From: a virus | IMG/VR virus record: IMGVR_UViG_3300023184_000301 | Span: 1 to 36,859 of that record | Direction: 5' to 3' (one strand) | DNA length: 36,859 bases | Part shown: positions 1-36,859 of the stretch, piece after piece | How positions within the stretch are numbered: position 1 is the stretch's first letter | How the letters are laid out: each line of letters begins with the position of its first letter | Translations under genes and position numbers: made by a program | Notes under the pieces: model-generated | Seen by the model: the letters and a program-made list of their open reading frames with translations, nothing else | Database searches by the model: none | Told to the model about the DNA's origin: nothing

Positions 1-3000
1 CTTTGCGTTGGAATGTTTAACAGAATATCCTTAACCGGCTTAACAGAGCCAACCGCACGCTTAGATGCGCCGCCTTTTGTGCCTACTCCGCCAACATATC
101 CAGAGCCAGTATGAACAAAGTCCAGGTCATCACGCTGCAGTGGGACGTAATGCTTATATGTTTTATTCCATTGGTCAATAGTGTCCTGAGTCTCAAGACC
201 GCCATCAACCAACATCTCTTGAGTCCCCTCAATGATGTCATCAATTTTTGATGCAAAGCGCTCTAGCTTGGCCTTCTCTGCTGCTGGTAAGTTAGCCAAA
301 TAATCTTGAGCGTCAGTTGTTTTAATTCCTGAGCCAACATCCTGAACATCTGGAGATAAATTAATTTTGTTAATCTGTTCGTTACGTTCTTCTGCATGGC
401 GATTATGAAGATACTTCTCAAGCTCATCAACAGTTATTCCCTGCTCCTTCATTTGCTCAAGCAGTGGCCGAAAATCTTCTTCTAGGAAATTTTTAATACG
501 CTCAGCGGAGCGCCCATGATAAAGAGTCTCTTTTGTGTATGCATCCAGGCGCTCATCAATCTGGCCGACTTTTTCGTTAATTCTTTCAATTACCCGTTTG
601 GTGTCTACTTGTTTATCTGCAACTTGATAGATAAGACCATCAGTAAATGATGGCTCAACCGTATCCCAAAGAGCTGTTGGAGCTGCATTGCCTTGATAGT
701 TTTGAATAGAGTAGTAATCACCAGCTCCAAGCATGTAGTTGGTGACAAACTTGCCATCGGACTTTGCAAGGCTATCCAGCGCACGGATGATGGAGGCGTC
801 AGACTTTAAGCCGAACAATGACTTGATCTTCTGGCCTAGCTCTTTGAGCCAGTTCTTTAGCCTTGCGAGTACCCCGCCTCTTACGGCATCAAAACGGGCC
901 TTAACAATGTCGGAGCCATTGACAGCCCAGAACTCAGATGGGTTAAAGTACTCGTAAAGATTCCTTGGAACCATGCCAAGCTTAAGCATTTCCATTGCAA
1001 ATTCTTCACTAGACCCACCTTTCTGAAGTGCTTCTAATAAAGATTTTATTTGCTCGTAAGCTTTTTCTGCGCCCTTGGGTACTTCTATATTGGCTATATT
1101 TCCGTTGCCATAGTGGGCCTCCATAAGGGCGGCAAAGTAAAGCTTTTCATTCGGCGTTTTAGCTGCTTTAGCGGCTTTGGCAAGCTGAGATGACCAAGCC
1201 CTGCGGATAGCCTGCTGCACCTTGGTTGGCATCATGCGTTCAAGATGATGCAAGATCTCATGTACTGTTGTTAAGTCAGATCCGCCATTTTTAATAATCG
1301 TCATGATCCGCTTATAGGCGTCGTATTGACCACCTTGACCTGGCTTGCCTTTGCCAATAATAGATATGCCCAAGTCGCTGACAAGGTCTTCGTTGTTCAC
1401 CATAAACCAAGTGGCTAAGTCACGGGCTTCGCGTGAAATTTCTTTGGCATCGACAGCTTGATTCAATCTCGTTTGAATGTGCAAGAACCCACGCTTGCGC
1501 TCATTGGGCTCCTCTGCAAGACGTTGCTCTTCATCAGCAGCAATTGCAGCATCAGCCCGCTCAACAAACTGTTCGTCGGTTATGCGGCCATCTTTGCGCA
1601 TCCGATTGAGAGTCTTGATAGTGCGCTTCAGAGAGTCTGAGCGTTTCTTTTGCTCACCCTCTGCGTAACCTTCAATGCTGTAGTAAGTCGGCTCATTCGG
1701 CTCTTTAGGCTCTTTGCCTGGAGCCTCTTCTTCGGTCTTAACCTCAAGCTTATTTGCCTCAGTTTCACGGCCAGTTTGCTTGCGCTCAATCCCAGGCTTA
1801 GGAGCTGGAACTTGCTTCTCTGTTACGGTTGTCTTGATGACGGGCTCAATCTTCTGGCGGATGATGTCATCACTATACATGGCTTTACCATTGATAAAGT
1901 CCATGACGTTTGCGCCGTTCTCAGGAACGATAAATATCTTGGCGCCATCCATCTGGTTAAGGTGGTTGGTGATTAGGTACTTGAAGGTTTCTTTGTTGAC
2001 GTTAATACAGCCAAAGGAATAGCGCGAGTCCTCTGCTCCAGGCTTATCTAGCGCAGCGAGGCGTTGTTTGGCATCAGTCTCATGCGTCCATACAGAGTGC
2101 ATGATCGTGTTGGAGTACGGGCCGTTCTTCCCCATGTGGGATTTATCCAGCACAAACACCTTACCAAAGTCATAGTCACCAGCGGTATACGCCTCACCAG
2201 CACTACGCTTAGCGTCACGCAGGCCGAGATCAAACACGCCGGCCGGAGTAATCCTATTGGCTACTATCTCATTGTCACCATGCATGTAGTCGCCGATGGC
2301 CTTGCCAAACAAAGTCTTGCTTTGGAGCAATAGAGATCCATCAGGATTAAACAGGTAGGTGTTACCGCTGCGCTTGTCCGCAACAATGAACAGCTTGTCG
2401 TTAGCCTTGAGTTGGGCCTCCAGGGCTGGGTAGATGACGCCATACGCACGCTTAGCGGCATCAGACATCGACTGCGCTTCTTTTGGTAGGTCCTTGATAA
2501 CCTCACTGGTCTTGATGTCGTACTGAGGCACTGCAATCGTGTACGGCTTGCTGACAAACTGAGGGTTAAAGACAATCGCCACAGACAGGACGCCGTTTGC
2601 CAGCTGGCGGATGATTGAACGGATTCTTCCCTTAACAGCCACAGCGCCCTGGTTGATGAATGCAATGACATCCTTGCGGACTCTTTCAATGAACTCATTA
2701 GTGCCGCGCTTGGCCCCGTACAAATCTTCCAGGGTGTTGATCTGGTCTTTTTTAAGCTTGGAGACTTGGTCTTCAAGTAGCGCGTGCTGCTTCTCTTCGC
2801 CTATTTCTGTGAACTCTCCTTCAATCGTGTACGGCTCATTAGTAAGCCGAGGAGCGGCAGGCTTTTCTGCCGGGCCCAGCACCTCTACTTCTGGCTCACG
2901 AACCATAACTTTGTTAGAGTCTTCCGCAAAGTCAAAGCCAAACTTTTTATAGAGATCCTCGAGCTGCTGGCGGTCTAGGCCAAAGTTCTTTTCCTTGATA

Positions 3001-6000
3001 TTTACAATCGGGACTGGCTCAATGTAGAGAGTAACCCCATATTTATCGGCAGCGTCCGCAATGTTTTGGAGCGCTTCGTTAGCCTTGCCCTGGTTGCGCT
3101 TGGCTTGGTCTACCAGTAGGGCATTGATTACCAGGTCAGTAGATTCACCTTGACCAGTCAATACGGCATTCTTGTTTTGGAACAACACAAGCTGGGGTGT
3201 AAGAGATACACGGACGCCATCTTTCTCAAAAGTGCGATGGGGCTCGCCGCCCTTGTCAACATAAGTACGAGGATCATTAAGTGCCAAAACCTCATAGCCG
3301 TCATTGAACAATACAGAGGCCATAGGGTAGCGCAGGTTGCGGCCCTCTGGAGTTTCTACTGGCTCGGGTTTAGCTTCTATTGGCTTACTTACATAGCCAA
3401 ACTTTTCAGCATTTTTAATTGACTCCGCGTCCATTGATAAGGGGATATTTTTAACCCCAGAATCACGCAGATATGCATATCTATGCCGGCCATCTCCAAA
3501 AACAATAGCCCCATCTTTGTCTACAGAAACATTGGGCGCTTCTATAGATCTTGCGTCTTTAATAAATTCTGCAAATTTTTTATACCTTCCCTCTATCCCA
3601 CCCTCTCCGCCTTTTCCAACATATTGCCATGTTGTTTTAGAAAAAGCTTTATCAAAAACACTAGAGTTAACTTCAACTAATTGATTTTCTTTTTCCAGCC
3701 GATGCATTGTTACCGGAATATCCCTGCCATTAACTCGAATAATATTTTCAGTCTTGGTAGGCGTTTCTTCCTCTTGGGCAAAGATATCCTTTTGGCCCTG
3801 TGCAACTGCAATATCAGCAGCGCGGTTACTGCCTGTTAAAGTAAATTCACCAACTTCACGGTCAGCTTTGGCCCTATCCTCAGCCTCTTTATCGGCCTTG
3901 GCTTTAGCGGCTTCTTTTTCCTCTTGCTCAATTCGGTACTTTTCTTTAGCTCTTAATCCTTCTGGGGTTGGTTTAGTAAGCGCTTCTCCTTCATCTGGTT
4001 CAGTAGATGGAATCTCGCCTTTGGGCTCAATGCTGCGAGCATTGATTTCAGCCTCTCTTTGTTCGTCTGCTGCTTCTTGAAGTTCAAGGTTCTGCTCCTC
4101 AATAGTTAAGTAGTCATTAATTAATTTTTCAGCCTCTTCAACAGATCCAAAGATTTGCTCAATCTCTACCTGTGAGCTGTAGGGAATGTAGTTCTGACCA
4201 CGCACCTGATCTTTGATGTACTCTTCCGCTTCTTGGCCGTCAAAGCCAGGGACGTTAGAGCGCATTTGGAACGGCAGAAATTCATCCAAATCGCCGTCTG
4301 AAACCATATCCGCGATTGACTTGCCGCTGGATCCTTTTTTGGCCTGAAGTTTCTTTTGGTAAATCTGAGGGCTCTTGCCAAACAATTCAGCTATGTCGCT
4401 AGATCCAAGTTTGCCAGTCAAGGCAGTCCATAGGCTTAGTCCAGGCTTGCCTTTGATCTTGCTAACAGCCTTCTCACCCTCTGTAACCCTTTGCTCCGCC
4501 TCAGTAACTTCCTGGGGTCGTGGAACAGCTTTACGAATTACTTGCTGGGCTTGGGCGGCAGAGTCGTTGGCACGCTTGATGGAAAGATTAAATTTATCCG
4601 CATCGGCGCGCTTGTATTCATTCTGAATAGCGTAGTGATCTCGCAAAAGCTTCAATCCATCAGACAACAAATTGCTGTATTGGGTTTTTAAATTACCCAA
4701 GCCAATGGGAAATTTTGTATCGTTAACTTGATAGCCAAGATTATTAAGAGCTTTAGTTACATCCTGGATAGATGATTCAACCTTGCCAAAAGCAGCCTTT
4801 GCTTCAGGCGATGCTGTCTTTTGAAATGTGTCGTAATACTTTTGCTCATTGGGATCTAAAAATTCAGACCACTTAAAGCCCTCTTCTTTGGCCTCTGTCT
4901 TTCCTTGTTTTGCCTGAAACTCTTGCAGCTTTTCTTGATAAAAAGGAATAGAGTCTTTTCTGAAAATTCCTCTTTTAACACTATTGCGTACTGTATCTGC
5001 AAAATCTTTTTGACCAGCGGCCTCAATTTGGTCAGCTAAATCCAGCGCTTGTTTTTGATCGGGGGTAGGATTGCTTAAAGTTTTTTTGTCAAACTCTCCT
5101 ACTATGCGATCTCTCTCAGCTTGGATTTTGTCCAACTGATCTTGGCTAATACGCCCATCCCTGAAAGCCTTCTTTGCATTAAAACTAACAGTGTTAATGA
5201 TGGTGTATTGCTCTTCAATAGGGCGATCTTTAAGATTGTCTAATGTTAGTCTTTCAGCAGGGGCTGCGGGCGCTTGTTCTCCTTGCGCTTCTGCTTGCTT
5301 GGCTTTAGGGGTTTCAATGCCACTTAAGGCTCCTTCAATAGAGAGAGGGGTTGGAGTAGTTGGAGTTTGTGCTTCCATTTGCTTGCGAACAAACGGGCCG
5401 GCCTCGGCAACTTTTGGCTGGATCTCTGTAGAGGTTTTGGGTTGTTGGGCGGTTGGAATTACTGCGGACGGTTTTTTGGCTTTAAATGCAGCAGTAGTTG
5501 TATGTGGGGTGCGAGTTCCATCTGGACGAATTCCTCCGGCATCAGAAAACTCTGTTTCAGCAATTTTTTCTAATGGAACGCCTTCCTTGTACTGCTGCTC
5601 AGCGCGCGGGCTCATCTTTATGACTTGGCCCCGCTCGCCATCCTCTACAAAAATTAATTTTCCAGTTTTGTTATCTATTTGAATTTTTCCACTAATTTTT
5701 CCATTATCTTCATCAGAGGTAAGATAAGAATTAATTATTTCAATAGCCGGAGAATTAGTGGTTGACTGGGAAATTACACCATTGCGTGTTACTACTCTAT
5801 GAGTCCCTGCTTCGTCTGTTTTTTCAAATACCATTGTTCCTGGCTGGTATATTGGTTCACCCGTTTTTTCATTAATTTTATTTTCTTTTTGCGTCCAACC
5901 GGTAGGGTCAAATGCAGTATTTTGCGTTTCAACATTAACAGGTGGTAATGTTGTGGCAGGAGGTTGTCCTAGCGCCTCACGCAGCATTGCCTCTGTATCC

Positions 6001-7583
6001 ATAGACTCAGAGGGGGCAGCAGTCAAGCCAGTAATGTCAGCCGGAAGTGGTGCAATAGGGGTTCCGCCGCTTGGTGGGGCTGGAGGTTCTCCTGGACGCG
6101 CTGTAGGAGGTGTTATCTCTAAGCTAGGAACATTGGCGCGGATATTTGTTCCTTGGCGCACGCCGGCATTCGGGCTTAATAATTGGCGTACCAATTCATC
6201 TATTGCCGTCTGGTTTACAGTAGCGCCCTTTGCGCCCTCTTCTAGTGCTTTTGCAAGGATATCGGCACGAATTTGCTCGCCTGTCTTAGCCCCGTAAACC
6301 CTTGCTCCAGTAGTTACGCCTCCTCCAATAACTCCACCAAGCATACCTGCGGCAGCATTATTTAAAATATCTTTAATGTTTTCTTCTGTAAAAAATTCAT
6401 CTTTTTCTTTTTCGCGAACTTGACCGGCTATTTGAACACCTTGCTGCGCTCCCTCTTGTAAAGCTTCCTCAAGCGATCCTTTAGGGATTTCTTTAAGCCC
6501 CTCTTTAAACGCCTTCTTTTTAGTTTCTCCAATAACTACCTCTTTAACGCCACGCTTAGCCAATGTTGCAATTGGGCCAAGGGCGGTATCTAATGCGCCA
6601 TTAATAATGCCAATAGCTAATGTTGTATCTCCAGTTTTCTTTATATAGTCTGTAATTGCATCTATTTTTTGATTATCTGGAAGGTCTTTAATTTTTTCTT
6701 GAATAAATTGCAAGCGGTCGCCAAGAGCCTGGGCAGCACCCATTGGCGCGCTAACCGCAAAAAGACCAGCAGGACCAGTAGCAGCTCCAGCCAATATTAA
6801 TGGCGCCATTTGAACGGGTAAATTTCCTGCGTAATAAGCAAGCCAATTGGTAAAATCTTTGACGTTCTCAATATCCGTCATGTTGGCCGTGCGGCCGGTA
6901 TACTTAACTGCATCTTTTTGGTATTGATCCAATGTATTGATAGATGCAGCAACAAAATCTTTACGGCGTCCAATTTCACCTATTGTTCGCTCGCGAATTT
7001 TTTCTCGCATTGCAGGGTCAGCGCCAAAATATGCACGAGCTTGCGAGGTAGAGATATCCAAGCCGCGCAATTGATCAGGGCTAGTGATTTCACCAGTCTC
7101 AATCTTGTCAAAAAGATCAAGCCTTTTCTGAACAGTTCCAAGTGCGCCAACATCTTTAAGTACGCTAGCTTGTTCCCACATTGAAGGCAGAGCAATTTTT
7201 GCAGCGCTTTCCACGCCCTTGCCAAGCTCCTCCATTGGCCGAGCTTCTGACGGCGGACGAGGCTCTTTAGGAGGTTGAGCTATTGTTGGTTCAGTGCTGG
7301 GCGCACCAATAGCGCTCATTACCTGCTCTTCAGGAGATAGTGTGAACTCAGCCGGAGGTTTTGCTGGCGTCTTTAGTAGGCTTCTTATGCCTGCGCTTGA
7401 TGGGGTGGCCGCAGCATAAGCCTGCTCTTGAGGAGACAGGGCTGGATTACCGGCAAAGTCAGGCACCTTCGGAGTAGGAGCTGGCGGCTGCTTCTCAAGA
7501 TAGCCTAGGATCTTAGCTTTAGCCTCAGCAGGATCTTCAGTGGTAATGTCGTACTGCTGACCCTTGTACTCATAAATAGGCAT
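1..7583 (-). CDS. Giant polyvalent protein, 3' end beyond window (ParB-like, GNAT, L,D-transpeptidase, zincin)
   Basis: One uninterrupted frame begins at ATG 7583, with AAGG six bases upstream, and is still open at base 1, giving at least 2527 residues. It starts MPIYEYKGQQYDITTEDPAE, like other phage virion proteins. Small-residue hydrophobic stretches lie at about 242-283, 315-345 and 405-435. A ParB/sulfiredoxin-like segment (1275-1385) holds GDGRHR with H1367. A GNAT-like segment (1418-1560) holds RNQGKA at 1496-1501 and a late YKKFGF. An L,D-transpeptidase (YkuD-type) segment (1725-1895) has H1829 and YSFGCIN with C1859. A zincin motif, HEILH, is at 2108-2112. A C-terminal helical region holds YLHNRHAEERN near 2385-2400. 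Mixed enzyme domains in one giant phage protein match the polyvalent proteins described by Iyer, Aravind and colleagues. Its place after the ejection genes suggests it is packaged and injected with the DNA; that is inference. Domain calls are from motifs read by eye. Confidence 0.88.
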   Translation of the reverse strand, partial: MPIYEYKGQQYDITTEDPAEAKAKILGYLEKQPPAPTPKVPDFAGNPALSPQEQAYAAATPSSAGIRSLLKTPAKPPAEFTLSPEEQVMSAIGAPSTEPTIAQPPKEPRPPSEARPMEELGKGVESAAKIALPSMWEQASVLKDVGALGTVQKRLDLFDKIETGEITSPDQLRGLDISTSQARAYFGADPAMREKIRERTIGEIGRRKDFVAASINTLDQYQKDAVKYTGRTANMTDIENVKDFTNWLAYYAGNLPVQMAPLILAGAATGPAGLFAVSAPMGAAQALGDRLQFIQEKIKDLPDNQKIDAITDYIKKTGDTTLAIGIINGALDTALGPIATLAKRGVKEVVIGETKKKAFKEGLKEIPKGSLEEALQEGAQQGVQIAGQVREKEKDEFFTEENIKDILNNAAAGMLGGVIGGGVTTGARVYGAKTGEQIRADILAKALEEGAKGATVNQTAIDELVRQLLSPNAGVRQGTNIRANVPSLEITPPTARPGEPPAPPSGGTPIAPLPADITGLTAAPSESMDTEAMLREALGQPPATTLPPVNVETQNTAFDPTGWTQKENKINEKTGEPIYQPGTMVFEKTDEAGTHRVVTRNGVISQSTTNSPAIEIINSYLTSDEDNGKISGKIQIDNKTGKLIFVEDGERGQVIKMSPRAEQQYKEGVPLEKIAETEFSDAGGIRPDGTRTPHTTTAAFKAKKPSAVIPTAQQPKTSTEIQPKVAEAGPFVRKQMEAQTPTTPTPLSIEGALSGIETPKAKQAEAQGEQAPAAPAERLTLDNLKDRPIEEQYTIINTVSFNAKKAFRDGRISQDQLDKIQAERDRIVGEFDKKTLSNPTPDQKQALDLADQIEAAGQKDFADTVRNSVKRGIFRKDSIPFYQEKLQEFQAKQGKTEAKEEGFKWSEFLDPNEQKYYDTFQKTASPEAKAAFGKVESSIQDVTKALNNLGYQVNDTKFPIGLGNLKTQYSNLLSDGLKLLRDHYAIQNEYKRADADKFNLSIKRANDSAAQAQQVIRKAVPRPQEVTEAEQRVTEGEKAVSKIKGKPGLSLWTALTGKLGSSDIAELFGKSPQIYQKKLQAKKGSSGKSIADMVSDGDLDEFLPFQMRSNVPGFDGQEAEEYIKDQVRGQNYIPYSSQVEIEQIFGSVEEAEKLINDYLTIEEQNLELQEAADEQREAEINARSIEPKGEIPSTEPDEGEALTKPTPEGLRAKEKYRIEQEEKEAAKAKADKEAEDRAKADREVGEFTLTGSNRAADIAVAQGQKDIFAQEEETPTKTENIIRVNGRDIPVTMHRLEKENQLVEVNSSVFDKAFSKTTWQYVGKGGEGGIEGRYKKFAEFIKDARSIEAPNVSVDKDGAIVFGDGRHRYAYLRDSGVKNIPLSMDAESIKNAEKFGYVSKPIEAKPEPVETPEGRNLRYPMASVLFNDGYEVLALNDPRTYVDKGGEPHRTFEKDGVRVSLTPQLVLFQNKNAVLTGQGESTDLVINALLVDQAKRNQGKANEALQNIADAADKYGVTLYIEPVPIVNIKEKNFGLDRQQLEDLYKKFGFDFAEDSNKVMVREPEVEVLGPAEKPAAPRLTNEPYTIEGEFTEIGEEKQHALLEDQVSKLKKDQINTLEDLYGAKRGTNEFIERVRKDVIAFINQGAVAVKGRIRSIIRQLANGVLSVAIVFNPQFVSKPYTIAVPQYDIKTSEVIKDLPKEAQSMSDAAKRAYGVIYPALEAQLKANDKLFIVADKRSGNTYLFNPDGSLLLQSKTLFGKAIGDYMHGDNEIVANRITPAGVFDLGLRDAKRSAGEAYTAGDYDFGKVFVLDKSHMGKNGPYSNTIMHSVWTHETDAKQRLAALDKPGAEDSRYSFGCINVNKETFKYLITNHLNQMDGAKIFIVPENGANVMDFINGKAMYSDDIIRQKIEPVIKTTVTEKQVPAPKPGIERKQTGRETEANKLEVKTEEEAPGKEPKEPNEPTYYSIEGYAEGEQKKRSDSLKRTIKTLNRMRKDGRITDEQFVERADAAIAADEEQRLAEEPNERKRGFLHIQTRLNQAVDAKEISREARDLATWFMVNNEDLVSDLGISIIGKGKPGQGGQYDAYKRIMTIIKNGGSDLTTVHEILHHLERMMPTKVQQAIRRAWSSQLAKAAKAAKTPNEKLYFAALMEAHYGNGNIANIEVPKGAEKAYEQIKSLLEALQKGGSSEEFAMEMLKLGMVPRNLYEYFNPSEFWAVNGSDIVKARFDAVRGGVLARLKNWLKELGQKIKSLFGLKSDASIIRALDSLAKSDGKFVTNYMLGAGDYYSIQNYQGNAAPTALWDTVEPSFTDGLIYQVADKQVDTKRVIERINEKVGQIDERLDAYTKETLYHGRSAERIKNFLEEDFRPLLEQMKEQGITVDELEKYLHNRHAEERNEQINKINLSPDVQDVGSGIKTTDAQDYLANLPAAEKAKLERFASKIDDIIEGTQEMLVDGGLETQDTIDQWNKTYKHYVPLQRDDLDFVHTGSGYVGGVGTKGGASKRAVGSVKPVKDILLNIPTQ

Positions 7584-7591
7584 GACAAGCC

Positions 7592-9247
7592 TTAATCAAG
7601 TTTAATTACTTTTGGTGCTGGGGAGCCGTATCCGAACATGGCCTTGGTCCTATCTATGAATCCAGGCGCCTCAACCGGCTTAGGCTGAAAGGATTCATAT
7701 GTTGGCAGTGTACTAGCTTCAGGCACAGGTAGTCCAGCCGCCTTGTAAGCGTCCGCGCGATACTTATCCCTAAGAGCCCGGTAATATTTACCAACTGGGG
7801 AATCCAACTCTTCGGCAGTAAGGCCAGAAATTCTTTTTGTAACTTCCGCAAAATCTGAACCCTGTTTGTTTAAATTTCCTTCAACTCTTGAAATTACTTT
7901 TTGTTCAGCGGTAGGTCTTGATTCTCTAAGCGCTTCTAATTGTTCCTGACGAAGAGCTAGCTCAGCATTTTTTGTAGCCTCTTGATACTTTAACCGTTGA
8001 CGCTCAATAGATGCTTGAGTAGCGTGATTGGTAATCAACTCTTGTAAAGTAAGAGCCGCGTTTTTCTCAAGCTGCTTGTAATGTTCAAGAGTGCCTTTTG
8101 TTTGCATTTCTGTGTTAGCCATAGTAACGGCCTTCTCAGAAGCTCCAACTTGAAGATCTTGAATTTTGGCAACACGGTCTGCAATAGCCTTTTGATAGTT
8201 AGCAGCGTCAGTAACGCGACCTTCAATTTGTGCTTTTGCGTAAGCTTGACGTAGCGTTTCAATGTCAGCATTGAGCTTGCTAACTTCAATAGTTTGCTGA
8301 CGCTCAAGAGCTTGTTGAGCCTGCTGGCGTTTAATGTCTTCAGCGGTATAGTTACTGTAAGACTTACCAAAGCCGGCAAATGCTGCGCCGATGCCTTTTT
8401 GTCCACGAGTAGCTTCACCAGCCGCAATCAGGGCATCGCCAAGAGCGCCAAAATTTAAACGCTTTTGGTTATCTTGGAATTGAGCTTTGCTTGCATCGTT
8501 TTGCGCCATTAGTTTTTCAGACAATTTTGCCAGCTCAGCGCCAGGAATTGTGTTTACCAATGTAGCTAATTCTGGGTGCTTATCTAACACTTCTTGACGA
8601 AGAACTTCTGGATCTTTGGGGGCGGGAATATCGCTCTCACCCCTAATTGCCTTGGCTATAGCAGCAGTTGCGGGCGCTATTAAAGACTGAAGACCGGCCG
8701 GCTTAATTGCAGACGCAGGAGGTCCTTGGCTTTGATCGGCCGCAGCCATGCCAGCGCGAGCCTCAGCTTCTCCAGCAGTATCATCATCTGGAACAAGTTC
8801 TCCGCCAGGTCCGCGAACAAGCTCACCTCCCGCAAAAGCAACAATTCCACCAGGAGCATAGTGAAACATATCATCGCGTACATGCAGGCCAGCTACGCCA
8901 CCAGCAGCCATACCAGGGGGCATTCCTTGAGGGGCTGGAGGCATCTCCTGTGGAGCTCCTTGAGGCATTCCTTGAGGCGCGCCTTGCGCGGCTGGTAATT
9001 GAGCAATGCCTTGTGGAGCAGCTTGCGGTGCGCCTTGAGGCATACCTCGACCACCTACTTCGGACTCTAGCTTCTCTTTAACAGATTGTGTTGGCGGCTC
9101 TGTTTTACGCTGCTCAGATGTTTTGCGGCGGTTAAGTTCACCAAGAGCCATGTAAGGAGGAACCTCTGGATTCTGCCCATTTGCATAGGACATGATCACT
9201 TGAGTAGGAAGATCCTTAAGATGTTCCTGAATTTGTATTAGATTCAT
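7592..9247 (-). CDS. Internal virion / ejection-type protein with Pro-Gln-Gly repeats and coiled coil
   Basis: 551 residues. The N-terminus (MNLIQIQEHLKDLPTQVIMS) is a pattern I associate with ejection-type proteins of aquatic podoviruses. Residues about 68-112 are low-complexity repeats of APQGMPQG type. A Gly-rich hydrophobic stretch with GGIVAFAGGELVRGPGGE follows (about 133-152). From about 270 to 460 the protein is predicted helical and coiled coil, rich in Ala, Gln, Lys and Glu. It ends eight bases before the giant gene and follows two other probable internal proteins, so the four look like one co-translated ejection set. AAGGTAAAGAAA precedes the ATG. No enzymatic motif is visible. It could instead be an unusual short tape-measure-like protein, but it lacks the length and membrane segments. 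Confidence 0.75.
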   Translation of the reverse strand: MNLIQIQEHLKDLPTQVIMSYANGQNPEVPPYMALGELNRRKTSEQRKTEPPTQSVKEKLESEVGGRGMPQGAPQAAPQGIAQLPAAQGAPQGMPQGAPQEMPPAPQGMPPGMAAGGVAGLHVRDDMFHYAPGGIVAFAGGELVRGPGGELVPDDDTAGEAEARAGMAAADQSQGPPASAIKPAGLQSLIAPATAAIAKAIRGESDIPAPKDPEVLRQEVLDKHPELATLVNTIPGAELAKLSEKLMAQNDASKAQFQDNQKRLNFGALGDALIAAGEATRGQKGIGAAFAGFGKSYSNYTAEDIKRQQAQQALERQQTIEVSKLNADIETLRQAYAKAQIEGRVTDAANYQKAIADRVAKIQDLQVGASEKAVTMANTEMQTKGTLEHYKQLEKNAALTLQELITNHATQASIERQRLKYQEATKNAELALRQEQLEALRESRPTAEQKVISRVEGNLNKQGSDFAEVTKRISGLTAEELDSPVGKYYRALRDKYRADAYKAAGLPVPEASTLPTYESFQPKPVEAPGFIDRTKAMFGYGSPAPKVIKLD

Positions 9248-9267
9248 TTTCTTTACCTTTTACGGTC

Positions 9268-10170
9268 CTAAGTCCATCCTAAGCCTTTTAACATTGAGCC
9301 AATATCTTTGTAGCCAAGTGATTCTGCAAGTTTAAGTCCACCACCAGCAGTAGAAATAAGGTTACCAAAATCACTCATCTGTGCTGGAGTATTTGATACA
9401 GCAGATGTTGGCAATCCCGTGATCATGTCTCTTTGGAATTGAAGCTGTTGGTAAGGAAACTGACGTTGCTTTTCAAACTCAGCCAGATCGGCGGCAGTTC
9501 CTTCTGCTGTAATTCCACGTTGGGTTGCCCCAGTTGTAGACATTAAATCAGCCAGCGTTTTAGCTTGGCCCTGCTCTGTATTGAACTGCCCCATAGCTTT
9601 ATCGTAAGCATTGGCGTAGCCTTGACCAACAGTTTTGTTTTGCTCCTGCATTAAGTTACGTTGGGTTTCAGCATCCATAATGGCTTGCCTTCCTCCACCA
9701 AACGCACCTGCATTAGCAAATTTAGCATTGTTGCCCATTTGTGTAATTTGAGATTGGCGACGTAATTCATCTAACTGCGGTGTTAAAACAGACTGCAAAA
9801 ATGGATTCATGTAGTTAGCAGCAACGCCTGGTGTTGCAGCTACAGGCTGTCCATCTGGACCAATAGTAGGGGTGGCAGCAATAGGCTTACCATCTGGGCC
9901 ATAGGTTGGAAGCTGATAAGCACCAGTAGAACTAAAGCTCTGTCCAAGGTTACCCGGGAAGTTAAGAGAACCTATCCCCTGAAATACTTTGTTTTGTATG
10001 TCTGAAGGTCCTGTGGTAAGCGGGCCTTTATACGTCTGGTAATCAGTACCAGCTAAAGCTTTAGCTTTGCCTAGGTAATCTGTAATGTAAGGAGCAGCCC
10101 AATCTGCTAAGCCTTGGGTGTTAGTACCACCAGGACCTAAATTGTTATCAACTGTATTTGGAGTAGTCAT
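9268..10170 (-). CDS. Internal virion / ejection-type protein
   Basis: 300 residues. The N-terminal third is Gly/Pro/Thr-rich and contains two tandem copies of a GPDGxPxAATP sequence (about 91-113). The middle is helical and well conserved in my memory of aquatic podovirus proteins: YMNPFLQSVLTPQLDELRRQ, then a Gly-rich GAFGGGRQA loop and a long helix. The C-terminus is a short Gly-rich tail. It lies between two other probable internal virion proteins and is preceded by a good Shine-Dalgarno (AAGG upstream of ATG 10170). The role as an internal or DNA-ejection protein rests on order and composition; no domain is certain. Confidence 0.7.
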   Translation of the reverse strand: MTTPNTVDNNLGPGGTNTQGLADWAAPYITDYLGKAKALAGTDYQTYKGPLTTGPSDIQNKVFQGIGSLNFPGNLGQSFSSTGAYQLPTYGPDGKPIAATPTIGPDGQPVAATPGVAANYMNPFLQSVLTPQLDELRRQSQITQMGNNAKFANAGAFGGGRQAIMDAETQRNLMQEQNKTVGQGYANAYDKAMGQFNTEQGQAKTLADLMSTTGATQRGITAEGTAADLAEFEKQRQFPYQQLQFQRDMITGLPTSAVSNTPAQMSDFGNLISTAGGGLKLAESLGYKDIGSMLKGLGWT

Positions 10171-10179
10171 GATCTTTCC

Positions 10180-12003
10180 TTATGCTGGTAGATACTTTGA
10201 CGCTTTTGTATTGGCGGCAACATTTTTGGTATTACGGCGAACCTTTTGAACGCGGTCCATCATCTCATACAAGCGCTTAGCGCCGGCATCTGTAGAACCA
10301 TTTCCTAGCTCAGAAACAATTCTTGCTGGTATAACAAACTCACCATTAGCTAAACGGGCAGGTTGTTTGCGTCCAATTATGGCAGGAATTGAGTCAGAAA
10401 CACCATCTCCCGGCCCTTGAAGTAATCTTCCGCCATCAGAGTAGCCTCCTAGGTTTGATTGCCCAAGCGACATTAGACCTCCACCTGCTGCTTTAGTAGG
10501 CGTGTAAGTGGTTGGCGAGAAGTAAGTAACGCCACCCTGTCCAGGCCGGTAAGGTGTATTTGGGTTTACACCTTTTTTGTCTACATCGTATGGAAGCTGG
10601 GACCTATTAGCCGTTAACTCTGGGATAGTAGCTGTGCTGGCCGGGGTGCCGCCGCCTCCTTTGTTCATCATTGACATCAAAGCCAATAGGCCTAAAGTCC
10701 CACCAAGGCCAGAGCCAGATCCAGAGTCAGAACTTCCCAATAGTTTATCTTTAGCTTTGGTTAATAAATCGCCAATTCCATCCTTGTTAAGAGCGCCAGC
10801 AGTTCCTGCAGCAGCGGCCAACTCTTGGGCTGTTAGTGTTCCTTTGGCAGCTAAATCTGCGCCCATAGATCCAGCCCCAAGCCCAGAGGCTACAGCTTGG
10901 TTTTTTGACACCTCTTTAAAAACATCAGTACCATTAGGACCTCCGCCAGCGCCAGCTTGAGATGCGCCACCAGAGTCAATATAACTTTGCGCTCCTTTTG
11001 CGGCTGCATCTACCAAAGCTGGAGTTGCCCCTGCCGTTACTACGCCACTTGCAGCAGCCAAAGCTTCCGGAGTTAATGATGCGGCATTTAGTGCGCCAAG
11101 AGAACCTGGACTCATACCAGAAGCTACAGCTTCGTTAGTTAATGCTGTTATTGATGGGCTATAACCAGAAGCTAATGGACTAGCGGCAGCGTCAAAAAGA
11201 CTACCACTTCCACCTAATGAACTAATACCAGTATTCCCCGCTAAAGATGCTGGTTGATATGCGGCTAGTTCAGACGCTGCAAGTTGCTCAGCGGTTAATG
11301 TGCCAGCACCACCTACTCCAGCAGCAGCCTCCCCTGCTAAAGATGCTGTTGGATATGCTGCTAGTTCGGATGCCGCAAGTGCCTCTGGAGTTAAAGAGGT
11401 AATACCAGCAGCTGTTTCTCCTGCTAAAGATGCAGGAGCATATGCTGCTAGTTCGGATGCCGCAAGTGCTTCTGGAGTTAATGATGCGGCACCAGCAAGA
11501 CTTTCTCCAGCGCCAAGCGCCGCAATCCCTTCTCCCGCACCAGCAGCAGCACCAGCTCCGCCAAGAAGCGGCATAAGATAGTTGGCTCCAAATGCGGTTA
11601 ATGCTAAAGGAGCAAGGTCTTTTATTAACGTGCCTAAGTTTTGGCGATCTTGAATGCTGGTTTGTTGCCCGCTAGGGTCAAAGTTAACGTACTGGCTTTT
11701 ACCGTTGTCGTAACGGTAGCCAATAGGCGTGCCGTAATTTACTGTTTCTGCGGCCCCACTACCATGAAACTTTTGCCCTTCAGCATAAACAGGCTCAAGT
11801 TCGTGGCCTAATTCTTTTTCTTTTGCAAGAATTTCTGGCGGCTTAGGTACGTCAATTACTCCTGCATTTGGGTCTTGCTCGTAGCCTAAAAAGCCCGTAG
11901 GCTGTCCATCACGACCAATACTCGCGTAAACAGGCTTCATTCCTGGCCCTTGGGTTTGGGAATATACTTTTGGTGTTTCTGGTTTATTTCCGGGGCCGGG
12001 CAT
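10180..12003 (-). CDS. Ala/Gly-rich internal virion protein with tandem repeats and a conserved C-terminal motif
   Basis: 607 residues. After a Pro-rich N-terminus comes an Ala/Gly-rich hydrophobic region (about 128-170), then three tandem units of about 29 residues built on SLTPEALAASELAAY (174-263) and weaker single copies further on. The C-terminal part carries GDGVSDSIPAIIGRKQPAR followed by GEFVIPARIVSELGNGSTDA, a signature I recall in many phage internal or tail proteins. That segment is probably the conserved functional end, while the repeat region is variable. It is first of four probable ejection genes. AAGGAAAC lies about eight bases before the ATG. The exact role is unknown; penetration of the envelope by the Ala/Gly-rich segments is a guess. 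Confidence 0.7.
   Translation of the reverse strand: MPGPGNKPETPKVYSQTQGPGMKPVYASIGRDGQPTGFLGYEQDPNAGVIDVPKPPEILAKEKELGHELEPVYAEGQKFHGSGAAETVNYGTPIGYRYDNGKSQYVNFDPSGQQTSIQDRQNLGTLIKDLAPLALTAFGANYLMPLLGGAGAAAGAGEGIAALGAGESLAGAASLTPEALAASELAAYAPASLAGETAAGITSLTPEALAASELAAYPTASLAGEAAAGVGGAGTLTAEQLAASELAAYQPASLAGNTGISSLGGSGSLFDAAASPLASGYSPSITALTNEAVASGMSPGSLGALNAASLTPEALAAASGVVTAGATPALVDAAAKGAQSYIDSGGASQAGAGGGPNGTDVFKEVSKNQAVASGLGAGSMGADLAAKGTLTAQELAAAAGTAGALNKDGIGDLLTKAKDKLLGSSDSGSGSGLGGTLGLLALMSMMNKGGGGTPASTATIPELTANRSQLPYDVDKKGVNPNTPYRPGQGGVTYFSPTTYTPTKAAGGGLMSLGQSNLGGYSDGGRLLQGPGDGVSDSIPAIIGRKQPARLANGEFVIPARIVSELGNGSTDAGAKRLYEMMDRVQKVRRNTKNVAANTKASKYLPA
11215..11484 (-). repeat. Three in-frame tandem repeats of about 87 bp
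   Basis: Three units encode SLTPEALAASELAAY-type sequence followed by a variable xxASLAGExAAG part. The first two are nearly identical in DNA, sharing the stretch GCTAGTTCGGATGCCGCAAG on the plus strand; the third is more diverged. All keep the reading frame, so they expanded as protein repeats and could gain or lose units by recombination. Confidence 0.75.
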
Positions 12004-12015
12004 AATTAAGTTTCC

Positions 12016-12891
12016 TTAAGGTAAGGCAGATACAAATGTTGCAGTCAAAATAACCGATGGAGCTGCTGGATGCACAGGAGCTGTTCCGGGAGGATAAGTG
12101 CCAGCTACCGTATCTCCAGAATCTGAAGCCATAATTAATTGAATATTGTCACCAGCGTTTACAGGTAAAACTAAATTCCAAGCTACAAGACTTGCGCCTA
12201 AAGTAGTGCCGGGGCCAAGAGGAACGGTTGCAATTCCAGTCGAATAGGGAATGTCAACACCATTTTGCCTAAACCAAAGAGTTACGTTATCTATTGAACT
12301 TTTAGCGTTTAAAAGCTGGATGCTAAACTGAATGTTGTAATACCCAGAAACAGCAAAAACAACTTTTGTGTTATCTGCGGGGTCTAAAGATACTTGATTG
12401 CTGGAATCTGTCGTATCAAACGGGAAAGTTAAAGCTGTAGTTGCGGAAGGCACTGCCTGAGCTTCTGTTACATAAACACCTGCGGCATGTGAAGCACCTG
12501 ATGAACCATACTGTGATCTAGTAATTCCCGTAAATGTAGTAGATGTTTTGCCTGTATAACTAATTAATTCTTTCTGAATAATAATAGTTCCAGCGGATGC
12601 AAACCCAGTAGTTGAACCAACAACAATAGTTGCAGTCGATCCTGAAGTTGGTATGGCGTTAGTTAAAGTTGTATACCCGTCTTGATGAAACGCGCCATAA
12701 GGAACTCGTAGGCCAGATGTATCAGACGAAGCCTTTAGCTGCCCAAGAATTGCATCTAGCTGGTTAAAATACAAACGTAAGACGTTGTTTAACTGGTTGA
12801 TGTAGTTGGGGTCGTACTGAGGCGTAGCCGCAGGTAGGCGCGGCGCAACTGCCTGATTAAGATCGTACTGTGAAGTAATAACGTAGGTCAT
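12016..12891 (-). CDS. Virion protein with a small beta module and a C1q/TNF-like C-terminal domain
   Basis: 291 residues. The N-terminal 60 residues are helical (NNVLRLYFNQLDAILGQLK), perhaps a trimerising or attachment helix. Residues 84-142 form a small beta module ending ELISYTGKTSTTFTGITRSQ, also seen in the adaptor-type protein at 24943-25875. Residues about 165-291 have the alternating strands and SGYYNIQFSIQLL / VNAGDNIQLIMASDSGD pattern of a C1q/TNF-like jelly roll, a common trimeric fold in phage fibres and adhesins. It begins three bases after the stopper-like gene, so it may attach to it as a fibre or knob. Fold assignment is by eye. Confidence 0.7.
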   Translation of the reverse strand: MTYVITSQYDLNQAVAPRLPAATPQYDPNYINQLNNVLRLYFNQLDAILGQLKASSDTSGLRVPYGAFHQDGYTTLTNAIPTSGSTATIVVGSTTGFASAGTIIIQKELISYTGKTSTTFTGITRSQYGSSGASHAAGVYVTEAQAVPSATTALTFPFDTTDSSNQVSLDPADNTKVVFAVSGYYNIQFSIQLLNAKSSIDNVTLWFRQNGVDIPYSTGIATVPLGPGTTLGASLVAWNLVLPVNAGDNIQLIMASDSGDTVAGTYPPGTAPVHPAAPSVILTATFVSALP

Positions 12892-12894
12892 AGG

Positions 12895-15246
12895 CTACCT
12901 TCTACCATCAGCGCGCAAATCTATACGGGGAGAACCTAACTGCCATTGAGTTCCAATCTTGCTGGATGTAATCCGCATAGCCATCTGCCGACCACGAACC
13001 CTGATGTAAATTTGACCTGTGTATGTGTCTAAGTCTATTGGATACGTCTGTGTGGCAGTTACATAGGCTTGTGCTTCTCCACCCATGATTGTAATAGTGG
13101 TGTAAATTGAAAGCGGATTCGGTGTATATGTAAGAGGTGTGCCAACGGACAAACTTAAAAACCCAACAGCATCAGTTATGTCAACCGTTCCGTCCCCATT
13201 TAAATCATAGTACAAGTCTATAGGCAATGTTCCCACCGCCATTTCTAACGCAACTGTTGCCGCTGCTTCGAAAGCTGCTGTTTGAGCTGCCGTTGGGAAA
13301 GATTGATTATATGCATTACCCACTGACTTAGGATCGTTATACCCAGAACCGGAATTCTGCAAAGGTAAAAGCTGCATAACTAACTGTGGGGTAGTTCCAT
13401 CCGTAGACCCACGGAATGTCAAGTCAGGCAACATCCTCCACACAAATGCTAACTTGTCACCATCGCCAATGTCAAATTGCGCCGAAGTTATGGTTGCAGT
13501 AATAGCTGCTGGGGTTCCAGAGGTGTTGTCATCCACACCATTTTCATGTTCAACTATGTTATAGCTATACGTTGCTGCAATAGGGTAGTTACGTAACCCA
13601 GTATCTAGCCAAGCAGTGCGGGCCATCGTTCCATACTGCCAAAGGTCTTCTGTGTAGTTATAGATAACGTACTTGTCTATAGTATTGCTGGCCTCAGAAC
13701 AATAGAAGAACCAGACCTCGTTAAAGCCTTCATTGGTGCTTGCGAATACTTGATCGGACTGAATTAAGTTTATGTCGCTGTAAATAAACTGCCGTAAATC
13801 ACAACGTAAAGTCTGTACACGACCATCGTATTTATAAAACTTATCTACACCCATCCAATAAGTAATACCGGAAGCCATTGCCGCTGCATTAGGGCCAATG
13901 ATAGATATATTGTCTGCAAGAAGTTGAGACCCCCACACCACAGGAGGGCTAAGGTACTGCAATGAATACAAGGATGAATCTGTCCAAACAACAATTTCTT
14001 GGCGACTTTGTAGGGTAGTAACAATCTTGGAGCCATGCGATAAACGCAAAAAACCTGCTTGATTGGTAATTGCTGGATACCATGTAGTCAAGGATTCCTG
14101 ATCCGACCAGCGGATAAGCATAGGGTCAAGCGTTGTGCTGCCGTAGTCGTTTGTACCAAAAACAATTAGAAACCTGTTGGCATCAGATACAGTAAACGTG
14201 TTTTGATACAGTGGGCAATAGCCATCAGACCCAGCAAGACTAGACAACAGAACGCCACGGGGGGAAATGGACTGCGTACCTGATCCAGCAGAAGAAGTGT
14301 TGATAAGCGCCCCAGTTGAAGTAAGCGACAAATTAAACGTAGTGGAAGTCAAGTACCTTACGTAATAGGTAGTACCCGGCAGCAAGCCCGTTGGCAGCGC
14401 CCCTGTTGTAGCAAGTGTGATAGGCGTTAAATCCGCAAGTCCCAAAGTGCAGGTAACAACGCAAGGTGAAGCATTAGAAATCGTAATCGTAGTACTTGAA
14501 TACCCTACGGTTGCATCCCAGTAATACATTGGCTTACCACGAGGGCCGTATATTAAATTTTGGCCCCAGTTAATTTGGTTCCAAATACGAATGGCATCCG
14601 TTGATGTTCTACCAACACCCCATGTACCAACAGTAGAAGGAGCGGATACTACGGGCGGTGTTCCCCAAGTGCTTGATCCCCAGCCGGAAAGCGGATTTGC
14701 GTAGTATGGCCCTGTGTTAATTTGGTAGACGGCATAGACCGTGCCGCCGCCAGTAGCGGCTGTAGCTGTTGCAGAGATTGTGACGGAGTATGTTGTAGAT
14801 GTAAGGTAAGTGATCTGGTACTCACCAGTTATTGTTTGCCCGCCAACGGCTGAGCCTCCATAAAAAGTAACGTAGTCTCCGTTAACAAACCCACCCAGTG
14901 CATCAGTAACGGTCACTGTTGTCGTGCCATTTGTAGTAAATGGGTTAGTCAATGTAACTTCTGCGCGAATTGGAGTGATATCGTAATATGCCCCGCCGTT
15001 CTCAATGTAGAACTTTAAGTTTGTACCAACGCCAAGCAAGTTTTGAGATGTGAGCGTTACCCAATTCCACAGAGAGCGGCATACGCCCAAAAATGTAGCT
15101 TCAGAAATACGCTTCCACCCACCTATCTTTTCTGGTGTGCCTTGACGAAACCGTACCTTATCGGACTCATACCAGCCGTTCTCATTGGTGTACCGAGTGT
15201 TTTCCCGGTTAACCCCCGGCTTGAGCGTCAGTTTCTGTAAGGGCAT
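12895..15246 (-). CDS. Tail hub / stopper-like protein (P22 gp10 / T7 gp12-like role)
   Basis: 783 residues. The N-terminus (MPLQKLTLKPGVNRENTRYT, then VRFRQGTPEKIGGWKR) is one I recognise from hub or packaged-DNA-stabilisation proteins of podoviruses. The rest is mostly beta with many Trp, Tyr and Gly, as expected of a propeller-type stopper. Two Thr/Ser-rich inserts (about 105-175 and 250-327) each contain YLTSTT, suggesting duplicated decorations. Residues 681-697 (DLNGDGTVDITDAVGFL) look like a dockerin type I or EF-hand-like calcium loop. The protein would close the portal channel and join the tail tip. The role is inferred from family resemblance; distance from the adaptor genes is unusual but not disqualifying. 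Confidence 0.78.
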   Translation of the reverse strand: MPLQKLTLKPGVNRENTRYTNENGWYESDKVRFRQGTPEKIGGWKRISEATFLGVCRSLWNWVTLTSQNLLGVGTNLKFYIENGGAYYDITPIRAEVTLTNPFTTNGTTTVTVTDALGGFVNGDYVTFYGGSAVGGQTITGEYQITYLTSTTYSVTISATATAATGGGTVYAVYQINTGPYYANPLSGWGSSTWGTPPVVSAPSTVGTWGVGRTSTDAIRIWNQINWGQNLIYGPRGKPMYYWDATVGYSSTTITISNASPCVVTCTLGLADLTPITLATTGALPTGLLPGTTYYVRYLTSTTFNLSLTSTGALINTSSAGSGTQSISPRGVLLSSLAGSDGYCPLYQNTFTVSDANRFLIVFGTNDYGSTTLDPMLIRWSDQESLTTWYPAITNQAGFLRLSHGSKIVTTLQSRQEIVVWTDSSLYSLQYLSPPVVWGSQLLADNISIIGPNAAAMASGITYWMGVDKFYKYDGRVQTLRCDLRQFIYSDINLIQSDQVFASTNEGFNEVWFFYCSEASNTIDKYVIYNYTEDLWQYGTMARTAWLDTGLRNYPIAATYSYNIVEHENGVDDNTSGTPAAITATITSAQFDIGDGDKLAFVWRMLPDLTFRGSTDGTTPQLVMQLLPLQNSGSGYNDPKSVGNAYNQSFPTAAQTAAFEAAATVALEMAVGTLPIDLYYDLNGDGTVDITDAVGFLSLSVGTPLTYTPNPLSIYTTITIMGGEAQAYVTATQTYPIDLDTYTGQIYIRVRGRQMAMRITSSKIGTQWQLGSPRIDLRADGRR

Positions 15247-15249
15247 ACG

Positions 15250-15693
15250 TTAATCCAGTAATCGGCATTCCGCATTTCTGCGTTTGAGTAATCCCGGCAA
15301 GACTCGTCCGCCACCTTTTGTCCAGAGCAAAAGTTGTTCTTTTGCGCCGTCCCAGTCCTGTGCATTTATCTTGCGCTTGAGGGTGCTAGTCTGCAAACGC
15401 CCAGTACCTAAATTGTAGGCGAAATCCACGATGGCGTTGCACTTTTTCTCGTCGGTCAGCAGGACAGGACAGTTCCGCAAAACGCCTGGTAGATACGTGT
15501 GCTGTAGTTCTTGTAGCAGCAGTACAGAGGCATCAGGCTCAGACATTGGCTGGTCATTCAAAGTCACCTTGCGCCCATCAGCGTAATAGGTGCTGCCGTA
15601 ACCAATCGTAGGAATACCCGCAGGGCAGAGATAGGGTTTACCCTTAAACCCTTCAAACTGTTTACACAGTGCTGCGGCTATGTCCAGATTCAT
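15250..15693 (-). CDS. Endolysin, GH24 (T4-type) lysozyme
   Basis: 147 residues, the usual size for a single-domain phage lysozyme. It hydrolyses the N-acetylmuramic acid to N-acetylglucosamine bond of peptidoglycan. The GH24 signature is clear: E14 in FEGFKGKPYLCPAG, C23 eight residues later, and T29 in PTIGYG, the E-8aa-C-5aa-T triad of the P22/R21 subgroup in which Cys replaces Asp. FAYNLGTGRLQTSTL, RINAQDW-like and GLLKRRNAE segments follow in family order. No signal peptide or SAR segment is visible, so release should depend on the holin. Its ATG overlaps the holin stop by four bases, so translation is probably coupled. Confidence 0.93.
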   Translation of the reverse strand: MNLDIAAALCKQFEGFKGKPYLCPAGIPTIGYGSTYYADGRKVTLNDQPMSEPDASVLLLQELQHTYLPGVLRNCPVLLTDEKKCNAIVDFAYNLGTGRLQTSTLKRKINAQDWDGAKEQLLLWTKGGGRVLPGLLKRRNAECRLLD

Positions 15694-16184
15694 ATCCCAC
15701 GCTTTGCCAGCGTCCTATCAAGGAACCAATAATTCAACGTACCCGATACCAACGCGGCGAAGTCAGCGGTCATGATTAGTTTAAACACAGCCTCTGGAGG
15801 AGAACCAGCCATCCAGGCTGTCAACGCGAACCAAATATGAGCGAAGCTCCACAATAGCAAAATCCAATAGGTTGCTACCGGGCGTACCGAAGCAGACAGA
15901 CTTGCAGCCCATCCACCGGCAACTTTAACCATGTCGGTCTGCTGATTAATCGCTGCGTTAAATGCATCCATGACCCCGGAGTCCACCGTTGCCTCGCGCT
16001 GCGCACCTATCTCAGCCAGTTTTTGCTGACCCCGCACGGATTCTAGTTGGCACTGCTGACTAAACATTGCCAGTTCATGCGCCCGCTCGTTCTTCTTGTC
16101 TACCCATTTAAGGATTTCTGGAGCCAAACGAAATAAGCCCCCAAGTAGGGAACCAGCTATACCACCACTTAATAGTTCAAACAT
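15690..16184 (-). CDS. Holin, GTA-type three-transmembrane family
   Basis: 164 residues. An N-terminal Gly-rich hydrophobic or amphipathic segment (4-25) is followed by a charged helical region (28-90) and two strong membrane segments at about 104-125 (TYWILLLWSFAHIWFALTAW) and 132-154. RPVATYW and the ending NYWFLDRTLAKRG resemble the GTA holin 3TM family. It would form inner-membrane holes that let the cytoplasmic lysozyme reach the wall. It sits directly upstream of the endolysin (ATGA overlap) and one base after the two-helix membrane protein gene. Confidence in the holin role is good because of both sequence and position. Confidence 0.87.
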   Translation of the reverse strand: MFELLSGGIAGSLLGGLFRLAPEILKWVDKKNERAHELAMFSQQCQLESVRGQQKLAEIGAQREATVDSGVMDAFNAAINQQTDMVKVAGGWAASLSASVRPVATYWILLLWSFAHIWFALTAWMAGSPPEAVFKLIMTADFAALVSGTLNYWFLDRTLAKRGI

Positions 16185-16185
16185 A

Positions 16186-16434
16186 TCAATCCTTTTTGCA
16201 GAGAGGAGTATCCTCGTCGTGGGACAGCTTCACACCCGCCAGCAGCCCAATAAAGCCGCCGATTATGGTTTGGAAAGCGGGAGACAGTAGTTTGAAGATT
16301 TCGCTGTTGTCCACTTCTTTTGACCATAGGCCAAGTAGAAAAGCCATGACCATGCCCAGCACTGAGATGCAAAGGGTGGCACTGACCATGAGCGTTACTG
16401 CAAAGGTTAGCCGTGCTTTGATGTTGTCGTTCAC
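16186..16434 (-). CDS. Small two-helix membrane protein of the lysis cassette
   Basis: 82 residues from a GTG start at 16434, starting VNDNIKARLTF. I chose this start because the GTG overlaps the preceding stop (GTGA) and a GGGGA lies four bases upstream. A longer reading from ATG 16542 adds 36 residues that overlap the preceding gene. Two membrane segments are visible at about 8-35 and 49-67 (FQTIIGGFIGLLAGVKL), followed by a short charged tail. It could be a second holin, an antiholin or a holin accessory; sequence alone does not decide. Its place between a secreted protein and the holin supports a lysis role. Confidence 0.75.
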   Translation of the reverse strand: MNDNIKARLTFAVTLMVSATLCISVLGMVMAFLLGLWSKEVDNSEIFKLLSPAFQTIIGGFIGLLAGVKLSHDEDTPLCKKD

Positions 16435-16751
16435 TTGTTCCCCACTTTCTCCATGATTTTTGCGCGAAGCAAAGGACTGTCTGATGTACCCGCCCACTCT
16501 GGCAAGGCGTTCCAAATAATCACGTAATCGTCCGAGCCACATGATGTCTTATCCAGCCATGCCAGCATAGCCTTGTGGCGTTCTGCCGGGTCGTGCGTTG
16601 TCAAACCAATAACGTATAGCTCTTGCACCGCGCAAATCGTTTGTTTGGGTTTTGGCTTTGGTAGAGGAGGAGGCTCTGTAGACAGTATGAGCTTGTCCTG
16701 TGCCGACGATCCTGTTACCAGCATCAGAAAACAAAACAAAAACAAGCGCAT
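16431..16751 (-). CDS. Small exported protein of the lysis cassette
   Basis: 106 residues. The N-terminus MRLFLFCFLMLVTGSSAQ is a typical Sec signal peptide with cleavage likely after SSA, and there is no lipobox Cys at the cleavage site. A Pro/Lys stretch (PPPLPKPKPKQ) follows, then a compact domain with two Cys (about 40 and 71) that could form a periplasmic disulfide, and Trp-containing segments. I do not know a function. Position suggests a lysis accessory, possibly spanin-like, but it lacks the usual spanin architecture (inner-membrane anchor with coiled coil, or lipoprotein). Confidence 0.7.
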   Translation of the reverse strand: MRLFLFCFLMLVTGSSAQDKLILSTEPPPLPKPKPKQTICAVQELYVIGLTTHDPAERHKAMLAWLDKTSCGSDDYVIIWNALPEWAGTSDSPLLRAKIMEKVGNK

Positions 16752-16766
16752 ACATGGGCGGCATCC

Positions 16767-17057
16767 TTACCAAGGTACACCAGTGTCGGTTACCGGATTC
16801 TTTTGCGCTGCAATGTTGGCAGCAAGGTTAGCTTCAATTGCGTCCTTGTCCACGCCGTTAGCCCAGCACCAGTTCAGCACTTCAGCCTCGGTCACGCTGG
16901 CGTAGGGGATAGCAGGAGTCGCAGTAGCAAAGTTGCAAGAGCCGTAGCTTGATGCAGAGTAGTCACCATCTACAGCGCTTACTGTCCAGTGCGCCGTAGT
17001 GATGAAACCGTCTGCGGTGAGGCGTTCACATTGAGTGATTTTCCAAGTAGTAATCAT
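16767..17057 (-). CDS. Small conserved phage protein (DUF7936-like)
   Basis: 96 residues from ATG 17057. I prefer this start to 17081 because AAAGGAAATACC lies just before it and the sequence from MITTWKITQCERL matches the family start as I recall it. The sequence TADGFITTAHWTVSAVDGDY, then SVTEAEVLNWCWAN and a terminal VPW resembles the DUF7936 group of phage proteins often found beside tail-fibre genes. It is probably a fibre-associated or virion protein, function unknown. A gap of 50 bases separates it from the tail-fibre gene upstream and shows no clear signal. Confidence 0.75.
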   Translation of the reverse strand: MITTWKITQCERLTADGFITTAHWTVSAVDGDYSASSYGSCNFATATPAIPYASVTEAEVLNWCWANGVDKDAIEANLAANIAAQKNPVTDTGVPW

Positions 17058-17107
17058 GGTATTTCCTTTAGGTTGATTCAAGTGCCGTGAGGCGTTTACG
17101 GAGTGCT

Positions 17108-18268
17108 TTATGAAACTCTAGTAAGAGTAAAATATATTGATGTCGTGCCGCCAGAACTTTGTGTGGCTCGTACTGTTTGCCCAGATACGCTTATACTCAT
17201 AAGCGTAGCGGTTTGTAAGTTTGTAGATCGAAGAACAGTTGCATCTACAGTCACAAGAGATACCGCAGAATAGTTAGTAGGGTCAGCCGCAGCTAATCCG
17301 CAACTTACTATGTAAGTTCCATTAGTAATACTTGGAAGCGTAGCAATAGTTGTTGCAGTAACATTTGCAGCAGACACTGTACCTGATAGAGTTTTGAACA
17401 CACCAGCAACAACTGGAGCCGTATTTGAAATACTTCCCGCAGATGCAGTAGTTCCCACCAGCACGTTACCGCTGGTGTCGATACGCATACGTTCTGTATC
17501 GTTTGTTGTCAATACGTAAGGATGATTTGATGAGGAGCCTGAATAAGCAATTCCAAAGCCACAATAGCCAACTGTTTGGTAGGTAGTTCCATTATTGGCA
17601 GAAATTTGAAGTCCGGTTGTTGTTACTACATCCAGTTTTGCACCCGGTGTACTCGTCCCAATTCCTACTTGTTGTAAATTGTCTATATAGACAGCGTTTG
17701 TTCCTGCCGTAGAGATGCCTACAGAATTAGTAGCAGGCAAGTACATGCCATTACCCGTTACAGATGTGCCGGTGGGAATAAGTTTTGTTGCCGTTGCTGT
17801 GCTTGTTGCGGTTATGGTTGTAAAAGAACCCGCACCGCCTTGTGCATTAGATAGCTTGGCATAGTCAGAGCCGTTCCAGAATACTTGGGCCTTCTCGCCA
17901 TTGACCATCGTTATGCCGCTGGTAGCTGAGCCTTTTACCGTCAACGCAAACCCGCCAGTGGTATTGTTATTAATAATATATTGACGGCTTAGGCTTGGCA
18001 AAATTAAGTTACGCGCTGCGGTCATTGCCCCGCTGATGTTTAAGATGGCGTACTGCGCCGTAGTCGAGCTAATGTTTGTTGCCGAGCTTGTACCCTGTGT
18101 ATTGGTAAGCGTGACATCAGCCGTGGTGATGGTGATCGCCAAGCCGCCAGCAATCGCAATGTCCAAGTAAGACGTAACGCTGTTGTTTACGTCATCGCCC
18201 CATGTACCAGACTCTGTACCGGTTACCGGTTGTCCGAGGGCTAGGTTGGTTGTGTAATTGACTGTCAT
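17108..18268 (-). CDS. Tail fibre protein
   Basis: 386 residues, nearly all beta-prone with Thr/Ser/Ala/Gly. The N-terminus (MTVNYTTNLALGQPVTGTES then GTWGDDVN) is typical of phage fibre attachment domains. The middle has fibre-shaft motifs including VGIGTSTPGAKLDV and ERMRIDTSGNVLVGTTASAG, which in other phages often precede an intramolecular chaperone; no such S74-type peptidase domain is present here. The last 110 residues (GVFKTLSGTVSAANVTATTI onward) look like a separate receptor-binding tip. It would form trimeric fibres. It follows three probable fibre or adhesin genes. Confidence 0.82.
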   Translation of the reverse strand: MTVNYTTNLALGQPVTGTESGTWGDDVNNSVTSYLDIAIAGGLAITITTADVTLTNTQGTSSATNISSTTAQYAILNISGAMTAARNLILPSLSRQYIINNNTTGGFALTVKGSATSGITMVNGEKAQVFWNGSDYAKLSNAQGGAGSFTTITATSTATATKLIPTGTSVTGNGMYLPATNSVGISTAGTNAVYIDNLQQVGIGTSTPGAKLDVVTTTGLQISANNGTTYQTVGYCGFGIAYSGSSSNHPYVLTTNDTERMRIDTSGNVLVGTTASAGSISNTAPVVAGVFKTLSGTVSAANVTATTIATLPSITNGTYIVSCGLAAADPTNYSAVSLVTVDATVLRSTNLQTATLMSISVSGQTVRATQSSGGTTSIYFTLTRVS

Positions 18269-18277
18269 GTTTTACCT

Positions 18278-18583
18278 CTAAGTTGTCGTTAAATATTCAA
18301 TCCATTGGCAAGTTTGTTCGTCTAAAACGTAGCTGCCATCAGGCTTGGGCGGGATAAACGCATCCCTGTTTGGGTCATAAGTGTAGCCAATACCAGCGTA
18401 GTTCTTACGCATTAAACCGTTGTAAGAAGTTTGCTTCCAATAAGGGTAACCGTTGCTCCACATAACCAAGAATGCTACGCCCTTGGCTTCAGACTCTACA
18501 CCGTCAATCAATAACTCATTGTTATTAACGCAATGCACTTCAAGCACTACATTGTTTTCATCAAGTTTTGCAAAATGTGCCAT
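18278..18583 (-). CDS. Conserved fibre-region protein, cyanophage-like family
   Basis: 101 residues. It begins MAHFAKLDENNVVLEVHCVN and contains RKNYAGIGYTYDPNRDAFIP and a late Trp motif (CQWIEYL). I recognise this pattern from small proteins common in marine cyanophages and other aquatic phages, usually next to fibre genes, with no established function. It lies two bases after the glycine-rich gene. A structural or fibre-assembly role is likely only by position. Confidence 0.8.
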   Translation of the reverse strand: MAHFAKLDENNVVLEVHCVNNNELLIDGVESEAKGVAFLVMWSNGYPYWKQTSYNGLMRKNYAGIGYTYDPNRDAFIPPKPDGSYVLDEQTCQWIEYLTTT

Positions 18584-18585
18584 GA

Positions 18586-19557
18586 TTAGAACGTAATTGT
18601 TCCGTTGCCGGTAAATGTATAAATGTAATTACCACCTACATTTGTTAATGTCGGTGACCCTGTTGTAGTAGCTTGTCTGTAATTATTTGGGTAGCTAATG
18701 ATTACCACACCAGATCCACCAGCGCCGGATGCACCCGGTGAAGTAATTGCTGCACCACCGCCGCCGCCGCCGGTATTTGCCGTTCCTGCTGTGCCACTTG
18801 TTGTGCTTGAACTGCTAACAACACCAGCGCCGCCACCACCATTGCCGCCAGCAGGCGCAAGAGTTGTTCCTTCTCCACCACCGCCACCGCCGCCAGCGTA
18901 ATAAGTGCTAGTACCAGAAATAGATGACGTTAAACCATCTCCACCTACACCGCCAACAGTAGCGACAGAAGCATCTCCGCCTACTGCGCCTGCGCCACCA
19001 CCACCACCGCCAAGCCACCTTGCTGAAGGTGTGGTAAACCTATAACCCCTACCACCAGCATTTCCTTGACCAGATGTTCCGCTTGTTGACGTTGTAGGAG
19101 TGCCAACTACGTTACTTGCTCCCGAACCGCCAGCAGAACCGCCTGTTCCGCCAACAACAGTAAACCTACCACCATAACCACCACCAGTAGCAGATAAAGA
19201 AACATTTGTGCCACTAATTGAACTAGCAACGCCGGGATTACCGTTATTACCCACGGAAGCATTTTGCGCAACTGAAGCACCACCTCCGCCTACAGTAACT
19301 GTATACGAACCGCTAAAAGCAGCGGTAATAGTGCTTGCAAGCAAGCCACCAGCACCACCGCCGCCAGCGTCATAACTACCGCCACTGCCGCCACCAGCTA
19401 CTACTAAATAGTTAAAACTTAAAGGAATATTAATAGGCCATGCAGATGCTTGTAACCCCTGCATTACTTCATTAGAGCGCCATATTCCAGCAGCCGTAAG
19501 GCTGGTAGCAGTTGCCGCCGTAGCAGCCATAACAGAGCCTTTGTACCTAGTAGACAT
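18586..19557 (-). CDS. Glycine-rich tail adhesin-like protein
   Basis: 323 residues. After an N-terminal stretch ending IPLSFNYLVVAGGGSGGSYD, the protein is built from runs of three to eight glycines separated by short beta strands (for example GGGGGGAGAVGGD, YYAGGGGGGGEG). It ends with SGVVIISYPNNYRQ and a strand-rich YIYTFTGNGTITF. FNYLVVAGGGxGG and GVVIISYP are hallmarks of the phage glycine-rich domain proteins. By analogy with the gp38 adhesin of phage S16, the glycine runs may form a polyglycine II sandwich that binds the host surface. Its ATG overlaps the previous stop (TAATG). Adhesin role is inferred. Confidence 0.8.
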   Translation of the reverse strand: MSTRYKGSVMAATAATATSLTAAGIWRSNEVMQGLQASAWPINIPLSFNYLVVAGGGSGGSYDAGGGGAGGLLASTITAAFSGSYTVTVGGGGASVAQNASVGNNGNPGVASSISGTNVSLSATGGGYGGRFTVVGGTGGSAGGSGASNVVGTPTTSTSGTSGQGNAGGRGYRFTTPSARWLGGGGGGAGAVGGDASVATVGGVGGDGLTSSISGTSTYYAGGGGGGGEGTTLAPAGGNGGGGAGVVSSSSTTSGTAGTANTGGGGGGAAITSPGASGAGGSGVVIISYPNNYRQATTTGSPTLTNVGGNYIYTFTGNGTITF

Positions 19558-19928
19558 TAGGTAATAGCCTCGTAGGATGCGGTTAATTCAATAGCTGATG
19601 CCGTACCCACGGTTACTACAATAGATTGTGTTTCACCAAGATAAAACGCCGTGCTTTTGTCGGCAACAACAATTGAAGCGTTTACTGGTACAGGTACTTG
19701 ATACACCAAACGATAATTTGTCCCCGCACCAGCAGCAGCGCTGTTAATTGCTACGGTTACTGTTGCAATCGATGCGGTTACGTTTGATGCAACAATGTTA
19801 TCAATTTTATTTACCGTTCCAGCAGCGGGAGTAAGGGCAGTCCAAGTTGTTGCCGATGTTGTGCTAGGAATTAAATAGTTTGTGTTGCCGTAAATGGAGC
19901 TTGTATTAATAAGATTTGGGTTTGCCAT
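19557..19928 (-). CDS. Small beta-rich virion protein
   Basis: 123 residues, beginning MANPNLINTSSIYGNTNYLI. Alternating Thr/Val/Ala strands with AFYLGETQSIVVTVGTASAI near the end suggest a single beta-sandwich or jelly-roll domain. I recall similar proteins next to fibre genes in aquatic phages. It lies between the fibre-head protein and the glycine-rich protein and overlaps the latter by one base. It could be a fibre adaptor or decoration; no specific function can be read. Confidence 0.72.
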   Translation of the reverse strand: MANPNLINTSSIYGNTNYLIPSTTSATTWTALTPAAGTVNKIDNIVASNVTASIATVTVAINSAAAGAGTNYRLVYQVPVPVNASIVVADKSTAFYLGETQSIVVTVGTASAIELTASYEAIT

Positions 19929-19930
19929 AA

Positions 19931-20281
19931 TTAATATCCAAAAACAATTGACATAACAATAGCCCGGTTAAAAGGCACTGCTCTTGCTGACGGGTAAGTT
20001 ACAAAAACATTCTTTGTGCCTGCGGAGAAAGTAACTAAAGACCCAGAGTTGCTGGAAGAAATTACGGTGGTTCGGGATAGCGTTGTACCGGATGCTGTAT
20101 ACGTTCCGATACCAACCTCCCACTCTGTTCCGGTCTGTCCTGCAATAGTGTAGTAGGTAGAGTTCCCATCACCAACAGCGGCAAAGGTCTGAAAGCCGGA
20201 AACGGCTCCGGCAAGCGTGACCGTACCTGTACCAGTCGTCGTGGTTGTTTCTTGAACCCGGTCAGCAAGAACTAGCGCCAT
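19931..20281 (-). CDS. Conserved fibre-region beta protein
   Basis: 116 residues starting MALVLADRVQETTTTTGTGT, followed by LAGAVSGFQTFAAVGDGN, TEWEVGIGTYTASGTTLSRT and LVTFSAGTKNVFVTYPSARA. This block is a widespread N-terminal or stand-alone domain of phage fibre proteins; here it is a separate gene of almost exactly one domain. It may link fibres to the tail or carry the proteins encoded after it. The short tail PFNRAIVMSIVFGY is hydrophobic. Confidence 0.82.
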   Translation of the reverse strand: MALVLADRVQETTTTTGTGTVTLAGAVSGFQTFAAVGDGNSTYYTIAGQTGTEWEVGIGTYTASGTTLSRTTVISSSNSGSLVTFSAGTKNVFVTYPSARAVPFNRAIVMSIVFGY

Positions 20282-20289
20282 TTACGCCC

Positions 20290-22275
20290 CTATGTTGAGT
20301 TGTCAACCAAGACCCAGCCCGGAGTTTGGCTATCCGCAATTGTAGACCAGCCGGGAGTCTGCGTGTTGCTTATTGCGGCCCAGCTTGAGGACTGCGCGTT
20401 ACTGATTGCCGTCCATGCCGCCGTTTGCGCATCGTTGATATTTTGCCAGTTTGCGTTCTGGCTGTCATCTATTATTACCCAACTTACCGGAATTATGGTT
20501 CCAACCTGTCCTGCTGCGCTGACCCCCGTTAAGGCTAAAGATATCCCAACACCTACAGAACCTACCGACCCTTGTGCCCCAACACCGATTAATGTAACAG
20601 GTATTATTGGTAACAAAGTTCCCACATTACCCAATGCCTGAACACCTGTAAGTGCTTTAGAAACTGCTTGAGAGGTAGCAACGGAACCAACACTTCCCGA
20701 TGCTTGTACTCCCGTAAGAGCTACAGAAACTGCTTGGGACGTAGTTACAGTCCCGACAGCACCAGACGCTTGAACTCCCGTAAGTGCTTTGGAAACTGCT
20801 TGTGCTGTTGTAACTGTACCGACGTTACCCGCCGCCTGTACTCCAGTGAGTGCAACAGAAACAGCTTGTGCTGTTGTAACCGTTCCAGCTTCACCTGATG
20901 CTTGTACGCCAGTGAGCGCCCTAACTAAGTTTTGTGATGCGGTGACGGTTCCAACTGCACCCGCAGCTTGAACTCCCGTAAGTGCTTTGGAAACTGCTTG
21001 TGCTGTTGTAACTGTACCAACATCACCAGCGGTTTGTACTCCTGTCAGGGAAAGCGAAATATTGACACTCTCCGTACCAACTAATCCCGCCGCTTGTACC
21101 CCCGTAAGCGCAACAGAAACAGCTTGATCTGCGGTAACTGTTCCTACACCGCCTGTCGCTTGAACTCCCGTAAGCGCTACAGAAAATGACTGAGATGCAA
21201 TAACTGAACCAACGCTACCACCCCATACGCTCAATCCCCAAGGATTAGCACCCCAAGTAGCCTGAGTTCCTAGCGCTTCTACGCCGGTTAAGGCAATTGA
21301 AATTACTGGGGGGGCTGTAATAGTGCCCGTACTACCCGAAGATTGAACACCTGTTAAAGCTATAGATATATTGACACTCTCCGCGCCAACTAATCCCTCT
21401 GCCTGTACTCCAGTAATTGCCTTTGAGACTGCTTGAGATGCGATGACTGTTTCAACAGCACCAGATGCCTGAACTCCAGTAAGAGCTTTAGAAACAGCTT
21501 GAGAGGCAGTGACGGAACCTACTAAGCCTGCTGCTTGAACGCCAGTGAGAGCTTTAGAAACAGCTTGAGAGGCAGTGACGGTTCCAACAGCACCAGACGC
21601 TTGCACTCCTGTAAGTGTTTTAGAAACTGCCTGTGATGCGGTTACAGTTCCAACAGCACCAGATGCTTGAACGCCAGTAAGTGCTATGGAAACCGCTTGG
21701 GATGCAACAACCGATCCGACAGCACCAGACGCTTGAACACCTGTAAGCGCAACAGAAACAGCTTGAGAAGCAGTAACTGAACCGACAGCCCCCGATGCTT
21801 GAACGCCTGTAAGCGCCCGAGAAACGGCTTGGGATGCAACAACCGATCCGACAGCGCCAGACGCTTGAACACCTGTAAGCGCAACAGAAACTGCCTGTGA
21901 TGTAGTGACTGTTCCAACAACACCAGATGCTTGAACTCCAGTGAGCGCCTTAGAAACAGCTTGAGAGGCAGTGACTGTTCCTACGCTACCAGACGCTTGG
22001 ACTCCAGTTAGTGCAATAGAAACGGCTTGGGATGTAGTGACTGAACCTACATTACCAGATGCCTGAACTCCTGTGAGCGCAAATGATTGAGATGCGGTAA
22101 CTGAACCGGCGTTACCCGCAGCTTGCACCCCAGTGAGTGCAATCGTAGTTCCAGCAGACCCACCCCAAGGGTCAGACCCCCAAGTACCGTACCCCCATGT
22201 ACCCGGAGTTGGGACTATAGCGGTATCGCCAGTAGCGCCAAATGGCGCTCCGGCAAAGGGGGTTATACCAAACAT
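20290..22275 (-). CDS. Large repeat protein (25 x about 22 residues, then 5 x 11 residues)
   Basis: 661 residues. The N-terminus MFGITPFAGAPFGATG and the GTWGYGTWGSDPWGG block suggest a virion attachment segment. Residues 45-598 hold 25 units with consensus ALTGVQASGAVGTVTASQAVSK; unit 14 is longer and carries a second TWGANPWGLSVWGG block. Residues 599-661 hold five 11-residue units of type QTPGWSTIADS, a different repeat. Regular hydrophobic and Gly spacing suggests a beta-helix or stacked beta-arch rod. It is probably a long fibre or whisker. The Shine-Dalgarno is weak (GTAGG close to the ATG). No known enzyme motif is present. Confidence 0.82.
   Translation of the reverse strand: MFGITPFAGAPFGATGDTAIVPTPGTWGYGTWGSDPWGGSAGTTIALTGVQAAGNAGSVTASQSFALTGVQASGNVGSVTTSQAVSIALTGVQASGSVGTVTASQAVSKALTGVQASGVVGTVTTSQAVSVALTGVQASGAVGSVVASQAVSRALTGVQASGAVGSVTASQAVSVALTGVQASGAVGSVVASQAVSIALTGVQASGAVGTVTASQAVSKTLTGVQASGAVGTVTASQAVSKALTGVQAAGLVGSVTASQAVSKALTGVQASGAVETVIASQAVSKAITGVQAEGLVGAESVNISIALTGVQSSGSTGTITAPPVISIALTGVEALGTQATWGANPWGLSVWGGSVGSVIASQSFSVALTGVQATGGVGTVTADQAVSVALTGVQAAGLVGTESVNISLSLTGVQTAGDVGTVTTAQAVSKALTGVQAAGAVGTVTASQNLVRALTGVQASGEAGTVTTAQAVSVALTGVQAAGNVGTVTTAQAVSKALTGVQASGAVGTVTTSQAVSVALTGVQASGSVGSVATSQAVSKALTGVQALGNVGTLLPIIPVTLIGVGAQGSVGSVGVGISLALTGVSAAGQVGTIIPVSWVIIDDSQNANWQNINDAQTAAWTAISNAQSSSWAAISNTQTPGWSTIADSQTPGWVLVDNST
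20293..20481 (-). repeat. Five tandem 33-bp repeats at the 3' end of the repeat gene
   Basis: The units encode NANWQNINDAQ, TAAWTAISNAQ, SSSWAAISNTQ, TPGWSTIADSQ and TPGWVLVDNST, a Trp every 11 residues. This is unrelated to the 22-residue repeat upstream and probably makes a distinct tip or trimerisation element. Confidence 0.8.
20482..22143 (-). repeat. 25 tandem in-frame repeats of about 66 bp
   Basis: Unit period is 66 bases for most copies, with a few units of 60 and one of about 117 bases. Neighbouring units differ mostly at third codon positions (GCTTGAGAGGCAGTGAC versus GCTTGTGCTGTTGTAAC), so the protein is conserved more than the DNA. Two units (12 and 16) share the shortened VGxESVNIS ending, suggesting block duplication. 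Confidence 0.88.
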
Positions 22276-22306
22276 GGCCTACACGGCGTATAGCCGCGCC
22301 CCACTA

Positions 22307-22798
22307 TTAAGTTGTAGCCAAACGCAACAAAGCAGTCGTAGTGGTATTAGAAGGCATCGTCAGGGTCAGAGTACCAGCAGTGATGGTCTGCGCGGTAAAG
22401 GTATGAACACTGATAGCCTTATTGCTCTGCGTCGAGTTGTACAACAACACGCAATCAAACGAAGTAGCTAGTGTTACGGTTGTGTACACAATACTTGCAG
22501 AGGGAGTCCAATAACCCACGCCCGCCGTTGCAGATGCGTTTGTAGATGTTGGAGCCGTTGCGTTGGTTACCGTCACGCCCCCAGCAGTGTAGTTTGTACC
22601 AGTCACTTCACCAGTAGTAGAGTACACAGTAGTGGCAGCATTAATCGTAGCAGAAGCCAAATACAAAGCCGCTTTTAGGGTATCTGTAGTAGGTGCAGTC
22701 AAGCTGCCACGAGAAACAAGAGTAGAAGTGCCAAGTTGATGCTGGCCTAACATCAGTTCACTGAGGAACGAAGTGACCATAGATTGCGTGTTCGCCAT
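22307..22798 (-). CDS. Beta-rich virion protein, paralogue of the 22996-23412 product
   Basis: 163 residues. From about residue 33 it matches the neighbouring 138-residue protein in order: DTLKAALYLAS, INAATTVYSTTGEVTGTNYT, AGGVTVT, a CVLLYNSTQSNKAISVHTF block and TLTMPSNTTTTALLRL at the end. It differs by a longer N-terminus. Similar proteins are found in many phages near tail genes. A structural role in the neck, tail or fibre base is likely from context. It has a good Shine-Dalgarno (AAGGAAATATC before ATG). Confidence 0.75.
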   Translation of the reverse strand: MANTQSMVTSFLSELMLGQHQLGTSTLVSRGSLTAPTTDTLKAALYLASATINAATTVYSTTGEVTGTNYTAGGVTVTNATAPTSTNASATAGVGYWTPSASIVYTTVTLATSFDCVLLYNSTQSNKAISVHTFTAQTITAGTLTLTMPSNTTTTALLRLATT

Positions 22799-22807
22799 GA
22801 TATTTCC

Positions 22808-22999
22808 TTAAAAAGATGCAGCTTCACCACCAGCAAAGGTGGGTGTTTTTTTCAGCGTAATATGCGCTGACCGGTGAACCAACTCGCCGTCAAGCCAGTA
22901 CTCAGTCCAAGTTGTTAGCTCATTGTCATTGTCAATTTCGCCTGAACGGTGTTCCAGCAAGGAATCGTCCATATCGCCTTTGGTGGTAGTGACTATCAA
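22808..22999 (-). CDS. Small acidic phage protein of unknown function
   Basis: 63 residues beginning MIVTTTKGDMDDSLLEHRSG with a WTEYWLDGELVHRSAHITLK segment. It sits between two paralogous beta-rich genes and overlaps the upstream one by four bases (ATGA), so it belongs to the same translational unit. I recall small proteins with the pattern EYWLDGELVHRS in aquatic phages but no function. The close packing supports it being real. Confidence 0.7.
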   Translation of the reverse strand: MIVTTTKGDMDDSLLEHRSGEIDNDNELTTWTEYWLDGELVHRSAHITLKKTPTFAGGEAASF

Positions 23000-23412
23000 T
23001 TTGAACTCCTAATAAGTGCAGTGGTTGAGGTGTTAGCAGGCATGGTGATTGTAAACGTGGTGGTCGATGTTTTGTCAGACCCAAAGTCCAGCACTGCAAT
23101 AGATTTGTTACCCTGCGTGACGTTGTAAATCAAAGCACACCGAGCAGTTAAAGCTGCTGTCCAAGACACATTACTCCAGTTCACATAAGCCACGGAGCCA
23201 GATGAACTAATAGCTACCCCGGTCATGGTAGCCCCGCCAGCCGTGTAGCCTGTACCTGAGACTTCATTGGTAGCGCTGTAAACTGTAGTAGCCTCGTTCA
23301 AGTTAGCATTGCCCGTATACAGCGCAATCTTAATTGTGTCTGTAGAAAGATTGTGGACAGCCGAGTACAACTCCTTCTTAAAGCTTGTGGTCTGGGTCTG
23401 GACAATGGACAT
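22996..23412 (-). CDS. Beta-rich virion protein, paralogue of the 22307-22798 product
   Basis: 138 residues. The core (DTIKIALYTGNANLNEATTV, NEVSGTGYTAGGATMTG, CALIYNVTQGNKSIAVLDFG, FTITMPANTSTTALIR) is shared with the 163-residue protein two genes on. The composition is Thr/Ser/Ala/Val and beta-prone. It starts one base inside the stop of the adaptor gene (TAATG) and ends in an ATGA overlap. Its place right after an adaptor supports a neck or tail role. Confidence 0.75.
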   Translation of the reverse strand: MSIVQTQTTSFKKELYSAVHNLSTDTIKIALYTGNANLNEATTVYSATNEVSGTGYTAGGATMTGVAISSSGSVAYVNWSNVSWTAALTARCALIYNVTQGNKSIAVLDFGSDKTSTTTFTITMPANTSTTALIRSSN

Positions 23413-24080
23413 TAGTTAACCTCGACCCTAAGCTGGCCGCTACGATAAGCGTCCTGGCGTTCCATGCCATCACCCAGACGTTTAGCCAGCGCAAGTGCTT
23501 GAGCGTACTTTTGGTTATACAAAGCCATCATGTCCTGCTCACCCTTCATATAGGTGTACGCCTCTACCAAAGCACCATATAGCAAAACAGTGTCAAAGTT
23601 ATCACCCAACCAAGTCTGACCACTAGAAGCCGTGGTAATTGACTCCGGGTAATAGTAATAATGAAGCTCTGCGGAATAAGTCGTACTTGGAGTTGGACCA
23701 AGAATAAAACTTAACTCATTGGAAATCGTGGACCCTGTTACTGTTGGGCCAAACAGTGCGTAGTACTTTGGCGTTCCAGTGCTTGTTGGGTTTGGATACG
23801 CTTCCCTCATGAAGTTAACATCTTTGTTTAAAAGATATATGTAATCGCCGCCACCATAAGGAAATACCGCTAACGAGTATGGAGCCAAAAAATCATCTGG
23901 GCAAGACAAGTACTTATTGCTGGCAGTGATCGTGCCCGTCACGTTCTTGCGAAGCGAAGGGAACTGCACTGAGTTATAGATGCGCTGCTCCGCCTGAGTA
24001 ATGAACGTATTCATCTCAGTTGTCGGAAACGTATTCTCCGTATAAGTGGAGATTGCGTTGACTAGCGCATCGTAGTTCAT
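23412..24080 (-). CDS. Head-tail adaptor protein (SU10 / phiEco32 adaptor-like)
   Basis: 222 residues. An N-terminal helical part (MNYDALVNAISTYTENTFPT, then FITQAEQRIYNSVQFPSLRK) is followed by a beta region with YLSCPDDFLAPYSLAVF and a C-terminal helical part (LGDNFDTVLLYGALVEAYTY and the following long helix). This order of helices around a beta insert is typical of podovirus adaptors that ring the base of the portal. The ATGA overlap with the upstream small gene suggests coupling. The adaptor call is by pattern recognition. Confidence 0.8.
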   Translation of the reverse strand: MNYDALVNAISTYTENTFPTTEMNTFITQAEQRIYNSVQFPSLRKNVTGTITASNKYLSCPDDFLAPYSLAVFPYGGGDYIYLLNKDVNFMREAYPNPTSTGTPKYYALFGPTVTGSTISNELSFILGPTPSTTYSAELHYYYYPESITTASSGQTWLGDNFDTVLLYGALVEAYTYMKGEQDMMALYNQKYAQALALAKRLGDGMERQDAYRSGQLRVEVN

Positions 24081-24337
24081 GCCATTGGGCCTCTTGACAT
24101 CACGCCTTTAGTAGCGGCGCCAGTACCACGAATTTTGATACCGCTGGTTTTTGCGGGCTCTGGACGTTTATTCCTAAAACCATTTAATGTCATATCAATC
24201 GTATCAGGATTGCTCAGATTTGGAGGATAAACTTCACTGCCTTGTATAGGCATAGTTTTGCCATCCATTGTGTGAGGCTCTGCGTAAACACTAGCTGGGC
24301 CGACTTCTTTGCCGCCCTTTTTCATTGTGTATGCCAT
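24077..24337 (-). CDS. Small basic protein with KKGGKE start
   Basis: 86 residues beginning MAYTMKKGGKEVGPASVYAE and ending in a Gly/Arg/Lys-rich tail (SGIKIRGTGAATKGVMSRGP). It shares the KKGG feature with several small proteins of this region. Function is unknown; the basic tail could contact DNA or the capsid interior, which is a guess. It overlaps the adaptor gene by four bases. Confidence 0.7.
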   Translation of the reverse strand: MAYTMKKGGKEVGPASVYAEPHTMDGKTMPIQGSEVYPPNLSNPDTIDMTLNGFRNKRPEPAKTSGIKIRGTGAATKGVMSRGPMA

Positions 24338-24340
24338 AAC

Positions 24341-24529
24341 TTACCCCTTTTGGTTCATAGCGCGGGAAAGGTTTTTTCCGAACTTCTTACGGTCCAGGCT
24401 AGTAGGCCCACCCTTTTTTAGCTTAAGAGTAGTGCCTTTGCCACCTTTGTGTTCTTGAGCATCATGCTGCTTGAACGCCTTCTTGATCATGGCTTTATCT
24501 TGAGCCATGTCCATTTTTTCTTTAGCCAT
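24341..24529 (-). CDS. Small Lys-rich protein
   Basis: 62 residues, very rich in Lys and Met (MAKEKMDMAQDKAMIKKAFK, GGKGTTLKLKKGGPTSLDRK). The start at 24529 gives a six-base spacing from AGGAG; the ATG one codon earlier is also possible. It is probably helical with a basic flexible end. Function is unknown. It is one of the tiny basic genes set between the head and tail genes and is worth grouping with them. Confidence 0.65.
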   Translation of the reverse strand: MAKEKMDMAQDKAMIKKAFKQHDAQEHKGGKGTTLKLKKGGPTSLDRKKFGKNLSRAMNQKG

Positions 24530-24538
24530 CATAAACTC

Positions 24539-24943
24539 CTATGAAATCGTCACTGTGCCAACACTTGTAGTTCCAACCAAGTAATTAGGCGTTAAAACTG
24601 CATCAAACCCACTTGCACCACCAACAGGGAACCATCCCCATTGGATGTCCCTAGACCCGCCTGTTGGAGTTCCTTGAGCCCCATTTGTTAGCTGTAACCC
24701 ATTTAATCCAGCCGCAACATAAGTTGTATCTGGACGGGGCTGGTATACGGCCTGGGGATCATTGACCGGATACATTCCCAACTGTAACTGCGGTTGATCA
24801 GGGTCCCAACATTCTTCACAAACTTTCAATTGATAGAGTTTAGTCTTAATAACCTCAATTTTCAATTGCTTTAATTTAAAACGCTGCCCGCACCGATCAC
24901 ATTGGGCAATTGAATACTTGCCAGATGCGTATGGTGAAGTCAT
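24539..24943 (-). CDS. Virion protein with an N-terminal zinc ribbon
   Basis: 134 residues. Two Cys pairs, C15-x2-C18 (CDRC) and C42-x2-C45 (CEEC), frame a 23-residue Lys-rich loop, a classic zinc-ribbon arrangement. The rest (VCEECWDPDQPQLQLGMYPV followed by a Gly/Thr beta tail) is a pattern I recall from aquatic podoviruses next to the adaptor gene. It overlaps the adaptor-type gene by one base (TAATG). It may be a structural zinc protein of the neck; nucleic acid binding is possible but unproven. Confidence 0.75.
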   Translation of the reverse strand: MTSPYASGKYSIAQCDRCGQRFKLKQLKIEVIKTKLYQLKVCEECWDPDQPQLQLGMYPVNDPQAVYQPRPDTTYVAAGLNGLQLTNGAQGTPTGGSRDIQWGWFPVGGASGFDAVLTPNYLVGTTSVGTVTIS

Positions 24944-25875
24944 TACATGCCACCCCCACCAATAAATGACATACGGGGGACTAATCGCAAAGTAGCTTTT
25001 TCATGGTCTTCGCCTGCTGCAAGTTTGTACTGCTCTTCATAAACTGCCTTAAGCATCTCCAGCCGGCCCATCAATTCTGGAACCTTCATGGCTATGTAGT
25101 AAGCCAAACCAGCCGTTACAGCAGGCAAAAACCTGAAATTCATGTCCGCTGTTTCAACACCTTTGCCGGCATCTTGAACACGGCGTAGTCGGTAGTAAAC
25201 AAACTGATAAGTCTGTGAACCATCAGGAGTAGGCCAAACTGTGATAGCAGGTAACTGCGGAACATTAACAGCTGTTAAAGTTGTATGTGAGGCGGCGGTT
25301 GTATTGTTCTGTCCACGAAACACTCCACCTAGGGTATTCCCTGATATGTAGGTATAGTAGATATCTTCATTGTCCAGCCGGATGTAGCCAGATCCAGCCA
25401 GATCAACAACAGTACTCAGGGTAATTGAGTCAGCCGTAGCTGTAATAGCGCCGTTTAAAGTGGCAGTAGTGGGGCCAACTTCACCAGACAAGCGCTGTAT
25501 CCATACTTGGATTGGACGCCCCTGGACCAGCTTGTTTGGAATGGTGGCGTAGGTTGATACGCTAATCCTGGTAATGCTCAAGTCAGACTGGGTAGATGCT
25601 ACGTTTGGCTGGGTCCGAATGACATGGTCAAGTAGGTCAATCGTGTCAGTTGGTAGAGCGTAAGTATTAAGACCCTGAGTTAGGGTAATAGTACCAGTCT
25701 CAATGGTCCACATATTTAGACCACGATTAGCCCACTCTATGGTCATCAAGTTAAGTGATCTACGCGCTGTACGCAAATCATAACCAGAACGCATCTCACG
25801 CCCAGCCCGCTCCCAAGCCTCTTCAGCAAGTTCCGTAAACTCTAGGTTAAAGGCTGTGGTTCCGGTAGTGGACAT
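24943..25875 (-). CDS. Head-tail adaptor-type protein (P22 gp4-like role) with inserted beta module
   Basis: 310 residues. The N-terminal helices (FTELAEEAWERAGREMRSGY and TARRSLNLMTIEWANRGLNM) and the C-terminal helical part (MKVPELMGRLEMLKAVYEEQ) are those of portal-binding adaptors. A beta insert at about 137-204 contains NEDIYYTYISGNTLGGVFRG and resembles the module in the protein at 12016-12891. It would dock beneath the portal and extend the DNA channel. A second, shorter adaptor-like gene lies downstream, so one may be the adaptor and the other a nozzle or second ring. Assignment rests on helix pattern and position. Confidence 0.8.
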   Translation of the reverse strand: MSTTGTTAFNLEFTELAEEAWERAGREMRSGYDLRTARRSLNLMTIEWANRGLNMWTIETGTITLTQGLNTYALPTDTIDLLDHVIRTQPNVASTQSDLSITRISVSTYATIPNKLVQGRPIQVWIQRLSGEVGPTTATLNGAITATADSITLSTVVDLAGSGYIRLDNEDIYYTYISGNTLGGVFRGQNNTTAASHTTLTAVNVPQLPAITVWPTPDGSQTYQFVYYRLRRVQDAGKGVETADMNFRFLPAVTAGLAYYIAMKVPELMGRLEMLKAVYEEQYKLAAGEDHEKATLRLVPRMSFIGGGGM

Positions 25876-25887
25876 AACTGATCCAGT

Positions 25888-26061
25888 TTATTTCATGCCC
25901 TTGAGAGTCTCTGCAAGACGCGCTCTTTTGCCCATTAAGCCAGGTTTCTTGGCTGCTGATTTTAACTTAGACGCAGGGATAGTTTCACCCTTTTTTACGC
26001 CTAAGCTTTTACGCAAAGAGCCTGGTTTCTTGATAGCATTTTGTATCCATTTTTCAGCCAT
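25888..26061 (-). CDS. Short basic protein (57 aa)
   Basis: A 57-residue frame read from the sequence: ATG at 26061 to TAA at 25888. It encodes MAEKWIQNAIKKPGSLRKSL, then VKKGETIPASKLKSAAKKPG and RARLAETLKGMK. It overlaps the preceding gene by eight bases and ends 12 bases before the adaptor-type gene. It is strongly basic and helical. I recall similar KKPGSLRKSLGVKKGE proteins in other phages; function unknown, possibly DNA-binding or capsid-internal. The conserved-looking sequence and tight packing support a real gene despite its size. Confidence 0.78.
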   Translation of the reverse strand: MAEKWIQNAIKKPGSLRKSLGVKKGETIPASKLKSAAKKPGLMGKRARLAETLKGMK

Positions 26062-26305
26062 TTTTTGCCATCCTCATGTTATCAATCAAATTTGGATATG
26101 GGCGACCAGCAGCTTTTGCAGCAGCTTTTGCCTTAGCTTTTTTTGCAGGAGAAAGCTTAGTGTGTTTTTTAGCCGGATTAGGTTTATCCCACACTTCACC
26201 ACCTTTAGCGTACTCAGTAAAATCAGTGTTGTCCCGGCGCGCCTTACGCACACCTTTAGGCATTTTGGATGGGGAAATATCACCCATTCCTCGGCTTGCC
26301 ATCAT
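26054..26305 (-). CDS. Small basic Lys/Ala-rich protein
   Basis: 83 residues starting MMASRGMGDISPSKMPKGVR, with YAKGGEVWDKPNPAKKHTKL and a Lys/Ala helix (SPAKKAKAKAAAKAAGRPYP) that looks like histone H1 or other DNA-neutralising tails. The ATG at 26305 is six bases from AGGAG. It overlaps the 57-residue gene. A DNA-binding or virion-internal role is plausible from charge only. Confidence 0.68.
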   Translation of the reverse strand: MMASRGMGDISPSKMPKGVRKARRDNTDFTEYAKGGEVWDKPNPAKKHTKLSPAKKAKAKAAAKAAGRPYPNLIDNMRMAKNG

Positions 26306-26314
26306 GCTAATCTC

Positions 26315-26521
26315 CTAGCAAATCTTGCAGTTAGTCTTGCCGCGCTGGGCTATACCATCCGCGCGAGAAGAAACAGATCCACCTTTAGCCATTTTCTTTA
26401 CAGGTTCATCTACAGGAACCGAGTCAGGATAAATGGGTGGTTTTGGTTTTGGCACAGGCTTAGCCTTCTTAGCTACTGGCTCATCTACCGGCACGGAATC
26501 TGGATATTTAACATCAGCCAT
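26315..26521 (-). CDS. Small basic protein with duplicated YPDSVPVDEPV and SSRADGIA motif
   Basis: 68 residues. YPDSVPVDEPV occurs twice (residues 6-16 and 31-41), separated by a Lys/Pro linker (AKKAKPVPKPKPPI). The C-terminus has GGSVSSRADGIAQRGKTNC, the same motif as the end of the gene just upstream. The DNA copies of the duplicated part differ at several wobble positions. AAGGATTAATC precedes the ATG. Function unknown. Confidence 0.7.
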   Translation of the reverse strand: MADVKYPDSVPVDEPVAKKAKPVPKPKPPIYPDSVPVDEPVKKMAKGGSVSSRADGIAQRGKTNCKIC

Positions 26522-26530
26522 GATTAATCC

Positions 26531-27013
26531 TTAGCAGGCTTTGCCGCCCTTGTTCATCTTAATCATGGTGCCTTTGGTCTTGCCTTTAGAAGCAATACCA
26601 TCAGCGCGGGAAGAAGCTGAACCACCAGCAGACATTTTTGTCATGCCGCCTTTTTTCATCATCATTTGTTTCTTGTCTAGTGCCATGTCAGCTTTAGAGC
26701 CTTCTTTCATGCCCTTTTTCTCTACGTCCTTGCCGGACTTTTCAAAAGCAGCCATGCCACCTTTTTTCATGCCGCCAGCCATAGGAGCAGCCATAGGGGC
26801 CATAGCAGCACGTTTACGAGCCATCATCATTTGTAAAACACGAGGATCCATTTTTGTAGCCATAGTATCACCACCTTTAGAAAATTTGCGGCCTTTATCC
26901 GCGTTTGCAAAATCTTGCCCTACTTTTTGAGGGACTCCTACTTTCTTAGCAAACGATGGCGAGTGAGCTATCGCTTCCATGAAATTGTGTTGTTTCTTGC
27001 TACTGGACGGCAT
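26531..27013 (-). CDS. Basic Met/Lys/Gly-rich protein with SSRADGIA motif
   Basis: 160 residues. The N-terminus (MPSSSKKQHNFMEAIAHSPS then FAKKVGVPQKVGQDFANADK) resembles small phage proteins of the DUF3008 type. The middle is Met/Ala/Lys-rich (MMMARKRAAMAPMAAPMAGG) with repeated KKGGM. The end has GGSASSRADGIASKGKTKG. The ATG overlaps the stop of the XhlA-like gene by one base. It is highly basic; binding to DNA or to the capsid interior is a guess. Confidence 0.7.
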   Translation of the reverse strand: MPSSSKKQHNFMEAIAHSPSFAKKVGVPQKVGQDFANADKGRKFSKGGDTMATKMDPRVLQMMMARKRAAMAPMAAPMAGGMKKGGMAAFEKSGKDVEKKGMKEGSKADMALDKKQMMMKKGGMTKMSAGGSASSRADGIASKGKTKGTMIKMNKGGKAC

Positions 27014-27252
27014 TATTTATTCCACCAATGTAGTACTTGCATAACCCCTGCGCCAATAGCCCCGGCGACTCCCCCAACTGCTAGAAGCATTTTCCAGCCA
27101 CCTTTGGCTTCGGACAGAGTTTTATCAATGTCAACAAGCATTTTCTTAATATCATTTATGTCCGCAGCCATCTTGTCCATATCTGATTGCAGATGCGCAA
27201 TGTCAGAAGCATGGGTAGCTAGTTCACGGGCAGTTTGTATTGCATCTTCCAT
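27013..27252 (-). CDS. XhlA-like / holin-like coiled-coil membrane protein
   Basis: 79 residues: an amphipathic coiled coil (1-50, with HLQSDMDKMAADINDIKKML) followed by one membrane segment at about 52-75 (WKMLLAVGGVAGAIGAGVMQ) and a short WWNK end. This architecture matches haemolysin XhlA-like phage membrane proteins, some of which help lysis. It is far from the lysis cassette at 15-17 kb, so it may instead be a virion membrane-contact protein. Confidence 0.72.
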   Translation of the reverse strand: MEDAIQTARELATHASDIAHLQSDMDKMAADINDIKKMLVDIDKTLSEAKGGWKMLLAVGGVAGAIGAGVMQVLHWWNK

Positions 27253-27253
27253 A

Positions 27254-27508
27254 TCAGCATTTCCATCTAGCTAGTGAAGCAGCCTTACGGGTAGGCTTGC
27301 CTTTTTCATCTTTCATTGGTCCTGGCATACCAGACATACGGGCGCAGAATGATTTCTTGCGAGGGCCGCCTTCTGGCTGCGGAGCCTTCAGATTAGACCC
27401 TGTAGCTGCGTTGTACTTGGCCCTACCTTTGGCAGTAAGCCCAGCCCCTTTGGAGACCGGCAGCTTCTCGCCGCGACCTACTGCAAGGGATGGAGCTTTC
27501 TTAGCCAT
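27254..27508 (-). CDS. Small basic DUF6321-like protein
   Basis: 84 residues from ATG 27508 (MAKKAPSLAVGRGEKLPVSK). An alternative start at 27541 would overlap the upstream gene by 41 bases and adds no recognisable sequence. GLTAKGRAKYNAATGSNLKA and RKKSFCARMSGMPGPMKDEK are strongly conserved in a phage family I recall as DUF6321. It contains two Cys and ends RWKC. Function is unknown; it is basic and usually sits among virion genes. The start overlaps the previous stop by eight bases. Confidence 0.82.
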   Translation of the reverse strand: MAKKAPSLAVGRGEKLPVSKGAGLTAKGRAKYNAATGSNLKAPQPEGGPRKKSFCARMSGMPGPMKDEKGKPTRKAASLARWKC

Positions 27509-27794
27509 AGAACACCGTAATTCCTGTAACAGAACCAACACTTAATGTTAGATACAGCCCAGTAGATGCCAAAATACCCTCACCGGGGACAAATACAGAA
27601 AAAGTATTTGGCGTCCCAAGGCTTGCTATATCCATAGTATAAAGAACAGGAGCAGAAGAACCGCCATCTCTAATTTCAAATGTTGCGGCTGTGCTTGCTT
27701 GGGGGCTAACAATAAAACCTTTAAGGCGTGTACGTCCTACATAATAAGAACCTGCTGCACTCAGGTGGGCGCTTTTAACGTCTGTCTGCATCAT
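27501..27794 (-). CDS. Small beta-rich virion protein
   Basis: 97 residues from ATG 27794, seven bases after AGGAG (a TTG at 27800 and an ATG at 27791 are alternatives). The pattern AAGSYYVGRTRLKGFIVSPQ, FEIRDGGSSAPVLYTMDIAS, and PGEGILASTGLYLTLSVGSV suggests a jelly-roll-like decoration or fibre-knob domain. I recall similar short proteins after capsid genes in aquatic phages. It is preceded immediately by a stable UUCG hairpin. Confidence 0.75.
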   Translation of the reverse strand: MMQTDVKSAHLSAAGSYYVGRTRLKGFIVSPQASTAATFEIRDGGSSAPVLYTMDIASLGTPNTFSVFVPGEGILASTGLYLTLSVGSVTGITVFYG

Positions 27795-27812
27795 AATCAA
27801 TCTCCTATAAAG

Positions 27813-27830
27813 CAGGGGCCGAAGCCCCTG
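27813..27830 (-). terminator. UUCG hairpin between two small structural genes
   Basis: Read on the minus strand, CAGGGGC-TTCG-GCCCCTG is a perfect seven-base stem with a UUCG loop, lying between the stop at 27838 and the Shine-Dalgarno at about 27800. The following bases (CTTTAT) make only a weak U-tract, so it may be a partial terminator, a processing or stability element, or a control of the next ribosome site. Confidence 0.6.
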
Positions 27831-27837
27831 AGATTAA

Positions 27838-28362
27838 TTAAGCAGAGGCAGGAACTTGCGAGCCATCAGAGTTGGCTACAGCATACACAATAGTGTACTG
27901 AACAGTGCCAGCGGTAACAGCAGCAACTGTAGGAGTCAATGTAGCAATAACCTTAACATCGGTAGAGCCAACGCCTGCGCCATTAGGAGATGCAGTAGTA
28001 GCAGCACCAGCCCAGTTAACCAGTTTGGAAGCCGCATTGGTATTGGCTAAACGGCCTTGGGAAGTGATGTCGGTGGATGCCCAGTACAAGGCGGCAGTAG
28101 TGCCATCACCCAGCGTCAAGTTAGCTGCGGTAGATCCAGTAAATGCAACCAAGGTATCAATAAAAATACTGACAATTTGCGCGCCAGCAGGGATTACACA
28201 AATGGTATCAGTGGTAGCAGAAGCTGCCTGACCAGTGTAGTCTTTCTTGAAGGTTTGAGATACCAGCGTTGCGCCAGTATTGCGGATGGAACCAACGGTA
28301 GTGCCGGTGGTGTTTTTAACAGTTCCGAGCAGCCAAGGGCCAAGGTGAGTTGCGAATCCCAT
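27838..28362 (-). CDS. Beta-rich virion protein after the capsid gene
   Basis: 174 residues from ATG 28362 (MGFATHLGPWLLGTVKNTTG), chosen because AAGGAATTTATC precedes it; the ATG at 28431 has no good site and adds 23 residues of unlikely sequence. The protein is Thr/Ala/Ser/Val-rich with segments typical of phage head or neck structural proteins (VIPAGAQIVSIFIDTLVAFT, TLGDGTTAALYWAS). It is the first gene after the capsid terminator. No motif gives a precise role. Confidence 0.78.
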   Translation of the reverse strand: MGFATHLGPWLLGTVKNTTGTTVGSIRNTGATLVSQTFKKDYTGQAASATTDTICVIPAGAQIVSIFIDTLVAFTGSTAANLTLGDGTTAALYWASTDITSQGRLANTNAASKLVNWAGAATTASPNGAGVGSTDVKVIATLTPTVAAVTAGTVQYTIVYAVANSDGSQVPASA

Positions 28363-28452
28363 GATAAATTCCTTAACATACAAGTAAAGTGCATCAATCG
28401 GTATGTCGTCAGCCGGGACTGTTTGATGCACCGGAAAGCCCGGATTAGCTGC

Positions 28453-28482
28453 AATATATCACAGTTTTAAACAAGTGTGCAA
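28453..28482 (-). promoter_or_regulatory. Possible promoter after the capsid terminator
   Basis: On the minus strand, TTGCAC is followed 18 bases later by TATATT, close to a -10 box; the -35 match is poor (three of six). It lies between the capsid terminator and the gene starting at 28362, where a promoter would restart transcription. Weak support. Confidence 0.3.
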
Positions 28483-28508
28483 ATAAAAAGGGCCCCCGAA
28501 GGAGCCCT
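28482..28508 (-). terminator. Rho-independent terminator after the major capsid gene
   Basis: On the minus strand, AGGGCTCC-TTCG-GGGGCCCT forms an eight-base stem (one G-U pair) with a UUCG loop, followed by TTTTATTT. It lies 19 bases beyond the capsid stop. Some read-through would be expected unless the weak promoter just beyond is used. Confidence 0.85.
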
Positions 28509-28527
28509 CTTTAACAAACCCTAAGGT

Positions 28528-29439
28528 TTAGGAAGCGCCTGCGGAGGCGTACATACCCAGAGGATCGGACCAGCCGAAGCTGTAACGCTCACGAGCTTTG
28601 TAACGGACGTTGCCGGTATCAAAGTCGCCGTCCATACCAGTGGACAGAGGAGTACGAACAAAGTGCTTCATGCCGTTAGGAACGTCAGTGGTCAAATACC
28701 AGCCGTTCGTGTCGGTCAAGAAGTGGTTCTTCGTGTAGCCGCCAGGGATCGAACCGTTGTTCTTCAAAGCGTTGACATCATTGTCAGTGGTGCCGACGCG
28801 GAGTTCGGTTTCCAACAGACGGGTGGCAACGAATTGCAGAGCCGGAGGAACAATCAGCTTCTTTGGCTTAGCAGCGATTAACAAACCACGCTCATCAGTC
28901 CACAGAGAGATTTGAATAACTGCGTTTTCCAACGAAGTCTCATTCAAGTCAGCTGCGGTAGCAGGAACGTTGCTGTTGGTAGCACCAGACACCAGAGGGT
29001 GAGCGCTGTTAAACAACGATACGCCATCGCCACCTGGGTAGGCAGACGAGAAGCCGTTATTCAACACAGCAGCAGCTTTAACCTGCTTGGTGTATGCCAT
29101 AGCACGAGCCAGACCTTTGGTGTAACGAGCGGACAAGCTGTCATACAGATTGTCTTCAATTGCCTCTTCCGTCAGGGAGAAGCCCAAAGCAATGGTTTCG
29201 TGGTTGTAGCGGGCGGTCCAAGCTTCTTGAGCATTGTCATAAGCGATGGCAGAGCCCTCGTTCTTAACAGGTGCAGCAGAAAAGCCAGACAGTTTTGTTT
29301 CCTCTTCAAAAGAACGCTCAGAAGTCTCGGTTTCGTAGATTTCAGTGTGTTCTTGATCGTAGGTTTTATACTGCAGACCAAACAAGGCGTTAAGCCCAGG
29401 GAGCAACTCTTTAAGTAGCTGTGCGCGTGAAATAGCCAT
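28528..29439 (-). CDS. Major capsid protein (HK97-type fold likely)
   Basis: 303 residues. The N-terminal part (LLPGLNALFGLQYKTYDQEH) and the E-rich ETETSERSFEEETKLSGF segment are followed by core-like sequence: GFSLTEEAIEDNLYDSLSAR, SLFNSAHPLVSGATN, KLIVPPALQFVATRLLETEL and RTPLSTGMDGDFDTGNVRYK. The end (RERYSFGWSDPLGMYAS) is typical of capsid proteins related to the Mu gpT group. It has the strongest Shine-Dalgarno of the region (TAAGGAGT) and its own terminator, as expected of the most abundant protein. Scaffold and portal lie upstream in standard order. No protease is present nearby, so maturation by cleavage is not indicated. Confidence 0.9.
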   Translation of the reverse strand: MAISRAQLLKELLPGLNALFGLQYKTYDQEHTEIYETETSERSFEEETKLSGFSAAPVKNEGSAIAYDNAQEAWTARYNHETIALGFSLTEEAIEDNLYDSLSARYTKGLARAMAYTKQVKAAAVLNNGFSSAYPGGDGVSLFNSAHPLVSGATNSNVPATAADLNETSLENAVIQISLWTDERGLLIAAKPKKLIVPPALQFVATRLLETELRVGTTDNDVNALKNNGSIPGGYTKNHFLTDTNGWYLTTDVPNGMKHFVRTPLSTGMDGDFDTGNVRYKARERYSFGWSDPLGMYASAGAS

Positions 29440-29452
29440 TTTAAGTTACTCC

Positions 29453-30277
29453 TTATGCTACATAGTAGCGATGAGCGCCAAAGTTCAGTTTAACCAGAAC
29501 TTCAGGGCTTTGAACCAACACAACGGTGCCAGCAACTGCGGTAGTAACCGAAGTAATGGTCAGGGTCGTGCTACCAGTGGTAGTTACAGTCGATGCAGAA
29601 CTTAGCGTAGAGCCAGTAAATTGCAGTTGACCATTTACCAAGTTAAACACATCAGTACCAACAGGCAGTACTTGTCCAACAGTCAGGCCAGATACAACAA
29701 CCGAAGTTGCCGAAGCAGCGCCGCCAGACACATAAGTGCAGGAGGTGCTAATTTGGGTATCAGGAACCAGATTGAGGACACGGAAACCGCCGCCAGAAGT
29801 CGTAGCCGAAGCTGCAACAACAGCGCCTGAACCGTTACCAGTGGAAGCAGAACCAGTCAGGGTATTACCAGCCATGTTCACGCCAACCAGGATCGACGAA
29901 GCCGAGCCAATGGTAGTAGCAGAAGCGCCAGTAGTAACCGCACAACGGATAACTACATCAGGATCATCACCAATAATTGCAGTAATATCACCAGCAAGCA
30001 CGTTGCCTGGATAGTACTGAGCATATTGACGTTGCTTAGTGGTTGGGTTGGTGTAATAGCAGCCCAGGAACACGCCAACAGTAGTGTTGGTTGTGCTAAC
30101 AGGGTAAGTTGCAATCACAACATAACCAGCCGAAAGAGTGACTAAGTCACCATAGTACATAGCGGTACCGTAGTTATACTGGACCGGAAGGTTCCGGGTA
30201 GATCCAGCAAACACCTGACCGCCGATCAGGTTTACGGGTTTGTAACCGTAAGCTGCCGAGACAGTTGGATAAGCCAT
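29453..30277 (-). CDS. Probable head decoration / capsid-associated protein
   Basis: 274 residues starting MAYPTVSAAYGYKPVNLIGG, QVFAGSTRNLPVQYNYGTAM. The sequence is beta-prone and Thr/Ser/Ala/Val-rich, with two low-complexity stretches (about 117-160 and 190-255). I recall this N-terminus in proteins next to the capsid gene in marine and freshwater podoviruses. Between scaffold and capsid genes, a decoration or cement protein is the likeliest role. AGGAGTCCTTAA precedes the ATG. Confidence 0.75.
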   Translation of the reverse strand: MAYPTVSAAYGYKPVNLIGGQVFAGSTRNLPVQYNYGTAMYYGDLVTLSAGYVVIATYPVSTTNTTVGVFLGCYYTNPTTKQRQYAQYYPGNVLAGDITAIIGDDPDVVIRCAVTTGASATTIGSASSILVGVNMAGNTLTGSASTGNGSGAVVAASATTSGGGFRVLNLVPDTQISTSCTYVSGGAASATSVVVSGLTVGQVLPVGTDVFNLVNGQLQFTGSTLSSASTVTTTGSTTLTITSVTTAVAGTVVLVQSPEVLVKLNFGAHRYYVA

Positions 30278-30294
30278 TTAAGGACTCCTAAAAA

Positions 30295-30744
30295 TTAAAT
30301 ACCTTTTCCAAAGCTACTTGAAGATTTACTCTCCCTAAAGAGAGGCATCCGCGCATCGCTTTGACGCATAAGAGTATTGTCTACAGCCTCCATTTGAGCT
30401 ACATTTTGTTGTGCAAAGTAATTATTACGTTGTTCAACAAATTCCTCAGGAGTCTTGCAAAGCAATAATCCGCCAATCTCAATGTTGTCTTTGTATCGAC
30501 TTGTTGGATCAGCTAACAGTTTAAATCTGGGTTGCTCTTCGATTGGAACAGGCTCCCAATGCTCACGGAGTTTGGCCGAGAGATTACGGGGATCTGCTTG
30601 ATTCAAAGTTGAAACACGCACCCAACGATATTTGTACCCAGGTTGCTTGTCTGGTTCAGGAAGTAATTCAGCTGGAGCCCACTGCTTTGGGCGCTCAGTC
30701 ATCAGTCGTTCCTCAAGCTCACGCGGTTTTCTGTTTTCAGCCAT
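30295..30744 (-). CDS. Conserved protein between scaffold and capsid genes
   Basis: 149 residues from ATG 30744, six bases after GGAGG; the ATG at 30777 would overlap the scaffold gene further. It is polar and charged with YKYRWVRVSTLNQADPRNLS, REHWEPVPIEEQPRF and PEEFVEQRNNYFAQQN. The KYRWVRV...NLSAKLREHWEPV pattern recurs in phages at the same site. It probably takes part in head assembly or is a minor head protein, but no function is known to me. It overlaps the scaffold stop by eight bases. Confidence 0.75.
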   Translation of the reverse strand: MAENRKPRELEERLMTERPKQWAPAELLPEPDKQPGYKYRWVRVSTLNQADPRNLSAKLREHWEPVPIEEQPRFKLLADPTSRYKDNIEIGGLLLCKTPEEFVEQRNNYFAQQNVAQMEAVDNTLMRQSDARMPLFRESKSSSSFGKGI

Positions 30745-31657
30745 TTGCGGCCTCCAATTTAATTTTTTCGGCAGCAAATTGCTCCGGTGTTAAGTTAAAC
30801 TTCTTTGCCAAATTAAGTTCACCAGTGGTTAACCTAACTCGTTTTGCGGACGTAGTCCGTGTAGCTGGTGCAACCACCGAGCTTTTCCGGCTGGGCCGGT
30901 CATCTTGTTCCTCTTCGCTCTCAAATCTCTCTGGGAAGCGCTTACGGATTGTAGTATTTAGCCGATTGTAATACTCTTGCGATGATATCCTAACTCCCTC
31001 GCGCCGCATCTTCTCATGAAGACCCAGAGCCAAGCTAGTCATTTCCTCATCTTCCCCAAACCAAGGGTTTTCTTGTTGCCAAGCAACCGCAGAGGGATCT
31101 TTTGGAGCCTCTTGAGTACGGGGTTGAGGCGTTTGTACCACAGTTTCTTCGTCTTCAGTAGGCTGAGGACGGAAATTTCTTACTTTATCAATTTTTAATG
31201 TTGCTTCCGTAAGACGCTCCTGGGCTTCCATTACCTTATCAGTATCGCCTGAGTCATAGGCTTCCCGATAGGCTTTCTTGGCCTGATCAAGCTCCATCTC
31301 AACAGTTTTAGTAACTGAAAGAAGAACATTTTTTTCGCTGCTATTTAGGTTGGACTTGAGCCTTTTATTCTCATCCATTAACTTTTTAGCAAATTCCACA
31401 GCTTCGTTTTGCTCACGCACAGCCGTTTCTTTTTCTCTGCGCTCATCATGCGCAAGCTTCTTCATTTGAAGAAGTTTCTTTTTAACTTTGGTAGAGTAAT
31501 CCTCTAACTCATCGTTATAAAGATCTTCCTTAATCTTCTCAGGTAGCGGTGTTTTATTACGATCTTCATCAGGAGTTTTATCTTCTACCTCAACGATAAT
31601 TTTGTCGTCAAGATCTTTTGGGTCATCCTGCTCATCAGGAAATTTGTAATCAGACAT
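30737..31657 (-). CDS. Scaffold protein
   Basis: 306 residues, highly charged. The N-terminal 50 residues are acidic (MSDYKFPDEQDDPKDLDDKI), about 55-165 is a strong coiled coil, then a Pro/Gln/Thr linker, a conserved NPWFGEDEEMTSLALGLHEK segment, and a basic C-terminal tail (about 252-306) with RVRLTTGELNLAKKFNLTPE. An acidic coiled coil with a basic C-terminus next to portal and capsid genes is the standard scaffold design; the C-terminal part would contact capsid subunits. AAGGAGCCAAT precedes the ATG. Confidence 0.85.
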   Translation of the reverse strand: MSDYKFPDEQDDPKDLDDKIIVEVEDKTPDEDRNKTPLPEKIKEDLYNDELEDYSTKVKKKLLQMKKLAHDERREKETAVREQNEAVEFAKKLMDENKRLKSNLNSSEKNVLLSVTKTVEMELDQAKKAYREAYDSGDTDKVMEAQERLTEATLKIDKVRNFRPQPTEDEETVVQTPQPRTQEAPKDPSAVAWQQENPWFGEDEEMTSLALGLHEKMRREGVRISSQEYYNRLNTTIRKRFPERFESEEEQDDRPSRKSSVVAPATRTTSAKRVRLTTGELNLAKKFNLTPEQFAAEKIKLEAANG

Positions 31658-31666
31658 ATTGGCTCC

Positions 31667-32086
31667 TTATTTGCGGCGGATACCGCGTGGATCTTCAACT
31701 ACACCCTCGACTGAGTCATCGTTAATTACACGAAACTCTTTGCCGTGAATGATTAGCCGGGTTCCTGCGTGTGGTCTAACTAAGATAAAGTCGCCTGCTT
31801 TGCAGTATGGGCCAGAGGGGAATCGGGTTGCATCTTTATAGCAGTCCGGTCCTAAGTCCACAACGAACAATACCGTTGTTAATAGCTCTTCGTTACGAAT
31901 GGCTTCATCGGATTTAAGTAATCCAAGTTCACTTTCGTATTCTTTTTCCACTTCTGGAATTGCGCACAAAATGCGGTAGCCAGACGGCTTTGGTAGCTGC
32001 TTGGCTTTTTGTTCCGCGCCCTTGTTCAGTATCTGAGACAAGTCTACGGCCTTAATTAAATCTACATTTCCTTCACTCATCGTCAT
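31667..32086 (-). CDS. GroES-like co-chaperonin (Cpn10 family)
   Basis: 139 residues. Residues 34-43 (PSGYRILCAI), 76-83 (VDLGPDCY), 98-109 (GDFILVRPHAGT) and 117-130 (EFRVINDDSVEGVV) follow the order of GroES beta-barrel strands; the loop at about 46-70, acidic and variable, sits where the GroEL-binding mobile loop would be. It has about 40 residues more than host GroES, split between an N-terminal extension and this loop. By analogy with T4 gp31 it may help the host GroEL fold the capsid protein. It lies between portal and scaffold, which fits. ATG 32086 or 32080 may be the start. Not a close match by eye, hence moderate confidence. Confidence 0.75.
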   Translation of the reverse strand: MTMSEGNVDLIKAVDLSQILNKGAEQKAKQLPKPSGYRILCAIPEVEKEYESELGLLKSDEAIRNEELLTTVLFVVDLGPDCYKDATRFPSGPYCKAGDFILVRPHAGTRLIIHGKEFRVINDDSVEGVVEDPRGIRRK

Positions 32087-32270
32087 GGGTTTTTAATCTT
32101 TCCTGTAGGTCTGAGATAAATAAGCGCGCAGTAAGCAGACCTTTAACCTCGCCACACGCCTTCTTGTACTCCGCATAATCCCCAGCGTTGCCATCCGCTA
32201 GAGCTTCTTGGAGTTGGGATACTTTGTCATCTATCTTTTTAGATAGATGTTGTAGATAGTTTTCAATCAT
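32073..32270 (-). CDS. Small coiled-coil protein after portal
   Basis: 65 residues, almost entirely helical: MIENYLQHLSKKIDDKVSQL, then QEALADGNAGDYAEYKKACG and LLTARLFISDLQERLKTHDD. Its ATG overlaps the portal stop (ATGA) and its end overlaps the co-chaperonin start, so it belongs to a coupled set. Function unknown; similar small genes in this place are common in podoviruses. Confidence 0.72.
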   Translation of the reverse strand: MIENYLQHLSKKIDDKVSQLQEALADGNAGDYAEYKKACGEVKGLLTARLFISDLQERLKTHDDE

Positions 32271-34675
32271 TGTTTACGTCCAATAATGTTACTTATCATT
32301 CGCTGCTGCTCTAATTTATTATGAGCGTCCAATTCTTCTTTGGATTTAACATAATCAGTTTGAATCCTGGTCATATCAATTTGTTTTTGCGTTTGGATAC
32401 GCTCACGTTCAATCTGTTGCTGGGCAGCTTTTAACTGTGCATCAGTTTGATCTTTCTGCTGTTTGCGTTGTTGCTCAGCACCCTTAATTTGCATCTCTTG
32501 CTGTTGGATTTGTACAAGAGGATCTTGGGCCATCTGTTGGTTTTGGGCTTGTTGTGCTTCAGCAGTATTGGCCTGCATAACTTGTGCGCTTGCTTGGGCA
32601 ACCAGCCGTGATAGTTGGACTTCAACATCATCAGGCAGATGCTCATTAGGCGGGGGCATTGGTACGCCCATTTGCTTTTCTATCATTGTGCGATAGTGGA
32701 AGCCAAGGTGATCTGCAATGTGAGATTGCAATGCAGCCATGATCATATTGGCTTGAGGATTCTGGCCAATAGTCTTCATCACAAGAGGATCTTGCATGAA
32801 CATTTGGTGCGCTGCAATATGCGCCTGCTGGTCCTGAGTAATAAACGCCTTGAGGGGTTTTCCATTCAAAGCATTCATGTTCTCACTAATAGGATCAACA
32901 GGCATCTCATCATCAGGAAGAGGAACTAGCTTCTCTGCGTTCTTAATCCCTAGCACATCTAGCATCTGCCGATGAAGCTGCGGTAGGTCATAGATCTGTG
33001 GAGCTTGCTGAGCCAATTGAATGACAGCCTGATACTGCACAATCTTTTGCGCCATCGTTGCGGCGTTTGGATCAGAGACAGGGATAACTGCAACCAGGTC
33101 ATAGTCAGACCTCTTGGCCTTAGGAGATCCTTCTTCTGGCTCATAGTCGTATTCAGCCGGCGTGTAATCGCGGATGATGTCGCGCAGCAGCCCTAACTCT
33201 TGTTTGAACGAGTAATGAATACGCGCCTGGACGGCAGTCATTACTTTTAGCGTGCGCTCAAGGATAGCTAGGGTAGTACCAACGGGAGAGTTGGCTGACA
33301 TATCCGCAACTTGTATATCAGCAGCGGACGCAAACTTACGGCCCTCATCTACGATCTTGTCAAGCAGCATTGCCAGCACTTGGCTTGGTTCCTTGTAAGG
33401 AAGAGCCATAATGTTCTCTGCAATAGTCCCGCTGGGTACGTCAACATCCCTCCACTCAGCTGGTCCGATAGGTGTATCGTCGCCCTTTACACGAAGGCCG
33501 CGAGTTTTAAAGCCTCCAGGTAAGTTTGCAAGCGTGCCGGCGTCCACTAATTGGCGAAGAATGGAAGTTCCAGACTTTGCAAACGCCCCTACTAGGTGGA
33601 TAAGACCAAAACAGTAGAAACCAAAGCCAGGAACATAGCCGTAATGGACAAAATGCTGGCGCTTTGTCTTTAACTTATCGTCTTTTTCCCAATTACGACG
33701 GATAGCCAGACATTTATTGCTGCCTTTTTCAATCGTAACGATATAAGGTAAGGCAATTCCAGTCTCTTCCCCGTGTTTGTCCGTATCTTCATACCCTTCA
33801 AGGTCCAAATTTACGTTCATCTCAAGGATTTTGTAGCGATCATCCGACTGAGCGCGAAATCCCATCTTCTCGGCGATCTTTTTCTCTATTTCATCCAAGT
33901 TATTATCTGGCTCACCCAGATCTATGTCAGCATAAAAGCCGGCAACTTGTAGTTTGCGCAGTTCATTTTCAGTTTTACGCATGATGTGTGTAACGCGAGG
34001 GGACGTTTGCAGGTCCGATGCGCCGTAAGGGACCACAAGGTCTTCAGCCGTAACAAAAATAGATGTCTGGCGGTCTAAGCTTGGGTCAAAATACACCTTC
34101 TTGAAGGCATTACCAGCCAGTCCCAAGCCCCACAACATGCGCTCATGCTCAGGGCGGAACTCTGTCATTACGTCCGTCAGCTCATAATTCATATCAGCAG
34201 CCACGCGAGTAGCAGCTTGCTTCTTTTCTGGAGTTTCCTTGCCGATAATCTGAGTCTTAACAGGGCCGGCAGCCGGGAAGGTACTCATCATTATCTCGGC
34301 CTGGAACTTGACTACCGCCTCAGACAGTAGAGGATGGTAAACCCCACAAGCTCCAATCCAAGGATCAGCCCGCTCCTCAATCTTCATTCCCAGAAGTTCA
34401 AGGCCATCGACGTAAGTCTGCATCCAGTCTTTACGAGAGTTAATGTCATCGTCAAAATCACTAAGCAAGTCAGAGACAAGTTCAGCAACAACATCGTCAG
34501 GTAGATGCTCAACAAGGTTAGCTTCAAAGTCATCTTCAACGCTCCCTATTTGAATCTCAACATCACCAGTCTTGATAGTTACTGCCTCTGGATCTTCAAT
34601 CTCAATTTCAATGTCTGGTTCAGCCAGTGACTCAATGCCCATAGGAGCAGCGTAAAGTGATTTTTCAATGGACAT
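32267..34675 (-). CDS. Portal protein
   Basis: 802 residues, within the size range of large podovirus portals. Acidic N-terminus, then the conserved region with DINSRKDWMQTYVDGLELLG, YHPLLSEAVVKFQAEIMMST and RMLWGLGLAGNAFKKVYFDP, followed by FYCFGLIHLVGAF and the wing/stem/crown segments. The C-terminal 110 residues are a Gln-rich coiled coil (QQEMQIKGAEQQRKQQ), probably the barrel extending into the head. It forms the dodecameric DNA entry ring and docks terminase and adaptors. It is eight bases from terL in standard order. AAGGATTGAT precedes the ATG. Confidence 0.92.
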   Translation of the reverse strand: MSIEKSLYAAPMGIESLAEPDIEIEIEDPEAVTIKTGDVEIQIGSVEDDFEANLVEHLPDDVVAELVSDLLSDFDDDINSRKDWMQTYVDGLELLGMKIEERADPWIGACGVYHPLLSEAVVKFQAEIMMSTFPAAGPVKTQIIGKETPEKKQAATRVAADMNYELTDVMTEFRPEHERMLWGLGLAGNAFKKVYFDPSLDRQTSIFVTAEDLVVPYGASDLQTSPRVTHIMRKTENELRKLQVAGFYADIDLGEPDNNLDEIEKKIAEKMGFRAQSDDRYKILEMNVNLDLEGYEDTDKHGEETGIALPYIVTIEKGSNKCLAIRRNWEKDDKLKTKRQHFVHYGYVPGFGFYCFGLIHLVGAFAKSGTSILRQLVDAGTLANLPGGFKTRGLRVKGDDTPIGPAEWRDVDVPSGTIAENIMALPYKEPSQVLAMLLDKIVDEGRKFASAADIQVADMSANSPVGTTLAILERTLKVMTAVQARIHYSFKQELGLLRDIIRDYTPAEYDYEPEEGSPKAKRSDYDLVAVIPVSDPNAATMAQKIVQYQAVIQLAQQAPQIYDLPQLHRQMLDVLGIKNAEKLVPLPDDEMPVDPISENMNALNGKPLKAFITQDQQAHIAAHQMFMQDPLVMKTIGQNPQANMIMAALQSHIADHLGFHYRTMIEKQMGVPMPPPNEHLPDDVEVQLSRLVAQASAQVMQANTAEAQQAQNQQMAQDPLVQIQQQEMQIKGAEQQRKQQKDQTDAQLKAAQQQIERERIQTQKQIDMTRIQTDYVKSKEELDAHNKLEQQRMISNIIGRKQ

Positions 34676-34683
34676 ATCAATCC

Positions 34684-36183
34684 TTAGTAATAAGATGTCT
34701 TGCGCCTGAAAGCGCGGATCTCGTCTTGCTCATCTGTCTGCAAACGAATAAAGCCGCCCTTCCTGAACCTGATTAATGCCTGGGTAGCGGAGTCAACCAA
34801 GTCATCATTCTCTGCATTAGGGAAAGCGGCCATCTCTTCTATTAGCTCGTCGGCCCATCTTGTAGACGGAGCCCAGACCTTTCCACTAGCAAACAGATCA
34901 GCTACAGAGTTAATCCTCACCATCTTATCATTACCCCTGCTGGGCGTAAACTCTTGGACGGGGATCCCCATCGCTCTTAATTCAAAGATTAGCGGCGCTC
35001 CTGAAGCCTTGGCCTCAACTACAAACGCATCAGGCTCCCACTGCTTATAGTGGTTAAACGCTTTTTCCTTTAGCTCTGGAAACTCCATCCGGCGCTTAAA
35101 AGAATCCAGCAAAATAATATTGGCGTCGTTAGGGTTCTCGTTAATATAGAAAACACCCCAGGTAGTACAAGCCGAATAGTCGGACCGCTCTGTCTTTAAG
35201 AATGCAGTATCCCAGCTTTGGATAATGAACTCACACCTAGGCGGGTCCTCTGCTGTCCATTCCTTCCACCACTCCCTCTTAACAATCGCTCCTTGTTCTG
35301 AGGTTGGGCTTTGTTGATACTGGGCGTTCCATTTTGAGACTGGCAGTTCTGAGCGTAGAGCTTCGAGTTCTTCAAGGCTCCAGAATTCAGGCCATAAAGG
35401 TTTGTCGCTGGGCAGTATCGCGGGGAAGTCGATTACCTCCCACTCGTCGTTCCCGTCTTTCTCAATAGAGGATTGGAGGATTCTCCCCGTCAGGTCCCTC
35501 TTGGCCCAGCGGGTCATAACTACTACGATAGATCCTCCGGGCTGTAGACGCTGCCTAGGTCCAGATGTGTACCACTCGTATACTTTATCAAAGACAGAAG
35601 GATCTCCGGCGGCTATAGCAGCCTCTTGCTCAGAGTGAGGGTCATCAATAATAAGTAGATCCGCACCCTTACCCGTCACCGTTCCCCCTACACCGATAGC
35701 AAAATACTCCCCGTCCTTATTAGTAGACCAACGGCCGGCCGCCTTACTGTCTTGCCTAAGATTAACATTGGGAAAGATCTTGGCGTACTGTTCACTGCCT
35801 ACAAGGTTCCTTACCTTACGCCCAAACCCTACTGCAAGCTCAGCCGTATTAGAAGTCTGGATGATCTTTTTGTTAGGGTATTTACCTAGGAACCAAGCCG
35901 GTAGCATGTAGCTGGCAAACTCTGACTTCGTATGCCGGGGTGGCATGTTGATGATCAGTCGCTTAATCTTTCCCGACGCAATGTCCTCAAACTTCCTAGC
36001 CATCACCTTATGGTGTCTGCCATTAATAAACCCCGGCCACATTGAGTGAACAAACTTCAAGAAGTCCGCCTGCGCCTCTTCCCTGGCTAAAGATGCCCGG
36101 TACTCATCAAGCTCGTCAAAGAAAGCCTCCTGCTCATTAACAGGCAAAAGCTCTATCGCACGACTGATAGCGTCAATATTCAT
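34684..36183 (-). CDS. terL: Terminase large subunit (TerL)
   Basis: 499 residues, typical size. ATPase half: deviant Walker A MPPRHTKS at 80-87, Walker B LLIIDDPHSE at 176-185 with D180/D181, and a C-motif VVVMTRW at 220-226. Nuclease half (RNase H fold): D325 in IQSWDTAF, E390 in VVEAKASGAPLIFEL, and the DDLVDS acidic cluster at 460-465. It pumps DNA into the prohead and cuts concatemers. The ATG overlaps the stop of the winged-helix gene (ATGA), so the two are translationally coupled, which also makes that gene a candidate small subunit. Confidence 0.96.
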   Translation of the reverse strand: MNIDAISRAIELLPVNEQEAFFDELDEYRASLAREEAQADFLKFVHSMWPGFINGRHHKVMARKFEDIASGKIKRLIINMPPRHTKSEFASYMLPAWFLGKYPNKKIIQTSNTAELAVGFGRKVRNLVGSEQYAKIFPNVNLRQDSKAAGRWSTNKDGEYFAIGVGGTVTGKGADLLIIDDPHSEQEAAIAAGDPSVFDKVYEWYTSGPRQRLQPGGSIVVVMTRWAKRDLTGRILQSSIEKDGNDEWEVIDFPAILPSDKPLWPEFWSLEELEALRSELPVSKWNAQYQQSPTSEQGAIVKREWWKEWTAEDPPRCEFIIQSWDTAFLKTERSDYSACTTWGVFYINENPNDANIILLDSFKRRMEFPELKEKAFNHYKQWEPDAFVVEAKASGAPLIFELRAMGIPVQEFTPSRGNDKMVRINSVADLFASGKVWAPSTRWADELIEEMAAFPNAENDDLVDSATQALIRFRKGGFIRLQTDEQDEIRAFRRKTSYY

Positions 36184-36401
36184 ATGTTGCGCATCGACAA
36201 ATAACTAGGCCGAACACTGCGGGCGCTCTTACTCACCCGCTTACAAATCCCAAGATCACAAAGCTTTTTTACCACCCTATGAACATTACCCCGACCCTTA
36301 TCCCCAGTCTGGTACATGATGTCATCTATAGACGGCCCATACCCAAAGTTCTTCCAGTACTCATCTATCACAAGAAAAACCGTCCGCTGCTTCTCAGTCA
36401 T
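36180..36401 (-). CDS. LexA-type winged-helix protein; regulator or candidate small terminase subunit
   Basis: 73 residues from ATG 36401 (MTEKQRTVFLVIDEYWKNFG), preceded by AAGGAG at six bases; the ATG at 36458 would add 19 residues overlapping the upstream gene. YGPSIDDIMYQTGDKGRGNV and HRVVKKLCDLGICKR match the LexA N-terminal DNA-binding domain (helix-turn-helix about 24-50, wing after). There is no LexA peptidase domain. A 24-bp palindrome lies 46 bases upstream of its start. Known cases: LexA-like domains are transcription factors; small terminase subunits carry helix-turn-helix domains and sit just before terL. I cannot decide between the two. Confidence 0.85.
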   Translation of the reverse strand: MTEKQRTVFLVIDEYWKNFGYGPSIDDIMYQTGDKGRGNVHRVVKKLCDLGICKRVSKSARSVRPSYLSMRNI

Positions 36402-36435
36402 AAGGTACTCCTTCTTCTTTACCAAATAAGGCTCT

Positions 36436-36690
36436 TTAGGATATAACAACTTTAACACCTGTTAAAGTTGGCCAATAGATGACGGGCGTCTCTATACCTA
36501 GGTACTTGCCTTCGATAGCAAATGAAATGAACTCGCGCGCCTCTTCTTCAGTCATTTGCTTCATCAACGTCTTTACCATTCTCTCCCCATCATATATAGC
36601 CTTAGTAACCAAAGCCGCACCACCTCCATTAGGAACCCACATATCAGCTTGCCCCATAAGAGCATAGTCAAACCCATCAAACTTTAACAT
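36436..36690 (-). CDS. Small protein of unknown function before the winged-helix gene
   Basis: 84 residues beginning MLKFDGFDYALMGQADMWVP, with GGAALVTKAIYDGERMVKTL and TEEEAREFISFAIEGKYLGI. The short stretches resemble single-domain phage proteins, but I do not recognise a family. Shine-Dalgarno GAAGGA precedes the ATG at about 11 bases. Copies of AACTTTAACA flank or overlap its start, and a third sits in the palindrome at its 3' end, so it may be regulated with the next gene. Confidence 0.72.
   Translation of the reverse strand: MLKFDGFDYALMGQADMWVPNGGGAALVTKAIYDGERMVKTLMKQMTEEEAREFISFAIEGKYLGIETPVIYWPTLTGVKVVIS
36447..36470. promoter_or_regulatory. 24-bp palindrome upstream of the winged-helix gene
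   Basis: CAACTTTAACA-CC-TGTTAAAGTTG is a perfect inverted repeat with 11-base arms and two central bases. It overlaps the last codons of the upstream gene. The arms contain the decamer AACTTTAACA, also found at 36680 and 36714. It could be an operator bound by the adjacent DNA-binding protein, or a packaging recognition element. Confidence 0.7.
36680..36689 (+). promoter_or_regulatory. Decamer AACTTTAACA at the start codon of the 84-residue gene
   Basis: Same orientation as the left arm of the palindrome at 36447-36470 and the copy at 36714. On the minus strand it covers the start codon (TGTTAAAGTT), so a bound protein could block initiation or transcription. Confidence 0.5.
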
Positions 36691-36713
36691 TGTTATAGTT
36701 CCTTCAGTTTTTT

Positions 36714-36723
36714 AACTTTAACA
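36714..36723 (+). promoter_or_regulatory. Decamer AACTTTAACA upstream of the 84-residue gene
   Basis: Third direct copy, 34 bases from the copy at 36680. It lies just beyond the U-tract of the likely terminator, in the leader of the gene starting at 36690. Confidence 0.5.
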
Positions 36724-36767
36724 AAAATATATACCCCCACCCTTTCTCGTACAGAAACAAAGGGGGG
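36722..36767 (-). terminator. Likely rho-independent terminator at the end of the upstream gene
   Basis: On the minus strand, CCCCCCTTT (36759-36767) can pair with AAAGGGTGGGGG (36734-36745) with one bulge, followed by TATATATTTTTG. It lies two bases after the stop of the partial gene at the right edge. The loop is 13 bases and alternative pairings exist, so strength is uncertain. Confidence 0.45.
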
Positions 36768-36768
36768 C

Positions 36769-36858
36769 CTATTCGTCAAAATCATCTACTATCTCTGATT
36801 CTGTTAATGTTGACCCCTCCCCCTGTTTTGGCTGAGATCGTTTGAGAATCAGAGATAG
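36769..36858 (-). CDS. 3' end of an upstream gene (partial, right edge)
   Basis: An open frame enters from the right edge and ends at TAG 36769, giving 29 residues: LSLILKRSQPKQGEGSTLTE then SEIVDDFDE. The acidic ending and the terminator-like hairpin right after support a true C-terminus. Too short to identify. Confidence 0.45.
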   Translation of the reverse strand, partial: LSLILKRSQPKQGEGSTLTESEIVDDFDE

Positions 36859-36859
36859 T
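36788..36859. repeat. 15-bp inverted repeat ending exactly at the window edge
   Basis: ACTATCTCTGATTCT (36788-36802) and AGAATCAGAGATAGT (36845-36859) are perfect inverted copies 42 bases apart. The outer arm ends at the last base of the window. Confidence 0.6.

Follow-up and report, generated by a model that had tools for sequence, protein, structure and literature searches.

KorB, a ParB-family protein, acts from distant OB operators to silence plasmid genes; it slides along the DNA and is stalled by the small protein KorA (PMC11790492). ParB and Noc can switch specificity through a few DNA-contacting residues, and R173 of Caulobacter ParB is among four residues that have been shown to bring the switch about (PMC7383237). 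In phages, ParB-like proteins encoded near terL and DNA methylases are known from the ParB-Tls locus (PMC6536676), and a survey of the ParB fold takes in phages (PMC12704722). The sites and roles of phage ParB-like proteins are mostly unclear, and searches of open-access text brought up no phage ParB site network with co-varying specificity.

The DNA analysed (the window) is an IMG/VR fragment, linear and 36,859 bases in length, whose relatives reach ~60-65 kb. By TerL, the closest named relatives are DSL-LC04 and the Pelagibacter phages HTVC023P, HTVC027P and 023Pt_psg01, at only 54-58% identity. The palindromes built on the decamer AACTTTAACA are probably genome-specific parS/OB-like sites of a phage protein with the ParB/KorB fold, which from the sequence comparisons below would serve as a phage-wide regulator or organiser rather than in ParA-driven partition.

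Boxes and genes at the terS-terL end

Read along the minus strand, this end of the window holds the end of terS, a hairpin with a T-rich tail, the boxes together with an 84-aa open reading frame (ORF), a 73-aa winged-helix gene, terL and the portal gene. The features are as follows.

36769-36859, minus strand: 3' part of terS, truncated where the window stops
36802-36811, minus strand: half-site-like AACATTAACA, one mismatch, within the terS coding sequence
36722-36768, minus strand: terminator-like hairpin after terS, CCCCCC...GGGGG followed by TATATATTTTT
36714-36723, plus strand: lone half-site AACTTTAACA, without an inverted partner
36680-36700, no strand: site 2, AACTTTAACA-T-TGTTATAGTT, an imperfect palindrome spanning the ATG of the 84-aa ORF
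36447-36470, no strand: site 1, 24-bp palindrome CAACTTTAACA-CC-TGTTAAAGTTG, proposed as parS/OB-like, at the 3' end of the 84-aa ORF
36436-36690, minus strand: 84-aa ORF, phrog_13182, function not assigned, bracketed by sites 1 and 2
36180-36401, minus strand: 73-aa winged-helix gene resembling the LexA DNA-binding domain (Pfam, model and fold matches)
34684-36183, minus strand: terL

The first-pass annotation had noticed three direct copies of the decamer and an inverted one forming a 24-bp palindrome, and all of these were recovered, the direct copies starting at 36448, 36680 and 36714 (plus strand) and the inverted copy occupying 36460-36469 (minus strand). These four copies are packed into 276 bases, and only one further exact copy occurs in the window, at 25273 on the minus strand. 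Five copies compare with a shuffle mean of 0.14 (maximum 2 of 200), and the four in the last 424 bases (36436-36859) with a mean of 0.0015 (maximum 1 of 2000), such that the count is far above shuffles. In site 2 the inverted partner, AACTATAACA, has one mismatch and lies at 36691-36700 on the minus strand after a spacer of one base; this site is kept in L087, L162, L099 and L083. Site 1 lies 46-69 bases upstream of the winged-helix gene, outside that gene, and overlaps the -35 of a promoter-like TTAACA-16-TATCCT ahead of the winged-helix and terL genes, which by itself is at chance level. Relatives carry a palindrome at the same place as site 1, with its sequence co-changed, and 67 of 107 distinct 200-bp gap sequences contain a palindrome with arms of at least 8/9, versus 5.2% of shuffled gaps.

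The two palindromes lie over the start and at the end of the 84-aa ORF, as if marking a replaceable gene slot. Some relatives lack this ORF (L083, L004), and there both palindromes sit close together. The hairpin that precedes the boxes, just downstream of the terS end, has a fold of -17.5 kcal/mol (z -2.0) and is kept in relatives; a simple terminator scan did not pick it up.

The 73-aa gene overlaps terL by four bases (36180-36183), as the first-pass annotation had it, and lies just upstream of terL in relatives. Its LexA-like label also holds: the protein scores 26.4 bits against Pfam LexA_DNA_bind PF01726 (cut-off 23.7), and structures of LexA DNA-binding domains (1lea, 3jso) match its model. 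The chain stops after the wing, without the C-terminal self-cleaving peptidase domain, and the protein is a bare LexA-type DNA-binding domain. A winged-helix search of the annotated phage collection returned no match. The suggestion that this gene stands in for terS was mistaken. Pfam and phrog searches gave the 73-aa protein no TerS family match, and a full-length TerS of 257 aa is encoded upstream by a separate gene, as seen in relative G001 (phrog_51, E 1e-5); the winged-helix protein is therefore not TerS.

Dispersed palindromes across the phage family

The ~60-kb aquatic phage relatives carry about 5-14 palindromes per genome. Scanning whole genomes of relatives with the generic pattern ACNNTAACA-(1-2)-TGTTANNGT yielded 4-10 places per record in most of them, versus 0-0.9 in shuffles, while G008 and G007 use other sequences. 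When no sequence was assumed, the same motifs ranked first or close to first among the palindrome families of most relatives, against about 0-1, and 2.4 at most, in shuffles, and in G008 the search gave GTGGAACAAGTTCCAC, with 14 copies at three mismatches allowed. The version of the palindrome differs from genome to genome and is common to all sites within one genome; G020 has CATATTATCA and G010 has CATATTTTCA at the same three places. The exact-core pattern TAACANNTGTTA gave few copies across 21 records because the core itself varies. The first-pass annotation had held that many copies scattered elsewhere would speak against a function for the boxes; copies elsewhere do exist, but they are few and several occupy conserved places.

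Recurrent places are the gap between terS and the winged-helix gene, the gap next to RuvC, codon 98 of the primase and, in the virion region, codons ~390-550 of a giant gene and codon 201 of another gene. The dispersed sites in the window are as follows.

25261-25282, no strand: dispersed site AACATTAACA-GC-TGTTAAAGTT, codon 201 of the virion-region gene
5931-5952, no strand: dispersed site AACATTAACA-GG-TGGTAATGTT, codon ~547 of the giant virion gene

The former falls at the same codon in G001, G018, G004 and G015. The latter has counterparts at codons ~390-550 in 14 of 16 genomes, each with its own site sequence, where the 16 are genomes with an own-type site located in the giant gene, counted by hand. 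In this gene the palindrome is kept as the encoded amino acids vary (DIITDNM, DIFTENM, DTNTVSV), which argues for selection on the DNA. Across sites, 15 of 63 lie outside conserved coding sequence versus 3.7 expected, and a coarse map-level test for shared places, applied to sites outside the gap, gave 71 coincidences where 47 +/- 6.5 were expected (with five sequence types, 165/5000). Conservation of place outside the gap is real but uneven, and this test of it only moderate. The giant gene itself (window 3-7583) encodes at least 2527 aa here and about 3000-4700 aa in relatives, in most of which its N-terminal linker carries the site.

Palindromes that bracket a variable small gene, and copies inside coding genes, could be explained by mobile or self-spreading repeats that are homogenised within each genome and have no binding protein. 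Such repeats would, however, have to occupy several conserved places despite their differing sequences, and their sequence would have to follow the helix of the ParB-like protein described below; we regard this explanation as very unlikely. As RNA the palindrome folds at -10.4 kcal/mol (z -3.3). We rejected an RNA hairpin, as many copies have non-pairing mismatches (e.g. TGGTAAAGTT) and a hairpin needs no genome-wide common sequence.

More distant relatives also have repeats in the gap upstream of the winged-helix gene. L060 and L074 carry several copies of TTGGAACAAGTTCCAA there and at the end of the upstream gene, a set resembling the GTGGAACAAGTTCCAC set of G008 and G019. In another distant group, L068 and L072, the gap holds a repeated A+T-rich AGAAAAATTTAAATTATTCTGC-like element with no clear palindrome.

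The ParB-like protein and its co-variation with the sites

The ParB-like protein (cl13) has 267 aa in G001 (39116-39919), and its gene lies ~8 kb from terL, beside helicase and primase genes. Sequence searches link it to phrog_1033, 'ParB-like partition protein' (E 5e-16), and to the PDB entries 7o0n, a ParB (E 5e-5), and 7bnk; its Pfam ParB_N match is below the cut-off. The best matches of its model (Foldseek, VIA-align) are ParB, Noc and KorB, including KorB 8qa9 over residues 1-144 (Z 13.1, rmsd 2.8, 135 aligned). Sequence and model agree on a predicted N-terminal ParB/sulfiredoxin fold, and the model has a helix-turn-helix (HTH) at 122-143. Compared with the canonical CTP-binding Box II and Box III motifs, GxxR (GFHR) is invariant and the third motif reads ANxxHG. 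The gene is absent from the 36,859-base window; it probably sits in the ~25 kb that the fragment does not cover, and for the window's own helix type we take that of G001, NMT. In the ~62-kb gene list of G001 (L164-L167), inspection by eye suggests an ERF-like annealing protein, a helicase and a primase but brought out no obvious DNA polymerase, unlike in related Pelagibacter phages.

For the co-variation table, 72 further loci were fetched around the ParB-like gene. Base -3 of the site follows residue 2 of the recognition helix. Met goes with A (TAACA) in 41 of 45 cases, and the remaining four palindromes, which are otherwise unlike the family, probably arose by chance; Ser or Ala goes with T (TATCA/TTTCA) in 11 of 11, Gln with C (TTCCA) in 4 of 6, and Lys, in one case, with A plus a change at the next base. 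The contrast of Met with Ser/Ala has P 8e-10 with sites taken as independent, which overstates it because sites of one genome are not independent, and 0.008 on collapsed helix types. Within the same winged-helix clade, helix SMT occurs with ATATTAACA, IST with ATATTATCA, LAT with ATATTTTCA and VQT with ACTATTCCA. On a tree from which the HTH was left out, helix residue 2 must have changed at least six times, and the co-variation is therefore not a single inherited event. By a hand alignment of the HTHs, we infer that helix residue 1 corresponds to Caulobacter ParB R173. L289-L291 have a VQT ParB yet a TAACA palindrome near RuvC (L289 1069, L291 777, locus coordinates), and look like a mosaic between specificities, or a recent recombinant, by sequence. 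On the same contig as its TAACA-type palindrome, L289 has TTCCA-type palindromes downstream.

An unbiased column scan of 11 conserved proteins gave helix residue 2 as the best ParB column, at 0.41 of site entropy, and the top six columns of ParB are all confined to the HTH (residues 118-135 in G007 numbering). The best winged-helix column reached 0.14 and the other proteins 0.23 or less, except for column 112 of RuvC, which scored above that of ParB on only 16 sequences. The ParB-like helix thus tracks site changes best, which points to the ParB-like protein, and not the winged-helix protein or the terminase, as the binder; direct binding by it is strongly implied by this co-variation.

The first-pass annotation had offered the boxes as operators of the LexA-like protein, through which it would repress its own late operon. 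The boxes do adjoin the 73-aa gene, the protein has a LexA-type DNA-binding fold, and the promoter-like element, albeit at chance level, overlaps the palindrome. However, the winged-helix recognition helix GRGNVHRVVKKL is essentially unchanged across relatives with palindromes TAATTAACA, CATATTATCA and CATATTTTCA, whose 73-aa proteins are nearly identical (G007, G010, G020), the sites are dispersed over the genome, and the column scan favours ParB. We therefore rejected the winged-helix protein as the binder and consider this reading very unlikely; there is good support for the boxes as binding sites of a protein, and it is the assignment to this one that fails. The 73-aa protein could bind some other site in the terS-terL region. 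A ribbon-helix-helix protein (cl10) was also rejected, its strand (VPYSVYLP/IPYSVYLP) being near constant across site types.

Iterated TerS binding at a pac- or cos-like site was the other function proposed. The boxes adjoin terS and terL, and of the whole-protein distances that of TerS correlates most strongly with site divergence (partial rho 0.48, against 0.38 for the winged-helix protein and 0.24 for ParB). But TerS is the product of a gene distinct from the winged-helix gene, the genome carries the sites at several places, and the associated TerS columns, 169-174, overlap palindromes within terS of some relatives (codon ~171), from which part of the distance signal comes. We rejected TerS as the binder and consider a pac or cos role very unlikely.

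Proposed mechanism and comparison with known systems

A dimer of the ParB-like protein, which would comprise the N-terminal ParB/sulfiredoxin fold, the HTH and a C-terminal coiled coil, may read each palindrome with its HTH. Acting from roughly 5-14 sites around a ~62-kb genome, it would be a phage-wide regulator or organiser, as KorB is on plasmid RK2, and the sites between terS and the winged-helix-terL operon would control entry into that operon. We favour such a regulator or organiser acting at late-operon entry, and infer nucleotide-dependent clamp loading and a transcriptional effect. Partition is unlikely, as no ParA-type AAA_31 (PF13614) match was found in nine near-complete relatives (control genomes positive, 14/14), no tyrosine integrase was found in the same number of near-complete relatives, and the ParB-like N termini, which read MTEKI-L-KIRLDGG, show no ParA-binding motif, given near the N terminus as LG-R/K-GL in the fold survey (PMC12704722). 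A more speculative extension, unlikely as a whole, is a phage pair akin to KorB and KorA, in which the ParB-like protein would load at dispersed sites and slide, the small winged-helix protein would capture or lock it and so time the packaging-gene switch, and specificity switching would stop co-infecting relatives from cross-regulating.

Collectively, the data pair, from sequence alone, a phage ParB-like protein with a site network. With one specificity residue changed at least six times in nature, alongside corresponding changes in the DNA, the family provides a ready set for studying the evolution of ParB-type recognition, and the protein is a candidate regulator of late-gene entry in a widespread uncultured aquatic phage group.

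The stoperators of cluster A mycobacteriophages (PMC6550527, PMC9283540) are likewise many sites dispersed over a phage genome for one phage protein, but they are asymmetric and belong to temperate phages, where an immunity repressor binds them, whereas here the sites are palindromes, the protein has a predicted ParB fold, and no integrase was found. The ParB-Tls locus differs in that the ParB-like gene here lies away from terL, in a helicase and primase neighbourhood. ParB-parS and Noc-NBS (PMC7383237, PMC8429893) would share with this family the recognition of palindromes by an HTH in which a few residues set specificity; the phage family differs in its several natural specificity types and scattered sites, with no ParA and no ParA-binding motif seen. 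KorB would be the closest working model for the phage protein. The phage system, known from sequence, differs from KorB in its phage setting, in having no ParA match and in site sequences that vary between close relatives. Like KorB/OB of RK2 (PMC11790492), it would combine a ParB-family protein, matched in fold over the N-domain and HTH, with short operators, which on the plasmid lie near and far from promoters, and a small DNA-binding partner, KorA in RK2, has its possible counterpart in the small winged-helix gene beside the phage site.
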